A stretch of 64,000 nucleotides of DNA. Origin: Prochlorococcus marinus XMU1406. GTDB taxonomy: Bacteria; Cyanobacteriota; Cyanobacteriia; PCC-6307; Cyanobiaceae. Below, piece after piece: positions 1 to 64,000 of the stretch. Within the stretch, counting starts at the first letter, position 1. Every line of letters begins with the position of its first letter. Position numbers and translations under genes: made by a program. The notes beneath the pieces were generated by a model. The model was not told the DNA's origin and made no database searches. It saw only the letters and a program-made list of their open reading frames with translations. Where the stretch lies: NCBI RefSeq assembly GCF_017696055.1, contig NZ_JAAORG010000003.1:248001-312000 (forward strand), read 5' to 3'.

Positions 1-530
1 TTATGCAAATTAGACAATGCATCTAGCAAATTTAATGATTTTTTTCTAAGCTCTAAAAATGAAACTATTTGCTTGGATAATAATTCCATAATATTATATT
101 GTTGTGTAGTTAGATTTCCTGGCTTTCTATCTATTACACAAAGAGTTCCAAGCTTATTACCATCACTATTTCTAAGGGGAAAACCTGCATAAAAACGAAT
201 CTTTGGGTCTCCAGTTACCAATGGATTATTTATAAATCTTTCATCCTGGAAAGCATCATGAATAATTAATGGACTATTTTCTTTTATTGCATGTGTACAA
301 AAAGACCAATCCCTTCTAGTTTCTGATATTTGAAGTCCTATTTTGGATTTAAACCATTGTTTATCTTTGTCTACCAAAGTCATTAAAGAAATAGGCACAT
401 TACAAGTTGTGGCAGCAATTTTTGTAATATCGTCATAACATGATTCTGGCTTGGTTCCCAAAATCCTATATTCTGCTAAAGCTTTTAATCTTCTTTCCTC
501 TTCTTCTTTTTTTGATACAAGATTCTGCAT
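1..530 (-). CDS. GAF-domain protein, 3' end outside window
   Basis: About 176 codons are visible, reading out of the left edge. After a charged N-terminal helix (EEEERRLKALAEYRIL) comes a GAF fold with the typical features SLMTLVDKDKQWFKS, SFCTHAI, VTGDPKIRFYAG and LGTLCVID. In this subfamily GAF domains bind a small ligand or dimerise and usually precede a signalling output domain (GGDEF, kinase or phosphatase). The output domain, if any, lies outside the window. Start ATG at 530. Family recognition is firm; function is open. Confidence 0.8.
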   Translation of the reverse strand, partial: MQNLVSKKEEEERRLKALAEYRILGTKPESCYDDITKIAATTCNVPISLMTLVDKDKQWFKSKIGLQISETRRDWSFCTHAIKENSPLIIHDAFQDERFINNPLVTGDPKIRFYAGFPLRNSDGNKLGTLCVIDRKPGNLTTQQYNIMELLSKQIVSFLELRKKSLNLLDALSNLH

Positions 531-646
531 TAATCTTCACCAATAATTAAAACTTTAAAATTAAAGTTTCTTCAAAAAACTTTTTCCTTCTAATACTTAA
601 TAAAAAAAAGATAAACTTATTGATTTGTTACTTATTGATTAGTTAC

Positions 647-1879
647 TTAATGTTTTAACTTTGAGACTGCCATCCCAGCGATCCATCCACTTGTCCAACA
701 ATGTTGAAAATTAAATCCACCTGTGATCCCATCAACATCTAGAACTTCTCCAGAAAAAAATAATCCTGGACAAATTAAGCTCTCCATACTTTTAAAATTC
801 ACTTCATTAATTTTTACGCCTCCAGAAGTAACAAATTCCTCTCCAAATGGACCTTTGCCCGAAATTATATATTTGTCCTTCATTAGAATATTTATCATTT
901 TCTCTCTTTCATCCGCTAGTAAATCAGCCCACTTTTTCTCTTTATCAATACCTATTTTATTTAATAAAAAAATCCATAATCTTTTTGTTAATAGTGGAAC
1001 AGGTCTACTGTTAATTAGATTCACCTTGCCTTTATTTAATCTTAAATATTTAACTTTTTCTTTTAACTCCTCATAACTTAAAGCAGACCATTTAATGATT
1101 AGATTAAATTTATATTTTTGGCTATAAAGCTCCCTTGCTGCAATTGATGAGAGTTTTAATACTGCTGGTCCACTAAAACCCCAATGAGTTATCAGTAAAT
1201 CGCCTCTATTTTGAAAATTCTTATTGTTTAATTCAATTTCTATATCTATGCCCTTTATCGATACCCCACTACATTCATCCAAATTTGGTTCTTTTGTAGA
1301 AAAAGTAAAAAGCGATGGCACAGGTTTAACAATATTATGTCCAAGATTTTGAGCTAATTTATATCCGCTTGGATTACCTCCAGTTGAAAGAATAATATTT
1401 TTTGAAGCTACCTTTGCTTTTTTAAGACTAAAAATATTGAATATATTATCTGGAGTTTTTGAAATTTCTTTTACAAAAAATTTTGTTAATATCTCTACGT
1501 TTTTTGATAAAGCACTTTTTCTCAAACAATCAATAACATCTGAAGAAGAATTAGACATTGGGAATACTCTTAGATCTTCCTCAATTTTTAATTTTAACCC
1601 TTTTTTCTCAAACCAATCGTATACATCTCCAGCAGCAAAACGATTAAATGATTCCAAGAGCTGAATTCCACCTCTGGGGTAATTCTCAATTAGTTCATCC
1701 GGTATCCATGTCGCATTAGTGACGTTACATCTTCCCCCTCCACTAATCCTTACTTTCTCCATAAGTTTTGAAGTGCCTTCAAGAATTATTATTCTTTTAA
1801 CTCCATTTTCAGCAGCAGTTATTGCTGTCATAAAACCGGCTGCACCGCCTCCAACAACTACCAAATCAAAAGGTTCCAA
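647..1879 (-). CDS. NAD(P)/FAD-dependent oxidoreductase, HI0933/YhiN family
   Basis: 410 aa, full family length. The N-terminal Rossmann motif VVVGGGAAGF binds the FAD adenosine, followed by ISGGGRCNVTN, typical of the HI0933/BaiN flavoprotein family. The C-terminal GITGGFNFQHCWTSGWIAG is the second conserved FAD-contact region. These proteins are soluble flavoproteins whose substrate is not established in cyanobacteria. The gene converges on the GAF gene side and has its own upstream spacer of about 180 bases. Confidence 0.9.
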   Translation of the reverse strand: MEPFDLVVVGGGAAGFMTAITAAENGVKRIIILEGTSKLMEKVRISGGGRCNVTNATWIPDELIENYPRGGIQLLESFNRFAAGDVYDWFEKKGLKLKIEEDLRVFPMSNSSSDVIDCLRKSALSKNVEILTKFFVKEISKTPDNIFNIFSLKKAKVASKNIILSTGGNPSGYKLAQNLGHNIVKPVPSLFTFSTKEPNLDECSGVSIKGIDIEIELNNKNFQNRGDLLITHWGFSGPAVLKLSSIAARELYSQKYKFNLIIKWSALSYEELKEKVKYLRLNKGKVNLINSRPVPLLTKRLWIFLLNKIGIDKEKKWADLLADEREKMINILMKDKYIISGKGPFGEEFVTSGGVKINEVNFKSMESLICPGLFFSGEVLDVDGITGGFNFQHCWTSGWIAGMAVSKLKH

Positions 1880-2063
1880 AAACTTATTATTTAATATGCT
1901 TCAATCTGATAATAGCAATGAGTTACAAAGAAAAATTACTCCAAAAACCATAAAAAATAAATAAAAAACTTAAAAACTAAATAACAAATAGCTGCAATTC
2001 AATAATTTTTAAATTTCTAAAAAAATCAACGCAGTCGCTATTTTTATGCTTTAACTTGATTAA

Positions 2064-2300
2064 ATGAGTCTAATATTTTCTTACGTTAAATATTCTGAGG
2101 CCAGTTTTCCTATGACTGGTCAATATGCTGCTCTTCTTTTAATAACTTCTGTTATTTGGGTTCTACTTTGGTTTGGATATAGACAAAATAAGATAAATGA
2201 TGAGATCAAGAAAAAAGAAAAAGAAGAAAGAATTAATGCGAAAGTTCAAAGAAGAAAGAAGTTAGAGAGTTTGTACCCTACTAATAAAAAAACTGTTTAA
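2064..2300 (+). CDS. Small single-pass membrane protein
   Basis: 78 aa from the first ATG; the ATG at 2112 (MTGQYAALLL) may be the real start. One hydrophobic helix (YAALLLITSVIWVLLWFGY) is followed by a strongly charged Lys/Glu tail ending in RRKKLESLYP. The layout suggests an N-out helix with a cytoplasmic coiled tail. I do not recognise a family with a known function. Confidence 0.6.
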   Translation: MSLIFSYVKYSEASFPMTGQYAALLLITSVIWVLLWFGYRQNKINDEIKKKEKEERINAKVQRRKKLESLYPTNKKTV

Positions 2301-2319
2301 AAAAATTATTTTAGAAAAT

Positions 2320-2418
2320 ATGACAAAAAATAATTTCAAATCACTAATTCAGTACTTACCAGGGATTTTGATTCTTATTTATGTATTCTTTTTAGCATTT
2401 ACTCAATTTATAAAATAA
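2320..2418 (+). CDS. Membrane micropeptide (32 aa)
   Basis: A 32-codon reading frame starting ATG, 19 bases after the upstream stop. It has a polar start (MTKNNFKSL) and one clean transmembrane helix (YLPGILILIYVFFLAF). It fits the many one-helix microproteins of Prochlorococcus, but conservation is not visible here. Confidence 0.4.
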   Translation: MTKNNFKSLIQYLPGILILIYVFFLAFTQFIK

Positions 2419-2439
2419 AATTTCTAAAAATTATTCGTT

Positions 2440-3312
2440 TTGATTGGAATCCTTTCTGCTTTTGGAGCTGCTACATCTTGGACATATGCGTGCTTTATTT
2501 GGCGCACGCAAACTCAAAAATATAAATCAATAGATATTAATTTAACAAAAAATATAATAGCTTTTTTAATTTTTATACCTGCTTTTATCAATCTAAGTTC
2601 TACAACTGCATTAAAAAACATATTTATACTACTAATTAGTGGGATAATAGGTATTGGTTTAGGTGATACTTTCTATTTAAAGTCACTACAAACAATTGGC
2701 ACAAGAAAAACTTTATCTATAGAAACTCTTTCTCCGTTAATGGCAGCTTTGTCAGGAGAATTTTTTATTAATGAAAATTTAACTACTAAATCATGGCTTG
2801 GAATAATTATAGTAACGATTTCGCTATTCATAATTCTCAGAAAAGGTAACAATTTTAAAGAGAAAAACTCCTCTTTCTCAGAAAAAAATAACTTTAAGAT
2901 TTTTGCTTTTCCTTTTTTATCAGTTTTATGTGCTGTTCTTGGAGGACTTTTATCAAGGATGGTTTTCCTTCAAAGCAATTTATCTCCTTTCCTTACAACT
3001 GAAATAAGATTATTAGGTGCAATAATTTTTTTGATTAGTCTAAAAGGATTTAAGATTAATTTTTTCTTAAAAAACATAGAAAAAAAACAACAAAAAAAAT
3101 TTTTGCTTTCAATACTTCTTGGAACAAATATAGGAATATTGCTACAACAAGTTGTTTTTAAAACCCTTCCCATAGGAGTGGGATGGGCTTTATTAAGCAC
3201 ATCTCCAGTAATTTCGTTATTTTTTGCTAAGAATGAGGAAAGGGAAATTACCAAAAAAATAATATTTTTTACTTGTTTTTTATTTTTTGGCTTGACATTA
3301 ATAATTCTTTAA
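2440..3312 (+). CDS. EamA/DMT-family transporter
   Basis: 290 aa with about ten hydrophobic helices in two repeats, the EamA (drug/metabolite transporter) layout. Helix-end features such as GLGDTFYLKSLQTIG and the repeat-2 equivalent GVGWALLSTSPVISLFF are typical. Start is TTG at 2440; there is no better ATG near it. Likely an inner-membrane exporter or permease of small metabolites; the substrate cannot be read from sequence. Confidence 0.85.
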   Translation: MIGILSAFGAATSWTYACFIWRTQTQKYKSIDINLTKNIIAFLIFIPAFINLSSTTALKNIFILLISGIIGIGLGDTFYLKSLQTIGTRKTLSIETLSPLMAALSGEFFINENLTTKSWLGIIIVTISLFIILRKGNNFKEKNSSFSEKNNFKIFAFPFLSVLCAVLGGLLSRMVFLQSNLSPFLTTEIRLLGAIIFLISLKGFKINFFLKNIEKKQQKKFLLSILLGTNIGILLQQVVFKTLPIGVGWALLSTSPVISLFFAKNEEREITKKIIFFTCFLFFGLTLIIL

Positions 3313-3390
3313 TCTCAGTGTTAATGTAAAAAATACTCATGTTAATAGAAATCAGATTAAATAAAATTAGCCTATAAACAATCAGAACCA

Positions 3391-3507
3391 ATGAAAATTT
3401 TAAAGAAAAAAAGACTCAGCACAATGGAGGTTTATGTAATTTTTCTAAGCTGTATTTATGCAGGCTTTATAGGTTATAAATCTCTCTTAAATGTTTTATT
3501 TACTTAA
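3391..3507 (+). CDS. Membrane microprotein (38 aa)
   Basis: ATG start, basic N-terminus (MKILKKKRLSTMEVY) then one helix (VIFLSCIYAGFIGY) and a short hydrophobic tail. Ends 2 bases before the convergent gene at 3510-3644. No family recognised. Confidence 0.4.
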   Translation: MKILKKKRLSTMEVYVIFLSCIYAGFIGYKSLLNVLFT

Positions 3508-3509
3508 AA

Positions 3510-3644
3510 TTAATTAATTCTTTCTAATGATTTAATCAACTTACCTCCATCTTGGTCATCATCATCGTTAGAAGCAAAAAATAAAAAAAATATCCCTAGA
3601 GAAGCTATAGATAGCGAAATTGATAATACAGAAAGCTCATCCAT
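3510..3644 (-). CDS. Single-pass protein with Asp-rich DGG tail (44 aa)
   Basis: One transmembrane helix (LSISLSIASLGIFFLFFA) followed directly by an acidic tail NDDDDQDGGKLI. The same layout of helix, Asp run and DGG-x-LI recurs at 4783-4965 and 33026-33208, so this is one of three members of a family within the window. Topology would put the acidic tail on one membrane face. Function unknown; one member sits in an hli operon. Confidence 0.65.
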   Translation of the reverse strand: MDELSVLSISLSIASLGIFFLFFASNDDDDQDGGKLIKSLERIN

Positions 3645-3764
3645 AAATTAGAAATTTTTTTTTATGATAAACAAAAAAAAATAAAAGAAAGTAAAGGAAT
3701 ACACATTCTAGAAAATAAAATTTCTTTTATTTGTAAAATAAAAAAAACATATCCGAACTATTTC

Positions 3765-4040
3765 GTGAAAGTTCAAATATCTTCCCCCTGTAGTGCAAGC
3801 GTAATAATTCAGTATGGAATAAAAAGTTGGCCTATTTGGGAATGTGCGCCAAGCAAATTTCAATGGAATTACGATGATAAGGAAATTTGCTTAATTATTG
3901 AAGGTCAAGCGAAAATAAGTACCCAAAATGGTGACATTTACGTGATTAAAGCTGGAGATCTTGTTGAGTTTCCTGCTGGACTTAACTGCGAATGGGAAGT
4001 AACCAAAAGTATTAAAAAACATTATCGATTGGGTAGCTAA
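3765..4040 (+). CDS. Cupin-fold protein (DUF861-like)
   Basis: 91 aa, GTG start. WPIWECAPSKFQWNYDDKEICLIIEGQAKI and IKAGDLVEFPAGLNCEWEV are the paired cupin motifs of the DUF861/(S)-ureidoglycine aminohydrolase-like small cupins. Metal-binding His residues are poorly represented, so catalysis is doubtful. A single-domain beta barrel, probably soluble. Confidence 0.8.
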   Translation: MKVQISSPCSASVIIQYGIKSWPIWECAPSKFQWNYDDKEICLIIEGQAKISTQNGDIYVIKAGDLVEFPAGLNCEWEVTKSIKKHYRLGS

Positions 4041-4131
4041 ATTTAAGAAAAAAGATTTTTTCTTCTTTACTGTTAAGTCAATGTAGATAAAATATGGTTA
4101 ATAAATAATTTTCAAGAAGGAAACTAATATT

Positions 4132-4302
4132 ATGCCTTTTACTGATCAAGAATATTTTGAGGTTATTGAAAAAAACGAAATAGTAAAAAAGGCCTTTGAA
4201 AATATTAAGCAAATTTGCATTGATTTACAAAAACAAACAAATTGTCCTGAAGAGGATCTAAAAGATTTTCTTGAATTTATTTCTAAACAATGGAATAAGT
4301 AA
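4132..4302 (+). CDS. Conserved small soluble protein (56 aa)
   Basis: ATG start preceded by an AAGAAGG Shine-Dalgarno 12 bases upstream. Predicted all-helical (YFEVIEKNEIVKKAFENI, then EDLKDFLEFISKQW) with Cys residues in ICIDL and NCPEED. No known function recognised. Confidence 0.6.
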   Translation: MPFTDQEYFEVIEKNEIVKKAFENIKQICIDLQKQTNCPEEDLKDFLEFISKQWNK

Positions 4303-4366
4303 TAATTAACAAGCCTTTTAAATACTAAATTTAAAATTTCAATTTAGTTTTCTGACACAATAAGTT

Positions 4367-4498
4367 CTAATCTAATTCCTTTTTTGGTTTTGTATTGATA
4401 CTGGAAGTTCCCTTAGCAGCAGAAACGAAGAAAAAGAAGCCTACAATTCCTGAGATACCAAATATCGCAGCCAAAGGATCAAAAGTGAAAGAAAACAT
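4367..4498 (-). CDS. Small membrane protein (43 aa)
   Basis: Start chosen at the ATG at 4498 (MFSFTFDPLAAIFGIS); a longer version would need a TTG at 4549 and adds a non-hydrophobic leader. One helix (LAAIFGISGIVGFFFFVSAA) and a basic tail. Helix glycine spacing is compatible with packing against another membrane protein. Function unknown. Confidence 0.6.
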   Translation of the reverse strand: MFSFTFDPLAAIFGISGIVGFFFFVSAAKGTSSINTKPKKELD

Positions 4499-4782
4499 AG
4501 AATTTATAAAATCAAGATAAATAATAGTTTTTGAATCAAAATTGTACAATTATTGTTAAGTATAAAAAATAACAATCGCGCGATTCATTATGTCATTATT
4601 AGTTTCTCAGTAGGTTCAAGAAAATTATTATTCAAATTGATTTTAAGAATAAAAATATCAATACATACCAAAGATCTATTCGTGCGAAAGAGAAAAGTTT
4701 TTAAAAAATATTTATAGAAATATTGAATAAAACACTACCCAGAGGATCCACAATTGTTATTTCTTTAGATTAGTATCAACAC

Positions 4783-4965
4783 ATGACAGAATTTTACTCA
4801 GCTGCTTCCTCAGTAAGTCCTTTTACAGCAATATTATGGTGCCTTTATCCAGTAGCTGTACTTGTAATTATTGAATTACTTCTGGGGGGTGGGTTTGATG
4901 ATGACAATAATGACGATCAAGATGGTGGAATGCTTATACCTGCTTACTCTAGATCAGACGTTTGA
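4783..4965 (+). CDS. Single-pass protein with Asp-rich DGG tail (60 aa)
   Basis: A hydrophobic helix (AILWCLYPVAVLVIIELLL) is followed by GGGFDDDNNDDQDGGMLIP. The tail matches the proteins at 3510-3644 (DDDDQDGGKLI) and 33026-33208 (DDDDDDDGGGLIS). ATG start, no close upstream neighbour. A small thylakoid or plasma-membrane protein is inferred; no function is known to me. Confidence 0.65.
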   Translation: MTEFYSAASSVSPFTAILWCLYPVAVLVIIELLLGGGFDDDNNDDQDGGMLIPAYSRSDV

Positions 4966-5012
4966 ATTTTTTGAATTTTTTAAATTAAAGACTCATAAAG
5001 AATCTAATTAAA

Positions 5013-5153
5013 TTGGCCAACAATATTGATACAACTATTATTTCCCTAATTACACTTATCATTCTTATCATTTCCTCTCTATCCTGGCTTGTCTTAAGAA
5101 CCCTTAAAGAAGGCAGAAAAGCTCTAACAGAAATTAATAACGATAGATCATAA
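5013..5153 (+). CDS. Single-pass microprotein, TTG start (46 aa)
   Basis: TTG start. One strong helix (TIISLITLIILIISSLSWLVL) then a cytoplasmic-type helix RTLKEGRKALTEINND. Composition is typical of real one-helix microproteins. No family recognised. Confidence 0.45.
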   Translation: MANNIDTTIISLITLIILIISSLSWLVLRTLKEGRKALTEINNDRS

Positions 5154-5315
5154 AAATCTCAAAAATCATTTAAAATATAGATTTTCATTAAATTTATAAA
5201 AATCCTAGATTTATAAGTTTTATTAACTAGAAAGATATATAACAAAAATTTAAAGACTTTTCCTTGTGAAATTTTAGTAAAAGCATAAAAAACTTAAATA
5301 AATAATAGAATTTGT

Positions 5316-5498
5316 ATGGTTGCTAAATTAAACAACTACCAATCTATTGATATCCCTTTTTTTGTGAAAGGCCCTTTCTTTTTAATTAATTTAAAAATAA
5401 ACATGCATCTAAATTCTTTACTTTATCTTTGTTCTATATCTTTATTTATTTATATAATGGCGCTATTTTGGAGAGACTTGCCAAATCAAAAAAAGTAA
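5316..5498 (+). CDS. Small membrane protein (60 aa or shorter)
   Basis: The convincing part is the C-terminal half: MHLNSLLYLCSISLFIYIMA followed by LFWRDLPNQKK. An internal ATG at 5403 gives that 31-residue form. The longer frame from 5316 adds an unremarkable leader. One helix; function unknown. Confidence 0.45.
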   Translation: MVAKLNNYQSIDIPFFVKGPFFLINLKINMHLNSLLYLCSISLFIYIMALFWRDLPNQKK

Positions 5499-5580
5499 AT
5501 AAATAATTAATATTAATTTTGTTGCTTATCAAAATAAATTGAGTTATTAATTTAATATTAGATTTAATTTTCTTATATAA

Positions 5581-5745
5581 ATGCTGAAAGAATCTTCAAA
5601 TAACCATAACAAAAATATATTCTCAGAAACTTCAAGTATTGCAAAAGAAAAGATAATTTGCAAAGACGGATTCTGTTCATTACCAAATCAAGATGAGATC
5701 CCAAAACAAGATTCAAATGATATGAATTTATTTGATCCTATTTAG
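5581..5745 (+). CDS. Small soluble protein with CKDGFC motif (54 aa)
   Basis: ATG start. Mostly polar, with a central IICKDGFCSLPNQ segment: a C-x4-C pair in a loop suitable for a disulfide or metal. Acidic end. No known function. Confidence 0.5.
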   Translation: MLKESSNNHNKNIFSETSSIAKEKIICKDGFCSLPNQDEIPKQDSNDMNLFDPI

Positions 5746-5813
5746 TAAATAAATAATATTTTGATACATTGAAGATTAAATTGATAATGTTATATTCTTT
5801 GAATTTTTAATTT

Positions 5814-6149
5814 ATGCTTAATGAATTTTTAAACGCATATAAAGAGTTTTGGATTAAAGCTACAAACTTCAAAGGATTCACCTCTCGATCAGACTGGTGG
5901 TTAGTTCAATTAGCGAATCTTATAATTTCTTTCCTAACTATCCCAATATTTTTAAAAACTTTTGGATTCAATGCTTATGGAATAGTTTGTATTATTCCTC
6001 AAATAGCTATTGATGTTAGAAGAATCAGAGATTTTGGAAAAGATTGGAAATGGATCTTTATAAATTTAATACCTATCTTCGGATGGATCTTGTGGTTCAT
6101 CTGGCTAGGCTTTGGTAAGACCGGTAATGGGAAAAATAAACTTATATAG
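5814..6149 (+). CDS. DUF805 membrane protein
   Basis: 111 aa. Starts with the DUF805 signature: a short helix (FKGFTSRSDWWLVQL) before three transmembrane segments, the RRIRDFGKDW loop, and an end in WLGFGKTGNGKN. DUF805 proteins are small inner-membrane proteins of unknown function. Complete for the family. Confidence 0.85.
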   Translation: MLNEFLNAYKEFWIKATNFKGFTSRSDWWLVQLANLIISFLTIPIFLKTFGFNAYGIVCIIPQIAIDVRRIRDFGKDWKWIFINLIPIFGWILWFIWLGFGKTGNGKNKLI

Positions 6150-6160
6150 AAAGTAACTCT

Positions 6161-6478
6161 TCATTTTTTTCTTTTTTTAAAATCTACAAATCTTATATTG
6201 TTTCTTAACTCTATTTGTTTTTCAAGAATTCTAAACACATGCATCTCGCATTCGGTTAATTTAAGAAACTGATCGAGTGTATCTTTATCTTCTTCATCAA
6301 AATTCTCGAAAACTTCTGAAATAGCAATACTATTTCTAGAAATAAAATCCTCTGCTACATCTCGTGGATTCTTGCCTGATTCAAAATCCTGAAAAGCTTC
6401 ATAAGAATTAAGTTCTCTCGTTAACCATTTAAACCATGGTTCATTTTTATTATGTTTTTTATTTATGATTTTCTTCAT
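6161..6478 (-). CDS. Conserved hypothetical protein (105 aa)
   Basis: Charged, helical, soluble. Features: KNEPWFKWLTRELNSYEAF, then a stretch resembling a small helical bundle ending in ECEMHVFRILEKQIELR. Convergent with the DUF805 gene, 11 bases apart. I do not recognise a functional family. Confidence 0.6.
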   Translation of the reverse strand: MKKIINKKHNKNEPWFKWLTRELNSYEAFQDFESGKNPRDVAEDFISRNSIAISEVFENFDEEDKDTLDQFLKLTECEMHVFRILEKQIELRNNIRFVDFKKRKK

Positions 6479-6690
6479 GAAAAATTTTTTACTAGTTTAA
6501 TCATTATTAGTAATTCATTCTTTGACAGCTGTACAATTACTTATTTCTAAAAAATTTAATTAAAGATTAACCTTATCTATTTTTTACAAAATAACTAGCA
6601 TAATTTCCCATAAAGCTTCTTAAAGAATAAGTATTTATTACTCATTGTTTTGTTTATGAGATAGCTAGAATTTATTTTTAGTAAAGTACA

Positions 6691-6909
6691 TTGTCAATTC
6701 CATTTTACGACTTTCCTTCATCTCCAATTTTAATAATTGGTGCTCTTGGCATTGCAATAGCGATAGCAGTTTTTTTTGTCTCTTACCAAAAATATTTCAA
6801 TTCTCCTCTAAACAAAGAGCTTGCAGAAAAGAAAAAAGCCTTAATTAAGGAACAAAAAGAATTAAATGAAAGATTAGAAAAAATAGAGCAAGATTTAAAA
6901 AATTTATAA
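6691..6909 (+). CDS. Membrane-anchored coiled-coil protein (72 aa)
   Basis: TTG start. N-terminal helix (ILIIGALGIAIAIAVFFV) and then a long amphipathic Lys/Glu helix (LAEKKKALIKEQKELNERLE) with heptad-like spacing. Suggests a membrane-tethered coiled coil that could scaffold a partner. No family recognised. Confidence 0.6.
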   Translation: MSIPFYDFPSSPILIIGALGIAIAIAVFFVSYQKYFNSPLNKELAEKKKALIKEQKELNERLEKIEQDLKNL

Positions 6910-6994
6910 AAAATTACTATTAATAGAGATGAGATAAAGATCTCGAATTCAAGACCTTAATTTTTTAAACAGGAATTTTGGTCTATAAGGAGTT

Positions 6995-7150
6995 ATGGAT
7001 AAAGATCATCTTATTGAGTTAATTTCTAATAGTCTTCTTTACGAGAGTAAAAATTCTGACTCTACTAAGAATCTTAGCGACTTCAGAAATTACTTAGAAA
7101 GATTAAATCTAGATCAATTGAGAACTATGTCTAAAGAATTTATTCTTTAG
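6995..7150 (+). CDS. Small helical protein, MDK-HLI family copy 1 (51 aa)
   Basis: ATG preceded by AAGGAG 4 bases upstream. Starts MDKDHLIELISNS and ends QLRTMSKEFIL. The gene at 32143-32298 has the same length and ends (MDKEHLIDLISNS ... QLRIISKEFIL), so the two are paralogues 25 kb apart with a variable middle. All-helical and soluble; function unknown. Confidence 0.75.
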   Translation: MDKDHLIELISNSLLYESKNSDSTKNLSDFRNYLERLNLDQLRTMSKEFIL

Positions 7151-7231
7151 TATGATTTTTAAAATTTTTTATTGTTTACTAAATAATCAATACTTTTTAA
7201 AAATTGTTAATATCAAAAAAATAAGAGAAAT

Positions 7232-8338
7232 ATGCTTAAAGTAAATAGAAGTGATTTTTTAATAAAGCCATTTCTAAAAAGAAATAATATTAGAGCTTCT
7301 TATCAAATTATTTCTACCATTATCCCAATAATTTCTATTTGGTTAATCATCTACAACATAATAAATCAACCTTTTTCATTATTTTTAAAAGGATTTCTAT
7401 TGATACCTTTTATAGTTCTTCTAACACTATTGTCTTCTAGAACATTTTCATTAATGCATGATTGCGGTCATAATTCTCTTTTTACAAAACGAAAATTAAA
7501 CCGCATCTATGGATTTTTACTTGGCTTGGTTAATGGTATTCCCCAGAAGTCATGGTCAATTGATCATGCATTTCATCATAGAAATAATGGAAATTGGGAA
7601 ATTTACAAAGGGCCGATAGATGTTTTAAGTCTTGAAGATTTTGAATCCCTTACAAAAAGAGAGCAAATATTTTACAAAGTAAGTCGAAACTGGATGATGC
7701 TTTTCCCTGGCGGTTTTTTTTACTTAGTTTTAAAACCTAGATTAGGTCTTGTTATTATTATTTTTAATTTAAGTAAAGATATTTTGGAAGAGACTTTTAT
7801 CAAAATAAAAAACAGAGAAATTTCTCAACTTCTAGCTATTAATTCAAAAGTCAAACCACCTTTTTCCGATTATGGAGATAATTTTAGTGAACTATGTGAA
7901 TTAATAATCAATAACATAGTAGTAATAATAGGGTGGATTTTTATGTGTAAATGGTTTGGGGTAGTTTTTTTCTTATCTTTTTATTCCATTGTATTAACCT
8001 TATCAGCAGCAATTTTAATATGTGTTTTTTTCGTACAACATAACTACGAAAATGCATATGCTAAAAATACAAAAAATTGGGATCTTATTGATGGAGCTAT
8101 TTTAGGTAGTAGCAATTTAGATATCCCTAATTGGCTAAATTGGTTTTTAGCAGACATATCATTCCACAGCATTCATCATCTCTCTGAGAGAATACCAAAT
8201 TACAACTTAAGAGCTTGTCATAAAGCAAACATTCATTTACTCCAACAATCAAAGTTCTTAAAATTAAGCGATTTTTCAAACTGCTTCAAATATATTATTT
8301 GGGATAATAAAAATGAAAAATTAATTCCTATAAGTTAA
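7232..8338 (+). CDS. Fatty-acid desaturase family protein
   Basis: 368 aa membrane di-iron enzyme. Three His boxes are present: HDCGHNSLF, HAFHH, and SFHSIHHLSERIPNYN near the end; four hydrophobic stretches flank them. The enzyme class inserts double bonds into acyl lipids (or related hydrophobic substrates) using O2 and ferredoxin. Regiospecificity cannot be fixed; it is clearly distinct from the desaturase at 9932-11098. Confidence 0.85.
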   Translation: MLKVNRSDFLIKPFLKRNNIRASYQIISTIIPIISIWLIIYNIINQPFSLFLKGFLLIPFIVLLTLLSSRTFSLMHDCGHNSLFTKRKLNRIYGFLLGLVNGIPQKSWSIDHAFHHRNNGNWEIYKGPIDVLSLEDFESLTKREQIFYKVSRNWMMLFPGGFFYLVLKPRLGLVIIIFNLSKDILEETFIKIKNREISQLLAINSKVKPPFSDYGDNFSELCELIINNIVVIIGWIFMCKWFGVVFFLSFYSIVLTLSAAILICVFFVQHNYENAYAKNTKNWDLIDGAILGSSNLDIPNWLNWFLADISFHSIHHLSERIPNYNLRACHKANIHLLQQSKFLKLSDFSNCFKYIIWDNKNEKLIPIS

Positions 8339-8341
8339 TAT

Positions 8342-8494
8342 CTAATTCAATTTTCTTCTCAATTTTCTTTTTATAGGAATACTACTATAGGCATGAGTAC
8401 CAATAGATGGAGGCAAGTCATTCTTTAAAGGATGCATAAAAGCATTTGCCATACTCTCTAACATTTTCGAAAGCCAATTAATTAATGATTTCAT
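8342..8494 (-). CDS. Conserved small basic protein (50 aa)
   Basis: Starts MKSLINWLSKMLESMANAFM, an amphipathic helix, then HPLKNDLPPSIGTHAYSSIP and a basic end KRKLRRKLN. Convergent with the desaturase (3 bases apart). Looks like a peripheral membrane or nucleic-acid contacting microprotein; function unknown. Confidence 0.55.
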   Translation of the reverse strand: MKSLINWLSKMLESMANAFMHPLKNDLPPSIGTHAYSSIPIKRKLRRKLN

Positions 8495-8546
8495 TTGAAA
8501 ATCTAAAAGTGTACTTTTTTATCTTCTAACTAAATTACTGAAAAGT

Positions 8547-8572
8547 AAATCAGTCTTTATGCTGATTTTTTT
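8547..8572 (+). terminator. Rho-independent terminator
   Basis: AAATCAG and CTGATTT form a 7-bp stem with an 8-base loop followed by a T run. It would stop rightward transcripts from the desaturase side. Confidence 0.5.
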
Positions 8573-8783
8573 GAAAGATTAACTTATAAAATTAATATTA
8601 AATAATCAAAATTATTGTTTCCCTTTATGTATAAAATAAGTATATAACTATCTTTTTAGAGATAAACCAGTTGCAAAATAAAATTTAGTAAATAATACTT
8701 ATTTTTTCTAATTAACTTAATAAATTAAATTATTTAACATAATTTCGTGCTATATCTCTATTCCAAATAAATCCAATAATATT

Positions 8784-8942
8784 ATGAATGATTCATTTGT
8801 TTCTACAAACCAGAATACAGAAATAGATTCTATTAATTCATATTTCGAGTGTATTACTGAATGCAGTATTGTGGATGGTCATCAAGAATGTATTACTCGT
8901 TGTTTAGAAATACATTTAAAGGGAGGTGATCAAAATGAATAA
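8784..8942 (+). CDS. Twin CX3C microprotein (52 aa)
   Basis: ATG start. The centre reads CITEC-8 residues-CITRC: two CX3C motifs on predicted helices, a pattern that forms disulfide-linked helical hairpins in other small proteins. A similar arrangement occurs in the protein at 25716-25880. Its last codons overlap the start of the next gene by 8 bases, and the GGGAGG Shine-Dalgarno for that gene lies inside this frame, implying translational coupling. Confidence 0.6.
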   Translation: MNDSFVSTNQNTEIDSINSYFECITECSIVDGHQECITRCLEIHLKGGDQNE

Positions 8943-9087
8943 AAAAACTTCACCTCAAAGGAAAACAACTTTAAAATGGAACTCGAATGGAGAGCTTTCC
9001 GAAATTGATATGTTAAGAATTTTAGACAAGATATCATCACATAATCTTAATCAATGTGAATTAACATGCGATTCTGATACAAATTAA
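8935..9087 (+). CDS. Small soluble protein coupled to upstream gene (50 aa)
   Basis: ATG at 8935, 8 bases downstream of a strong GGGAGGTGATC ribosome site within the previous gene. Basic N-terminus (MNKKTSPQRKTTLKWN), then LSEIDMLRILDKI and an end with CELTC, again a C-x3-C pair. Co-translation suggests the two small Cys proteins act together. Confidence 0.55.
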   Translation: MNKKTSPQRKTTLKWNSNGELSEIDMLRILDKISSHNLNQCELTCDSDTN

Positions 9088-9215
9088 GATTTGTTTTTCA
9101 ATATATTTACCAATACTGCTGATAAAAAAGCAGCTTATGGGATTTTTGTAAGATATCAATTTTAATTAACCAGATTTCAATCAAAATTTAGAACAATTTA
9201 AAAATATCTTAGGTT

Positions 9216-9368
9216 TTATTTTGAAAAATTAATTTTAGAACTTCTAGTTTTTTTTAAGAATGTTTTACTAATTTCTTTTTTTGTTATTTGAATCGGTTTT
9301 ACTAAACCTAAATCACCATGGGTTGGACAATAATAAGTCATAAGCATCCACTGTTTTTCTTCATCCAT
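9216..9368 (-). CDS. Small conserved protein (50 aa)
   Basis: Starts MDEEKQWMLMTYYCPTHGDLG, which looks like a beta hairpin with Cys/His (C-P-T-H-G), then a basic tail KKTRSSKINFSK. Could bind nucleic acid or metal through that knuckle, but this is inference from composition. No family name. Confidence 0.5.
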   Translation of the reverse strand: MDEEKQWMLMTYYCPTHGDLGLVKPIQITKKEISKTFLKKTRSSKINFSK

Positions 9369-9553
9369 AAGTAATTTTAAAAATAATGATTATGTAAATA
9401 GGACGAATTATTAAAAAACTGATGTTTTTTAATCTTTTTTTCTTTTTTACTTAATAATTTATAAAAATTTGAATATATTCTCACTAATTAGATATAAATA
9501 CGCATGACTTTTAAAATAAAGCCTGCTATTTATTAATAAATTCAAAATTATTC

Positions 9554-9685
9554 ATGTCTCTAGAATCTATATTGATGGTAGTTGCTCCAATCTGTCTTTT
9601 TACGGTAGGAGTCATTGTTTTGCCTATTCTAGTAAAGCCACGTAAACAATCTGGTTTGCCTAAGAGGTATATACGCGGTCTTTAA
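9554..9685 (+). CDS. Single-pass membrane microprotein (43 aa)
   Basis: ATG start. One helix (ILMVVAPICLFTVGVIVLPILV) with a basic C-terminus KPRKQSGLPKRYIRGL. The positive tail would stay in the cytoplasm. Resembles accessory subunits of photosynthetic complexes in size and layout only. Confidence 0.55.
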   Translation: MSLESILMVVAPICLFTVGVIVLPILVKPRKQSGLPKRYIRGL

Positions 9686-9931
9686 ATTAATTAAGTTTTA
9701 AAGAAGATTAAAGACAATCAGTATAAAAAAGGATCAAGTAGATGAATAAAAAGATTGCATTAATGAATAAATCAATAAATAACACAAATAATTTTATTTG
9801 AAGACGAAATTAAAGTCGTAAAAACCTTATCGAAAAATTATTTATCAATTCTTTTCATTATTAGATCCTGTGGTGGATAATAGAATATATAAATTCACTT
9901 TTATATAACAAAATTCTTAACCAAAAAAAAT

Positions 9932-11098
9932 TTGAGTAATATAAAATTTTCAGGTCTTAAAGGCAAAGCGCTTGTAATAGAGGATAAAGATATTCCAAGC
10001 ATAAAAGAATTTCATGATGTTATCCCAGATCACTTTTTTAAGTGTAATACCAAAACTTCTTTGAAGTATCTTTTACAATCAGCTTTAATTCAATCATTAG
10101 TAGTTGCGATAGGGTTATCTATTCCATTTACCCCAAAAATGATCCCAATTTGGATTATTTACGCATTACTATCAGGTACCACTGCAATGGGATTCTGGGT
10201 AATTGCCCATGAATGTGGGCATGGAGCATTCTCTAAAAATAAGACATTGGAATCTATAACTGGTTATTTACTACATTCATTACTTCTAGTGCCTTATTTT
10301 TCTTGGCAACGTTCTCATGCAGTTCATCATCGATTCACAAATAACATAACCAATGGAGAAACTCACGTCCCTTTAGTGATTAAAGGGAATGGAGTTACAG
10401 AAAAAGTTGGCGGAGAAAAAGAATTACATTTTTCAAATTCCTTAGGTAAGAAAAATTATGGAATTCTTCAACTTGTTTTACATCTAATATTTGGCTGGCC
10501 TGCTTATTTACTTACGGGAAGTACAGGAGGAGTTAAATATGGTACTTCAAATCATTTTTGGCCAACAAAACCATTTTCTAAAGCATTATGGCCATCAATA
10601 TGGGCCAAAAAAGTTTGGATATCAGATATTGGCGTAGGTTTGACATCAGTGGGTATTGTTTATTTAGTTTTCAACTATGGATTTTTTCCAGTAATTGCTC
10701 TGTATTTTGGCCCTTTATTAGTAGTTAATTGTTGGCTAGTCGTTTATACATGGCTTCATCATACAGATTCAGATGTACCTCATCTTTCAAATACGGAATT
10801 TTCCTTTATGAGAGGCGCATTTCTATCTATTGACAGGCCTTACGGTAGAGTCCTTAATTTTCTTCACCACAATATAGGTTCTAGCCATGTAGTTCATCAT
10901 GTATGTCCAACGATCCCTCATTATCATGCAAAAAAGGCAACTGTCTTAATTAAAAAATCCTTTAAAAAAGCATATCTTTTTAATCCTGATCCAATACACA
11001 AGGCACTATGGAATATTGCTTGCAATTGCGTTGCTGTTAAGTCAGACTTCAAGAGAGGAAGATATATATGGCAATCTTCTTACAAAATGGTGGATTAA
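9932..11098 (+). CDS. Membrane fatty-acid desaturase, FAD2/DesA-like
   Basis: 388 aa, TTG start. Boxes HECGHGAF, RSHAVHH and HVVHHVCPTIPHYHA follow the order and spacing of the acyl-lipid delta-12/omega-3 desaturases (FAD2/DesA class), including the DRPYGR...FLHHNIG segment just before box 3. Acts on membrane glycerolipids, affecting cold and light tolerance of thylakoids. Exact position specificity is not decided here. Confidence 0.9.
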   Translation: MSNIKFSGLKGKALVIEDKDIPSIKEFHDVIPDHFFKCNTKTSLKYLLQSALIQSLVVAIGLSIPFTPKMIPIWIIYALLSGTTAMGFWVIAHECGHGAFSKNKTLESITGYLLHSLLLVPYFSWQRSHAVHHRFTNNITNGETHVPLVIKGNGVTEKVGGEKELHFSNSLGKKNYGILQLVLHLIFGWPAYLLTGSTGGVKYGTSNHFWPTKPFSKALWPSIWAKKVWISDIGVGLTSVGIVYLVFNYGFFPVIALYFGPLLVVNCWLVVYTWLHHTDSDVPHLSNTEFSFMRGAFLSIDRPYGRVLNFLHHNIGSSHVVHHVCPTIPHYHAKKATVLIKKSFKKAYLFNPDPIHKALWNIACNCVAVKSDFKRGRYIWQSSYKMVD

Positions 11099-11216
11099 AA
11101 ACACAATAAGCATCAATTCTTTATCACATTAATTTACGCAAATCTGAAAAGAATATAAAAGATTTAGCAATAACAAATTTTTCATCTTAGAAAATATCTG
11201 AAAGTTTAGTAATTTT

Positions 11217-11378
11217 ATGAGTGGCGACAATTTGCATGGTAAACAACCTATTAAATTTTATTCGGAAAAAATAACACTTACAAAAGTTGAATTATTAGAA
11301 AGACAGTTGAGTTTAGGCGAAAAAATTTCAGATTTAGATCAAAAGCATAAAGAATGGAGCAAAAAACTATCAGGTTGA
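11217..11378 (+). CDS. Small helical protein (53 aa)
   Basis: ATG start. Polar start (MSGDNLHGKQPIKFY) then one long amphipathic helix (TKVELLERQLSLGEKISDL). Soluble; no family recognised. Confidence 0.5.
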   Translation: MSGDNLHGKQPIKFYSEKITLTKVELLERQLSLGEKISDLDQKHKEWSKKLSG

Positions 11379-11420
11379 TCGAATATAAATTTGAATAACT
11401 TATTGATATTTAAATTTGAC

Positions 11421-12041
11421 TTATAAAGAAACTTTTCTGTAAATTATTGAAAAATTATTCGCGGGCATCCTAATAATATCTTCTTGAGAAAAACCATTTT
11501 TCTTACTCTCATCACAAACTTCCTCAAGATTTTTAATACCCCAAAGATCATTTTGCATTTTCAATGCATTATCGAAAAAATAATTACTTTCACTTGTATG
11601 CTTATTACAAATTTTAAATGGCCCATACAACATCAAAAATTGTCCCTTATTGAGTAATTTCCCTGATTCTCTTAAGAGTGCTACAGTACAAGACCACTGT
11701 GCTACATGAATCATATTTATAGAGACTATTCCTTGCAAAGAATGAGCTAATCTCAATGAAATTTTCCAAGGAGTTTTTTCTACATCAATCTCAAGAGGCT
11801 GGGGCATTTTCTTAGTTAAGTCTTCAGACTCAATCCAAGAACTTATACTTTTTCTATGTACTAACTCTGGATCACTTGTTTGCCAAATTATTCCAGGAAA
11901 GCGTTTTTGAAAAACTACTCCATGTTCACCGCTGCCACTCCCAATTTCCAATATTGCACCCTTTTTTATAATTCTGGATAATACATCACCAATGCAGTCT
12001 CTATTTCTTTGAGTCGCCGAAAAATAAAGTCTATTATCCAA
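11421..12041 (-). CDS. DUF938 SAM-dependent methyltransferase-like protein
   Basis: 206 aa. N-terminal SATQRNRDCIGDVL followed by the SAM motif ILEIGSGSGEHGVVF and, later, GIVSINMIHVAQWSCTVALL typical of DUF938. These are class I methyltransferase folds with unassigned substrate. Complete length for the family. Confidence 0.88.
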   Translation of the reverse strand: MDNRLYFSATQRNRDCIGDVLSRIIKKGAILEIGSGSGEHGVVFQKRFPGIIWQTSDPELVHRKSISSWIESEDLTKKMPQPLEIDVEKTPWKISLRLAHSLQGIVSINMIHVAQWSCTVALLRESGKLLNKGQFLMLYGPFKICNKHTSESNYFFDNALKMQNDLWGIKNLEEVCDESKKNGFSQEDIIRMPANNFSIIYRKVSL

Positions 12042-12094
12042 AATTAAAAAAAAAATTGGGCGCTTAAGTAAAAAGAATTATTTTATATCCTTGA

Positions 12095-12259
12095 TTATTT
12101 AACCTTTCTCAATTTAGGAGTCTTAAAAAATATTATTTTAAGGCTAAAGAATAATATTGAAATTGTAAGAGCAGGCAAGATATAAAGTATTAAATCAGAA
12201 CTCATTAGAGAAGGAATTCTTCCAAAAATTAAATGCATGTAGTAGGTAGCGGATGACAT
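12095..12259 (-). CDS. Small membrane protein (54 or 36 aa)
   Basis: The shorter form from the ATG at 12205 (MSSDLILYILPALTISILFF) is the safest; an in-frame ATG at 12259 extends it. One helix and a basic end (KTPKLRKVK). No Shine-Dalgarno decides between the starts. Confidence 0.45.
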   Translation of the reverse strand: MSSATYYMHLIFGRIPSLMSSDLILYILPALTISILFFSLKIIFFKTPKLRKVK

Positions 12260-12343
12260 GAATTGATATATATCTAATTCATTAATAGCAACTATTTGAA
12301 TTCTAAAAACTACTTTTAATAAAAACTAAAAATTCTCAAAAAA

Positions 12344-12375
12344 AGAGTCAGCCTGTATCCCTACTAGCTGACTCT
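12344..12375. terminator. Bidirectional rho-independent terminator
   Basis: AGAGTCAGC pairs with GCTGACTCT (9 bp, 14-base loop). An A run precedes it and a short T-rich stretch follows, so it could serve both strands. Confidence 0.6.
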
Positions 12376-12567
12376 ACTTTTATATTAATTTAAATTACCT
12401 CTAAATGAGGATAAACCTTAAAAAGAACAAGGCAAAAAGTTTATTTTTTTTTTTTTTAATTTAAAATATTAGAACCAAAATTGAATCAAACATAAGGTAT
12501 ATTTCGACACATAAATGTATCATTTATAAAATTTTCCTGACAAATAAAAGGAATTAGCACTATTTTC

Positions 12568-12606
12568 TTTACATTGTTAAATAAATATGTTACATTTGTT
12601 TACAAA
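12568..12606 (+). promoter_or_regulatory. hli promoter with HLR1 (RpaB-type) repeat
   Basis: TTTACA at 12568, 17 bases, then TACATT at 12591. Overlapping the -10 is GTTACATT-TG-TTTACAAA (12589-12606), a full match to the HLR1 direct repeat ((G/T)TTACA(T/A)(T/A), 2-base gap) that RpaB binds in cyanobacteria. The same geometry recurs at 32731-32769 and, inverted, at 13799-13837. Confidence 0.7.
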
Positions 12607-12619
12607 TTACACAAACAAA

Positions 12620-12727
12620 ATGACTCCAGAAGCAGAACGTTTTAACGGTTGGGCAGCAATGTTAGGTTTTGTTGCAGCAGTCGGTGCCTATGTAACAACA
12701 GGCCAGATCATACCAGGATGGTTCTAA
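12620..12727 (+). CDS. hli: High-light-inducible protein, 35 aa form
   Basis: Starts MTPEAERFNGWAAMLGF and continues with a glycine-rich helix ending TTGQIIPGW. This is the Hlip/Scp single-helix relative of LHC proteins: ExxNG...AMLGF binds chlorophyll and quenches excess light in the thylakoid. The usual Arg of NGR is replaced here (NGW). Identical in protein sequence to 32785-32892 despite many silent changes. Its TAA overlaps the ATG of the next gene (TAATG). Confidence 0.92.
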   Translation: MTPEAERFNGWAAMLGFVAAVGAYVTTGQIIPGWF

Positions 12728-12867
12728 TGAAAAATAACCAATCAAAAATAGTTGAAAAAGAAAAAATCGTTGCTGAAAAGCTTAATGGAAGATTTGCAAT
12801 GTTAGGTTTTATTGCTCTTGTTGGAGCATATTTAACAACAGGTCAAATAATTCCTGGTTTTATTTAA
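12727..12867 (+). CDS. hli: High-light-inducible protein, 46 aa form
   Basis: Start at ATG 12727, overlapping the previous stop; longer in-frame extensions upstream simply read through the first hli. A polar leader (KNNQSKIVEKEKIVAEK) precedes LNGRFAMLGFIALVGAYL and TTGQIIPGF. Chlorophyll-binding Hlip core complete. Second gene of a coupled pair, followed by a terminator at 12891. Confidence 0.92.
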   Translation: MKNNQSKIVEKEKIVAEKLNGRFAMLGFIALVGAYLTTGQIIPGFI

Positions 12868-12890
12868 TATAAACTTTTAATTTTTTCTAT

Positions 12891-12929
12891 AGAGTCAAAT
12901 GTAATTTGAAATTTGACTCTTTTTTTTTG
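12891..12929 (+). terminator. Rho-independent terminator of the hli pair
   Basis: AGAGTCAAAT pairs with ATTTGACTCT (10-bp stem) followed by nine T. A textbook terminator. Confidence 0.85.
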
Positions 12930-13082
12930 TGATATTTTTTTTAAAATACTCTGCACTAATATGAGGTTTTAATAATCATCTGTAGAACCTAAAAAATATT
13001 TTAAAAATCAGTATAATAATTTTTCCTAGTTGCTAAAAATTAAATTAATAGTATTTTTTTAGTTTTGAGGAACATCTCTCTC

Positions 13083-13214
13083 TTGTCAAAACTTAGTTTG
13101 AAGATAGTGTTTGGGCTAATTTTACTAACCTATATTGTCGCAAAAACTACTAAAACTAAGAAAGTTTATAAGCAACAACATTCAAGGATTCAATTTTTTT
13201 TAATAGAGTGCTGA
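13083..13214 (+). CDS. Possible membrane microprotein (43 aa)
   Basis: TTG start. One helix (LKIVFGLILLTYIVA) and a very basic Lys/Gln tail. No Shine-Dalgarno and no recognised family; it may be chance. Confidence 0.3.
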   Translation: MSKLSLKIVFGLILLTYIVAKTTKTKKVYKQQHSRIQFFLIEC

Positions 13215-13341
13215 AATATAAAATCAACAATATCAAAATAAAATTCTTAAGTAGAATTATGAATTTGATTATTTTTCTTCTTTAACACATAAATTTATTT
13301 CTTAAATGATGCTATCTTTATCAAGACAATTCGAGTAATTA

Positions 13342-13470
13342 ATGAGAGTAAAACTTGAACCTGAGACGGCATTTATTGGCAAGAAATTTGCTTACCTATT
13401 CCTTGGAATAATATTTAGCCTAAATGCAATAACGTTTGTTTGGTTTTTTTTATTCTCAAATTTAAAATAG
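13342..13470 (+). CDS. Membrane microprotein (42 aa)
   Basis: ATG start. MRVKLEPETAFIGKKFAYLF then one helix up to VWFFLFSNLK. Amino-acid composition is gene-like. Convergent with the hli gene at 13577. Function unknown. Confidence 0.5.
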   Translation: MRVKLEPETAFIGKKFAYLFLGIIFSLNAITFVWFFLFSNLK

Positions 13471-13576
13471 ATGAATTATGACTGTAAAAAGGAGGTAAGG
13501 TGATTTTAAATTAATTTTTAAGAAAAAATTTTTATTGTTCTTTAACAGAAAAGTTTGTAAGGGAATAATTTAAGTA

Positions 13577-13783
13577 TTAAAAAATTCCTGGAATAATCTG
13601 TCCTGTTGTTACATAAGCACCCAATAGTGCAACGAAACCAACCATAGCCCATCTACCATTTACTTTTTCTGCATTCTGAGGATACCCATCGTAGGATACA
13701 GTTTCATCAATATAAGGTCTAGTTTCTGATGGGAACATATTCTGTCTTCCACCTGATTCTGTTGTAACTCCTGATTTCGTCAT
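13577..13783 (-). CDS. hli: High-light-inducible protein, 68 aa form
   Basis: Longer N-terminal domain (30 or so polar residues with GGRQNMFPSETRPYIDETV) followed by AEKVNGRWAMVGFVALLG and TTGQIIPGIF. The ExxNGRxAMxGF chlorophyll-binding motif is intact. Own promoter with HLR1 at 13799-13837. Thylakoid photoprotection protein. Confidence 0.93.
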   Translation of the reverse strand: MTKSGVTTESGGRQNMFPSETRPYIDETVSYDGYPQNAEKVNGRWAMVGFVALLGAYVTTGQIIPGIF

Positions 13784-13798
13784 TAAAAGATAATAATA

Positions 13799-13837
13799 AT
13801 TGTTAACTAAAGTAACACAAATATTAACTTATGTAAA
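13799..13837 (-). promoter_or_regulatory. hli promoter with HLR1-like repeat
   Basis: On the minus strand: TTTACA (13837-13832), 17 bases, TACTTT (13814-13809), with GTTACTTT-AG-TTAACAAT (13816-13799) covering the -10. Spacing is identical to the two forward hli promoters; the second half-site has one mismatch to HLR1. Confidence 0.6.
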
Positions 13838-13992
13838 CCAAGGCCCTCTTATGGCTTGCCTCTGAGTATTTAGGGGCAAATATGTAACATTTTCGTCTAA
13901 AAAATTAGCAGAATGCGAAATTTCTAATTAAATTATTTCTTAATTATCTAATTTACTGGTAAATCATAAAAAATAAGCATTTATACTCACAG

Positions 13993-14115
13993 TAAGTAAT
14001 TTTACTTAGTAGAATGAATTTAGCATTTAGGAAGTGCTTAGCTGGTTAACGTCAGAAAATCTGAATTTAACTAGTTCGTCATGAGCTTGCCTGTGGGATA
14101 CTTGCAAGCTCTTTC
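13993..14115 (+). ncRNA. Candidate small RNA in a gene-free gap
   Basis: The 460-base gap 13784-14243 has no credible reading frame. It holds a 7-2-7 palindrome (TAAGTAA/TTACTTA, 13993-14008), a 7-bp stem CTGGTTA/TAACTAG (14042-14074) enclosing CAGA-aaa-TCTG, then GAGCTTGC/GCAAGCTC (14083-14111) and a short T-rich tail. The order of stems and end hairpin without an upstream gene on this strand suggests a stand-alone RNA. The boundaries are guesses. Confidence 0.35.
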
Positions 14116-14243
14116 AATTTTAAGAGCAACTAAATAAAATAAACAAATAGATAACAATTTTTCTAACAAATTTATTTTTAAGTAATTAGAAAAATGTCAA
14201 TAAAAAAATTTTTTGCTAAATAAAAAATAGAGTTAAAAAAGTT

Positions 14244-14345
14244 ATGTCTTTAGATTTTATTCTCATCCCTTCTTGCATTGTTATTATCCTTTTTCTTTTA
14301 AATAGAGAAAATATTATCTACAAAACAAATCAAAAGGCTAAGTAA
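14244..14345 (+). CDS. Membrane micropeptide (33 aa)
   Basis: ATG start. One helix (FILIPSCIVIILFLL) and a basic tail NRENIIYKTNQKAK. Typical one-helix microprotein; no function. Confidence 0.4.
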   Translation: MSLDFILIPSCIVIILFLLNRENIIYKTNQKAK

Positions 14346-14417
14346 TTGAATTAGTTTACATGAGGAATAATATTTAAGGATCAAAAAACTTTATTATTAT
14401 TTAGAAATAATAGATTT

Positions 14418-14546
14418 TTAAACTAGCTTGAATAACTTTTTTCTTAAAATTAATCTATTCCAATATGATATTGAATTATTAATTTGATCTATTTTTTGTT
14501 GGCAGTGTTCGCACTTGCATTCTTTTATAAAAGTTTTATTTTTCAT
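14418..14546 (-). CDS. Possible zinc-knuckle microprotein (42 aa)
   Basis: MKNKTFIKECKCEHCQQKID: three Cys and a His in CKCEHC within a basic helix. Could bind metal or nucleic acid; this is inferred from motif only. ATG start, no clear Shine-Dalgarno. Confidence 0.45.
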   Translation of the reverse strand: MKNKTFIKECKCEHCQQKIDQINNSISYWNRLILRKKLFKLV

Positions 14547-14727
14547 TCTTAGCCTCTTTCTTTTTAAGAAAACAAATTATTTGTTTTACTGCAAGTGTTT
14601 ACAAACTATTTTTTTTTGGAAATTAGCAAATTAAAATTTTATTTTTTTATAAAAATTTTATGTTGGTTTATAAAACATTCATATTTTATAATGCAGGGAA
14701 AGACAGTAAAAATTTAATAAATTTCTT

Positions 14728-15933
14728 TTGAAACTTACAAATCAATCACTTATAAAAAAAACTATCCATAAAGTAATTACACCATGGTATTCAATACCCT
14801 TAATAGATAGATGGTTATTAGGTCAAATTATACCCCCTATGATATTTGCAATTTCTGCTTTTACTGTTATTTCATTATCTGTTGGGGTAATGTTCGATCT
14901 CATAAGAAAAATTGTTGAATTTGGTTTACCTCTATTTTTAGCTTTAAAAGTTCTTTTTTTTAGTTTGCCTAGCTTTTTAGTTTTATCATTCCCAATGGCA
15001 GTTTTACTTTCTACATTGTTAGCCTATGGGAAATTATCAAGCAATTCAGAAATATTAGCTTTGAAATCATTAGGGATAAAAACTTCAAGAATTATTTCTC
15101 CAGCTATTGCTCTTTCAATATTTATGTCAGGCTTAACATTCTATTTCAATGATAATTTAGTCCCGGCGAGTAACAAGTTAGCAGAGGTAACTCTAAGAGC
15201 AGGAATTGGCAGCTCATTTAGTAATGAAACAGGAAAAGATAACATTATGTTTTCTAGATATGGCTCTAGAATTGATCCTTCAACTAATAAACCAACAAAA
15301 CATAATAACTTCCTAACTCATATATTTTATGCATCAGGGTTTTATAATAATATTATGGAGGGTGTTACTGTTTTAGATTTCTCGAGAAAAGATATACAAC
15401 AAATTTTAAAAGCGGAAAGTGCAACATTTGATAAAAAAAATTCTTCTTGGACTTTTTTAAATGGAAGTATGGTATCTATCGATCGAAATGGTCAAACTGG
15501 CAATATTCAATTTCAAAGATATGTATACCCATTCATAGAAGGTCCCTTGGAATTAGCACAAGTACCTAAAGATGCTAATGAAATGACTTTAAAGCAGGCT
15601 TTTAGAGCAGAAAAGATTTATAAAAAAACTGGAAACTTAAAGGAGTTAAGAAGAATTAAAGTCCGCATTCAAGAAAAATTTACTCTACCTTTTGCATGCT
15701 TGGTCTTTGGTTTAATAGGCAGCAGTTTGGGATCTAAATCTAATTTAAGATCTTCAAAAAGTCAGGGATTTGGATTGAGCGTGATCCTTATATTAATCTA
15801 TTATGTAATGTCGTTTATATTTAGTTCATTTGGAGTCAAAGGTATTTTGCCACCTATTTTTGCTGCATGGTTACCTGTCATAATTTCTCTAACCGGTGGA
15901 ATTTATTTATTGAAAAAATCAAGTTCTATTTAA
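14728..15933 (+). CDS. LptF/LptG family permease (YjgP/YjgQ)
   Basis: 401 aa, TTG start. Three N-terminal transmembrane helices (IDRWLLGQIIPPMIF start is the family signature), a periplasmic beta-jellyroll of about 200 residues, and three C-terminal helices. Permease of the LPS-export ABC transporter (LptBFG) in the inner membrane. Cyanobacteria often have a single LptF/G-like protein that would form a homodimer, so F versus G is not assigned. Confidence 0.9.
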   Translation: MKLTNQSLIKKTIHKVITPWYSIPLIDRWLLGQIIPPMIFAISAFTVISLSVGVMFDLIRKIVEFGLPLFLALKVLFFSLPSFLVLSFPMAVLLSTLLAYGKLSSNSEILALKSLGIKTSRIISPAIALSIFMSGLTFYFNDNLVPASNKLAEVTLRAGIGSSFSNETGKDNIMFSRYGSRIDPSTNKPTKHNNFLTHIFYASGFYNNIMEGVTVLDFSRKDIQQILKAESATFDKKNSSWTFLNGSMVSIDRNGQTGNIQFQRYVYPFIEGPLELAQVPKDANEMTLKQAFRAEKIYKKTGNLKELRRIKVRIQEKFTLPFACLVFGLIGSSLGSKSNLRSSKSQGFGLSVILILIYYVMSFIFSSFGVKGILPPIFAAWLPVIISLTGGIYLLKKSSSI

Positions 15934-16003
15934 GATTTTAAGAACATGAATTTTAATATATTTAATTATCAAAATTTTTTGCAACTATAAGATTCCAAGA
16001 TCC

Positions 16004-16588
16004 TTATATCGCATCTATTTTTTGATAACCATACCAATCAGGATAATTATTTTCTTCAATAAAATTATTATCCTCGGTTAATTCAATTTCCCAATTACTT
16101 ATCTTTCTTATTAGTTCACAATCATCAAAACTAATTAACATTTCTAGAGAAGCAATATCATCTTTATGCTTTTTTTCGCAGCCAATAAGCCATTTAGATT
16201 TAGCAATTTTTTTTGCCTCTAATTTAGTTGAAGCGATAACTAAACCAAACTCATGTTTTTCTTGCATAGAAGTTGGACTATAGCCTCCAATATTGACAAA
16301 CCATAAAAATTTATGGGCCTTCCTTTTTTTAACCAATTGCTTTTTTTCTTTTTTATCCTTTTCAAAATTAATTAAATTAATCTTATAGCCATCTATATAT
16401 TCTATTTTTTTATAGCTATCAATATGCAATCCATTTGGAGATCCAAACCAATCATTTCTCAAAGTAGGAAATGTATCCTCAATTTTAGATCCAACAACCC
16501 ATCTAACATCATGTAGCTCAATATTAGCTTTTCTTGCTCTACCGCCTAGAACAACCAAAAAAAGGAAATTATTTTCTAATTTTTCCAC
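16004..16588 (-). CDS. DUF1543 protein
   Basis: 194 aa. FLVVLGGRARKANIELHDVRWV and the second copy HKFLWFVNIGGY...EKHEFGLVIA are the two DUF1543 half-domains. Soluble, function unassigned. Complete. Confidence 0.85.
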   Translation of the reverse strand: MEKLENNFLFLVVLGGRARKANIELHDVRWVVGSKIEDTFPTLRNDWFGSPNGLHIDSYKKIEYIDGYKINLINFEKDKKEKKQLVKKRKAHKFLWFVNIGGYSPTSMQEKHEFGLVIASTKLEAKKIAKSKWLIGCEKKHKDDIASLEMLISFDDCELIRKISNWEIELTEDNNFIEENNYPDWYGYQKIDAI

Positions 16589-16669
16589 TTTTAAAAATAA
16601 AGTTATCTGAGGCTTTAATTTAGATTATCAAGATTTACCTTTCAAATTATTTTTATTGCAAAAGAGATT

Positions 16670-16813
16670 CTAATTAAACCAGGCTTTTTTCTTTGCTTTA
16701 ACTTTTGGTGAAGTCTGCACTTTAGGCGCTTCATCTGCTCTGCCTTTAATGATCATTAAAGGAACTATTGCCCATAGAGCTAAAAATAATATCCAGAATA
16801 AGTAAATGTTCAT
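16670..16813 (-). CDS. Single-pass small protein (47 aa)
   Basis: ATG start. MNIYLFWILFLALWAIVPLM helix, then IKGRADEAPKVQTSPKVKAKKKAW, a long basic tail. Similar in design to 33434-33523 (helix then MIAKGKK). Function unknown. Confidence 0.6.
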   Translation of the reverse strand: MNIYLFWILFLALWAIVPLMIIKGRADEAPKVQTSPKVKAKKKAWFN

Positions 16814-17043
16814 AATAATAAAATCAAATGAAAACATACTAAAGTTAATTAAATAATATCCGTGAGTTTTTTTTTAAAGTTCTCATTTAGATGTATAATC
16901 AACTTTTTATTTTATTTAGAGAATTGGAAATCTGTAAAATTACTCTAAATAAGAAATTGACAATTAGTCATGATTTTTAAACATGATTTATGAAATTTAC
17001 CAACAAAAAATAACTTTATTTATTTATTTAATTTATCTTTTTA

Positions 17044-17517
17044 TTGTACTTTTTTCGTAATATAGTCTTGTCTTATTTTGCAAAGCCCAACTTCATTATC
17101 TATGACGAATGGTTTGACGATAATTTAAAAAAATCTAAACATGATGTAAAAAATAAAAAAATAAAAACTATTTCAAATATGCATGAATTTTTTTATAAGC
17201 AATCAAATTACAAAGTTGGTGCCTCTGAAAATAACTTGCAATTAATAAGCAAAGTAAATCAAAAAGAACTATTTAACAAAAATTATCTTGAAAATACTTC
17301 AGAAAAATACGTTCAATTATCAATTAAAAAATTCCGTTTATTTGAAAAACTGGCAAAAAGCAGGCTTAAATTAAATCTCAAAAAAAAATTTAATTATTTT
17401 TTATCAATTTTTGGCTTTGTATTCATTTTAGGATTTCTATTGTTTTTTATTTCACAATCTAAAAAAAATGAATCGAACGTAACAAATAAACCAATTGTTT
17501 TAGAAAAAAGATTTTAA
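17044..17517 (+). CDS. Hypothetical protein with C-terminal membrane anchor (157 aa)
   Basis: TTG start at 17044; a TTG at 17068 (reading SYFAKPNFIIYDEWFDDN) is equally possible. Basic, helical body and one helix near the end (FNYFLSIFGFVFILGFLLFF), giving a tail-anchored layout. No family recognised. Confidence 0.55.
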   Translation: MYFFRNIVLSYFAKPNFIIYDEWFDDNLKKSKHDVKNKKIKTISNMHEFFYKQSNYKVGASENNLQLISKVNQKELFNKNYLENTSEKYVQLSIKKFRLFEKLAKSRLKLNLKKKFNYFLSIFGFVFILGFLLFFISQSKKNESNVTNKPIVLEKRF

Positions 17518-17521
17518 TTTT

Positions 17522-17998
17522 CTAAAAAAAATCATTAATTTCTTTTTTTATAGATTTATATTCTAAATTAATTCCTTTTATAAATTCATCTACTTCTTTT
17601 TTAGTATTCTTATATTCATTTATTTTTTGTTTGGTTTTCTCATAGAAAATTGATTCAAATTTTCCTGGACTTACTTCCTCTATCCAATATCCTGCTAAAC
17701 AATAAATTTTGTTTGGAACAAAATTAATAATAAATAATTTTTTGGAATTTTTATATTGATCAATTATCTTATTAGCGAAAGTGCCTTTAGTTTTTTTATT
17801 CCCAAATAGAGCAATATCTTTTGCTAAAGGCCTAAAATTCTTAGATAGATTTTTATTTTTTTCTACTGTATTTCTAGAAATTATTTTTTCTAAAGAATAA
17901 CAATAATCCAAAAAATTAGTATTTTCTTTTTTTGAAGGATATATAGTTATGAGGGAACTTAAAATTAAAAAAGAAGTGAAAAAAAAATTTTTAAACAT
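17522..17998 (-). CDS. Exported hypothetical protein (158 aa)
   Basis: N-terminal signal sequence (MFKNFFFTSFLILSSLITIY), then a Lys-rich helical domain with two Cys (DYCYSLEK and KIYCLAGYW) that could form a disulfide in the periplasm. Convergent with the previous gene (4 bases apart). Function unknown. Confidence 0.6.
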   Translation of the reverse strand: MFKNFFFTSFLILSSLITIYPSKKENTNFLDYCYSLEKIISRNTVEKNKNLSKNFRPLAKDIALFGNKKTKGTFANKIIDQYKNSKKLFIINFVPNKIYCLAGYWIEEVSPGKFESIFYEKTKQKINEYKNTKKEVDEFIKGINLEYKSIKKEINDFF

Positions 17999-18194
17999 TT
18001 ATTTTAATTAGATTTATTATTTCATAAATATAAAAAGGCAATTCATAAATTACTATTAATTACCTTAACAAGATTCACATTAATTAAAAAGATTTCTTTT
18101 AATATAGCTAAACCTCTTTGAGAAAAATTTAAAATTATTTCAGACTAATTAAGAATTTATCAAACGCATAAAATTTTTTTCTTATAATAAGATT

Positions 18195-18575
18195 ATGAAA
18201 AATTCTTTTTTGAAAAATAAAAGGATCAAATCTTTTTTAGATTTTTTTTCAAGAGTATCAATTTCAGCAATATTTATCTCAGCCATACCCGGCAAAATAA
18301 ATAATTTTGAAAGAACAGTTGAATATATTTCTACAAAAGGCATTCCTGAACCAATTTCATCTATTCTTCTAGTGGGAGCCATTATATGTCTTATCTTGGG
18401 TTCTGGATTTTTTATATTTGGTGAAAAACAAAAAATCGGTTCAGTCTTTTTATTACTATTTCTTATTCCAACAACAATAATTTTTCATGTATTTCCTTTC
18501 CATCAAAGAGCAGTATTTATTAATCTCGGATTGATAGGTGGATTAATTATTTCTGCAATAAGGGAACCAAAATAA
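18195..18575 (+). CDS. DoxX-family membrane protein
   Basis: 126 aa with four transmembrane helices. FSRVSISAIFISAIPGKINNF and the loop TKGIPEP, then FLIPTTIIFHVFPF, match the DoxX/YphA type. Family members are quinone- or redox-linked membrane proteins, mostly uncharacterised. Confidence 0.82.
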   Translation: MKNSFLKNKRIKSFLDFFSRVSISAIFISAIPGKINNFERTVEYISTKGIPEPISSILLVGAIICLILGSGFFIFGEKQKIGSVFLLLFLIPTTIIFHVFPFHQRAVFINLGLIGGLIISAIREPK

Positions 18576-18594
18576 ATAACTTAATTAAAGAAAC

Positions 18595-18798
18595 CTAAAT
18601 ATTTTTTTTCCCCTCTCTTAATTCTGGAAAGCAATTCGCAATATGAATTAATTCATAAACCTCTTTGCTATAGTATTTTTTATTAGGAATTCCACTTCCC
18701 ACCTCTATGCCTCTCTCTTTCATTTTCTTTAATATCAATTCTTGTCTTTGCATACTTGACATAGACTTAAATCTTTTAGTTCGTTCTTCTTTATTCAC
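18595..18798 (-). CDS. Conserved small soluble protein (67 aa)
   Basis: Charged helix (MSSMQRQELILKKMKERGI) then VGSGIPNKKYYSKEVYELI and a short end. Looks like a small helical regulator, but no family is recognised. Confidence 0.55.
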   Translation of the reverse strand: MNKEERTKRFKSMSSMQRQELILKKMKERGIEVGSGIPNKKYYSKEVYELIHIANCFPELREGKKNI

Positions 18799-18841
18799 TA
18801 GATTTTAATTTAGTTAAACTTTATTTTTAATGTTATATCAA

Positions 18842-18973
18842 TTAGCGATTCATTAAATAAGTAAGAAAGCCAGTAAATGTAAGTAATTTAAATCCAATAA
18901 AAAAAGGCAAATATTTTTTCAGCTTTTTGCCAACGGGCAATAATTTGTTTAATGAATTGATCATGATTGACAT
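18842..18973 (-). CDS. Small membrane protein (43 aa)
   Basis: ATG start. MSIMINSLNKLLPVGKKLKK amphipathic helix, then one transmembrane helix (YLPFFIGFKLLTFTGFLTYL). Gene-like composition. Function unknown. Confidence 0.5.
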   Translation of the reverse strand: MSIMINSLNKLLPVGKKLKKYLPFFIGFKLLTFTGFLTYLMNR

Positions 18974-19084
18974 TAAAAATTTAATTATTTCGAATATCCT
19001 AACGAATTTTTTTAGAATTATCCCATTTCGATTTGTATATTTAAAACAGTAGATCTAAACTAGAAGGGTTACTTCCCTTTTTTT

Positions 19085-19471
19085 ATGAATGATAAAGAAA
19101 AAATAATTTCATTATTAAATGAGTTTGCTAATCCAAAAAAAATGGCCTCATTTTTTGTTGACAATGCAACTCCAGATTTTCTATTCATAAGACCGAGTGG
19201 TAATCCTATAGATGCAAAAGGGTTCGAACTAATGATTACTGGGGATATAGTTCAAGAAAAGGCAGAAATAACCAAAATTCATCGATTCGAATTTTTAAGC
19301 GAAAATATAGTAATGTGCATTTTTACACTAGGTTCAAAATTTACTTATAAAGGAACACCTAATGATGACTTACCAACAGTTACGTCAATTTTTAAAAAAG
19401 TAAATAATGTTTGGAAAATTCACTGGATGCAAAGATCTACAGGAAATTCGGATTTATCTTTATGGGATTAG
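19085..19471 (+). CDS. DUF3804 / SnoaL-like cystatin-fold protein
   Basis: 128 aa. EKIISLLNEFANPKKMASFF opening helix, then the curved-sheet strands (EITKIHRFEFLSENIVMCIF) and VTSIFKKVNNVWKIHWMQRS. This is the NTF2/SnoaL-like fold; I place it in DUF3804, known from marine picocyanobacteria, with moderate certainty. Preceded by AAGGG/CCCTT and a T run at 19061-19083, which looks like the end of an upstream transcript. Confidence 0.75.
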   Translation: MNDKEKIISLLNEFANPKKMASFFVDNATPDFLFIRPSGNPIDAKGFELMITGDIVQEKAEITKIHRFEFLSENIVMCIFTLGSKFTYKGTPNDDLPTVTSIFKKVNNVWKIHWMQRSTGNSDLSLWD

Positions 19472-19551
19472 CAAAGTTAATAGCTCTTTTAATGGCGCTA
19501 ATACTTGTAGTTAGCTCTTTTATTGGTTTAATTTTTTATTTTATAAAATAA
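19462..19551 (+). CDS. Membrane micropeptide overlapping DUF3804 end (29 aa)
   Basis: ATG overlaps the end of the upstream gene by 10 bases in another frame. Almost entirely one helix (LIALLMALILVVSSFIGLIF). Overlap and hydrophobic content favour a coupled gene. Confidence 0.45.
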   Translation: MGLAKLIALLMALILVVSSFIGLIFYFIK

Positions 19552-19629
19552 ACACATCAATTACAGAATACCCAGTAAATATTTCTTTTTTTAGAAAACA
19601 ATTGCTTATTTTATTTAGTAATTTAATTT

Positions 19630-19704
19630 TCAGGTAAAAATAAAAACTTTAGACAGACTAACGCCTATATCTAATGCTAATAAAGCAATTAGTAACTTAC
19701 TCAT
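19630..19704 (-). CDS. Possible micropeptide (24 aa)
   Basis: MSKLLIALLALDIGVSLSKV plus four residues. Start overlaps the stop of the tiny frame at 19701-19757 (ATGA). Too short to be sure. Confidence 0.25.
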   Translation of the reverse strand: MSKLLIALLALDIGVSLSKVFIFT

Positions 19705-19757
19705 TTTTTAGAACTCTCAACTATTTTTTTGTACAGTTCTTCAGAAATAGGTTGCAT
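19701..19757 (-). CDS. Possible micropeptide (18 aa)
   Basis: MQPISEELYKKIVESSKK. Its N-terminus resembles that of the start-less frame at 24964-25134 (IPVISEDILNKIYKSKK), which is why it is listed. May be a remnant. Confidence 0.25.
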   Translation of the reverse strand: MQPISEELYKKIVESSKK

Positions 19758-19949
19758 ACCCTTTTAAAAATCTAATTACAAAATAGTTATTTTAAAATTA
19801 ATTTCTCGTTACTAAATATACGAATATATAAATTTTTAAATAGGTAAAAAATATCTCCACAATAAGTTTTTCTTATAACGAATTAATAAGTGCTGAGTTC
19901 AAAAACTTAAATAAATGTCCTAACTTTTTTAAAAAAGAAATTAGAAACC

Positions 19950-20051
19950 TTATTTCAAGTAAATAGATCCTCTATAAGTAAGCTTTATAACATTTTCTTC
20001 TTGTTTTCTACAATATACGAATGACTTTCCATTGTAATACATGCTTACCAT
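19950..20051 (-). CDS. 33-aa LTYRG microprotein, copy 1 (riboswitch-controlled)
   Basis: ATG at 20051 with AGGAG 7 bases upstream. Protein begins MVSMYYNGKSFVYC and ends IKLTYRGSIYLK. The second copy at 35067-35168 has the same length and 23 or so identical residues. The NGKSF/LTYRGSIY pair resembles DUF4278-type cyanobacterial small proteins (YRG motif); that family link is inference from memory. Sits downstream of an NtcA-type promoter and a structured leader, so it is probably a nitrogen-status effector. Confidence 0.75.
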   Translation of the reverse strand: MVSMYYNGKSFVYCRKQEENVIKLTYRGSIYLK

Positions 20052-20130
20052 GATGCAGCTCCTAAACTTGCTCAAGTCCCCGTCCTATGGCTTGAGTCGT
20101 ACTGCGGTCTATCAGATGGTAGATCGGACG
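20052..20130 (-). promoter_or_regulatory. Structured 5' leader, riboswitch candidate, copy 1
   Basis: In RNA sense (minus strand): CGTCC (20130-20126), a small stem TCTA/TAGA, then hairpin CTCAAG (20096-20091) / CTTGAG (20076-20071) whose loop holds GGACG (20085-20081), able to pair with the upstream CGTCC as a pseudoknot. The Shine-Dalgarno (20063-20059) lies 7 bases after the hairpin. In the second copy the closing pair changes from C-G to A-T on both sides. Size, pseudoknot and following micro-ORF fit the glutamine-sensing 'downstream-peptide' class of marine picocyanobacteria; consensus match is not verified. Confidence 0.65.
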
Positions 20131-20134
20131 ATTT

Positions 20135-20184
20135 TGTAGTATTTACTACAATCTATTTATAAAGTATTTATACTTAGATGTCAA
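20135..20184 (-). promoter_or_regulatory. Promoter with NtcA palindrome at the start site, copy 1
   Basis: Minus strand: TTGACA (20184-20179), 17 bases, TATAAA (20161-20156). TGTA-N8-TACA (20150-20135), a perfect NtcA consensus, covers the expected +1 region, where NtcA would repress. The 17-base spacer also holds the inverted repeat AAGTA/TACTT, changed to GAGTA/TACTC in copy 2. Confidence 0.7.
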
Positions 20185-20187
20185 CAA

Positions 20188-20334
20188 TTAATAGAAACTA
20201 AACTTCAATTTAAAATTAGATTCTGCTCTCAGAAACTCCCTAAAAAGAATAAAGAACATATAACTACGAGTAACTCCCATAAAAACTGAAACAAATGCTA
20301 GAACTACACAAATAGGGCAATGTGGGAATCCCAT
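20188..20334 (-). CDS. Small protein with CPIC motif (48 aa)
   Basis: ATG at 20334. MGFPHCPICVVLAFVSVFMG: a C-P-x-C pair at the start of a transmembrane helix, then basic MFFILFREFLRAESN. Ends directly upstream of the -35 of the riboswitch gene. CPxC at a membrane surface could be redox-active or bind metal. The reading frame opposite (20320-20529) is less gene-like. Confidence 0.55.
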   Translation of the reverse strand: MGFPHCPICVVLAFVSVFMGVTRSYMFFILFREFLRAESNFKLKFSFY

Positions 20335-20647
20335 TATTTATTTTCCAATATAAATTTCAATTCAGCCTCTGAATTGAGAATGTCAATTCTTCTTTTAAGT
20401 AGTTTAAAAAATTTAATTATATTTTTCAAAATTAAACCTTCTTTAGGCAACAATAATAATATTATTCAAAGAATGAATATATCAATGAGCAAAAATACTG
20501 AATCCATTGATATAACAAAAGTTTTGTAGCACAATTATACCAACCTATGCACAGATACTCTTGATCAATTAGCCAATAAGGGCTGATTCAGAATCAAACA
20601 TAATAATTGGTGATCTAGTTACCTTGCAGTGATATTTTTCTTTTGCT

Positions 20648-20698
20648 AAAAAAATAGAGCGGGCTAAAGTCCAATACTCCACGAGGATTTAGTCCGCT
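20648..20698 (-). terminator. Long stem-loop with T run (terminator or RNA 3' end)
   Basis: Minus strand: AGCGGACTAAA pairs with TTTAGCCCGCT (one G-T pair), extended inward by TCC/GGA, followed by seven T. Strong intrinsic terminator without an evident upstream gene on that strand. The 17-base loop-side sequence ACTAAATCCTCGTGGAG also occurs on the plus strand at 20832-20848. Confidence 0.55.
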
Positions 20699-20829
20699 GC
20701 CTAAAGTCTGAGAGTGCAAATTTTTCTTTTTTAATATGCAACTATGCTTTATAAGGTAAATATCTTGATTGCTTAATAAATTTATTTTGTATATTGCTAT
20801 TACAAAAATGATGAGTTTATTTAAATTAG

Positions 20830-20861
20830 TTACTAAATCCTCGTGGAGAAAGCTTTAGTAA
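20830..20861 (+). ncRNA. Stem-loop related to 20648-20698
   Basis: TTACTAAA (20830-20837) pairs with TTTAGTAA (20854-20861); the loop starts TCCTCGTGGAG exactly as in the opposite-strand hairpin. No T run follows. Role unknown. Confidence 0.35.
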
Positions 20862-21107
20862 ATTTCTTTTATTTGTTCCTAATAAGATTAGCCGAATCTC
20901 ATTATGGAGAATCATTTCTATATTTAGAAGTTCCATCTAATTCAATCAAACGTTTTTCTTAATTTTAGAAAGTTTTTAATGCTTAAATTCATAGCTTTCT
21001 GAATATTCAATAACTAATTTGAGTTAAGTTGGTTAATTATCTCTATTGCAAATAAAGATAAGGTTGTTAATCTTGCACTTAAAGAAGAAACTTAATCTCT
21101 TAAACTG

Positions 21108-21317
21108 ATGCAATTTGATCATTTAAATTTCAACGAAGATGATGTCCTAATGTCAATAGAAGAATTAAGAGCTTTACGTCTTCAAAAAAAGAAAATTGAA
21201 AGTGATAAGAAAGCTAGGAAGTATATCCTGGATATAAATCAAAGATATAGAAAAATGATTACCCGCAAAAGTAATAGCTTTTTAAGGAATATGAACCCTT
21301 TTAAAAAGGCCGCATAA
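21108..21317 (+). CDS. Conserved basic helical protein (69 aa)
   Basis: ATG start. Acidic N-terminus (LNFNEDDVLMSIEELRALRL) then strongly basic helix (KKKIESDKKARKYILDINQR, RKMITRKSN). Composition suggests RNA or membrane-surface binding; no family recognised. A terminator follows at 21404. Confidence 0.6.
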   Translation: MQFDHLNFNEDDVLMSIEELRALRLQKKKIESDKKARKYILDINQRYRKMITRKSNSFLRNMNPFKKAA

Positions 21318-21403
21318 ATTGTTAATCTTGATTTTGTTAATATGTTTAACTTTGCAACTTTCAGAGTAAGATTTTAATGGTGTTTCTTTGGAAGAGTTTC
21401 ACC

Positions 21404-21432
21404 AAGAGGGGTCGATTTTTGGCCCCTTCTTT
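21404..21432 (+). terminator. Rho-independent terminator
   Basis: AAGAGGGG pairs with CCCCTTCTT around a T-rich loop. It probably ends the transcript of 21108-21317. The rest of 21318-21664 shows only the weak frame at 21538. Confidence 0.6.
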
Positions 21433-21537
21433 GCGATGATATTTTTTAATTGAAACTCGTTCTAAAATAAAAGTAATACTTTCCTAGAAAGCGAAAGTGA
21501 TGTAAACCTTTTGTTTAAAGCTTTTTATTACCACTTA

Positions 21538-21621
21538 ATGAAAACTCTATATCTTCAACTAAATCCTCTTATTAAAAAAACAAAAGTTTTAGCTTATGGA
21601 CCATATACCAAAATTTATTAA
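21538..21621 (+). CDS. Possible micropeptide (27 aa)
   Basis: MKTLYLQLNPLIKKTKVLAY and a short end. ATG start, no Shine-Dalgarno. Could be chance. Confidence 0.25.
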   Translation: MKTLYLQLNPLIKKTKVLAYGPYTKIY

Positions 21622-21664
21622 ATTTTTTTTCAACAATTATAAATTTTTTCATTTGCGATTTTGA

Positions 21665-21868
21665 ATGGCTTCACCTACAAGTTGGGAATTCTACAAAGAA
21701 GTTGAAACTAAAATTCTATGGGTCAATATTTGTACCCAAAATTTAGAAGGAGTAGCTATTTCGATCAATAAATGGTGGAAGACAAGATATCCAGCATACA
21801 AAATCAGAATAGTTTCTAAAAAAGAATTTGAACTAGTAAAAATGCAAGCTGAGAAAAAGGAGCAATAA
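21665..21868 (+). CDS. Conserved small soluble protein (67 aa)
   Basis: ATG start. WEFYKEVETKILWVNICTQN, then INKWWKTRYPAYKIRIVSKKEF: a beta-alpha-beta looking basic protein. No functional family recognised. Confidence 0.6.
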   Translation: MASPTSWEFYKEVETKILWVNICTQNLEGVAISINKWWKTRYPAYKIRIVSKKEFELVKMQAEKKEQ

Positions 21869-21943
21869 AATTATTCTTTGGTAAATATTGATGCTGAATA
21901 TTTAATTTTGCAGCTATTATAAAGTCATAAAATTAAAGAAAAA

Positions 21944-22099
21944 ATGAACTCGGCATTTGCAAAAGTCTCAAATTTGAAAGTTAACAGGGCTTCTAAAATA
22001 GCTATAACTCTCGCATCATCATCTTTCTTTTTGTATGCCTTGAGTCAAGCACCAATTTTTAAAAATATTCTTGCAGGTGCCTTCTCTTGCTCTGGCTAA
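21944..22099 (+). CDS. Small membrane-associated protein (51 aa)
   Basis: ATG start. Basic leader (SNLKVNRASKIAI), then one helix (TLASSSFFLYALSQAPIF) and an end rich in Ala, Gly and Cys. Function unknown. Confidence 0.5.
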   Translation: MNSAFAKVSNLKVNRASKIAITLASSSFFLYALSQAPIFKNILAGAFSCSG

Positions 22100-22169
22100 A
22101 TAAAATACTGTTTTTTTAAGAGAAGCTAAAAAGCTAAAATAGACTGAGATTGACAGTCGATCTACACTT

Positions 22170-22194
22170 AGAAGGATAATCCCCTCTTTTTTTT
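22170..22194 (+). terminator. Probable terminator
   Basis: Imperfect hairpin AGAAGGA/TCCCCTCT followed by a T run. Preceded by ATTGACAGTCGATCTA, a string that recurs almost unchanged at 34610. Confidence 0.4.
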
Positions 22195-22254
22195 AATGTT
22201 TAATAGATTTATTGATGAAAAGATAATGACTCTTCTTATTTCTCTTTTCAGCTA

Positions 22255-22371
22255 ATGAATATTTCCCCGCACCTATTAATTGATACTGTGATATTAAGCG
22301 CTGCCCTTACGATAACTTTGTTATTAAGAGCAAAAGGTAATGCTGCCAGAAAAGAAAAAGAAAATAAATGA
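22255..22371 (+). CDS. Membrane microprotein, first of overlapping trio (38 aa)
   Basis: ATG start. One helix (LLIDTVILSAALTITLLL) then RAKGNAARKEKENK. Its stop overlaps the next start (ATGA). First member of a tightly coupled micro-operon at 22255-22597. Confidence 0.55.
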   Translation: MNISPHLLIDTVILSAALTITLLLRAKGNAARKEKENK

Positions 22372-22505
22372 TTACTAAAGAAGAAGAAAAATCTAAAAAA
22401 CCTAAATTATATAGATTTTGGAACTTTCTTATTTATGGAAGTTCCATTGCTATTGGAGTTTTTTTAGTTTATTTATATTCTGCTTATATCTTTATAAATA
22501 AATGA
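22368..22505 (+). CDS. Membrane microprotein, second of trio (45 aa)
   Basis: ATG overlaps the upstream TGA. Basic N-terminus (MITKEEEKSKKPKLYRFWNF) then one helix (SSIAIGVFLVYLYSAYIF). Opposite orientation of charge relative to the first protein suggests the two helices could pair in the membrane. Confidence 0.55.
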   Translation: MITKEEEKSKKPKLYRFWNFLIYGSSIAIGVFLVYLYSAYIFINK

Positions 22506-22597
22506 CGTACATGTACGATATAGGGATTACTTATGGGGTTGTGAGTCTTTTATTGCTTGGTGGGTTTGCATACTTTACTTTTAAAATGAAACGCTAA
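22502..22597 (+). CDS. Membrane microprotein, third of trio (31 aa)
   Basis: ATG overlaps the upstream TGA. MTYMYDIGITYGVVSLLLLG helix and a basic end TFKMKR. Coupled translation of three helices suggests one small membrane complex; partner unknown. Confidence 0.5.
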   Translation: MTYMYDIGITYGVVSLLLLGGFAYFTFKMKR

Positions 22598-22614
22598 TTT
22601 TTATATCCTTTTCA

Positions 22615-22728
22615 ATAAAAGATTTCTTAGATGAATTTTTTGATTTATGTACAGAATATCAACAAGAAATTCCACCCCAGAAGATCGCTGAAATTTTAAG
22701 AGAGTATGCAGATAAATTAGATGAATGA
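22615..22728 (+). CDS. Small soluble frame without canonical start (about 37 aa)
   Basis: Gene-like helical sequence KDFLDEFFDLCTEYQQEIPP followed by QKIAEILREYADKLDE. The open frame begins at 22585, but the only possible starts are ATT (22597), ATA (22603) or ATA (22615). Either a non-standard start or a lost ATG. Listed from the ATA nearest the conserved-looking part. Confidence 0.4.
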   Translation: MKDFLDEFFDLCTEYQQEIPPQKIAEILREYADKLDE

Positions 22729-22871
22729 TAGATAATGGGAGACCTAAGAAGGTATTAAGAGAATATAATTTCTAGCAAAATTTATACAAATTTTTATTAA
22801 AGTTGGAATAAATTTTTTGAAGATATTTTCATTGCAATTATAAATAATTTGAGATTTTTTTTGATCCTTAA

Positions 22872-22904
22872 TCCGTACAATTTTGTTCCTCTAACCGCAC
22901 ACAT
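22872..22904 (+). repeat. Upstream element, partial copy 3
   Basis: TCCGTAC, a divergent middle, GTTCCTC and AACCGCACACAT are shared with 27985-28017 at the same 33-base length. It ends about 61 bases before the ATG at 22966, a position like that in the other copies. Probably part of a promoter or leader. Confidence 0.55.
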
Positions 22905-22965
22905 AAAACTTGAAATTAACTATTCAAATGAATTAGAACATACTTGTAGCCAAGGGGTAAGTCTT

Positions 22966-23118
22966 ATGGCACTAAATGACAAATTTAATATCCAAGAAAT
23001 TAATTTGGATAAAAAAGACCTTACATTTGATAATAAGCTCAAAAAAATTGAAGCTTATTGGAATAATGAATATACAGAACATCCGAGTAAAAACCATCGC
23101 AAGATTTTTTGTGATTAA
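22966..23118 (+). CDS. YW-HP-CD family microprotein (50 aa)
   Basis: Start at ATG 22966 with AAGGGG upstream; the longer frame from 22849 reads through the shared upstream element and is not credible. Ends IEAYWNNEYTEHPSKNHRKI plus FCD. This tail matches 35320-35502 (FEDYWKRECREHPTNQHC...YCD) and, more weakly, 23321-23467 and 34873-35007. Soluble, helical start. Function unknown. Confidence 0.65.
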   Translation: MALNDKFNIQEINLDKKDLTFDNKLKKIEAYWNNEYTEHPSKNHRKIFCD

Positions 23119-23203
23119 AACTTTAACTTTTAAGTATTATTACGCTTGATTTTTACATAATACCCGTACTAAAGAATAATCATGTAGAAAGGAGGCCAAG
23201 CAA

Positions 23204-23305
23204 ATGACAAATTTAGGTATAGAAATTTTATTTTGGACAATTTTAATTTCTTATCTGGGATTAAGGTTTTCTCAAACTTGGAATGGATTCAAAAAACAGT
23301 ATTAA
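23204..23305 (+). CDS. Membrane micropeptide (33 aa)
   Basis: ATG preceded by AAAGGAGG, a very strong ribosome site. MTNLGIEILFWTILISYLGL then a short polar tail. The frame at 25480-25638 begins with a related sequence but with ATA in place of ATG. Lies 15 bases before the next gene, likely one transcript. Confidence 0.6.
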   Translation: MTNLGIEILFWTILISYLGLRFSQTWNGFKKQY

Positions 23306-23320
23306 TTAGGAGAATAGAAA

Positions 23321-23467
23321 ATGAAACTACAAACTCAGTTCACGGTTCCAAACAAAGAATTAAAAGATCTTGATTATGTTAAGAAAGTAGATTTTTTAGA
23401 AGAAACTTTAAATAAAGAATGTATAGATTATCCAAATCAAGAAGATTGCCTAGTTTGTTGCAATTAA
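23321..23467 (+). CDS. YW-HP-CD family-like microprotein (48 aa)
   Basis: ATG with GGAGAATAG upstream. Ends ETLNKECIDYPNQEDCLVCC plus Asn, aligning with DYWKRECREHPTNQHCLVYCD of 35320-35502 (W lost, Cys kept). The starts also agree (MKLQTQFTVP and MKLFNQFTILP). Cys-rich end could be a disulfide or metal site. Confidence 0.65.
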   Translation: MKLQTQFTVPNKELKDLDYVKKVDFLEETLNKECIDYPNQEDCLVCCN

Positions 23468-23546
23468 AAATCAAAAAATAGCTGTTTTTTAAAAGTAAAC
23501 AAATTTTTATTAGTATTTATAAATTTTCTAAAAGGGAGTTAGCACT

Positions 23547-24065
23547 ATGGAATTAAGATTCTTCCCAATAAATATTTTTAGAGAGACTCCAAAAGTCACA
23601 TTCTTCGATGCCGGCATAGATAGTTCTAATGGTTCTGATGTTGTGATCCATTCTGGGGAAGCTATATCTCCTCCAGATGATTTAAAAGATGAGCAATATT
23701 ACATTCACAATCATCAAATTGACCACAATTTAGTTATCACTGGAGAAAGGAAATTTGTTTTAATAAATCCTTCCTGGGATGAACCTCATCATGTGATTTA
23801 TTTAAATAGATCTATGGGAGCATTAGAAATTCCTATAGGAACTTATCACAGATCTATCTCAAGTAAAGAAGGTAGTATTGTTTTAAACCAACCCAAAAGA
23901 GATAAATTTTTTGATCCTACTAAAGAATTTATCCCTCAAAAATTAGACAAAATTAATTTAGTTAAGGCAAGAAGAAGTCCGCCTGTTTATTGGATTTACG
24001 AAAATAACAAAATCAAAAGAGTCTATTTTAATCCTCTAGAAAGAAAAGTTAAAACTCTTGTTTGA
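23547..24065 (+). CDS. RmlC-like cupin protein (172 aa)
   Basis: ATG with AAAGGGAG upstream. HNHQIDHNLVITGERKFVLI and MGALEIPIGTYHRSISS look like the two cupin strands, with His pairs able to hold a metal. The C-terminal third (LVKARRSPPVYWIYENN) is outside the fold. Immediately upstream of a LOG-family gene, so probably co-transcribed. Specific function unknown. Confidence 0.65.
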   Translation: MELRFFPINIFRETPKVTFFDAGIDSSNGSDVVIHSGEAISPPDDLKDEQYYIHNHQIDHNLVITGERKFVLINPSWDEPHHVIYLNRSMGALEIPIGTYHRSISSKEGSIVLNQPKRDKFFDPTKEFIPQKLDKINLVKARRSPPVYWIYENNKIKRVYFNPLERKVKTLV

Positions 24066-24066
24066 A

Positions 24067-24963
24067 ATGAAAAAATATATATCCCCTAGTAATAATTTAA
24101 AAAACCTGAATTTAATTATTAATTCTGATACTTATAAATTGGCTCACGAAGATATTGGTCTACTACGCCGAAATGAAATGCGTGGAGTTAGGATGCTTCT
24201 TGAAATTACTAAACCAGATTTAATCCTTGAAGAAAATAAAATTCTTTCAACCATAATTATTTTTGGAGGCGCAACCATTACAGAAGAATCAAATATAAAA
24301 AAGAGAATTGAAAATATAGAAGAGTTAATTAAAAAAAATCATAAATCGATACTTCTAAAACGAAATTTAAATAGATTAGAAAATTTGCTTCTAATGAGTC
24401 ATTACTATCAATCCGCAAGAGAGTTTTCTAAACTTGCTTCAATTAGTAATCAAAATAAAAACTGTAATTCTCACGTGATTGTGACAGGTGGGGGGCCTGG
24501 GATTATGGAAGCTGCCAATAGAGGTGCATTTGAAGCAAATTGTAAATCTATAGGGTTAAATATCAGTCTTCCTAATGAGCAAATCCCTAATTCTTTTATA
24601 ACACCAGGTCTTTGCTTTAAGTTTAATTATTTTGCATTAAGAAAGATCCATTTTGTCATGCGATCAGTGGCTGCTGTATTTTTCCCTGGAGGTTTTGGAA
24701 CGCTAGATGAATTATTTGAACTATTGACACTTTGTCAAACAGGAATGAAAACTAAAATCCCAATCATACTTTTTGGTAGAGAGTATTGGAATAGGATAAT
24801 TAACTTTGAATATTTAGCTGATCTTGGATTAATTGAAGATGAACATTTAAATCTTTTCCAATATGCAGACACTGCATCAGAAGCATGGAAAATTATCAAA
24901 TCATCAAAAAGCCAGCCTAGAAAAATACAAGCTGACTTGATAACAAATGTAAAAGAAGATTGA
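24067..24963 (+). CDS. LOG-family protein (lysine-decarboxylase-like fold)
   Basis: 298 aa from ATG 24067, which removes the short overlap produced by the TTG at 24058. The two signature motifs are present: VTGGGPGIMEAANRGAFE and FFPGGFGTLDELFELLTLCQ. LOG proteins cleave nucleoside 5'-monophosphates to base and ribose phosphate (cytokinin activation in plants, purine salvage or detoxification in bacteria). An N-terminal extension of about 60 residues is as in other cyanobacterial members. Confidence 0.88.
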   Translation: MKKYISPSNNLKNLNLIINSDTYKLAHEDIGLLRRNEMRGVRMLLEITKPDLILEENKILSTIIIFGGATITEESNIKKRIENIEELIKKNHKSILLKRNLNRLENLLLMSHYYQSAREFSKLASISNQNKNCNSHVIVTGGGPGIMEAANRGAFEANCKSIGLNISLPNEQIPNSFITPGLCFKFNYFALRKIHFVMRSVAAVFFPGGFGTLDELFELLTLCQTGMKTKIPIILFGREYWNRIINFEYLADLGLIEDEHLNLFQYADTASEAWKIIKSSKSQPRKIQADLITNVKED

Positions 24964-25134
24964 TTAATAAGTATTTGATATTTTGTTTTTCATGCTTTCA
25001 ATCTTATTGATTAATTCATCTAAGCATTCTGTATTATTTTGCTCTTGTCTTTTATGGCTTTGACTTTTTTGAGTACTAATAAATTTCTTACTTTTATATA
25101 TTTTATTTAAAATATCTTCAGAAATTACAGGAAT
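24964..25134 (-). pseudogene. Start-less relative of the LD-LIN family (56 codons)
   Basis: Open frame read from ATT at 25134: IPVISEDILNKIYKSKKF ... CLDELINKIESMKNKISNTY. The C-terminus matches 28089-28226 (WLDKLINNIEDMKNKISKNS). An in-frame TAA lies just upstream and no ATG, GTG or TTG precedes the conserved part. Either it has lost its start or it uses ATT. Confidence 0.45.
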
Positions 25135-25304
25135 GAATAAGCAATATTACCAAATCGATTGACCAGTCAAACTTTAGCAGCATTTCATACAAACCTAACC
25201 ATCACAAATTAACTAAGAAAATCTAAATCTCTTTAGTTAGGTATTTTCTACGATGTTTTTATTTGAAATTCTGATTTGAATTAGTAAAGGGTATAGATAT
25301 TCCT

Positions 25305-25412
25305 ATGGAAAAATCATTTCTGAATTTCATTTATTGGATCTTAGTTAAGTCAGCTGAAAGTTACTACGGAGATTCATTAAAAACAGAAGTACCATATACA
25401 CCTTATTTTTAG
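25305..25412 (+). CDS. Small protein (35 aa)
   Basis: ATG start after AAAGGG. MEKSFLNFIYWILVKSAESY, an amphipathic to membrane helix, then an acidic/aromatic end. Function unknown. Confidence 0.4.
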   Translation: MEKSFLNFIYWILVKSAESYYGDSLKTEVPYTPYF

Positions 25413-25479
25413 TTTTGGTGGACCTTAACTTTTAATATTAGATTTCTAGTTTAAGAGTTATTAGTTTGTAATTAATTTA

Positions 25480-25638
25480 TCAAAAAAAACAATATGGGTT
25501 ACTTATAGATTCACTACAAAATGTTCTCTTACATGGAATTTCTTTGACTGATTGTGAATAAATTTTAACGGTAAGGATCTCTCCAAAATTAACTAAAACT
25601 ACAATCAGAAGAAGTAGCTCAATTGCGAGGTTGGTTAT
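25480..25638 (-). CDS. Membrane microprotein with apparent ATA start (52 aa)
   Basis: An AAGGAGGG ribosome site stands 7 bases before ATA-ACC-AAC-CTC, reading (M)TNLAIELLLLIVVLV. The start of 23204-23305 is the same with ATG (MTNLGIEILF). The frame stays open for 52 codons and ends with a Cys-rich segment PCKRTFCSESISNPYC. So either ATA initiates or the gene lost its start very recently. Confidence 0.5.
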   Translation of the reverse strand: MTNLAIELLLLIVVLVNFGEILTVKIYSQSVKEIPCKRTFCSESISNPYCFF

Positions 25639-25715
25639 AAGATTACCCTCCTTAAATTTATATAAAAACCCTACAACGTCAAAATAGGTATTGAATAGAG
25701 TTTAAATTCCTATTT

Positions 25716-25880
25716 TTAGCCATCGAGATTCTTTGGTACTGGACTAGATTCACAATTTTCGACGCATTCTTCTAAAGATTTTTCAGAATTACTCTTAATT
25801 TCGCAACTACGAAGACAATCATAGAAGGAATACTTGGGATCTAATTCATTTTTGAATTGTTTATTTCTAAATGTATTCAT
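25716..25880 (-). CDS. Twin CX3C microprotein (54 aa)
   Basis: ATG start with AGGGAG upstream, inside the end of the previous gene. CLRSC, 13 residues, CVENC: two CX3C motifs on predicted helices, as in 8784-8942. Starts 2 bases after the stop of 25883-25990, so co-translated. A disulfide-stabilised helical hairpin is plausible. Confidence 0.6.
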   Translation of the reverse strand: MNTFRNKQFKNELDPKYSFYDCLRSCEIKSNSEKSLEECVENCESSPVPKNLDG

Positions 25881-25882
25881 GA

Positions 25883-25990
25883 TCAAACTCCCTTTGATTT
25901 TTTTTCAAGTTGATTAATTAATTTATCCAACCAAAGAGTGTTATTGATCTTTTTTGTATTTTTAAAGTATTTCGTTTTGTAAGTACTCAT
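25883..25990 (-). CDS. LD-LIN family microprotein (35 aa)
   Basis: ATG with GGAGG upstream (GGAGGTTTTACTTC). Basic start (MSTYKTKYFKNTKKIN) then LWLDKLINQLEKKSKG, related to WLDKLINNIEDMKNK of 28089-28226. Followed after 2 bases by the twin CX3C gene. Function unknown. Confidence 0.55.
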   Translation of the reverse strand: MSTYKTKYFKNTKKINNTLWLDKLINQLEKKSKGV

Positions 25991-26180
25991 GAAGTAAAAC
26001 CTCCAATCAGTGGAACTAATTTAAAGGTGATGATTCAAATTTCCTAGAGCAAAAATACTGATTATGAATTTAGTGAAATATTTTAAAAATGATTAATTTA
26101 TAGTTTTAATTTTAGGTATTAAAACTCTTGATTCTTGTATATAACAAATACTAAATAACTTCTAAAAAAGGGGGTTAATT

Positions 26181-26321
26181 ATGACTTACGGAAATCTAAT
26201 TAAAAATAAAATTCAACATGAATTTGGTGGTTTGTTTGATACGTTATCAATTGAGAGAAAATTAACTGATGCTCAAATGGAATGTATGCGATTTGGAATT
26301 TGTGATTATGCTCCAAGATAA
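26181..26321 (+). CDS. Small soluble protein (46 aa)
   Basis: ATG with AAAAAGGGGG upstream. Helical (TYGNLIKNKIQHEFGGLFDT) with an end carrying two Cys (MECMRFGICDYAPR). No family recognised. Confidence 0.55.
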   Translation: MTYGNLIKNKIQHEFGGLFDTLSIERKLTDAQMECMRFGICDYAPR

Positions 26322-26378
26322 GTTGAGGAAGTTCCCTTTTTTCATTATTAATTTGAATTTATTTAAAAAGAAGGGTAA

Positions 26379-26687
26379 TTAGCTCCTCCTCACCCAATCG
26401 GGAGATCCACTAAACCAATCAGCAAGATCATCATTTTTGGGATCAAAATGATTTTCAGTTTCTAAACCATCAAGGCCAAGATTCTGGATAAGTCCATTTA
26501 TTCCATCTGATTTTTGCTTACCATATCTTCTTAAGCTATTAGCTTTCTTAAGCCATGTCCATATAGTTGAATTATGTTTTGCAAACTTTTCTATATAAAT
26601 TCTATCTTCCAATGAGACAGGTTCATCTAGTGAAATCCTCTTTATAATATCCTTAATTTTTAAACGAGTCTTGTTGGTTAGAAACAT
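26379..26687 (-). CDS. Conserved hypothetical protein (102 aa)
   Basis: ATG start. Basic helical N-terminal half (KTRLKIKDIIKRISLDEPVS ... KFAKHNSTIWTWLKKANSLR) and acidic end DDLADWFSGSPDWVRR. Reads like a small helical domain; no known function. Confidence 0.65.
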   Translation of the reverse strand: MFLTNKTRLKIKDIIKRISLDEPVSLEDRIYIEKFAKHNSTIWTWLKKANSLRRYGKQKSDGINGLIQNLGLDGLETENHFDPKNDDLADWFSGSPDWVRRS

Positions 26688-27075
26688 ATTTATAAAAGAA
26701 GTTAATGTTTTATAAAAGTTTTTTTTATGAATGTCTTGTCAATCTTTATTTCAAGAAAAAGTATTTTTTAGAGGCTTTTCAGGGACAAATATATTTATTT
26801 AAAAACAGGTGTATATAATTGGTAAAAAAGACTACTTAATTTGATTTATATAACTTATATAAAAACGATTTCTGTATAAGTTTCTCTACATAATTTAAGA
26901 TTTAATTTATAAAAAAGGATAAGAAAAAATTTACATTAACCTTGGATTAAAAATAAGGGGACGCTAGCTCCTTATAAAAGATTTATACAAAAACATAAAA
27001 AGTTAAATCAAGTACTGAAAGATATTTAAAAAATAAATACTATAAGTTTAAATAATTTTATAGAAATTCAAATTA
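26688..27075. other. Gene-free spacer
   Basis: About 390 bases with no credible frame on either strand. One hairpin ATAAGG...CCTTAT at about 26953-26976 precedes the cupin gene by roughly 100 bases and may lie in its leader. Nothing else is visible. Confidence 0.4.
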
Positions 27076-27501
27076 ATGATCAAGAATTTATTCATTGCAT
27101 TAGCTTTTGCATTAATGCTTATCAATCCAAGCATTTCTATAGCGGCAGAATCTCCTGTTGATGTACAAGAGATCTTTACCTCTTCAGAAAACATTGATGG
27201 AGATAATTTTAAGTATCCAAAAGGAAAAGCTGAAATGCGTTTGATAAGAGTAGAAGTTGAAAATGGAGCAACTATACCAATGCACTCTCATCCTGTACCT
27301 TTACTGGGTCATATTGAAAGTGGTGAATTAACTCTTGCGGAAAAGACAGGTATTAGTAAAACCTTTAAGGAGGGGGATTCATTTGTTCTCTCAGCAAATA
27401 CTCCTGCTCATACAATGGCTAATAGTGGTAATTCTTCAGCAGTTATGTGGGTTGCTGTAGCTTCAGCAGAAGGTGTGCCTACTTTAAATCCTGAAGAATA
27501 A
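27076..27501 (+). CDS. Exported cupin protein (141 aa)
   Basis: Signal peptide (MIKNLFIALAFALMLINPSI, cleavage about SIA-AES), then one cupin: IPMHSHPVPLLGHIESGELT and FVLSANTPAHTMANSG, with three His able to hold a metal. A periplasmic or lumenal single-domain cupin. Substrate unknown. Confidence 0.8.
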   Translation: MIKNLFIALAFALMLINPSISIAAESPVDVQEIFTSSENIDGDNFKYPKGKAEMRLIRVEVENGATIPMHSHPVPLLGHIESGELTLAEKTGISKTFKEGDSFVLSANTPAHTMANSGNSSAVMWVAVASAEGVPTLNPEE

Positions 27502-27678
27502 ACTACCCGATTGACTGTCAGTCCACAAATAACTAAATATTTTTATCTCGCTCTCTCGAGATTAGTTAATGCTTTTTCAAAAGTAGAAAAGAAAGTACAA
27601 ATGCTATTCAATGCAACCAACAAAAGAACTACTGATCTTCCATGTTGATTTAATTAAAGTGTTCTTTGAGTCATACTC

Positions 27679-27861
27679 TTAATAATCGTCGTTATAATCG
27701 GATGGACTACCAGTTAAAGAACAAACAACTGATTCCTCTTTTTTCATTTCTTTTATTTCCATTATTGGTCTGCCCATTTTCTTAAGAACATTTATATCTT
27801 CTTTAGTCTGACATCGAGCAATTATGTTTCCTTTTTGATCAAAGCAACTGTAGTAAGTCAT
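27679..27861 (-). CDS. Conserved small protein (60 aa)
   Basis: MTYYSCFDQKGNIIARCQTK, a beta-hairpin opening with two Cys, then EDINVLKKMGRPIMEIKEM and an acidic end. Starts next to the duplicated block 27886-28010, which therefore lies between two divergent genes. Function unknown. Confidence 0.6.
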   Translation of the reverse strand: MTYYSCFDQKGNIIARCQTKEDINVLKKMGRPIMEIKEMKKEESVVCSLTGSPSDYNDDY

Positions 27862-27885
27862 TTTATTAAATGCAATTTAAAGTTT

Positions 27886-28010
27886 ATGGTTGATTTCAGT
27901 TGTAGCAACGCAACCAACTCATGACAACCATATTTCTAATTTAAGTCAGCCATAGATTTAAATGGCTAAAAAAACATACCTCTTTCCGTACCTAAATGTT
28001 CCTCAAACCG
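27886..28010 (+). repeat. Duplicated 125-bp upstream block, copy 1
   Basis: Starts with ATGGTTG (27886) pairing with CAACCAT (27925-27931); inside, AGTTG/CAACT can pair. The conserved joint CTCATGA precedes the 3' arm. The distal part has ATACCTCTTTCCGTACC and GTTCCTCAAACCG. The inverted copy at 35560-35684 has the same length. It ends about 78 bases upstream of the ATG at 28089. Confidence 0.7.
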
Positions 28011-28088
28011 CACACATTAGATACCCAGTGTTTTAGTCGAATCAATTAGAATAAAGAGGTATTAAAACGAATATACAAAGAAGAATTT

Positions 28089-28226
28089 ATGAGTGGAGAT
28101 TTTGAGACTCTTGAAATTAATCAACCAAAAATTACATATTTAAAACCAGAAGACAATACAGAATGGTTAGACAAATTAATTAATAATATTGAGGACATGA
28201 AGAACAAGATATCAAAAAATTCTTAG
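28089..28226 (+). CDS. LD-LIN family microprotein (45 aa)
   Basis: ATG start downstream of the duplicated block. MSGDFETLEINQPKITYL, then WLDKLINNIEDMKNKISKNS. The last 20 residues match 24964-25134 and, in part, 25883-25990. Helical and soluble. Function unknown. Confidence 0.6.
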   Translation: MSGDFETLEINQPKITYLKPEDNTEWLDKLINNIEDMKNKISKNS

Positions 28227-28362
28227 AAATTTAAGAAAGAAACTTTTTTGTTAGATCTTTAGTTTGAATGAGAAGCAATTCAAAAAAGAATTTTAAATTT
28301 TGTATTTAAGGTAACTGCTTTTTTGTGAGCATTATTCAGAATAAGAGTCCGACTATTTTTTT

Positions 28363-28506
28363 ATGCAAAAAAATTTAGATGAAAATTCTTATAAAAAAAG
28401 AATTGAAAATATAGAAAAAGGAAAATCTTATTTAAAAAGTAATGGATTTTTTAAATCAAAATCTAATCTATTCGAAGACATACAAAAATTTATCTATAAA
28501 AGGTAA
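28363..28506 (+). CDS. Small basic protein (47 aa)
   Basis: ATG start. Lys/Asn-rich helix (NSYKKRIENIEKGKSYLKSN) then FFKSKSNLFEDIQKFIYKR. Composition is typical of nucleic-acid or surface-binding microproteins. No family recognised. Confidence 0.45.
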   Translation: MQKNLDENSYKKRIENIEKGKSYLKSNGFFKSKSNLFEDIQKFIYKR

Positions 28507-28624
28507 TTTTAAAAAAACTTTTTACTTTTGATTAATTAAATCATTCCTTAAGCAAGCCATCACATAAAAGAAAGAAAGACTTGAAAAGGTTAGGAGAAAA
28601 AAAGAATGGGTCGATTTTCTATAA

Positions 28625-28729
28625 CTAAATTAATCCGAATAATCCTGCAGTAAAGCCAACAGCAGTAAAGAATACGAACTCGATTAAATCTCTTGGGGCA
28701 GAGTTCATAAAAAAACTGATTTGAGTCAT
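28625..28729 (-). CDS. Membrane micropeptide (34 aa)
   Basis: ATG start 4 bases after the stop of the upstream secreted-protein gene, so likely co-transcribed. MTQISFFMNSAPRDLIEF then a Gly/Ala/Phe helix (VFFTAVGFTAGLFGLI). Function unknown. Confidence 0.55.
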   Translation of the reverse strand: MTQISFFMNSAPRDLIEFVFFTAVGFTAGLFGLI

Positions 28730-28733
28730 AATT

Positions 28734-28928
28734 TTATGACTTGAGAGAATCTCTTAAATCAAACTTTTCAGCTTTTTCAATTTGACACTCAGTATCATCT
28801 TCAGCGCATTTGATTTCAGCTTTTTTGTTCATGTGGCTACTACAACCACCTGCTATAACTGGTAAGCCGGTTGTAGCCGTAAAACCAGTTAAACATGCAA
28901 AGGCTATATAAGGAAAAAGTCTTTTCAT
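28734..28928 (-). CDS. Exported Cys-rich small protein (64 aa)
   Basis: Signal peptide MKRLFPYIAFACLTGFTATT ending near GLPVIAGG, then GGCSSHMNKKAEIKCAEDDT and ECQIEKAEKF: three Cys in the mature part. Likely periplasmic or thylakoid lumen. An HLR1-like repeat touches its start. Confidence 0.65.
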   Translation of the reverse strand: MKRLFPYIAFACLTGFTATTGLPVIAGGCSSHMNKKAEIKCAEDDTECQIEKAEKFDLRDSLKS

Positions 28929-28931
28929 TTA

Positions 28932-28949
28932 ATTGTTACTTTATGTAAA
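28932..28949 (-). promoter_or_regulatory. HLR1-like repeat
   Basis: Minus strand TTTACATA-AA-GTAACAAT, one mismatch per second half-site to the RpaB-binding consensus. It lies 4 bases from the start codon of the secreted-protein gene. Suggests light control. Confidence 0.4.
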
Positions 28950-29023
28950 CTTATTATGTTACATAAAAAGCTCATGTGTGAGTAGGCGATAATTCGCCTG
29001 CACCCAATACCAACCATCACTTC

Positions 29024-29158
29024 CCTAAATAGAAACTTTGATGGATAATAAACATATAAAAAAATTCTAATTTTAGCCGAATTTTTGCAGATAAATTACT
29101 CCAAATCCTTGATATGACTGAAGAAAATTTTTGGCTAATGAAAAGTGATCCAGTCTAG
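29024..29158 (+). pseudogene. Promoter and 5' remnant of the EVE-domain gene
   Basis: The 29 bases at 29024-29052 (CCTAAATAGAAACTTTGATG and on) are identical to 36542-36570 upstream of the EVE gene. After a similar distance follows ATG (29114) with TTTTTGGCTAATGAAAAGTG, matching the EVE start (W-L-M-K-S-E/D-P), then TAG after 14 codons. A truncated duplicate. Confidence 0.7.
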
Positions 29159-29526
29159 CTATTACAAGAATTTCAAGAATTCTAAATTTTCTATTCACAC
29201 TTTATTTACACTTTTACAGACTAAAAAACAAACCGATATTGCATTCGGTTCGAAGTAATAAAACCCGGAAACTATTAATCTCTTTTGATGAATAGCCTTT
29301 AAATAACAAAGACACAAAGCACAAAAACTACATTAAGTAGCAAGCTAAGTGTCTTGGAAGTAATCTTCATTAATAAAAAAGGTTTTTGTACTCGTGTGCA
29401 GGAGTGCGGGGTTAACCTTGAAACCGCTAGGCTCAAGTCCTTACAAAAAGGACAAGTCCTTAGACCACTTATACCGATAAAATATATTCATAACAAGTTT
29501 AGGGAACTTGATTCACTCGCTAAAAA
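29159..29526. other. Gene-free, hairpin-rich spacer
   Basis: AACCGA/TCGGTT (about 29233-29252) forms a hairpin. Further on, GTCCTT can pair with AAGGAC, which can alternatively pair with a second GTCCTT (29437-29460). No frame is credible. A small RNA or leader is possible, but no orientation is preferred. Confidence 0.35.
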
Positions 29527-30246
29527 CTAAAGCATTCCAAATCCCTTAATTCTTTTTTCTGATTTATATCCTGCTTGTACGAATTGAGTATTATCAGTCC
29601 CTACATCATAAAGAGTATAATTTTTTCCTGCCCCAATACCAATAACAGCTTTTTGCGGAACTTTCTGCTCTTTCTTACGATTTCCATTTAAATCTTCTAC
29701 TTCAGAATTAACAGTTCCCTCTGTCAATTCCAAATGAAACTGTTCTTTGCTTCTTGCAGTAAATAATCTGTTTACCTGAAGACGTGTAAGTCTATCAAGG
29801 AGTGTCAGTGGCGGCGTATCTAGTGTTAAATTTTCGCCAATATCTTTTGAGCTTCCGTGAATTAAGCCACAATCAAGTTCAACAAATCCAAATTGAAGTG
29901 CTGCTATCCAATCAAAAAATGATTTGTCTACAGCATTCGTAAGAGACTTAACTACTTCTTCACCCTTTTTTATTCTCAAAGCTTCAGCTCTTTGATCCCC
30001 ACGGTAACCACTTTCCAAGAGGATTTGTTCTTCCCACCAACCATATATACACCATGGTTGTAAATCATTACTTTTTGGATTAATTAACCTATGGAGAAGC
30101 CTATTACAGTTTCTTTCAGGACCTATCATATCCCCCAAAACAAAAAGAGTTATATTACCTGGAGTTCTTTTTAAGTCTTTTTGAATAAGTTCATAAGTAT
30201 CTAGATCCCCTTTAAGACCACTTACGAGTGCCCAGCGTTCTATCAT
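29527..30246 (-). CDS. Metallophosphoesterase-related protein (239 aa)
   Basis: ATG overlaps the end of the upstream gene by 4 bases. VSGLKGDLDTYELI and TLFVLGDMIGPERNC echo the HxND and GDxxG motifs of calcineurin-like esterases, but the first His is replaced (SGLKGD instead of DxHG) and the late GHTH is missing. Probably a degenerate, non-catalytic or altered paralogue of the next gene. Third gene of a three-gene minus operon. Confidence 0.65.
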   Translation of the reverse strand: MIERWALVSGLKGDLDTYELIQKDLKRTPGNITLFVLGDMIGPERNCNRLLHRLINPKSNDLQPWCIYGWWEEQILLESGYRGDQRAEALRIKKGEEVVKSLTNAVDKSFFDWIAALQFGFVELDCGLIHGSSKDIGENLTLDTPPLTLLDRLTRLQVNRLFTARSKEQFHLELTEGTVNSEVEDLNGNRKKEQKVPQKAVIGIGAGKNYTLYDVGTDNTQFVQAGYKSEKRIKGFGML

Positions 30247-31058
30247 CTTTCACAAACATGAGATGCATCTTCAGCTTGTTCTGCAAATTCGAATCCATTT
30301 TTTAAACGCCATGCAAAAATCGGAGGAAGACCGGCATCTATTATTGCTTTACACGTAAGTTCAAGATCATATTCCACTTCTCTAATTTTTACTTCATTTG
30401 TAACTTCGTTATGAACAACATAAGTAGCTTTAGTTCCTCCATGCCTTGGCTCTCCTACTGAACCTGCATTTACTATTCTTCGCATCGGCAATTGAATTTC
30501 TTTTTCTTGAATATCTTTGGGGGCACCCTTTTTGATTTTTACAGCAATTGAACCATCTGCTAATTCGCGAATATAAGGTTGATGAGTATGACCACAAAAT
30601 AGAATCTCTGCTCTGGCATTTTCAACTCTCTCAAGAGCGGCAAATGCATCCATATCGGGTAGAAGATATTCATGTTGACTATTAGGACTACCATGAACAA
30701 AAAGACATTTATCTTTACGTATTGAGTAGGGTAGATTAGCTAGATAATCCTTATTTTCTTTAGTTAATTTATCAGTAGTCCATTGATGAGCAAAATGACC
30801 TCTTTTTTCAGCAAGCTGAGAAGGATAACTACAATCGCAAGCATCTAATCCATCAACAACGTCTTCGTCCCAACATCCCTGACAAGTAGGAATTTTTTTA
30901 TCTCTTATTAACTCAATAACCTCATTAGGTTGAGGACCATAACCCACTAGATCTCCAAGACAGGTAATATTTGTAATTCCTTGGAGTTCAATATCTTTTA
31001 AGACAGCCTCTACTGCAGGTAAATTTGCATGTAAACATGAGATGACAGCTTGATTCAT
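30243..31058 (-). CDS. Calcineurin-like metallophosphoesterase
   Basis: 271 aa. AVISCLHANLPAVEAVL, ITCLGDLVGYGPQPNEV, CLFVHGSPNS and ILFCGHTHQPYI are the metal-ligand blocks of the class; GSVGEPRHGG closes the site. The third block (GNHD) reads GCWDEDV, as in related DUF851-like proteins with a CxxCxxC-rich insert (CQGC, CDC). Predicted phosphodiesterase or phosphatase. Cys residues might bind zinc. Confidence 0.85.
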   Translation of the reverse strand: MNQAVISCLHANLPAVEAVLKDIELQGITNITCLGDLVGYGPQPNEVIELIRDKKIPTCQGCWDEDVVDGLDACDCSYPSQLAEKRGHFAHQWTTDKLTKENKDYLANLPYSIRKDKCLFVHGSPNSQHEYLLPDMDAFAALERVENARAEILFCGHTHQPYIRELADGSIAVKIKKGAPKDIQEKEIQLPMRRIVNAGSVGEPRHGGTKATYVVHNEVTNEVKIREVEYDLELTCKAIIDAGLPPIFAWRLKNGFEFAEQAEDASHVCER

Positions 31059-31065
31059 TTTTAAG

Positions 31066-31848
31066 TTAACGGCTAGAAGTTTGTAGTTGTGAATTTCTAA
31101 GTGAAGTTTGATGATGATCTAGTAGAGCATCATTAAGAAGACAATTATGAATCGTTGATTTTATTGACTCGAAGTTTAAATTTTTCCCTTGTATAACAAT
31201 TTCAGAACATCTTTCTGGTCTTCCATTAAGAGGAGCAACTTGGTTTAATGTTTGATATTGAGATCCTTGCTGACTGACTATCCAGTTAAAGAATATGTAA
31301 CGCCCATCAGGCAAGTTCATTAATGCTTTTGCTCTATATACATCCCCATAAGCACCATTAACTAATTCAAACCAAAAAGTATTCAAGCTTGCAGGATCCC
31401 AAATATGCTTTTTAAGATCAAGGCTTATTGATTCAATTGCTCTAAAATCTAAAGTATCTTTAATTGATAATTCTGGATCTCTACCAAAATGAAGATATCT
31501 ATTTGGCTGGAGATTATATTTTTCAAGTTCATTAATAATTCTCAGATCAACTCCATTAATACCTTGAGATTTAGGTATAAAAAATTGTGGAAATTCAATA
31601 ATAATTAAAATGTTTTCTTTATCTTTCTCTGATATTAAGTTTGAAATAGATAAGTCTAATAAGTTAGGAATTTGATCTTTCAATAAAGCAAAATCAATTT
31701 TTGAATTTATAGCTTGCTCTAAATTAATTTCTGAATAGCCTCCAAGACGTATATAACCACAATTTCCAGAATGATTCTTAAAAGTATTTAGTATCCAATT
31801 TGTCTTACCGCATCCCGGCGACCCTGATATTAACCAAACTTGACTCAT
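31066..31848 (-). CDS. P-loop protein with CobW C-terminal-like domain
   Basis: 260 aa. VWLISGSPGCGKTNWIL is a Walker A close to that of COG0523/CobW GTPases; the C-terminal half ending DGRYIFFNWIVSQQ resembles the CobW_C region. The CxCC metal site of COG0523 chaperones is absent. First gene of the operon; a Fur/Zur-type palindrome stands 40 bases upstream. A metal-homeostasis role is inferred from this context only. Confidence 0.75.
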   Translation of the reverse strand: MSQVWLISGSPGCGKTNWILNTFKNHSGNCGYIRLGGYSEINLEQAINSKIDFALLKDQIPNLLDLSISNLISEKDKENILIIIEFPQFFIPKSQGINGVDLRIINELEKYNLQPNRYLHFGRDPELSIKDTLDFRAIESISLDLKKHIWDPASLNTFWFELVNGAYGDVYRAKALMNLPDGRYIFFNWIVSQQGSQYQTLNQVAPLNGRPERCSEIVIQGKNLNFESIKSTIHNCLLNDALLDHHQTSLRNSQLQTSSR

Positions 31849-31887
31849 GAAAAATACTAACTTATGTATAAAATTTACACCATAATG

Positions 31888-31904
31888 AAAATGAAAATCA
31901 TTTT
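31888..31904. promoter_or_regulatory. Fur/Zur-type palindrome
   Basis: AAAATGA-AAA-TCATTTT is a perfect 7-3-7 inverted repeat. The AATGA-N3-TCATT core equals the core of the Fur-family operator (AATGATAATCATT). It sits between the minus P-loop/phosphoesterase operon and the plus gene at 31904. Zur rather than Fur is a guess from the CobW-like gene. Confidence 0.5.
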
Positions 31905-32044
31905 TGTTTTTATTTTTAGATATTGATTGCCAAAAACAAATAGGTTTTTGGAATGAAAATTCAGAGGGCTATATTTCTAATAAAATGCATGATCTTGATG
32001 TCATTAAAACTGGCTTGGAATTTCAAACTATTAAAGTGATTTAG
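31904..32044 (+). CDS. Possible small protein, TTG start (46 aa)
   Basis: Reads MFLFLDIDCQKQIGFWNENS and EGYISNKMHDLDVIKTG. The TTG overlaps the palindrome. Codon content of the second half is gene-like, but no Shine-Dalgarno is visible. It might be a remnant of a longer gene. Confidence 0.3.
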   Translation: MFLFLDIDCQKQIGFWNENSEGYISNKMHDLDVIKTGLEFQTIKVI

Positions 32045-32142
32045 CTAACCTATAAGTTTTTTATTTATCTAAGTATTTTTACTTATATGTTGAGTTGAAG
32101 ACTTTAAATAATTAATGCTTGTTTTAGGTTTATAAATAAGTA

Positions 32143-32298
32143 ATGGATAAAGAACATTTAATTGATTTAATATCTAATAGCATTATTTCTGAGATTAAAG
32201 ATCTCGAAATTAATCAGCAAAAACTGATTGCAAATAATTATTTAAATAATCTGAATTTAAATCAGCTTAGAATAATTTCAAAAGAATTTATTTTGTAA
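32143..32298 (+). CDS. Small helical protein, MDK-HLI family copy 2 (51 aa)
   Basis: MDKEHLIDLISNSIISEIK then LNNLNLNQLRIISKEFIL. Same length as the paralogue at 6995-7150 with both ends conserved. Soluble helical protein. It stands alone in an intergenic stretch ahead of the hli cluster B. Function unknown. Confidence 0.72.
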   Translation: MDKEHLIDLISNSIISEIKDLEINQQKLIANNYLNNLNLNQLRIISKEFIL

Positions 32299-32346
32299 TT
32301 TTTATTGAATATTTATTTAGATAAATGAGATTTTCTTAACTATCAA

Positions 32347-32562
32347 TTGAATTTCAATGAGTTAATGCCTTTTTACATGAATGATTCTGAAGAATTTAAA
32401 CCTAGCCTTAAACAAATAAATGAGGATATCAGACCTACATGGGAAGATATCAAAAAACAATCAGAAGTTTTAGTTAACAAACTTGGTTGTCCAAGATCAT
32501 TTGTAGGAGGGATGCTTCATGCAATAGCGAGCGACTTCTCTGATATGAAAACTTGGGAATAA
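32347..32562 (+). CDS. Conserved small protein (71 aa or 65 aa)
   Basis: TTG at 32347 or ATG at 32365 (MPFYMNDSEEFKPS). Continues IRPTWEDIKKQSEVLVNKLG and CPRSFVGGMLHAIAS, a compact helical protein. No function recognised. Downstream, 32620-32640 holds a short string resembling the start of the hli gene (ACCCCAGAAGCAGC). Confidence 0.6.
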   Translation: MNFNELMPFYMNDSEEFKPSLKQINEDIRPTWEDIKKQSEVLVNKLGCPRSFVGGMLHAIASDFSDMKTWE

Positions 32563-32730
32563 ATAAAAAACTTATTACTTACACCTCTAACTTTTACAAA
32601 TAAAAAATTTAGCAGAATATTTACCCCAGAAGCAGCTTGATAAAAATATCTACAGTAATTAAATTAATATACAGTTATGTTACAGATATGTATATGATAT
32701 CTCAAAAAAATAGAATTTTAAACTGATTTC

Positions 32731-32769
32731 TTTACATAAATTAATATTAGTGTTACATTAGTTAACATA
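32731..32769 (+). promoter_or_regulatory. hli promoter with HLR1-like repeat, copy B
   Basis: TTTACA (32731), 17 bases, TACATT (32754). GTTACATT-AG-TTAACATA (32752-32769) covers the -10; second half has one mismatch to HLR1. Same spacing as at 12568-12606. The ATG follows 15 bases later. Confidence 0.65.
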
Positions 32770-32784
32770 AATTACTTTATAAAA

Positions 32785-32892
32785 ATGACTCCTGAAGCAG
32801 AAAGATTTAACGGTTGGGCAGCAATGCTCGGTTTCGTTGCAGCTGTTGGCGCATATGTAACAACTGGCCAAATTATTCCTGGTTGGTTCTAA
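32785..32892 (+). CDS. hli: High-light-inducible protein, 35 aa form (copy B)
   Basis: Protein identical to 12620-12727 (MTPEAERFNGWAAMLGF ... TTGQIIPGW) with many silent codon differences, so the copies are old but protein-constrained, or homogenised by selection. Thylakoid chlorophyll-binding helix. Overlaps the next gene as TAATG. Confidence 0.92.
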   Translation: MTPEAERFNGWAAMLGFVAAVGAYVTTGQIIPGWF

Positions 32893-33026
32893 TGACAAAC
32901 ACAAAAACAGTTGAGAAGGAAAAGGTTATAGCTGAGAAGCTTAACGGCAGATTTGCAATGATGGGCTTTATTGCTCTTGTTGGTGCTTATCTAACAACAG
33001 GTCAAATTATTCCTGGCTTTGTTTAA
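32892..33026 (+). CDS. hli: High-light-inducible protein, 44 aa form (copy B)
   Basis: Start at the overlapping ATG 32892. TNTKTVEKEKVIAEKLNGR then FAMMGFIALVGAYLTTGQ and IIPGFV. Paralogue of 12727-12867. Its TAA overlaps the next start too, so three genes are translationally chained. Confidence 0.92.
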   Translation: MTNTKTVEKEKVIAEKLNGRFAMMGFIALVGAYLTTGQIIPGFV

Positions 33027-33208
33027 TGCTTGAGGCAGGAATTAACACTTGGATTAACACTATACTTTTTCCTTTTATGCCAGTCATAACAGTATTTATT
33101 GTTAGTGCATTAATGTTGAGTGATTTGCCATGGAATGATGATGATGATGATGATGATGGCGGTGGATTAATCTCCCCGATGTATAACTACCTTCCCCAAG
33201 GAGCTTAG
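33026..33208 (+). CDS. Asp-rich DGG-tail membrane protein in hli operon (60 aa)
   Basis: ATG overlaps the hli stop. Two hydrophobic stretches (ILFPFMPVITVFIVSALML), then SDLPWNDDDDDDDGGGLISP. Shares the acidic DGG-x-LI tail with 3510-3644 and 4783-4965. The operon position ties the family to light stress; the role is unknown. Confidence 0.75.
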   Translation: MLEAGINTWINTILFPFMPVITVFIVSALMLSDLPWNDDDDDDDGGGLISPMYNYLPQGA

Positions 33209-33220
33209 AGGACATGTATC

Positions 33221-33237
33221 AAAATGATTTTCATCTC
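33221..33237. promoter_or_regulatory. Weak Fur/Zur-like site
   Basis: AAAATGA-TTT-TCATCTC keeps the AATGA-N3-TCAT core seen at 31888. It lies about 65 bases ahead of the hli at 33304. Only one arm is well conserved. Confidence 0.25.
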
Positions 33238-33303
33238 ATCTTTATTTAAATCAGCCCTTCGCACTATAAAAACTTAATCACTTTTTTTAAAGAACAAAAA
33301 AAA

Positions 33304-33432
33304 ATGGAAAACTCAAAACCAACTTATTGGCAAAATGCTGAGAGAACTAATGGAAGAATGGCAATGATGGGCATATTCGCATTGGTAGTAAACTACGGTC
33401 TTTTTGGCTGGATTATCCCAGGTATTTTTTAA
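33304..33432 (+). CDS. hli: High-light-inducible protein, 42 aa form
   Basis: MENSKPTYWQNAERTNGRMA then MMGIFALVVNYGLFGWIIPG. The ERTNGRMAMMGIFA core is the Hlip chlorophyll site; the end differs from the TTGQ type of its neighbours. Followed after 1 base by a tiny membrane gene. No HLR1 is obvious in front. Confidence 0.9.
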   Translation: MENSKPTYWQNAERTNGRMAMMGIFALVVNYGLFGWIIPGIF

Positions 33433-33433
33433 A

Positions 33434-33523
33434 ATGAATATAGACATTTTCTTAATCTCCTTCTTTACATATCTATTAGTGCCAGTGGTAATGATAGCTA
33501 AAGGGAAAAAAGCAACTAATTAA
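33434..33523 (+). CDS. Membrane micropeptide after hli (29 aa)
   Basis: ATG 1 base after the hli stop. One helix (IDIFLISFFTYLLVPVVMIA) and a basic end KGKKATN. Layout like 16670-16813. Co-translation with the hli suggests a partner in the same membrane complex. Confidence 0.55.
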   Translation: MNIDIFLISFFTYLLVPVVMIAKGKKATN

Positions 33524-33527
33524 AAAA

Positions 33528-33707
33528 ATGAATTTAGGTATTCTTTTTCTCCTAGTTAATGCAACTGGATCAATAACTTTATCCGAATTGGATTGGATTG
33601 CAGATCATCAATCAGAATTTTCAAGGTTAGATATGGCACTAGTTTTAAAAATTGGTCGTCTTATGGATGAAGGAATAATAGAACTTGATTGTAAATTGCC
33701 AGCATAA
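33528..33707 (+). CDS. Small protein with winged-helix-like end (59 aa)
   Basis: ATG 4 bases after the previous stop. Hydrophobic start (LGILFLLVNATGSITLSELD), then WIADHQSEFSRLDMALVLKI and RLMDEGIIELDCKLPA. The second part looks like a short helix-turn-helix. Third gene of the hli-led transcript, ended by the terminator at 33733. Confidence 0.6.
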   Translation: MNLGILFLLVNATGSITLSELDWIADHQSEFSRLDMALVLKIGRLMDEGIIELDCKLPA

Positions 33708-33732
33708 ATTTTTAAAATTAAATCGTCATGAG

Positions 33733-33766
33733 AGCTTGCTTTTAGGGATATAAGCGAGCTTTTTTG
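33733..33766 (+). terminator. Rho-independent terminator
   Basis: AGCTTGCTT pairs with AAGCGAGCT (9 bp, one G-T) then six T. The flanking TCGTCATGAG(A)GCTTGC string recurs at 14076-14090. Confidence 0.8.
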
Positions 33767-33843
33767 TTTTCTATCTGTGATGAGTGTGTTCATAAAAAAA
33801 GTTAGAACGTGAATTATTAGCTATTAATAAATAAAGGAAATTA

Positions 33844-34002
33844 ATGAAGCTAAAAATCAATATAAATTTTTTAGAAAAATATTTAGCTTATTTAATAAAT
33901 GATATTGAATATAAGCAGATTACAAAAAAATTAAAAGAATATGATTTAATGGCGGACGTTGACGATCAAAGATTTCATCATTTTAGATCGACTATTAATT
34001 AA
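33844..34002 (+). CDS. Small helical protein (52 aa)
   Basis: ATG with AAAGGAA upstream. MKLKININFLEKYLAYLIND then YKQITKKLKEYDLMADVDDQ and a His-rich end FHHFRS. Soluble; no family. The following 240 bases hold only a 22-codon frame (34044). Confidence 0.5.
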   Translation: MKLKININFLEKYLAYLINDIEYKQITKKLKEYDLMADVDDQRFHHFRSTIN

Positions 34003-34245
34003 TAAAAAGTTCGCATAAGGTTCTAATAGAATTGTTGATAAAAATGAAACCTTTTCTAGGAATAGCAAAATGCATCACATGCACTTTTCTTAAGAGAGAG
34101 CACAAAGCCTAGTAATAGCTTTAATTTATAACCCCTATATGAACAGATAATCAATTCTGTGTGAACAGTAAGGTCGAGAATCAAGCTATAACTAGGATTT
34201 TATTTACCTCTAATAAATCAATGGTGACTATTAAAGTCCCCTATT

Positions 34246-34557
34246 TTATTCTGATTTTTCTTTAAATTCATTCGCGTTCAACTCTTCCGCTTTTACTTCT
34301 TCTTTTACTTCTTCTTCTTTTACTTCTTCTTCTTTTACTTCTTCTTCTTTTACTTCTTCTTCTTTTACTTCAACTACTTTTACCTTTGGCTCTTCTGTTT
34401 TAACTTCAATTATTTCTGATGCTATAGATTCAAACTTTCCTTTAATAAAATTTACTATGAAAATTAATATTGGAACATGAGCTAGACCACCTATTATGAC
34501 TTTAGTTTCTGAATAATACATTTGTAAGTTAATGAGAGAGCCGTAATATTTAAGCAT
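34246..34557 (-). CDS. Membrane-anchored protein with KEEEV repeats (103 aa)
   Basis: Probably starts at MYYSETKVIIGG (about 34521). One helix (LAHVPILIFIVNFIKG), then a Glu/Lys-rich tail with five tandem V-KEEE units encoded by a 15-base DNA repeat (about 34295-34370). The tail would be an extended charged coil facing the cytoplasm. Repeat number is likely to vary between strains. Confidence 0.6.
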   Translation of the reverse strand: MLKYYGSLINLQMYYSETKVIIGGLAHVPILIFIVNFIKGKFESIASEIIEVKTEEPKVKVVEVKEEEVKEEEVKEEEVKEEEVKEEVKAEELNANEFKEKSE

Positions 34558-34712
34558 AAATTTAATTTGTTAATTACTTATATTAAGTTGTTATTAGGGG
34601 AAATAATTGATTGACACTCGATCTAACCTCGACCCTACTTTTTTAGATAAAGTACCTATATATTCTTATTGATTTAAAAGTTATTATTTTTGCAAATAAC
34701 AGGATTAAAAAA

Positions 34713-34835
34713 ATGATGAAACTTGCGATCATTTTCTTACCAATTGTCTTTGCACTTATATGGGCTCTGTTTATTGGGTTAAGAATAAATAGAGTAGAAA
34801 CTAGAGATGGAAAGAGAAAATTAGTTAATTATTAA
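34713..34835 (+). CDS. Single-pass small protein (40 aa)
   Basis: ATG start. MKLAIIFLPIVFALIWALF helix then IGLRINRVETRDGKRKLVNY basic tail. Preceded 100 bases upstream by ATTGACACTCGATCTA, similar to the string before 22170. Function unknown. Confidence 0.55.
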   Translation: MMKLAIIFLPIVFALIWALFIGLRINRVETRDGKRKLVNY

Positions 34836-34872
34836 AGGATTTTCCTCAGATAACAATCTTATTTTTATCTAG

Positions 34873-35007
34873 TTATTTGAAATCTTCTTCGATTTGACTT
34901 TCACCCTCTCTTCTCCAATAGTCCTCATATTTTAAATTTCTTTTTTGATAATCTAATGCGTTCATGTTCTTATCGAGTATGGCAAAAGGAGAATTAGTAA
35001 ATTTCAT
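34873..35007 (-). CDS. YW-HP-CD family, shortened member (44 aa)
   Basis: ATG with AGAGGTG upstream. MKFTNSPFAILDKNMNALDY, then YEDYWRREGESQIEEDFK. The YEDYWRRE block matches FEDYWKRE of 35320-35502, but the Cys-containing end is absent. A diverged paralogue located between that gene's module and its neighbour. Confidence 0.6.
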   Translation of the reverse strand: MKFTNSPFAILDKNMNALDYQKRNLKYEDYWRREGESQIEEDFK

Positions 35008-35066
35008 GGCATAACACCTCTAAAAAAAAATAGTTTATTAAATATCTAATAGATATGAGATTTTAT

Positions 35067-35168
35067 TTATCTCAAGTAACTAGATCCTCTATAAGTAAGC
35101 TTTATTGTTTTCTCTTCTTGGCTCTTGCAATATACGAAAGATTTGCCGTTAAAATACATGTTTACCAT
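35067..35168 (-). CDS. 33-aa LTYRG microprotein, copy 2 (riboswitch-controlled)
   Basis: ATG at 35168, AGGAG 7 bases upstream. MVNMYFNGKSFVYC ... IKLTYRGSSYLR. Same length as 19950-20051 with conservative changes. Codon differences are spread over the frame, so it is under protein-level constraint. The opposite-strand frame (35055-35279) is a shadow. Confidence 0.75.
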   Translation of the reverse strand: MVNMYFNGKSFVYCKSQEEKTIKLTYRGSSYLR

Positions 35169-35247
35169 GATGCAGCTCCTGGTCTTGATCAAGTCCCCGT
35201 CCTATGGCTTGATTCGTACTGCGGTCTATCTAATAGTAGATCGGACG
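35169..35247 (-). promoter_or_regulatory. Structured 5' leader, riboswitch candidate, copy 2
   Basis: CGTCC (35247-35243), stem TCTA/TAGA, hairpin ATCAAG (35213-35208)/CTTGAT (35193-35188) with GGACG (35202-35198) in its loop, Shine-Dalgarno at 35180-35176. All distances equal copy 1. The hairpin's closing pair differs from copy 1 on both sides (A-T for C-G). Confidence 0.65.
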
Positions 35248-35251
35248 ATTT

Positions 35252-35301
35252 GGTAGTATTTACTACACTTTATTTATAGAGTATTTATACTCAGTTGTCA
35301 A
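35252..35301 (-). promoter_or_regulatory. Promoter with NtcA palindrome, copy 2
   Basis: TTGACA (35301-35296), 17 bases, TATAAA (35278-35273), NtcA-type TGTA-N8-TACC (35267-35252) over the expected +1. Spacer holds GAGTA/TACTC. Geometry is identical to copy 1. Confidence 0.7.
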
Positions 35302-35319
35302 CCCTTAAGATTAAAATTC

Positions 35320-35502
35320 TCAGTCGCAATAGACTAAACAATGCTGATTAGTTGGATGTTCTCTACATTCCCTCTTCCAATAGTCTTCAAATAAATGGTT
35401 ATCTCTATCAAGATTTCTTGTTATTTCTTCCATTCTGTTTCCAGCATAATTAAATGCTTTTAGGTATCTTGGAAGGATTGTGAATTGATTGAATAGTTTC
35501 AT
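35320..35502 (-). CDS. YW-HP-CD family microprotein (60 aa)
   Basis: ATG with a strong AGGAGG 6 bases upstream. MKLFNQFTILPRYLKAFNYA, a helical middle, then FEDYWKRECREHPTNQHC and an end in YCD. The best-preserved member of the family (others 22966, 23321, 34873). Its upstream region is the inverted 125-bp block at 35560-35684. Three Cys in the tail suggest a disulfide or metal site. Function unknown. Confidence 0.72.
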   Translation of the reverse strand: MKLFNQFTILPRYLKAFNYAGNRMEEITRNLDRDNHLFEDYWKRECREHPTNQHCLVYCD

Positions 35503-35559
35503 TTAGACCTCCTAGATCTATACTTATATTGTCCTCTTATAGCCTTGAAATTTATAGGT

Positions 35560-35684
35560 CGGTTTGAGGAACTATTAGGTACGGGAAGAGGTATATATTT
35601 TGAATCAAAAAATACTAAAGCAGTCCTAAAATTAATACATGGTTGTCATGAGGCAGTTGCAGGGATACAACTGAAGCCAACCAT
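35560..35684 (-). repeat. Duplicated 125-bp upstream block, copy 2 (inverted)
   Basis: Minus strand: ATGGTTG (35684-35678)/CAACCAT (35645-35639) enclose CAGTTG/CAACTG, a nested two-stem element of 46 bases with CTCATGA in the joint. Then come ATACCTCTTCCCGTACC and GTTCCTCAAACCG. Exactly as long as 27886-28010. Ends 58 bases upstream of the 35502 start. Confidence 0.7.
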
Positions 35685-35917
35685 AAATTATTAGAGATCA
35701 ATTCAAGATTTAAAACACACTCATTATTTAAAAAGAAATCTTCTCCACTTTAGATAAAACTAAAATAAATCAGGATTTGAAAACAATGTAATCATAGATA
35801 CCAACAGGTATTTAGCTAATTGATTATATATTTAACACACGAGTTAACCCGTTCCAATTTGTTGACTCTGAGGTTTTACCGTTGATTCCTTATCTTCTGA
35901 AAGTTGTTCCTTGCAGC

Positions 35918-35951
35918 TTTAGATTAAAAAACGGTCTTTATTTAATCTAAA
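35918..35951. repeat. 11-bp inverted repeat at a start codon
   Basis: TTTAGATTAAA and TTTAATCTAAA, 12-base loop, ending 2 bases before the ATG at 35954. Could be a terminator for upstream transcripts or block ribosome access. Confidence 0.5.
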
Positions 35952-35953
35952 CC

Positions 35954-36091
35954 ATGCAAAAGAAAATCGTAAAAAAATATGCTGAATTAATGCATCAGGC
36001 GCAACAAGCTACTGGAAGAAAAGAAGCAGTTGGACTAATACATAAAGCAGCAAAGTTGAAAACTAAATTTGATAATTACGAGATGATGTGA
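35954..36091 (+). CDS. Small basic helical protein (45 aa)
   Basis: ATG directly after the inverted repeat; no Shine-Dalgarno. KKYAELMHQAQQATGRKEAV then LIHKAAKLKTKFDNYE: Ala/Lys/Gln-rich helices. Looks like a small helical hairpin. Function unknown. Confidence 0.55.
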   Translation: MQKKIVKKYAELMHQAQQATGRKEAVGLIHKAAKLKTKFDNYEMM

Positions 36092-36121
36092 TCATCTACA
36101 AAGCAATTTTCCCAAATAAGA

Positions 36122-36487
36122 ATGTCATTCTTAAATAAATTCTCGATTAAAGATATCATTCTCTCAAGCAAAGAGGCATATCAAAAGGAACTCAAGAACA
36201 ACGGTGTGGGTTCACAAATAGGAAGGTCATTATTTAATAAATTTTCGATTAAAGATATCATTCTCTCAAGCAAAGAGGCATATCAAAAAGAACTCAAGAA
36301 CAACGGTGTGGGTTCACAAATAGGAAGGTCATTATTTAATAAATTTTCGATTAAAGATATCATTCTCTCAAGCAAAGAGGCATATCAAAAAGAACTCAAG
36401 AACAACGGTGTGGGTTCACAAATAGGTAAGTCATTATTTAATAAATTCTCGATTAAAGATTTTTCCTTCAATATTTCCAACAGATAA
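36122..36487 (+). CDS. Protein of 34-residue tandem repeats (121 aa)
   Basis: Three full units and a partial fourth of LFNKFSIKDIILSSKEAYQK plus ELKNNGVGSQIGRS. The units are nearly identical at DNA level. Each unit is an amphipathic helix followed by a Gly-rich linker. No family recognised; it resembles a leader-like or scaffold protein. Starts 30 bases after the previous gene. Confidence 0.6.
   Translation: MSFLNKFSIKDIILSSKEAYQKELKNNGVGSQIGRSLFNKFSIKDIILSSKEAYQKELKNNGVGSQIGRSLFNKFSIKDIILSSKEAYQKELKNNGVGSQIGKSLFNKFSIKDFSFNISNR
36125..36463 (+). repeat. 102-bp tandem repeat, about 3.3 units
   Basis: Units at 36125-36226, 36227-36328, 36329-36430 and a 33-base partial unit. Only a handful of substitutions separate them, so expansion was recent and stays in frame (102 = 3 x 34). 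Confidence 0.85.
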
Positions 36488-36499
36488 GCGTAATTTATA

Positions 36500-36536
36500 A
36501 AGGGGTACCGTCATGATATATAGAGGGAAGGGGTAC
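36500..36536 (+). promoter_or_regulatory. Direct repeat AAGGGGTAC upstream of the EVE gene
   Basis: AAGGGGTAC occurs at 36500-36508 and 36528-36536, 28 bases apart (close to three helical turns). It is followed at 36542 by the 29-base string shared with the remnant at 29024. Possible operator pair. Confidence 0.4.
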
Positions 36537-36629
36537 ACTTTCCTAAATAGAAACTTTGATGGATAATAAATTCATATTCAAAGAAGTTACCCAAACTTTA
36601 CTCAAACCCTATATATTCGCCGAGATCCT

Positions 36630-37094
36630 ATGGTACAACAGGAACCTAGCTACTGGCTAATGAAAAGTGAACCTGATGCTTACAGCATAGATACTTTAAA
36701 AAATGACAATGTAACTTTATGGGACGGAATAAGAAATTATCAGGCTCGAAATTTTATGAGAAAAATGAATAAAGGAGATAAAGTTTTTTTCTATCATTCG
36801 AATTGTAAGCCCCCAGGTATTGTGGGACTTATGGAGGTAATAGATTTAAATATTGTTGATCCCACTCAATTTGATCAAGATTCAAAATATTTTGATCCAA
36901 AATCGAAACCTGATAATCCTAGATGGGATTGTGTAAAAGTAAAATACTTATCTAAGTCAAATAAGATTTTAAGTTTACCTGAATTAAAGATTTTATTTAA
37001 TGAGGACGAGTTGTTAGTTGTAAAAAAAGGAAATAGGTTATCAATATTACCTGTCAGGAATGATATTGCGAAAATACTACTAGAAAAAATATAA
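36630..37094 (+). CDS. EVE-domain protein
   Basis: 154 aa, ATG start. YWLMKSEPDAYSIDTL, LWDGIRNYQARNFMRKM, DKVFFYHSNCKPPGIVG and DNPRWDCVKVKYL are the blocks of the EVE (PUA/YTH-like) fold. EVE domains bind modified bases in RNA or DNA; the aromatic cage is present. A truncated duplicate of its 5' region lies at 29024-29158. Confidence 0.9.
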   Translation: MVQQEPSYWLMKSEPDAYSIDTLKNDNVTLWDGIRNYQARNFMRKMNKGDKVFFYHSNCKPPGIVGLMEVIDLNIVDPTQFDQDSKYFDPKSKPDNPRWDCVKVKYLSKSNKILSLPELKILFNEDELLVVKKGNRLSILPVRNDIAKILLEKI

Positions 37095-37101
37095 AAAATA
37101 T

Positions 37102-37353
37102 TTAGTCCTTAAAATTCATTGAAAACATGTTTCCAATATAGAGTCTCGTTATATCCCTATTTTGAAATCCTTTTTGCATCAAAAACCCTGCAATAGCAGC
37201 TTGTAGTAACCTGTACTGATCCCAGTTAGGATGCTCCTCAACAAATTCTTTCATCGCCTTTTGAAGATTTTCTTGAAGTTCACATTTGAAACTTATTACT
37301 TCATCTTTATGATTTAAAACTTTTGAATTTTCGTTGTAATTTAACTCTTTCAT
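37102..37353 (-). CDS. DUF2811 protein
   Basis: 83 aa. VISFKCELQENLQKAMKEFV then EEHPNWDQYRLLQAAIAGFL and DITRLYIGNMF are the DUF2811 signature, a cyanobacteria-specific small protein of unknown function. The ATG sits ahead of an 18-residue polar leader. Convergent with the EVE gene. Confidence 0.88.
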   Translation of the reverse strand: MKELNYNENSKVLNHKDEVISFKCELQENLQKAMKEFVEEHPNWDQYRLLQAAIAGFLMQKGFQNRDITRLYIGNMFSMNFKD

Positions 37354-37665
37354 CTTGAAAAAACTTGTTGAAATTTAACCTACACGATGTAGTTTTCTCC
37401 AAAATTACTAAATCGTCAACAAACATTATTAAGAAACAGTCTCAGTTTATAGAATAATGAGAATCCAGTCATAAAGGGGGGGGGGCATGAAAATTAATTT
37501 TGTAAAATTAAATCTTACTCAAATATAAAGATTTATATAAAATCAGAAGTTTTCCACAAGCTTTAGATCAACAGATATTTTTAAAAAAAATATTGTGGAA
37601 ATGTTGTGAAAAAATTTTTTTTTGAGGGGGAAATATTTTCTAAAATTTCCAATTTTATTTATCTT
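37354..37665. other. Spacer with a 10-G tract
   Basis: No credible frame. 37476-37485 is ten consecutive G, extreme for so AT-rich a sequence, followed at once by CATGAAAATT. Several A/T runs (37585-37640) follow. Homopolymeric G tracts are slippage-prone. Confidence 0.5.
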
Positions 37666-38037
37666 TTAATCCATTGATTCCCACATTTTTTTTATTTCAT
37701 AAAATAAATTTTGTGCTATTGGTATCGGCCAATACATTTCAAAGGATCTAGTTTGGTCTTGACTCTCAAAAACAAACCTTAAACTCCATTCATTCTTTTT
37801 CCCTTCTAACTCAATATACCAAGGTAGTTTTTCTAACTCTAAAGTAATATATTCTTCATCCATTAGTTCATCCTTGATAACTAATAGTTGTTCATTAATT
37901 TTTAAGAGTAGTAGATAAAGTGAATAGAATTCATTCTTTTGTAACTCGATTGACCAGTTATCAACACCAATCAAAAAACAAAATTTGCCTTTTTTAGAAT
38001 CTCTAAGTAATCTCCATCCTTTTTGGTCTTTTACCAA
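37666..38037 (-). CDS. DUF1818 protein
   Basis: 123 aa, TTG start (adjacent to the rpoZ stop, 2-base gap). GWRLLRDSKKGKFCFLIGVD and WSIELQKNEFYSLYLLL, then WSLRFVFESQDQTRSFEMYW match DUF1818. Commonly found downstream of rpoZ in cyanobacteria; function unassigned. Confidence 0.88.
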   Translation of the reverse strand: MVKDQKGWRLLRDSKKGKFCFLIGVDNWSIELQKNEFYSLYLLLLKINEQLLVIKDELMDEEYITLELEKLPWYIELEGKKNEWSLRFVFESQDQTRSFEMYWPIPIAQNLFYEIKKMWESMD

Positions 38038-38039
38038 AA

Positions 38040-38276
38040 TTAGCCTGGCAGTAAATCTGGTTGATCTTGTTCATCGCTTAGTTCAATAATTGACCTTTGA
38101 ACGGGTTTTATTGTTGACTCGTCTAATAAGCCATCAAAATCATCAAAACGTCTTTGTTTTGCTCTGAAAGCAATTTTCACTGTAGTTAAGTATCTATTAG
38201 TTGATTTTCTTATTAAGCTCTCACCTCTCTTTGCAAGATCATTAGAATCAATTCCTGAATTATTTGATATGTTCAT
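38040..38276 (-). CDS. rpoZ: RNA polymerase omega subunit
   Basis: 78 aa, cyanobacterial type. [20 protein letters not shown] then [16 protein letters not shown] are the omega helices; the acidic tail [14 protein letters not shown] is usual. Aids assembly of the beta' subunit. Operon with the DUF1818 gene; divergent from the Hsp70-like gene. Confidence 0.9.
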
Positions 38277-38373
38277 TAAAAAAAATTTTTGATATACAAT
38301 GTATCTTACAGTTTATTCGACCGTTTCAAAACATAAATTACAAAAAGAACTTAATTGCTTCAAATAATTTCAT

Positions 38374-39942
38374 ATGGAAGAAAATTTATCTGGTACACTT
38401 GCAATCGATTTGGGAAACACTAATACTGTAATAGCTTTTCAAGATCATAAAGATATAAATTCTGTTTTAGTTGAAATCCCGAATATTACATCATCTCCAG
38501 GAGTTATTCCTACAGCAGTTTGGTTCGAGGAGCCTTCAAAGATTCCTAAAATTGGTATAAGTGCTCTAAAGATGAGGGATAACTCAAATTCTGATTTATT
38601 TTTTCATTCGAATTTTAAAAGATTAATTGGAAATTCTGTCGAGAAAATAAACCAAAAAAATATTTTAAACCCTAATGAATGTGGCGAAAAATTTTTTCAA
38701 ATTTTGTGGGCCAATATTCCTCACAAATATGAAATCAAAAGACTTGTTTTAACTGCTCCTATAGATACGTATAAGGGTTACAGAAAATGGTTAGTTAGCC
38801 TTTGCGAGGAGATTTCCGTAGATGAAATAGCCCTTGTTGATGAGCCTACTGCCGCAAGTTTAGGAATAAATGTACCATTTGGCTCGAAAATTATGACATT
38901 AGATATGGGAGGAAGCACAGTAGATATGAATATAGTCAAAATAGAAGGAGGAGAAGGGAAATCTGGTCCAATAGCTGAACTATTAAAATTCAAAGGTAAT
39001 GATGTAAGCTCAATTTCAAAACAAAAAATAAGGTGTGCTGAAATAATTGGAAAAACAGGCTCAAAAATTGGTGGGAAAGATATTGATCAATGGATAGTAG
39101 ATTACTTTATTCCAGGTAATAATTATGTTACTAATCTTTTAAAGGCGGAAGAAATAAAATGTAAACTCAGTTCATCTGCAATCAAATATGAAAATAAATA
39201 TCCAATCAAATTATTTACTACTCAAAATCAAGAAAAAGAATTTTACATAAGTAAAGAAATATTTGAGAAAATACTCATTGAAAATAATCTTCTTAATCAC
39301 CTTAACTCTTTACTCAAAGATTTATTAAATCAAGCAAGAGGAAAATTTTGCACCGTTGACGACTTAAATGCAATTATTTTTGTTGGTGGAGGAACTCAAA
39401 TACCATTGATTAAAGAATGGATAACGAAAAAAATTTCAAAAATTCAAATAAAGTCGCCACCTCCTATTGAATCAATAGCTTTGGGAGCTTTAGCAATGAC
39501 CCCCGGGGTAAAAATTAAAGACATATTAAACAAAGGATTATCTATAAAATTATTTAATAAAAGAGAACAAAAACACTTTTGGCATCCTATTTTTTGCAAA
39601 GGTCAAACATGGCCAACTGAAAACCCACTTAAACTGATCCTACAAGCCAGTCAAAATAATCAGAAAATATTCGAAATAATTATTGGAGAAACACAAAAAG
39701 AAAGAGCATATGATGTTATTTTTGAAAATGGATTACCAAAGTTATCAGAGGTTCAGAATGAAGAGGAAATTATAAAATGGGACAAAAAACCACTCAAAAT
39801 AGTATTAAAAAATACATCTAATATTGGAAAAGACAACTTAAAACTTTTTTTTAAAATCACGAAAAGTGCTCATTTATTAGTTAAATGTTTTGATATTAAA
39901 GATGAATTTTTGGGAGAATATAATTTAGGAAATATCTTCTAA
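38374..39942 (+). CDS. Hsp70-family ATPase lacking a standard substrate domain
   Basis: 522 aa. TLAIDLGNTNTVIAFQ (phosphate 1), IALVDEPTAASLGIN (connect), IMTLDMGGSTVDMNIV (phosphate 2) and AIIFVGGGTQIPLI (adenosine) mark a full actin-like ATPase domain. The last 150 residues do not resemble the DnaK beta-sandwich and lid. A cyanobacteria-specific, DnaK-related protein; partner unknown. Confidence 0.88.
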   Translation: MEENLSGTLAIDLGNTNTVIAFQDHKDINSVLVEIPNITSSPGVIPTAVWFEEPSKIPKIGISALKMRDNSNSDLFFHSNFKRLIGNSVEKINQKNILNPNECGEKFFQILWANIPHKYEIKRLVLTAPIDTYKGYRKWLVSLCEEISVDEIALVDEPTAASLGINVPFGSKIMTLDMGGSTVDMNIVKIEGGEGKSGPIAELLKFKGNDVSSISKQKIRCAEIIGKTGSKIGGKDIDQWIVDYFIPGNNYVTNLLKAEEIKCKLSSSAIKYENKYPIKLFTTQNQEKEFYISKEIFEKILIENNLLNHLNSLLKDLLNQARGKFCTVDDLNAIIFVGGGTQIPLIKEWITKKISKIQIKSPPPIESIALGALAMTPGVKIKDILNKGLSIKLFNKREQKHFWHPIFCKGQTWPTENPLKLILQASQNNQKIFEIIIGETQKERAYDVIFENGLPKLSEVQNEEEIIKWDKKPLKIVLKNTSNIGKDNLKLFFKITKSAHLLVKCFDIKDEFLGEYNLGNIF

Positions 39943-39949
39943 AGACAAG

Positions 39950-40486
39950 CTATTCAAGAAAAACTCCTTCTTCATTATCAACATTCTTTAAACGTAAACT
40001 AATACTTTCGGTTTTACTAGTTGGCACTTTTTTACCACAAAAATCTGGTTGAATAGGTAATTCTCTATGACCTCTATCTACCATTACTAATAACATCACT
40101 CTTTGAGGTCTACCCCATGAATATAAAGCATCTATTGCAGCTCTAATTGTTCTACCTGTATAAATTACATCATCAATTAAAAGAATTTCTTGTTTCTCAA
40201 TAGGAGTTGGAATATCTGCAGCTTGTATTATGCGAGTTCCAACTCTATTTTGGTCATCTCTATAAAAAGTTGGATCAATTGTTCCTTTTCTAAATCGTAA
40301 ACCTGTTCTAGAGAATAATTCCTTTTCTAGCACTTCGGTCAGCTCAATTCCTCTAGTTGGGATACCCACCAATAGGAGGTTATCCAGTTTTTTTACTTTT
40401 TCGATAATTTCGGAAGTTAAACGCGAAATAGTTTTTCTAAGCTCAACTTCAGTAAGTATCACGATCTTTTTGGTTTTCTTAGACAT
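39950..40486 (-). CDS. pyrR: Bifunctional PyrR regulator / uracil phosphoribosyltransferase
   Basis: 178 aa. EILLIDDVIYTGRTIRAAID is the PRPP-binding motif; LLLVGIPTRGIELTEVLEKE and VMLLVMVDRGHRELPIQPD fit PyrR. It may act in RNA-based pyrimidine control or only as a salvage enzyme; no attenuator hairpin is evident here. Convergent with the Hsp70-like gene (7 bases). Confidence 0.93.
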   Translation of the reverse strand: MSKKTKKIVILTEVELRKTISRLTSEIIEKVKKLDNLLLVGIPTRGIELTEVLEKELFSRTGLRFRKGTIDPTFYRDDQNRVGTRIIQAADIPTPIEKQEILLIDDVIYTGRTIRAAIDALYSWGRPQRVMLLVMVDRGHRELPIQPDFCGKKVPTSKTESISLRLKNVDNEEGVFLE

Positions 40487-40623
40487 GATTTATCAATAAA
40501 TAAAATTCGTCTCATAATTTTCATAAATTAGCAAAAGCTAACTATTTTAAATATAAATTGTTAAAGAGTAACGTTTAAAGCTAAATTAAATTTAGATCAG
40601 TTAAAAATGAATTTGATCTAAAT

Positions 40624-42246
40624 ATGTCAAATATTAGCAGCAAAAATATAAAAAGATTAAGTGTTCCTCAGAGCCCTGTAGTTCTTGCAATACTTGATGG
40701 ATGGGGACATCGACAAGAAAAATCAGATAATGCAATAAAAAATGCCAATACACCAATCATGGACTCATTGTGGCATGCTTATCCCCACACCCTAATAAGT
40801 GCTAGTGGATCTGAAGTAGGCCTCCCAGATGGTCAAATGGGTAATTCAGAGGTGGGTCACCTTACCATTGGTTCGGGAAGAATAATACAACAAGAACTTG
40901 TAAGGATTTCAAATATTGTAAAAAATAATCAATTAGGCTTGGTAAATGAGTTAAAAGAAATGGCTGATGCATTAAAAAAAAATAATTCTACTTTGCATAT
41001 CACGGGATTATGTTCTGATGGAGGAGTTCATAGCCATATTGATCATTTGTTAGGTTTAATAAAATGGGCTTCTGAAAATGAAATCAAAAAAGTTGCAATC
41101 CATATTATTACCGATGGAAGAGATACTCCTGCAAAAAGTGCCTCTAAATATCTTAAGCAAATACAATCATGTATAAAAAAATTTAAAACCGGGGAAATAG
41201 CTTCTATATGCGGTAGATACTGGATAATGGATAGAAATCTTTTATGGGATAGAACAGAAAAAGCATATTCTAATTTGACTGATCCAGATATTCAAATAAC
41301 AAATATTTCTCCTCAGGATTACATAGAAAAAAGTTATGACAAAAACATAACCGATGAATTTATGGAGCCCATAAGAATTTCTGAAAACTATCTTAAAGAT
41401 GGGGATAGTTTGATTTGCTTTAATTTTCGTCCAGACAGAGCAAGACAAATAGTCAAATCCCTTTCAGTTAAAGAATTCTCAGACTTTGAAAGAAAAAATT
41501 ATCCAAATCTAGATTTTATCACTTTTACTCAATATGATCCGAGCTTTCCCGTTAAAGTTGCATTTCCTCCTGAATCACTCAATAACTTTATAGGCCAAAT
41601 AGTGTCAGAAAACGGACTTAAACAATACAGAACGGCTGAAACCGAAAAATATCCTCACGTAACATACTTTTTTAATGGAGGAGTTGAAATTCCTTTACCT
41701 GGAGAAGAGAGACATTTGATTCCATCTCCAAGAGTCGCAACTTATGATAAGGAACCCGAAATGTCTGCGGAGGAATTAACTATTAGTTGCTCTAAAGCAA
41801 TTAAAAGTGGGAATTATGCTTTTGTTGTAATTAATTTTGCCAATCCTGATATGGTTGGCCATACAGGCAACATGGATGCAACAATTAAAGCTATAGAAAA
41901 AGTAGATAAGTGTGTAGGTCAAATAGTTAAAGCTACTGGAGAAATGGGTGGAAGCATTCTTATTACAGCCGATCATGGTAACGCAGAAGTAATGAAAGGG
42001 CCTGAAGGAGAACCATGGACAGCTCATACAATCAATAAAGTTCCATTAATTTTGATTGAAGGTGAAAAAAGAAAAATACCAAATATGGGAAATGAAATTA
42101 ATTTAAGAGAAAATGCCGGCTTAGCAGATATTGCTCCTACTTTATTGCAATTATTAAATCTCCCAATCCCAAGAGAAATGACAGGCAAATCTCTTATTCA
42201 TGAAATTGAATTAAAAGGTTATAATAAAGTAGTTCAACATGTTTAA
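40624..42246 (+). CDS. gpmI: 2,3-bisphosphoglycerate-independent phosphoglycerate mutase
   Basis: 540 aa, full length. [20 protein letters not shown], the catalytic Ser in [14 protein letters not shown] and the metal site [13 protein letters not shown] define the Mn-dependent alkaline-phosphatase-fold enzyme. Converts 3-phosphoglycerate to 2-phosphoglycerate in glycolysis. Followed 23 bases later by secG, probably one transcript. Confidence 0.97.
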
Positions 42247-42269
42247 AGCTAATAAAATTTTTTTAAGCA

Positions 42270-42497
42270 ATGATTCAAATTATTAGTTGGATTTGGGTAT
42301 TCTCTGGAGTTCTTCTTATTCTCTTGGTTTTACTTCATAGTCCCAAAGGTGATGGGATGGGAGGAATAGCCGCCAGTGGAAGCTCTATGTTCAATAGCGC
42401 AAGTAGTGCGGAAGCCTCTCTAAACAAAATAACTTGGACTTTTTTAGTTATATTTTTGTCTCTAGCAATTATTCTTAGCGCTGGTTGGATTTCATAA
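42270..42497 (+). CDS. secG: Protein-export membrane protein SecG
   Basis: 75 aa. Two helices flank the LLHSPKGDGMGGIAASGSSM loop, the hallmark of SecG. Component of the SecYEG translocon in the plasma and thylakoid membranes. Ends before a strong terminator. Confidence 0.95.
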   Translation: MIQIISWIWVFSGVLLILLVLLHSPKGDGMGGIAASGSSMFNSASSAEASLNKITWTFLVIFLSLAIILSAGWIS

Positions 42498-42508
42498 AAG
42501 TTGAATAA

Positions 42509-42537
42509 AAAAGGGACCATTTTGAATGGTCCCTTTT
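42509..42537. terminator. Bidirectional terminator between secG and groEL
   Basis: AAAAGGGACCAT pairs with ATGGTCCCTTTT (12 bp, 5-base loop). A-rich on one side and T-rich on the other, so it can end both convergent transcripts. Confidence 0.85.
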
Positions 42538-42566
42538 AAAAAATTAACTAAAAAACTATTGTTTAG

Positions 42567-44231
<1,665 letters not shown>

Positions 44232-44255
44232 TTAATAATTTTTGAAACAAACATT

Positions 44256-44567
44256 TTAGCTTACTACAGCTAAAATATCCTTTTCGGAGAGCAAGACATA
44301 TTCATCTCCTCCCAATTTAATGTCTGTGCCAGCATATTTGCTATACAAGACTTTGTCGCCAATACTCACTTCTGGAGTTTGTCGAGAACCATCGTCGTTA
44401 AGTTTACCAGGACCTACCTGGGCAACTTCTCCAACCTGTGGTTTTTCTTTTGCTGAATCAGGCAAAAGAATGCCCCCAGCAGTTTTTTCCTCAGATTCGG
44501 AAACTTTAATGAATATTCTATCTCCCAGTGGTTTTACTGTAGAGACTGTAAGTGAAACAGCTGCCAT
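44256..44567 (-). CDS. groS: 10 kDa co-chaperonin GroES
   Basis: 103 aa. [20 protein letters not shown], mobile loop ending in [14 protein letters not shown], and [19 protein letters not shown] are standard. First gene of groESL. No CIRCE inverted repeat (TTAGCACTC type) is visible in the 230 bases upstream; only a small GACGC-TTT-GCGTC hairpin at 44592-44604 is present. Confidence 0.97.
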
Positions 44568-44591
44568 AGATTAATGGAGGATCATAATTGA

Positions 44592-44604
44592 GACGCTTTG
44601 CGTC
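44592..44604. promoter_or_regulatory. Short hairpin in the groES leader
   Basis: GACGC-ttt-GCGTC plus flanking bases, about 25 bases upstream of the groS start, in the divergent groES/atpD spacer (44568-44796). Might tune translation. A second stem, CTACC/GGTAG, lies about 44694-44711. Confidence 0.35.
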
Positions 44605-44793
44605 ATAAAAATGGAAAGAGAAATTCTCATTCCTTATCTTCAACAACATAATCTGCAAAGCGGCAATTAAACCATACTTAAACTGTGCGGGTGGCCGAAC
44701 CCATTTAACGAATCTACCCATGAGGTGGTAGTATTTTCGCATTAATAAAATTAATAAGCTGCTTAAAATCAGCTATTCATCACCAATCAATAA

Positions 44794-46257
<1,464 letters not shown>

Positions 46258-46297
46258 ATATTTAAATATATATTTAACCTTCAATAATTTTAAATTA

Positions 46298-46702
46298 ATG
46301 GCAATTTCTCTAAAAGTTTTAGCTCCTAATAAAAATGTTTATCAAGGCGAAGCTGAAGAAGTAATCCTTCCTAGTACTACTGGTCAAATTGGTGTACTAC
46401 CAGGACACATCTCTTTAGTTACTGCTATAGATATTGGCGTTTTAAGGCTAAGAATGAATTCCCAGTGGAAATCAATTGCACTTATGGGAGGCTTCGCTGA
46501 AATTGAATCAGATGAAGTTATAGTTCTAGTAAATAATGCTGAAATTGGTTCTGAAATTAATGTTCAAAATGCTGAACAAGATCTTAAAGAAGCAAAATTA
46601 GCAATTAGCAAATTTTCTGAAAATGAAAAAAATCCAGAGAAAATTAAAGCCTTGAAAGAGGTTTCAAAGGCTGAGGCTAGGATTCAAGCTGCAAAGAACT
46701 AA
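46298..46702 (+). CDS. atpC: ATP synthase F1 epsilon subunit
   Basis: 134 aa. Beta-sandwich ([20 protein letters not shown]) followed by a two-helix domain. Connects rotor and stator and inhibits ATP hydrolysis. 40 bases after atpD, so co-transcribed. Convergent with the PSRP-3 gene. Confidence 0.96.
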
Positions 46703-46708
46703 TATTAT

Positions 46709-47185
46709 TTAGGCGGTTCCACAAAAAGTTACTTCGGGGAACTTTAATTTGGCTTCTTCTAACTTTTTTGTTTTACCTTCTTCTTGCCAATAATTTATAA
46801 CTTCAGTAGCCTTATTCAATATCTCTACTCTCTCGTTATCTGTAATCCAACCTTTATTCTCAAGTTCACTTTTTAATTTTTCCCAAGCATCATCTCTTGG
46901 CCAAAAATAATAAGCAGTAAGAGGACTTGGGCCTCCACCTACTATTTGATCCACTGCTAGAGCCACATTATCAGGTAACCACAATACTTTAATTATGAAC
47001 CTTCCTTCATCGGGTTTAGGAGTATAACCAGTAGGTACCCCATCTTCATCAATTGTGGCAGCTGCCAATACAGCTGTGGCACCCATCATTCCTGAATTAG
47101 GAGAAGAATTTTTAGAGTTTGTTGCATCACTGTTTTTTCCCTTTTTTTCTGTTGAATTTTGATTTAACTTATCTGATGAGGTCAT
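46709..47185 (-). CDS. Ribosomal protein PSRP-3 / Ycf65-like
   Basis: 158 aa. The core [20 protein letters not shown] then [18 protein letters not shown] matches plastid-specific ribosomal protein 3 (Ycf65), which sits on the 30S subunit. The first 55 residues are polar and low-complexity ([19 protein letters not shown]), either a natural extension or too early a start; [17 protein letters not shown] is an alternative. Confidence 0.9.
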
Positions 47186-47290
47186 TCACTTATTTGTGTT
47201 TAATACATAATTTATCAGTTTATGGTCACATTTTGATTGATTTATTCAAAATTTCTTGATTTTAGTAATTGATAACTTCTAAACAGGATT

Positions 47291-47449
47291 TTATCTATCA
47301 TGAGTTACTTCATAAAAATCATAAATAGTGGCTTCCAATGAATCCCAAAGATCTTTGGGGATATCGTTTTCTTCTGCGAACATGCCAAGCTGACTAGCTA
47401 AGCCTCTTGCTTGAGAAAGTTTCGAATCATATGAATCAGACTTATTCAT
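47291..47449 (-). CDS. Small conserved protein (52 aa)
   Basis: ATG start. MNKSDSYDSKLSQARGLASQ then LGMFAEENDIPKDLWDSLEA and IYDFYEVTH, an acidic helical protein. Downstream of pepP with a 55-base gap. No function recognised. Confidence 0.6.
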   Translation of the reverse strand: MNKSDSYDSKLSQARGLASQLGMFAEENDIPKDLWDSLEATIYDFYEVTHDR

Positions 47450-47503
47450 TTTTGAGTTTTAAACTTAATAAAAAATAAATCTATTAACTAGATAAGTCAA
47501 ATT

Positions 47504-48829
47504 TCAAAACTCTAAATCAGAAATTTCTTTAAGTGCAGCAATACTTAAAACATCTGGGTTTGTATCTTTGACCAGGACATCATCTTCAATTCTTATCCCT
47601 ATGCCTTTCCATCTCTCATCTATAGGGGGTTGTCCCTCAGGGACTGGGATCCTATCACTTATATAGATCCCAGGTTCTACCGTAAGAATCATTCCATTCT
47701 GTAATGGCACTTCATAGTCACCCATTCTGTATGCTCCAACATCATGAACATCTAAGCCGAGCCAATGTCCAGTTCTATGCATGTAAAGATGTTTATAAGA
47801 TTGATTCTCAATTATCTCCTCAGTACTGCCCGACAATAATCCAATTTCCTTTAATCCTTCTATAAGAATTGTTAACGCAACATTATGAACAGCATTAGAA
47901 TTCGACCCTTTTACAGCACTTTTAATTGCATTTTTCTGCGCACTCAATACAATTTCATAGATAACTTTTTGCTCATTAGAAAATTTACCACCTATTGGAA
48001 TAGTTCTTGTTATATCTCCATTGTAATAATCAATTAGTGAGCACCCAGCATCCACCAACAATAAATCTTCCTTCTTTAAGGGTGAGTTATTTGAGGTGTA
48101 ATGCAAAATACAGGCATTATCTCCTGATGCAACAATTGAGTTATAAGCTGGTCCTCTAGCCCCTTTTTCCAAAAAGAATCCCTCAAGAAGACCCTGAATT
48201 TGTCTTTCATTTTTCTTTGATGAGATAGATTCTCTAACTAGTTCATGAGCTTCGGCTGAAATTTGTATTGCCTCTCTCATTCTCTTAATCTCAAATTCAC
48301 TTTTAATTAATCTCATCTCATTTAAATAAATTTCTGGAGATTTTATAGAATTTGCACCAATCCCTGATCTTGAGCGATTTTCAAGTTGTTGTGAAAATAT
48401 CTCTAGTACTATTTTCTCTATTTTTGGATGCTTTCCAATTGAAAAAACAAGTTCATCAGAACCATTTATGTAATTTGGGAGTAAATCTCTTAATTCGTTT
48501 ATTGAGTGAGCCTTATCAGCCTTAAACTCTTTTTCAGCGCCTTCTAAACCCCATCTAAAGCCATGCCAGACTTCGCTTATAACATCTTTAGGAGCGACAA
48601 ACATAATAAATCTCTCTCCCTTTGGCTTATGCGGTAAGAAAAGAGCTATTGCATCTGGCTCATCGAAACCTGTTAAATACCAAAAATTACTATCTTGCCT
48701 AAAAGGATATTCACAATCAGCATGATGCTTTACAAGATTAGCCCCTGGGATAATAGCAGCTTTCCCACCTAATTTATTTAGGAATATTTCTCTTCTTTCT
48801 TCAAAAACTTTATGATCAGGTTCAAACAT
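47504..48829 (-). CDS. pepP: Xaa-Pro aminopeptidase (aminopeptidase P)
   Basis: 441 aa, two-domain pita-bread enzyme. LLLVDAGCSLIDYYNGDITR, HMYMHRTGH-type block HLYMHRTGHWLGLDVHDVG, and TVEPGIY give the five metal ligands (Asp, Asp, His, Glu, Glu). Removes N-terminal residues preceding proline. Dimeric cytosolic Mn enzyme. Confidence 0.96.
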   Translation of the reverse strand: MFEPDHKVFEERREIFLNKLGGKAAIIPGANLVKHHADCEYPFRQDSNFWYLTGFDEPDAIALFLPHKPKGERFIMFVAPKDVISEVWHGFRWGLEGAEKEFKADKAHSINELRDLLPNYINGSDELVFSIGKHPKIEKIVLEIFSQQLENRSRSGIGANSIKSPEIYLNEMRLIKSEFEIKRMREAIQISAEAHELVRESISSKKNERQIQGLLEGFFLEKGARGPAYNSIVASGDNACILHYTSNNSPLKKEDLLLVDAGCSLIDYYNGDITRTIPIGGKFSNEQKVIYEIVLSAQKNAIKSAVKGSNSNAVHNVALTILIEGLKEIGLLSGSTEEIIENQSYKHLYMHRTGHWLGLDVHDVGAYRMGDYEVPLQNGMILTVEPGIYISDRIPVPEGQPPIDERWKGIGIRIEDDVLVKDTNPDVLSIAALKEISDLEF

Positions 48830-48903
48830 AAATTGTGTATTGGCGTGTTTAAAAAAAAAATGGAAGAATGAATTAAAACAGATTTAGTACCTAATCTACT
48901 TTA

Positions 48904-49887
48904 ATGGAACCAAGTGTTTACGGTTTATTTTTACTAATAATAATTATTTTAATTGGATCAGCATGTTGTTCGGGAGTAGAAGCAGCTTTTTTAGCCGTAA
49001 ATTCAATTAGAATTTTAGAAATTGCCTCTAGACAAAAGCCAAAAAGTTCTGCAAATCAACTTCTAAAACTCAGGAAACATCTTGGAAGGACGCTAACTGT
49101 AATTACTATTACAAATAATGGATTTAATATAATTGGCAGTCTTATTTTAGGAGTATACGGTGCATTGGTAATTAATAGCAGTTTTGGTTTAACCCTTTTT
49201 TCAATAGCTTTTTACATACTAGTTGTTTTAGTAGGAGAAGTACTACCAAAAGCTCTTGGAACAAGATTTTCAATTCAAATAGCACTATTATCTGTTCCTA
49301 TCTTGCGAATATTAAATACTTTAATGAGGCCATTCTTAATATTAATTGAACAGATATTTCCTGTTATTACAGCAGAAAACGAAATTTCAACTGATGAAGA
49401 AGAAATTAGACAAATGGCAAAAATTGGAAGTCAAAAAGGTTTAATAGAGGCTGATGAGGCAGCAATGATATTTAAGGTTTTTCAATTAAATGACTTAAAA
49501 GCAAAAGACTTAATGACCCCTAGGGTATCGGCACCTTGTCTTGATGGGTCTTCAAATATTGATGAAATTTCAAAGCTTATAATGTCTGACAGCTCTCCAT
49601 GGTGGGTTATTTTGGGAGATAAAGTTGACAAAATACAAGGGGTAGTTAAGCGTGAAAAAATGTTGGAAGAGTTAATTAATGGGCAAAATAAAAAATTATT
49701 ATCAGAAATTTGCGAACCTGTGGACTACATTCCCGAAATGATTAAAGCAGATCAATTATTAACTAAATTTGACAAGGATCATAAAGGAGTGAAAGTAGTA
49801 GTAGATGAATTCGGGGGATTCGTGGGAATTATTGGTGCAGAAGCTGTGTTATCTGTATTAGCTGGTTGGTGGAAGAATAAATTATGA
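48904..49887 (+). CDS. DUF21/CNNM-type membrane protein with CBS pair
   Basis: 327 aa. DUF21 domain of three helices (CCSGVEAAFLAVNSIRI ... LVVLVGEVLPKALG), then CBS motifs LKAKDLMTPRVSAPCL and VDEFGGFVGIIGAEAVLSVL. It lacks the C-terminal CorC/HlyC domain found in longer relatives. Likely Mg/Co transport or sensing. Last 4 bases overlap the next gene. Confidence 0.88.
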   Translation: MEPSVYGLFLLIIIILIGSACCSGVEAAFLAVNSIRILEIASRQKPKSSANQLLKLRKHLGRTLTVITITNNGFNIIGSLILGVYGALVINSSFGLTLFSIAFYILVVLVGEVLPKALGTRFSIQIALLSVPILRILNTLMRPFLILIEQIFPVITAENEISTDEEEIRQMAKIGSQKGLIEADEAAMIFKVFQLNDLKAKDLMTPRVSAPCLDGSSNIDEISKLIMSDSSPWWVILGDKVDKIQGVVKREKMLEELINGQNKKLLSEICEPVDYIPEMIKADQLLTKFDKDHKGVKVVVDEFGGFVGIIGAEAVLSVLAGWWKNKL

Positions 49888-51125
49888 AACAATTTAAAAT
49901 TAAAGAAAATTATTTTCTTTTAAAAAAATGGTGGGAGACTATTGATCTTACCAATTATGAAAAAAGTTTTTTTAATAGAGAAATAATTTCTTTTAATCAA
50001 CAACTTTTAAGGCTCAAAGAAAAAAAAATAAGAATTGGCGCATATGGTAAATCAGGTGTAGGAAAATCCTCTGTTTTGAATTCTTTATTAAAAAAAGACA
50101 TATTCAAAACAGATATTATTAATGGGACCACAAAAGAAATACAATCGGAAATTTGTAATCTTAAAAATCAAACACTCAATAGTTTAGAGTTGCTAGATTC
50201 TCCAGGATTTGATTTCTGCAATATTAAATCTCCAGATAAAGTTTACTCTTACATAAATCATTCAGATCTTATTCTTTTTATAGTTTCGGGAGATTTAAAC
50301 AGAAATGAGTTAAACGAAATCAACTCTTTTATAAAAGATGGGAAAAAAATTATTTTAATTTTAAACAAAATCGATCTATTTAATAAAAATGAATTAAAAG
50401 AAATAATTGAAAATATAAAGTTTAAGCTTCCAAAAGATTTAAATATTCCAATAATTATTAATAATGGAAACAATCTTAAAAATTACATAGCAAAATTAAT
50501 CAATCAATATGGTGAGATACTATTAACACTAAATTCTATTCAATTAGCTGACAAATTTTTTCTTCGATTAAAAGAACAAAGATTGAAAAGAAGGCAGAAA
50601 TTAGCTCAATCAACTATCGGTAAATTTTCGACTATAAAGGCATCCGCAGTAGCTCTTAATCCTTTTATTTTTTTTGATATTGCTGGTAGTTTCGCACTAG
50701 ATAATGCATTGATTAACGAATTAAGTAAGATTTATGGCTTAAAGTTGAAAGGTGAATCTACAAGAAAAATATTTAAAAATATATCCATTAATAATTTATA
50801 TTTGGGAGTCACTCAAGTCGGCGTCAATACCTCTTTCAACCTAATTAAGAAAGTAATTCTATTAACAGCACCTTTTACTAACGGGCTTTCATTATTACCC
50901 TATGGACCCATAGCAATTACTCAAGCAGCAATCGCGGTATATTCAACAAAAATACTTGGGAAATTAGCAGCAAAAGAGATATTTATAAGAAGCAAAGCTT
51001 CTTTTATAGAGCCTGCTGTTATGATCCAGAATATGAATTTTAATGACTCAGAGATTTTTAACCATATAAATATTTATTTTTCAAATAGAAATTTTAATAA
51101 TAATTTTGTTAGCATTCTGCCTTGA
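49884..51125 (+). CDS. Era-like GTPase with hydrophobic C-terminus (YcjF/DUF697-like)
   Basis: 413 aa. IGAYGKSGVGKSSVLNSLL (G1), LELLDSPGFDFCN (G3) and IILILNKIDLF (G4) form a complete G domain. The C-terminal 180 residues hold helices resembling DUF697 (AVALNPFIFFDIAGSFALDN). Probably membrane-associated; the role is unknown. Overlaps the upstream gene (ATGA). Confidence 0.85.
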   Translation: MKQFKIKENYFLLKKWWETIDLTNYEKSFFNREIISFNQQLLRLKEKKIRIGAYGKSGVGKSSVLNSLLKKDIFKTDIINGTTKEIQSEICNLKNQTLNSLELLDSPGFDFCNIKSPDKVYSYINHSDLILFIVSGDLNRNELNEINSFIKDGKKIILILNKIDLFNKNELKEIIENIKFKLPKDLNIPIIINNGNNLKNYIAKLINQYGEILLTLNSIQLADKFFLRLKEQRLKRRQKLAQSTIGKFSTIKASAVALNPFIFFDIAGSFALDNALINELSKIYGLKLKGESTRKIFKNISINNLYLGVTQVGVNTSFNLIKKVILLTAPFTNGLSLLPYGPIAITQAAIAVYSTKILGKLAAKEIFIRSKASFIEPAVMIQNMNFNDSEIFNHINIYFSNRNFNNNFVSILP

Positions 51126-51132
51126 AACTTAA

Positions 51133-51702
51133 ATGGAAAAAAGCATTGCATTATTTGGTACCAGTGCAGATCCACCTACCATTGGACATGAGAAAATATT
51201 AGAAGAATTATCCAAAATATATGCTCATACCATTTGTTATGTAAGTAACAATCCGAAAAAAAAGCATAAAGAGGATATCTCAATCCGTAGCCAATTATTA
51301 AAAACTCTTATTGAAGATTTAGATGATTATAAAATATTATTTAATCAAAGTATCACTAGCAAATGGGCAGTAGAGTCGATTAAAAAATGTAAAAAAATTT
51401 ACGAAATTGATAATTTAGATTTCGTTATTGGGAGTGATTTAATGCAAGATATTTTCTGCTGGAAAAATTTTGAAAAAATTATTAAAGAGGTAAGTTTTTT
51501 TATAATTTTAAGAGAGGGTTATCCTGTTGAATCAAATACTCTTAAGATGTTAGAAACTTATAATGTGAAATTTAAGATTTCATCCATAAAAATCCCAAAC
51601 ATTTCAAGTTCTAAGTTCAGATTAAATTTTAATTATTCTAATTTACCACCGTCTTTAATAGATTTTGTTAAAAAGAATAATTTATATGAATCCACAAATT
51701 AG
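51133..51702 (+). CDS. nadD: Nicotinate-nucleotide adenylyltransferase
   Basis: 189 aa. IALFGTSADPPTIGHEKIL holds the (H/T)xxH-type nucleotidyl transfer motif (TIGH), FVIGSDLMQDIFCWKNF and the late PNISSSKFR (SxxxR-like) motif. Makes nicotinate adenine dinucleotide; the next step is encoded by nadE, 4 bases downstream. Confidence 0.93.
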   Translation: MEKSIALFGTSADPPTIGHEKILEELSKIYAHTICYVSNNPKKKHKEDISIRSQLLKTLIEDLDDYKILFNQSITSKWAVESIKKCKKIYEIDNLDFVIGSDLMQDIFCWKNFEKIIKEVSFFIILREGYPVESNTLKMLETYNVKFKISSIKIPNISSSKFRLNFNYSNLPPSLIDFVKKNNLYESTN

Positions 51703-51706
51703 TTGA

Positions 51707-53404
51707 ATGAAGTTTTTACTTGCTCAAATTAATCCGATTGTTGGAGATTTAGAGGGTAATGCAAAAAAAATTCTTAATGCTGCTTCGAAAGCTAGCTCAA
51801 ATTCTGCTGATTTAGTTCTTACTCCAGAATTGTCATTATGGGGATATCCAGCAAATGACTTACTTCTAAAAAATAATTTAATCAGAAATCAATATCAAAT
51901 TCTTGACCAATTAGCTTTAGTTATTAATAAAAAATATGGAAACTTGAGTATTACAGTCGGGATAGCTGAGATAATAAATGATTCTTTTTTCCCAAATCTT
52001 TATAATTCTATTGCATTGCTTGAGCGCGGTGAGTGGAAAATAATTGCTCGAAAAATTATTCTTCCCACATATGAAGTATTTGATGAAAAAAGATACTTTA
52101 GATCAGAGGAAAAAGTTTCTGTATTAACAAAAGAAATACATAATAAAACTTGGCGAATTGGCTTTACTATATGTGAGGATTTATGGGTCAACAAAAATAT
52201 AGAGGGTAGAGGAATTCATAAAGAAAATCCTATTTCTGATTTAAAGAAAAAAAAAGTTGATATCTTAGTGAATCTATCGGCCTCCCCATATACCTTCAAA
52301 AAGTTAGAGCTAAGATCCAAAGTTTCCAGTTTTGCTGCTAAATATCTTCAAGTACCGCTTATATATGTAAACCAGATTGGTGCAAATGATAATTTAATTT
52401 TTGATGGAAATAGTTTTATTCTTGATAAGAATGGATCTAAAATTAAGCAATTGAAATCTTTTTCAGAAGACCTCTCAAGTTGGCATATTAAGCAAACAAT
52501 ACCCGAGAAAAAAGAATTTGAACAATCTGAAATATCATCAATTTTTGATGCATTAGTCCTTGGGGTTAGGGATTATGCTCAAAAATGCGGTTTTAAAACA
52601 GCTTTAATTGGACTAAGTGGTGGCATTGATTCAGCACTAGTTTCAGCAATTGCGACAGCTGCTCTTGGCAGCAATAATATTTATTGCGTCTCAATGCCCT
52701 CCAAATGGAGTTCATCCCATTCAAAAAGTGATGCAAAAGATTTAGCAAGGAGATTAAAAATAAATTTCAATAGCATACCAATTGAAAACCTAATGAATTC
52801 TTTTGAAGAATCTTTTATAAAAACCATATCTTTCGAGATGGCCGAAATAACAAATCAAAATATTCAATCAAGGATCAGAGGAACTCTTCTGATGGCTTTG
52901 GCAAATCAAGAAAAGCATTTATTACTTTCAACAGGAAATAAATCAGAGCTAGCTGTAGGATATTGCACACTTTATGGTGATATGAATGGGGGATTATCGG
53001 TAATTGGGGATTTATATAAAACTAATGTTTTTAAATTATGCAATTGGCTTGATAGTGAAGAATCAATAAATCATAGAAAGTCATATATGTTAGATACTAA
53101 TGCAAATATAATTGGAGAAAATATCCGCACGAAAGCTCCAAGTGCCGAATTAGGTCCTGATCAATTAGATACTGATTCTCTCCCGCCTTATTCTATTTTA
53201 GATAATATTCTTAAAGGAATTATTGAAGAGAAAAAAGATTTAATACAGCTAGAAGAAGATGGTTATAAAAAAGATTTAATTTTAAAAATTATCTCACTCA
53301 TTAAAAAAGCGGAATTCAAAAGAAAGCAGGCTCCTCCAATCCTAAAACTGAGTAGCCAATCATTAGGAAGTGACTGGAGAGTTCCCATAGCAATATCTTA
53401 TTAA
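51707..53404 (+). CDS. nadE: Glutamine-dependent NAD+ synthetase
   Basis: 565 aa. N-terminal carbon-nitrogen hydrolase (LTPELSLWGYPANDLLL, Cys in FTICEDLW) supplies ammonia from glutamine; C-terminal ATP pyrophosphatase motif ALIGLSGGIDSALVSAIA and LLLSTGNKSELAVGYCTLYG bind ATP and substrate. Final step of NAD synthesis. Overlaps the end of the convergent DUF3326 gene by 4 bases. Confidence 0.97.
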   Translation: MKFLLAQINPIVGDLEGNAKKILNAASKASSNSADLVLTPELSLWGYPANDLLLKNNLIRNQYQILDQLALVINKKYGNLSITVGIAEIINDSFFPNLYNSIALLERGEWKIIARKIILPTYEVFDEKRYFRSEEKVSVLTKEIHNKTWRIGFTICEDLWVNKNIEGRGIHKENPISDLKKKKVDILVNLSASPYTFKKLELRSKVSSFAAKYLQVPLIYVNQIGANDNLIFDGNSFILDKNGSKIKQLKSFSEDLSSWHIKQTIPEKKEFEQSEISSIFDALVLGVRDYAQKCGFKTALIGLSGGIDSALVSAIATAALGSNNIYCVSMPSKWSSSHSKSDAKDLARRLKINFNSIPIENLMNSFEESFIKTISFEMAEITNQNIQSRIRGTLLMALANQEKHLLLSTGNKSELAVGYCTLYGDMNGGLSVIGDLYKTNVFKLCNWLDSEESINHRKSYMLDTNANIIGENIRTKAPSAELGPDQLDTDSLPPYSILDNILKGIIEEKKDLIQLEEDGYKKDLILKIISLIKKAEFKRKQAPPILKLSSQSLGSDWRVPIAISY

Positions 53405-54459
53405 TCACCATAAAAACACTGTTGGATTTTTTTTAAAGGCCGTTTAACTGAATCAAGATTGATACCTTTTTTGATAGCAAGAATTATGCCTGCAGCTTCT
53501 AGATAATTATCCACTTCAAAAAGATTGGGATAATCATAAAACTCATTTGTCACTTTTAATGTATTTTGATTTTTTACAGAGATTATATTTAAATTTTTTT
53601 CAATACCTGCTAATACTGCTTCTCCACCTAGTGCCCCATTAGGAACAACAATAGATTCAATCTGATCAGGGTGTAGTGAGATTAATTCATGTTTAGCAGG
53701 CAACTCTACAATATCGGGCGCATTGCTCAAACCAATCAATACAGATGGTAAAAAGGTATATCCAATTTCTTCTGCAGCAGCGCGAGGATCTAAATTTTCA
53801 TTCAACTCAATTGGATCTAATGCTGGTGCGTGAGCACAGGGGACTTTTAAGAATTTGCTAATCAGATGACTTATAACCGCTTCAACTCCAGAAATAGGGT
53901 CAACCCCTTTTCCTTCTCGATAAATATTTGTTTCTAGAGAATCTGAATCATCTGGAAATTTTGCCACAATTGCTATGGCCGTAACTCCTTTTTCTATTAA
54001 ACATTTTCCAGCATCAATTAGAATATCAGGATTTTCAATTGTGCCACCACTCATTTTTGACGAATCAGAATCAAGTACTACATTTAATGGCTTTGTTGTA
54101 ACCACATAAGAATGAACATTAATCCCTAAAGTAGAAACACATGCATCAGCAACTTGTAAATGTCTCACTAATATTTCACTTTTAATGGCTGAATCAAAAA
54201 TTATCCCAATTTTCTGTTGCTTTACCCTTTTTAGAGCGATTTCTCCTTTAGCAAGTCGGTCTAAACTATAACCCTCAACATAAAAAATATTTTTATCTTT
54301 TTCAGAAAGAGAACCACCATTCATAACATTTGGATGAGTAATTAAACATCCACTTGCTGATGCTAATAATTTAGCGGTAGGAAGTGCATCCCCAGCAAAA
54401 CCTCCTACTTCACAACCAATACCAGTTGGGACAATGAATATTGTTGGTGAAATTTCCAT
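53401..54459 (-). CDS. DUF3326 protein
   Basis: 352 aa. IFIVPTGIGCEVGGFAGDAL start and LPTAKLLASASGCLITHPNV plus GGTIENPDILIDAGKCLIEK are DUF3326 features, a family mostly of cyanobacteria and plants with unknown activity. Soluble. Complete. Confidence 0.88.
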   Translation of the reverse strand: MEISPTIFIVPTGIGCEVGGFAGDALPTAKLLASASGCLITHPNVMNGGSLSEKDKNIFYVEGYSLDRLAKGEIALKRVKQQKIGIIFDSAIKSEILVRHLQVADACVSTLGINVHSYVVTTKPLNVVLDSDSSKMSGGTIENPDILIDAGKCLIEKGVTAIAIVAKFPDDSDSLETNIYREGKGVDPISGVEAVISHLISKFLKVPCAHAPALDPIELNENLDPRAAAEEIGYTFLPSVLIGLSNAPDIVELPAKHELISLHPDQIESIVVPNGALGGEAVLAGIEKNLNIISVKNQNTLKVTNEFYDYPNLFEVDNYLEAAGIILAIKKGINLDSVKRPLKKIQQCFYGD

Positions 54460-54486
54460 AAATAAAAATATTTCAATCTATATTCT

Positions 54487-54678
54487 TTAATTAGCTAAGA
54501 CCGCTTTAATTGTAATTTTTTTTGTGCCAAATGAGTCAATAGAATTTTGAATATCAACAATTGACCATCGAATTACATCACCTTTTCTTTCTAAATTTAC
54601 AATGATAAATTCCCTTAAATTGATTAATTTAATTGAGTCTGGCCAATCTAAATAAAAATCAACTGAACTTAATTTCAT
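54487..54678 (-). CDS. Small conserved protein (63 aa)
   Basis: ATG overlaps the stop of the ferredoxin gene (ATGA). KLSSVDFYLDWPDSIKLINL then REFIIVNLERKGDVIRWSIV, mixed alpha/beta. The coupling suggests a partner of the ferredoxin. No function recognised. Confidence 0.7.
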   Translation of the reverse strand: MKLSSVDFYLDWPDSIKLINLREFIIVNLERKGDVIRWSIVDIQNSIDSFGTKKITIKAVLAN

Positions 54679-55001
54679 TTTTGATATTTACCAAATTGAT
54701 CATTATATAAATCATCTTCAACTTCTTTACCAATAACGATATTCAAATCTGACTTAGGATATGCCACACACAAAAGTGCAAAGCCCTTTTCCCTCAAATC
54801 ATCATTTAATCCCATAGCATCTTCTTGATCTACAGATCCTTCCAATATCATAGATGCACAATCTGTACAAACTCCTGAACAACAACTACTTGGTAAATCT
54901 ATTCCATTCATTTTTGCCGCTGAAATAATATCTTGATCCTCAGAACATAAAAAACTAAAAGTCTTTTTCTCAAATTGAACTTTGATATTGTATTCAGGCA
55001 T
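54675..55001 (-). CDS. [2Fe-2S] ferredoxin
   Basis: 108 aa. LPSSCCSGVCTDCASMILEG holds C-x4-C-x2-C ligands and GFALLCVAYPKSDLNI the fourth Cys, the plant-type cluster loop. One-electron carrier; differs from the main photosynthetic ferredoxin in N-terminus, so a side-path role is likely. Directly downstream of atpG. Confidence 0.92.
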   Translation of the reverse strand: MPEYNIKVQFEKKTFSFLCSEDQDIISAAKMNGIDLPSSCCSGVCTDCASMILEGSVDQEDAMGLNDDLREKGFALLCVAYPKSDLNIVIGKEVEDDLYNDQFGKYQK

Positions 55002-55017
55002 ATCCTAAATCTTATTG

Positions 55018-55968
55018 CTAAACTGCTGAACCTCCTACAACTTCTAATATTTCTTGTGTAATAGCTGCTTGTCTAGCTTTGTTATAGGTTAGATTCAAAG
55101 TACTTGCTAATTCTTTAGCATTATCACTTGCATTATTCATAGCAGTCATCCTGCAAGCGAGTTCTGAAGCTGCCGACTCTTGAAGAGCTCTTAGTACCTG
55201 ATTCTGTAAATATAATGGTAATAACGAATCTAATAATTGATCAGGACTTTGTTCAAAAACAATATCTGATGGTAACTTCTCTGAATCACTTTTTTTAATA
55301 TTTGATTTTTCAACTAGTAATTTACTATCTTTTGTAGTCAACCTAAAAATTTCGTCATTTTCATCTGCAATACCTTGAGGGTCCAGTGGCAGTAGTGTTT
55401 GAACAACAGGGGCGCAGCTAACTAGAGTGATGAATTTCGTGTAAATAATTTCCACCCTATCAGAATTTTCTGAAAGAAATTCAGCTAATACTTCACTAGT
55501 TATCCCCTCAGAATCTGTCGCAGTTGGTACCTGTTCCAGCTCTTTAAATGTGCTTTTAATTGTGTATCTATCTTTCCTATTTTGGAAATAACCTATTGCC
55601 TTTTTACCAACTAAGATCAAATTTGGTTCATAACCTTGTTTAATCAACTCTGCATACCTAATTTCCACCTTCTTGATTATGTTGGTATTGTATCCTCCAC
55701 ATAATCCTCTATCAGCAGTTATGCATACCAAAGAAATTGTTTTTACATCTCTTTTTGATAGAAGAGGAGAATCTACAGCTTCAAACTGAACTCTAGATTG
55801 AATATTTTCTAAAACCCGAGCAAGTTTATCTGCAAAAGGCCTACTCTTAAGAACTTGATCTTGTGCCCTCCTAACTTTTGCAGCTGCGACTAATCTCATA
55901 GCTTCTGTTATTTTTCGTGTATTTTTAACAGAAACTATTCGATCTCTAATTTCTTTAAGATTTGCCAT
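55018..55968 (-). CDS. atpG: ATP synthase F1 gamma subunit
   Basis: 316 aa. ANLKEIRDRIVSVKNTRKIT start, DRGLCGGYNTN, and the C-terminal rotor helix with ACRMTAMNNASDNAKEL. The central rotor shaft. Cyanobacterial gamma insert is present (SDSEKLPSDIVFEQ area). Last gene of the large ATP synthase operon. Confidence 0.97.
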   Translation of the reverse strand: MANLKEIRDRIVSVKNTRKITEAMRLVAAAKVRRAQDQVLKSRPFADKLARVLENIQSRVQFEAVDSPLLSKRDVKTISLVCITADRGLCGGYNTNIIKKVEIRYAELIKQGYEPNLILVGKKAIGYFQNRKDRYTIKSTFKELEQVPTATDSEGITSEVLAEFLSENSDRVEIIYTKFITLVSCAPVVQTLLPLDPQGIADENDEIFRLTTKDSKLLVEKSNIKKSDSEKLPSDIVFEQSPDQLLDSLLPLYLQNQVLRALQESAASELACRMTAMNNASDNAKELASTLNLTYNKARQAAITQEILEVVGGSAV

Positions 55969-55987
55969 GGTATTCCCTTAAATAAAT

Positions 55988-57517
<1,530 letters not shown>

Positions 57518-57535
57518 TTAAGGTTGATTTAAAAG

Positions 57536-58078
57536 TTACTTGGAAAGTGACAAACCAAGTTTTCTAATTTGAGAAGCAAGGGAAGCATCAATTACTTTTG
57601 ATCCTACACTGGCGACGAAACCACCAATAAGAGATGGGTCAATTTTAGTTACAAGTTCTAATTTTTCAGTTCCTGCTATATTGATGATCTTTTGGGTAAT
57701 TAAACCTTTCTGTTCATCAGTAAGCTCGACTGCTGAAGTAACAGTTGCCAAAGCAATATTACTATTTTCTCGATAAATCTCTAAAAACCTTTCAAGAATA
57801 GAAGTAAGAATTCCAATTCTTTGCCTATCGGCCAATAATTTCAAGAAATTCAGTAAAGAAGAATTTACCTTATTTGAAAAAATTTCAATAATGATTTTCT
57901 TCTTAGCATCTGTCTCTAAAACAGGAGAGGAAAGTGCCTTCTCCAATTCAGGGGAATCATTTAATAATTCTAAAAGTTGTTTAACCTCAGAAACAATCTC
58001 TTCAGTTTGCGAATTTTCATTCACAACTTGAAGTAATGCCTCGGCATATGGTGTAGTAACTGAATTTAAAAGTGGCAT
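57536..58078 (-). CDS. atpH: ATP synthase F1 delta subunit
   Basis: 180 aa. PYAEALLQVVNENSQTEEIV N-domain and GFVASVGSKVIDASLASQIR end are typical. Links F1 to the peripheral b/b' stalk. Starts at the last base of atpF (1-base overlap). Confidence 0.95.
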   Translation of the reverse strand: MPLLNSVTTPYAEALLQVVNENSQTEEIVSEVKQLLELLNDSPELEKALSSPVLETDAKKKIIIEIFSNKVNSSLLNFLKLLADRQRIGILTSILERFLEIYRENSNIALATVTSAVELTDEQKGLITQKIINIAGTEKLELVTKIDPSLIGGFVASVGSKVIDASLASQIRKLGLSLSK

Positions 58079-58590
58079 TAGTTCACCTCAATATTGTTAA
58101 TTGATTGAGTGACCAAATTTTCTTGTGTTGTTTTATCAAGTCGATTTGGTAGGGAATCTAAAGCTTTTTTAATTGCTAATTCAACAGCTTCTTTTCGAAG
58201 TTGAGAAATTGCTCTGGATGCTTCAGAGCTCTCATCAGAAATTGCACTTTGTTTAATTCGTGCCATCTCTTCGATTGCTTTTTTCTCACTTTCCATTCTG
58301 ATTGATTCAGATCTTTTGAGAGAATCTGCTTTTATTTGAGAAGCTTTTTCTTCTGCTAAAGATAAGTCTTTCTTTGCCTTCTCTAAAGCTTGTGTTGCAT
58401 TAAGAAGTCGATCTTCGGCATCTTTTAATTCAAGAAGAATTCCTTCTCTTCTTTTTTGAAGCATTTTACCTAGGAAACCAGGCAAAAATTTATAAAGGCC
58501 AAAAACCACTACAGCCCAATTAAGGATATTTGTTTCGAATAAATCGAAATTTAATCCAAAACCTTCTGTAGCTAAGAGAGTTAAATTCAT
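58078..58590 (-). CDS. atpF: ATP synthase F0 b subunit
   Basis: 170 aa. One N-terminal helix ([20 protein letters not shown]) followed by a long charged coiled coil. Peripheral stalk partner of b'. Start overlaps the end of the b' gene (4 bases). Confidence 0.95.
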
Positions 58591-59048
58591 TTTTCTAGAA
58601 TCAGTCTATTAACAATAAGTTCGCTTAAATCATCAGCCTGTTTAGAAAGTTGATCACGAGCAGCAGATGTCTGACTTTCAATTTCTAGTCTTGCTTTTTC
58701 TTTTGAAGCATTTGCTTCATTGTTGGCAAGTTCTAGTGCTTCTTTATAAAGCTTGTCAGACTCATTCTCCGCTTCGCCCACAATTCTTTGAGCTTCTGAA
58801 CGAGCACTTTGAAGCTGAGTTAATAAATCAGCTTCTAATTTTTTAACCTCAGAAAGTTTATTTTTGGCCTCAATAATATTATTACTTACAAACTTTTCTC
58901 TTTTTTCTACAACATTGCCTACAGGCTTAAAAAAGAGAGAATTTAATATGTAAGTAAGCGCAACTACTTGTATCGCCATTAGAGGCAAAGTGGCATTTAT
59001 ATCAAATAATCCACCTTCCGTAGTACCAAAAAAATTAAAGGCCAACAT
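58587..59048 (-). CDS. atpF2: ATP synthase F0 b' subunit
   Basis: 153 aa. Hydrophobic helix ([20 protein letters not shown]) then [20 protein letters not shown] and a coiled coil rich in Glu/Ala. The second, diverged b-type subunit of photosynthetic organisms, forming a heterodimer with AtpF. Confidence 0.95.
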
Positions 59049-59116
59049 ATGATTAAGTTGAAGTTAAAAAATTAAATTTAAATATTGCTAATAAGGATTA
59101 GAAGCAATATTAACTT

Positions 59117-59380
<264 letters not shown>

Positions 59381-59440
59381 TTAATACTTGTGATAATCTT
59401 TGTTGTCATACACGCTTGGACATCCTTTATTTTAAGAATG

Positions 59441-59509
59441 GGTCTGATATTTTCAGACCTACGCGATTAGATATTTTGCCAGATTACAGACCCTTTGTAA
59501 AAGCGTCTG
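59441..59509 (-). promoter_or_regulatory. Two hairpins in the atpB-atpE spacer
   Basis: GGTCTGA/TCAGACC (59441-59459, 5-base loop) and CAGAC/GTCTG (59487-59509). They lie in the unusually long 164-base gap ahead of the c-subunit gene. A processing, stability or attenuation role is likely because c is needed in excess. Confidence 0.5.
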
Positions 59510-59526
59510 AATGTATAAGAAGAAAG

Positions 59527-60252
59527 CTAATGATGTTCTTCAACAGCTTCTCCAATGTAGTAGGCCGCTAAAGTTGCGAAAATCAATGCCTGAATTGCAC
59601 TAGTAAATAATCCTAGGAACATAACAGGTATTGGCAGAATTAGTGGAACTAAGAATACTAAAACACCAACAACAAGTTCATCAGCCAAAATATTTCCAAA
59701 TAGCCTGAAAGAGAGTGATAAAGGTTTCGTAAAGTCCTCTAGAATTTTGAAAGGAAGCATAATAGGAGTTGGGTGAACATAATATTCGAAATATCTCCAA
59801 CCCTTATTGCTTAACCCTGCATAGAAATAAGAAAGTGAAACCAATAAAGCCAAGGCTATAGTTGTATTGATATCTGCAGTAGGTGCTCCTAATTCTCCAC
59901 TTGGTAACTTAATCAATCTCCAAGGAATTAAAGCTCCTCCCCAATTACTAACAAAGACGAATAAAAATAAAGTACCTATAAATGGCATCCAATCTCTATA
60001 TACTTTTTCACCTATTTGAGTCCTAGCAAGATCTCTTATGTAATCCCAGAGAAACTCAAGCAAGTTTTGAAGGCCTTTAGGATCATTTTCCATTTTTTTA
60101 GTTCCTAAAGAAATAAAAACTAATAAAGCTCCTAATAAAATCCAAGATGTTAAAAATACCTGCCCATGAAGTCTGATATTTCCAATTTGCCAATAAAGAT
60201 GTTGACCAACTTCTAATGCTGCAAAATTTGTTAGCAAGGAATTAAAAAACAT
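59527..60252 (-). CDS. atpB: ATP synthase F0 a subunit
   Basis: 241 aa, about five helices. [20 protein letters not shown] carries the essential Arg of the proton channel; [20 protein letters not shown] is the usual end. Forms the two half-channels beside the c ring. Confidence 0.97.
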
Positions 60253-60275
60253 TTGTTTTGAATAAAAAAATTTAC

Positions 60276-60752
60276 TTAAGAACGTGAAAAATAAAAAATG
60301 AGTGAAGGCTTATAAATAAAAAAACCTATCATCGCAGGAAAAATATCCAAAGATCCTAGCTTGCTCGCAAAAATAAAGAGGCAAACTGGAACTAATAGTT
60401 GCAATTTTGATACACCTGATGATTCTTTACCAAGTTTCCCTATACTTTTGGCAAGCAAACGTAGGTAAAAAATGCCGGCAATTGCACCTATAAAAATACT
60501 AAAACCAAAAGTGAAGCCTAGAAAAATTCCAGTTATTGATGCTAATAAAATAGAAACAATAAAAGTAATTCCAAAAATTGTTAATTGCAATTTTGTGTAT
60601 TCATCATTTATAGAAAGCAAATGCTCTATTTGATTGGCAATGCCAGATTTACTTTCTTTGATGATCGAATTATTCAGGGATTGAGGAAATTGAACATTCT
60701 CATTACAAGGATGCTCAAGTTTTTTTCTATTTGAGTCCACTGATGTGAACAT
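60276..60752 (-). CDS. atpI: ATP synthase operon protein Atp1 (AtpI-like)
   Basis: 158 aa. A polar N-terminal third ([17 protein letters not shown]), then four helices. Position (first in the operon, before atpB) and size match cyanobacterial Atp1. Assembly factor or ion channel for the c ring; not part of the purified enzyme. Start of the eight-gene operon. Confidence 0.85.
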
Positions 60753-60968
60753 AGTTTAGAAACCCCCTCTTAGTGTTTGAAGTAAGTATATAAACTCACG
60801 GAATCTATCACGGAGAGGTACCTTTTAGCTAGTTTTTTTCTATAAAAAATTAATTCTTAAGATTTATTATGAATCTATAGAGCATTTTTAACTTTATTCT
60901 TCAAGAATAAAATTTATGAAAAATCCTCTTTTTAATTACGTATACACTTTAAAAAGTTAATAAAAGAC

Positions 60969-62255
60969 TTGGCAAAATCTCAATTAAACGTCTCAATGGT
61001 ACATATACATTTAAAAAAATTGGAGATAAGTCAAGAAAAAATAAAATATAAAAAAATTTCTAAAAGAAAAAAACCCTTTAGCTCTAATTACAAAAAAAAT
61101 TTAAGCAATTTAACAGAATCTATTTTTCCTTTGCCTTGGACAATATGGCCTTATGAGGCAAAAATCCTCGTTATCCTCGTTGGAGTTTGGTCAATATTAG
61201 GAATATCCATTCTAGGATCGTCAAGTTGGTGGGTGGCTAGTAGAGAAATGGGAAATTGGGCTTATTTCTTAAAAAAACAAATTATTTGGACAATTCCAGG
61301 GATTGGTCTGTTTTATTTCGTTCTTAATACCAACATTAGAAATCTTTTAAAGTTTTCAAGAATTATTTTTTATTTTTTATTTTTTTTGATTTTTCTAACC
61401 AATATTACTGGAATTACAGTCAATGGCTCTTCAAGATGGTTAGTACTAGGGAATTTACGTTTACAACCATCTGAATTAATAAAGCCTTTTCTAATTCTTG
61501 AAGCTTCTAACCTTTTTGCTCATTGGAATCTGATAAAGAATGATAAAAAATTAATTTCAATATTTTCCTTTGGTTTATTAATTTTATTAATACTTAAGCA
61601 GCCTAATTTAAGTACTGCATCATTAACTGGAATTTTGTTTTGGGTAATGGGTTTATGTGGAGGCGTTAAATCTAGTTCTCTTTGGTCATTTGCTTCATTA
61701 GGATTGATCACTGGATGTATTAGTATCCTTAATAACGAATATCAAAAACTTAGAATTACTTCATTCATTAATCCTTGGAAAGATCAACAGGAAAGTGGAT
61801 TTCAATTGGTTCAGAGTTTATTAGCTATAGGTTCAGGTGGTCTATTTGGCCAAGGTTTTGGGCTGTCTATTCAAAAATTACAATATCTACCGTTCATGTA
61901 TACAGATTTTATTTTTGCCATTTTTGCGGAAGAATTTGGTTTGTTGGGGTGTACTTTATTCTTAGGATTTTTAGCAGTATTCTCTTATATAAGCTTAAGA
62001 ATTAGTCTTAAGTGCAGGAACAACTATACAAAATTAGTTGCTATAGGATGTGGTGTATTGTTAATAGGTCAATCAATAATGCATATCGCTGTAGCAACAG
62101 GTTCAATGCCTACAACAGGCTTACCACTACCCTTCATTAGTTATGGTGGCAATTCACTAATCGCGTCTTTTTTTATTGCAGGGATGTTACTTAGATGTTC
62201 ATTAGAATCAACTGGATTTATAGGTATGATTAGTACACGAAAGACTCTTAATTAG
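60969..62255 (+). CDS. ftsW: SEDS-family cell-division glycosyltransferase FtsW
   Basis: 428 aa, TTG start; an ATG at 61005 is an alternative. About ten helices. NGSSRWLVLGNLRLQPSELI and TGLPLPFISYGGNSLIASF are the SEDS signatures, the latter favouring FtsW over RodA. Polymerises septal peptidoglycan. A 55-residue basic cytoplasmic leader precedes the first helix. Followed by ccdA. Confidence 0.93.
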   Translation: MAKSQLNVSMVHIHLKKLEISQEKIKYKKISKRKKPFSSNYKKNLSNLTESIFPLPWTIWPYEAKILVILVGVWSILGISILGSSSWWVASREMGNWAYFLKKQIIWTIPGIGLFYFVLNTNIRNLLKFSRIIFYFLFFLIFLTNITGITVNGSSRWLVLGNLRLQPSELIKPFLILEASNLFAHWNLIKNDKKLISIFSFGLLILLILKQPNLSTASLTGILFWVMGLCGGVKSSSLWSFASLGLITGCISILNNEYQKLRITSFINPWKDQQESGFQLVQSLLAIGSGGLFGQGFGLSIQKLQYLPFMYTDFIFAIFAEEFGLLGCTLFLGFLAVFSYISLRISLKCRNNYTKLVAIGCGVLLIGQSIMHIAVATGSMPTTGLPLPFISYGGNSLIASFFIAGMLLRCSLESTGFIGMISTRKTLN

Positions 62256-62337
62256 TTAGAATTTAGAGGATTTAATTCAAGCTATCGAATCATTTAATTT
62301 AGTTATCTCCGAATTATCTCAAAAGGGTAATCTGCTT

Positions 62338-62994
62338 ATGCAGAGTGGTCTTAATAGTCCTGGTCCATTTACTATCTTTTTGGTTTTCAGCGCAGGACTG
62401 TTAACAAGTCTTGGGCCATGTTCATTATCATTACTTCCAGTCACAATTGCTTATGTAGGAGGAACAGAGAAAAATAAATTTAAGCTTATTAGTTTTTCAG
62501 GAGGAGTCGTTTTTTCGCTTGTTGCCCTTGGTGCTGCGAGTGGATTCTTAGGCAAAATATACGGACAAATTCCATCTTATTACACTTCATTTGTTGCTCT
62601 AATAGCAATAGTAATGGGTTTAAATTTACTAGGAATTCTAAAGTTTCAGTTTCCGAATGGACCTGATCTAAAAATAATAGAAGACAAAATACCACCCCTC
62701 ATAGCACCTTTCACAATAGGAACCACTTTTGGACTAGCCTCTTCACCTTGCATCACTCCAGTTTTAGCAACTCTTCTGGCTTGGGTATCGCAAGCTAAAA
62801 ACCCGATAATCTCGATTATTTTTTTATTTTTCTTTGGGATAGGCCAAGTTACTCCATTAATCATTGCGGGAGCCACGGCAGAAAATTTAAAAAAATTTTT
62901 AGAGCTTAGAAAATTTAGTCAAATAATTCCCACTTTGAGTGGGATATTTTTAGTTGCACTAGGATTATTAAATTTATTTTCAAATTGGATTTAA
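62338..62994 (+). CDS. ccdA: Cytochrome c biogenesis thiol transporter CcdA
   Basis: 218 aa, six helices. LTSLGPCSLSLLPVTIAYVG and TFGLASSPCITPVLATLLAW carry the two redox Cys facing each other across the membrane. Passes electrons from stroma-side thioredoxin to the lumen for apocytochrome reduction. Stop and next start are adjacent (TAAATG). Confidence 0.96.
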   Translation: MQSGLNSPGPFTIFLVFSAGLLTSLGPCSLSLLPVTIAYVGGTEKNKFKLISFSGGVVFSLVALGAASGFLGKIYGQIPSYYTSFVALIAIVMGLNLLGILKFQFPNGPDLKIIEDKIPPLIAPFTIGTTFGLASSPCITPVLATLLAWVSQAKNPIISIIFLFFFGIGQVTPLIIAGATAENLKKFLELRKFSQIIPTLSGIFLVALGLLNLFSNWI

Positions 62995-64000
62995 ATGATT
63001 ATTTTTAAGAATCTAATTTTAAAAATATCAAGTTTAAGATTCGCCATATCACTGATAATCTTCATAGCTATTACAAGTGGAATAGGTACTTTTATACCTC
63101 AAGGTAGTAGAAATAAATTTTATATTGATAATTTCGATAGTGCTCCCATTTTTGGATTTTTAGATGGAGAAAAAGTCTTAAAACTTCAATTGGATCATAT
63201 ATATACAAGCTTTTGGTTTTTATTTACATTAATTCTCCTTTGCATTTCCCTAGCAGCTTGTAGTTTCAGGAGGCAAATCCCTTCATTAAAAGCTTCATTA
63301 AAATGGATTGAATACAAGAGCGAACAAAAATTTAGCAAACTGCAATTAACTTCAAGTCACTCAATCAATCAAGATGGAGACCATATATCAAAAGTAGATT
63401 TATTACTTAAAAAAAGGGGATGGAAAACCTACAAATTCAAAAGTCATATTTCTGCAAGAAGGGGTTTAATTGGAAAAATCGGTCCTTTAGTTGTACATAT
63501 CGGATTAATAGTTTTACTTATAGGATCAGCATATGGAAGTTTTACAAAACAATCAAAAGAACAATATTTACTACCTGGAGAAAGTTTGGATCTTGTTAAT
63601 GAGAGTACAAACTCAAAAGCCAATGTAAAATTAGTAGATTTTTCTATAGAACGAGAAAGTGATGGTATACCCAAACAGTTTATTTCAAAGTTAAATTTTT
63701 CTTCTGAAGATCTAAACTTAAATGAAATAAAAACCGCCAAAGTTAATCACCCAATTAGGTTTAAAGGATTAACTATTTATCAAGCTGATTGGGCAATATC
63801 AGATGTTGTTTTAGAAATAGATAATATCCTTTATCAATTACGATTAAGGGAAATTCCCGAGATAGGCAATCAAGTTTGGGGAGTTTTAGTTGAATTAGGA
63901 GCAGAGACTAAAAAAAATTTCCTTTTAACAATAGATAATGAAAATGGTCCACTCAAAATTTCAAATGTAGAAAATTTTTCAGCTGATAGTCTTTATATCA
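62995..64000 (+). CDS. ccs1: System II cytochrome c biogenesis protein Ccs1/ResB, 3' end outside window
   Basis: About 335 codons visible. [20 protein letters not shown], then GTFIPQG (typical of ResB), [21 protein letters not shown], and [20 protein letters not shown] with a heme-handling His. A large lumenal domain follows. Works with CcsA in attaching heme to cytochromes f and c6. Adjacent to ccdA, a functional partner. Confidence 0.94.

Follow-up and report, generated by a model that had tools for sequence, protein, structure and literature searches.

A family of microproteins encoded in Prochlorococcus ends in a tail laid out like the C-terminus of CP12, the protein by which carbon fixation is turned off, and within this genus its genes go with a tandem-repeat DNA element of fixed architecture. 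Viruses carry members of the family too, and these copies show a low pN/pS. We met the element and the family in a 64-kb stretch of contig 3 of the 1.65-Mb genome of Prochlorococcus marinus XMU1406 (hereafter the window), for which an earlier note had suggested a common regulon of small proteins. The CP12-like nature of the tail is a point beyond that note, and the identity of the family is more interesting than the element. We propose, with confidence about evenly poised between yes and no, that a genus-specific tandem-site element puts CP12-tailed, GAPDH-binding microproteins under common control and thereby tunes the Calvin cycle.

A tandem-repeat element and the genes behind it

An Rfam search of the window returned a match to Yfr20 at 14021-14110. 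According to the available part of its description, Yfr20 is the sole noncoding RNA (ncRNA) of genomic island 5 in strain MED4, an island that responds to phosphorus starvation and high light (PMC2518516). Taking the match and this description together, we read the window as, most likely, the equivalent of island 5 in high-light Prochlorococcus. Among the matches listed, at least 80 named genomes carry the same element as the window, under the labels Prochlorococcus or Synechococcaceae. We found no literature on the element or on these microproteins among open-licence titles and abstract starts.

Table 1. Elements, associated sequences and small genes of the window, in window coordinates
Feature	Position	Strand	Remarks
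Gln-II riboswitch	20071-20133	-	Rfam search
Element, type C	22866..22900	+	repeats CCTTAATCCGTAC / CCTCTAACCGCAC, 22-bp register; upstream of P2
TTAGAACA box	22933..22940	+	35 bp after second repeat of type C element
P2, 50 aa	22966..23118	+	Tyr and Arg replace tail cysteine pair
P3, 48 aa	23321..23467	+	tail ECIDYPNQEDCLVCCN; no own element within 400 bp
Hairpin block	27885..27932	+	TATGGTTG...CAACCATA; upstream of type E element
Element, type E	27979..28013	+	repeats CCTCTTTCCGTAC / CCTCAAACCGCAC
45-aa ORF	28089..28226	+	MSGDFETLEINQPKI...; downstream of type E element; non-member
P4, 44 aa	34873..35007	-	N-terminal half and YW of family; no CP12-like tail
Gln-II riboswitch	35188-35250	-	Rfam search
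P1, 60 aa	35320..35502	-	full tail YWKRECREHPTNQHCLVYCD; type D element upstream
Element, type D	35557..35591	-	repeats CCTCTTCCCGTAC / CCTCAAACCGACC; upstream of P1
Hairpin block	35638..35685	-	upstream of type D element

The element consists of two CCTYWAWCCGTA-like copies arranged as direct repeats in a 22-bp register. Its full length is 35 bp, with the 13-bp repeats two helical turns apart, and across aligned sites the first repeat reads CCTYWAWCCGTAY and the second CCTCWAACCGNAC. The core TTCCTCNAACCGNNC has three exact matches in the window, at 22886, 27999 and, on the minus strand, 35557; with up to two mismatches there are eight against 1.35 expected, a count that 0 of 100 shuffles reached. 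The whole genome holds five elements, the three of the window plus C1:351160-351191 and C3:7425-7456. The earlier note had placed a 33-base element at 22872-22904 and 27985-28017, and both are present, identical at 27 of 33 positions; the full block that it saw upstream of 35320-35502 is a third copy, on the minus strand. It had also given the first two sites the same flanks, which is not so: the upstream sequences differ, a hairpin block being present at 27979 and 35557 and absent at 22866.

Of 101 genomes sampled from the genus, 95 have at least one element match (up to two mismatches), with 0 to 6 per genome, while the same pattern read backwards, our control, matched in 15 of the 101, at most once per strand. 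Outside the genus the picture is different. We searched 61 genomes and found the element in three, all of which belong to the window's genus, and in none of the 58 from other genera.

The repeat architecture is sharply defined. Over 88 sites the two repeats agree at a mean of 8.7 of 13 positions at a shift of 22, compared with at most 5.8 at the other shifts from 16 to 28. Across five gene types, the element holds 1.49 bits of information per base, the surroundings of TTAGAACA hold 0.99, and other flanks 0.60-0.70. Because the sites were picked by the element pattern, the parts independent of that pattern carry most weight. Two such parts are nearly fixed in the training set: CCT in the first of the repeats, at 0.96-1.00, and the final C, at 1.00. 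The spacing to TTAGAACA given below is another. Training sites score at least 36, and the best score in 1.36 Mb of reversed sequence is 13.2 (hereafter the null maximum).

Sites fall into five promoter types, A to E, with 10 left unclassified. In four of them the box TTAGAACA lies 35 bp past the second repeat with at most one mismatch (type A 43/44, B 33/39, C 51/56, E 27/27); type D is without it (0/14). The copy upstream of P2 is, judging by its placement, a possible -10 region or a further site. An upstream hairpin block marks types D (12/14) and E (26/27), as against 0 of 44 type A, 0 of 39 type B and 1 of 56 type C sites. D and E have about 130 bp in common, hairpin block included, and the sequence of the block is kept beyond its stem. 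The D and E blocks fold moderately well alone (z -2.5 and -2.7). The first arm of the hairpin has two mismatch-free copies in the genome; looser matches do not exceed the control (42 vs 46).

We measured the association of element and family on 109 elements, namely those with 900 bp of room among the 127 found in named genomes (at least 118 stretches, 80 of them listed). By a broad profile, which takes in the tail-less genes that come second in types A and B and whose count is raised by its holding genes first found downstream of elements, a family member lies within 800 bp downstream of 92 of the 109 elements, against 320 of 5,450 random positions (5.9%). The counts by type are 33/33 for A, 22/23 for B, 27/28 for C, 9/9 for D, 0/14 for E and 1/2 for unclassified sites; the type E element precedes a 45-residue protein outside the family. 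A strict tail profile, less affected yet also holding some genes found downstream of elements, places a member within 800 bp downstream of 55 of the 109, against 221 of 5,450 random positions, and on the opposite strand of none of the 109.

Loci fetched by protein divide sharply by type. The element is present at 28 of 28 P2-type loci, 10 of 24 P1-like loci, 0 of 24 P3-type loci (within 400 bp) and 1 of 14 others. The P1-like loci split further, into P1 orthologues, all 10 of which have the element, and a P1 paralogue, which has it at 0 of 14 loci at threshold; two of these 14 have a degenerate element that scores 16.3, above the null maximum. In one other genome (locus L017), a P3-type gene stands directly behind an element. 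Two of the four members in the window, P3 and P4, have no element of their own. P3 follows P2 on the same strand at a distance of 203 bp and may be transcribed by read-through from it.

The suggested common regulon is thus borne out insofar as the element goes with the family across the genus, but the P1 paralogue, P3-type genes and P4 of the window are without the element and the type E target is a non-member. The expected correlation in other strains appears at P2-type and P1-orthologue loci and is absent from the 58 genomes of other genera. From these patterns we infer co-regulation of the element-bearing genes. The family itself reaches further: by profile it turned up in 21 of the 61 genomes, which covers 14 of the 34 genera. 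As the element was found in the window's genus only, it seems to have joined a family that is older than itself.

Microproteins with a CP12-like tail

P1 and P2 have the tail YW..EC..HP....C..YCD in common, as the earlier note had claimed. Their N-termini, which it took to be little alike, are related as well: M1 and L3 are invariant, and F7 is found in at least 90% of the 17 rows of our narrow family profile (A1). P3 and P4, put forward earlier as further diverged members, both match the family profile, P4 through its N-terminal 34 positions only (E 2.9e-7) and with no tail. P3 matches at E 5.8e-20 in a profile that contains P3 itself; independent support comes from P3-type relatives, whose matches to the single P1 sequence range from E 4.8e-6 to 1e-3. 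Queried singly, P1 finds relatives (E at most 0.01) in 98 of 101 genomes of the genus, and by profile the XMU1406 genome has six family members.

Three cysteines are the rule in P2-type proteins, occurring together in 41 of 44 distinct sequences of a pattern-based catch that missed L086, with Tyr at the first cysteine. P2 of the window is an exception: it has lost both cysteines of the tail pair, and its promoter element is intact. We therefore propose that it may work without a disulfide or may be decaying.

Members from other genera of the same taxonomic family include proteins of the form MKLRTPF...FWKEECAIHPTSSTCKVYDD. More distant ones end in YW..C..NP....CKIYES (L391) or YW..C..RP....CKLYDD (L390); the L390 member, which is in profiles A6 and A7, overlaps a long opposite-strand ORF and may not be a gene. 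Short ORFs ending in YW..C..xP....CK(I/L)Y(D/E)(D/S) recur in other genera at L169-L173, L391 and L390. The YW-HP-CD tail is the local form of a wider family tail.

Members searched against Pfam and NCBIfam gave no convincing match, nor did single window proteins against Pfam, NCBIfam and PHROGs. The 16 rows of profile A6 matched phrog_2603 (seven rows, best E 0.00029), phrog_627 (six, 0.011) and phrog_24610 (three, 0.012), entries that carry no description. The AlphaFold model of P1 was poor (pLDDT 62.7, pTM 0.35). We dropped a reading of these proteins as RiPP precursors because the C-terminus is their conserved part.

In spacing and in position, the family tail equals the end of CP12, C-x2-(N/H/other)-P-x4-C-x-(V/I/L)-(Y/F)-x-(D/N), with nothing after it. 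The rule C..xP....C..[YF].[DN], which was derived from the family itself, retrieves only family members and one CP12 from 8,081 distinct ORF segments, and nothing from their reversals. The cysteine pair with eight residues between is present in 16 of 16 A6 rows and in the CP12 set, and absent from P2 of the window.

Searched against the PDB, each of the four family profiles tried places CP12 first. All three matches of A1 at E up to 10 are CP12 (best E 0.016); A3, which includes phage members, puts CP12 first of two (E 0.26). The wider profile A6 has as its top four of six CP12 (0.0009, 0.003 and 0.0064) and CBS-CP12 (0.042), though it holds two sequences from the CP12 search (L165 and an L169-type locus) along with L166, found by both CP12 and family searches. 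A7 omits the L165, L166 and L169-type sequences and adds one found through the element; its top four of five are again CP12 or CBS-CP12 (E 0.008, 0.061, 0.098 and 0.52). Since a reversed family profile, run as a control, matched an unrelated PDB chain at E 0.014, as strong a match as the narrow profile gives to CP12, the CP12 claim cannot stand on E-values by themselves. What carries it is the identity of the PDB matches and their end-to-end register.

Aligned directly to CP12 with hhalign, family profiles reach P values of 1.5e-4, 1.3e-6 and 9e-6. In 41,222 ORF segments, a CP12 C-terminal profile ranks the family next after CP12 and CP12-like tails, with an L018 member fetched through the element at E 0.0012, members fetched through CP12 at 0.0013 to 0.0059, and the first unrelated segment at 2.0. 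A profile of full-length CP12 separates the segments less well, since in L174 an ORF beside a partial CP12 scores E 0.017, ahead of most family tails. PF02672, the Pfam family of CP12, is matched by five of 16 A6 members (best E 0.0027) and by one of 17 in A1 (0.053); L165, L166, the L169 type and one phage copy (13 bits) fall below its cut-off. Nine of 20 sub-cut-off PF02672 matches end at model position 70, and eight of these nine show the tail.

Single sequences resolve the relation poorly. P1 alone retrieved no CP12 from the PDB, where its two matches were unrelated chains (E 0.64 and 1.2), and the four window members had no CP12 match in Pfam. Of 11 tails shuffled 5,000 times each, three were clear (0, 1 and 0 shuffles reaching the score) and the rest weak, with 129 shuffles reaching the score for P1, 478 for a P2 orthologue, 256 for P2 of the window and 867 for the P3 type.

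What the microproteins have in common with CP12 (PF02672; PDB 3b1j, 6gfo, 3zdf) is the C-x8-C pair, Pro at C+4, V/I/L and then Tyr/Phe after the second Cys, an acidic extreme C-terminus, small size, and carriage by cyanophages. Unlike CP12, they have no CP12 body, no AWD_VEE motif and no N-terminal cysteine pair. No row of A1 or A6 contains AWD_VEE, a test that discriminates weakly because the genus's own CP12 is also without it. Nor does any row of A1 or A6 have the N-terminal cysteine pair, also missing from the genus's own CP12; a single A6 row has two cysteines, placed unlike those of CP12. The microproteins further differ in the YW or FW that leads into the tail, in their new N-terminal segment, in having several paralogues within one genome, and in an extra Cys in YCD members, and mostly His in place of the Glu that precedes the second Cys invariantly in the CP12 set.

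From these comparisons we conclude that the tail either descends from the CP12 tail or was shaped to match it. As members fail other criteria for CP12, we do not file them there: they are CP12-tail-like microproteins, not CP12. In the accessible text of a review that names eight CP12 classes (PMC3906501), the C-terminal region is the part of CP12 visible in GAPDH/CP12 complexes (3b1j); its CP12-C classes, like the CP12-C forms reportedly described by Stanley et al. 2013 on CP12 variants, could include relatives of these microproteins. The same text describes the plant GapB C-terminal extension and CBS-CP12 (PMC3906501; PDB 5nmu), where a CP12 tail likewise serves as a module outside CP12, but the carrier here is a short segment, not an enzyme subunit or a CBS domain.

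Phage copies of the family

Viruses encode the family as well. Gene product gp144 of phage P-TIM68, annotated as hypothetical, is a clean member, and 52 loci on viral contigs (IMG/VR) encode relatives. Among the 48 that can be read from the start, 38 have the tail, seven end without it and three are cut by the contig end; the other four are missing the start and have the tail. The gene hsp20 lies directly upstream in all 46 phage loci with at least 200 nt of flank (48 of the 52 loci were entered). In P-SSM2 the protein is tail-less and its gene overlaps the end of hsp20. Over 26 full phage copies pN/pS is 0.12, and the tail (0.123) is not more constrained than the head (0.112).

Viral contigs had no element by exact pattern, and the 222,871 bases of phage loci searched by score gave a best value of 11.3, below the null maximum. 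A pattern-based scan of IMG/VR likewise found no relative of the P2 orthologue.

In the accessible portions of two sources, cyanophage CP12 is considered to divert flux away from the Calvin cycle and into the pentose phosphate pathway (PMC7760959, PMC3037559). The phage microprotein parallels cyanophage CP12 (PMC3037559, as far as its available text goes) as a phage-borne small protein with a CP12 C-terminal tail, and P-TIM68 has both. It differs in that gp144-type proteins have 44-51 residues and follow hsp20, and that gp144 is annotated as hypothetical. P-TIM68 and P-SSM2 each have another match above the CP12 cut-off elsewhere, which in P-SSM2 covers the last 24 model positions only.

Proposed mechanism and alternatives

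We propose the following mechanism. The element would most likely be a tandem site for one putative DNA-binding activator, which would place several paralogous microproteins under common control and induce them, probably under stress. Their C-terminal 20 residues would act as a stand-alone CP12 GAPDH-binding tail mounted on a short family-specific N-terminal segment. This tail, bridged by its cysteines, would bind Calvin-cycle GAPDH, either by itself or competing with CP12, and in this way tune carbon fixation; one phage copy would presumably serve the same metabolic steering as phage CP12. The activator half is proposed because the architecture is conserved, and the GAPDH half because of the CP12 relation and phage use. 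Activator binding, co-expression, disulfide formation, GAPDH binding and redox control are what we infer here beyond the sequence comparisons themselves. More tentatively, as a reading that we think somewhat less probable than not, the multi-copy CP12-tail set of picocyanobacterial islands could form a graded bank of GAPDH redox switches under one genus-specific activator, with the phage copy as a second Calvin-cycle effector besides CP12.

High-light Prochlorococcus are among the most abundant photosynthetic cells and have few regulators. If the proposal is true, a hidden regulon of CP12-tailed proteins would be an added layer of control on their carbon fixation, several small island genes and the phage gene behind hsp20 would gain a testable role, and the CP12 tail would be seen to spread as a free module. 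Since viruses of these cells also carry such a protein, the microprotein set may be an unrecognised dial on ocean photosynthesis.

Other explanations of the tail and of the element have to be weighed. The tail could be a metal-binding knuckle (C-x2-H-x4-H-C-x3-C), making these proteins small metal or redox carriers or sensors and the CP12 likeness convergent; P1, the P2 orthologues and most phage copies do keep C, H, H, C and the penultimate C. Members from other genera, however, keep only C..H.....C and end in CKVYDD, CKVYEG or CKLYEV, nearer the CP12 pattern, and the best PDB match of every family profile is CP12, so that we consider a knuckle unlikely. Still less probable, in our judgement, is the absence of any regulon, with paralogous operons duplicated together with their upstream DNA and the element an ordinary promoter part. 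Duplication is the best explanation for what types D and E have in common around the hairpin block, and even the 35-bp spacing is common to A, B, C and E. Yet the flanks of A, B and C are dissimilar while repeats and spacing are kept over many genomes, and a general promoter part would exceed 0-6 sites per genome.

We give little credence to the idea that the element is not a DNA site but works in an RNA leader, as a riboswitch or sRNA target. Prochlorococcus has many ncRNAs, according to the available part of PMC2518516, and the window itself contains two Gln-II riboswitches; but at gathering score Rfam matched none of the three elements, and at a relaxed threshold it matched nothing over 22700-28200, which includes two elements. 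Against shuffles, the type C leader folds no better (z +1.09), and RNAalifold returned no structure for 50 type D, type E and unclassified sequences, divergent rows among them. Exact direct repeats with a 22-bp period are characteristic of sites bound by proteins, which also counts against a leader. Equally improbable to us is a site for a known regulator: NtcA, SphR/PhoB or RpaB. We used GTAN8TAC as the NtcA motif and an HLR1-like octamer for RpaB. GTAN8TAC is present at 25 of the 46 sites of type A and 12 of the 39 of type B, but at none of types C (0 of 56), D (0 of 15) and E (0 of 27) and at 1 of 10 unclassified sites; CTTAACC, for SphR/PhoB, is in 0 of 183 type A-E sites and 3 of 10 unclassified ones; and the HLR1-like octamer is near none of 193. 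NtcA, SphR and HLR1 sites were accordingly rejected as not kept across gene types. The phosphorus response of the equivalent MED4 island (PMC2518516, in its available text) favours a known regulator, and Pho boxes are likewise direct repeats in helical phase upstream of stress-responsive island genes. SphR boxes, though, are 8-bp repeats with 3-bp linkers in the accessible text of PMC1906773, an 11-bp register against the 22 bp of the element, with another consensus. A tandem site for one activator remains our preferred reading of the element.

Several smaller observations concern neighbouring genes. Type B operons (L103, L115 and L009) begin with a 61-residue protein (MPSTPIKSCNKYVLSYKD... 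in L103), and weak relatives of it occur in the phages P-HM1 and MED4-213 (E 9e-4). Each Gln-II riboswitch of the window overlaps the start of a 41-residue ORF (35067-35192 and 19950-20075); the two ORFs are very similar, with C-terminal ends IKLTYRGSSYLR and IKLTYRGSIYLK, and the riboswitch at 35188-35250 sits between P1 and P4. A 121-residue ORF at 36122-36487 consists mostly of three near-identical 34-residue repeats (LFNKFSIKDIILSSKEAYQKELKNNGVGSQIGRS). The window gene at 23547-24065 adjoins P3, and in another genus (L388:1695-2606) a single ORF behind a family member fuses a homologue of this gene to a part that we take to be OsmC-like.
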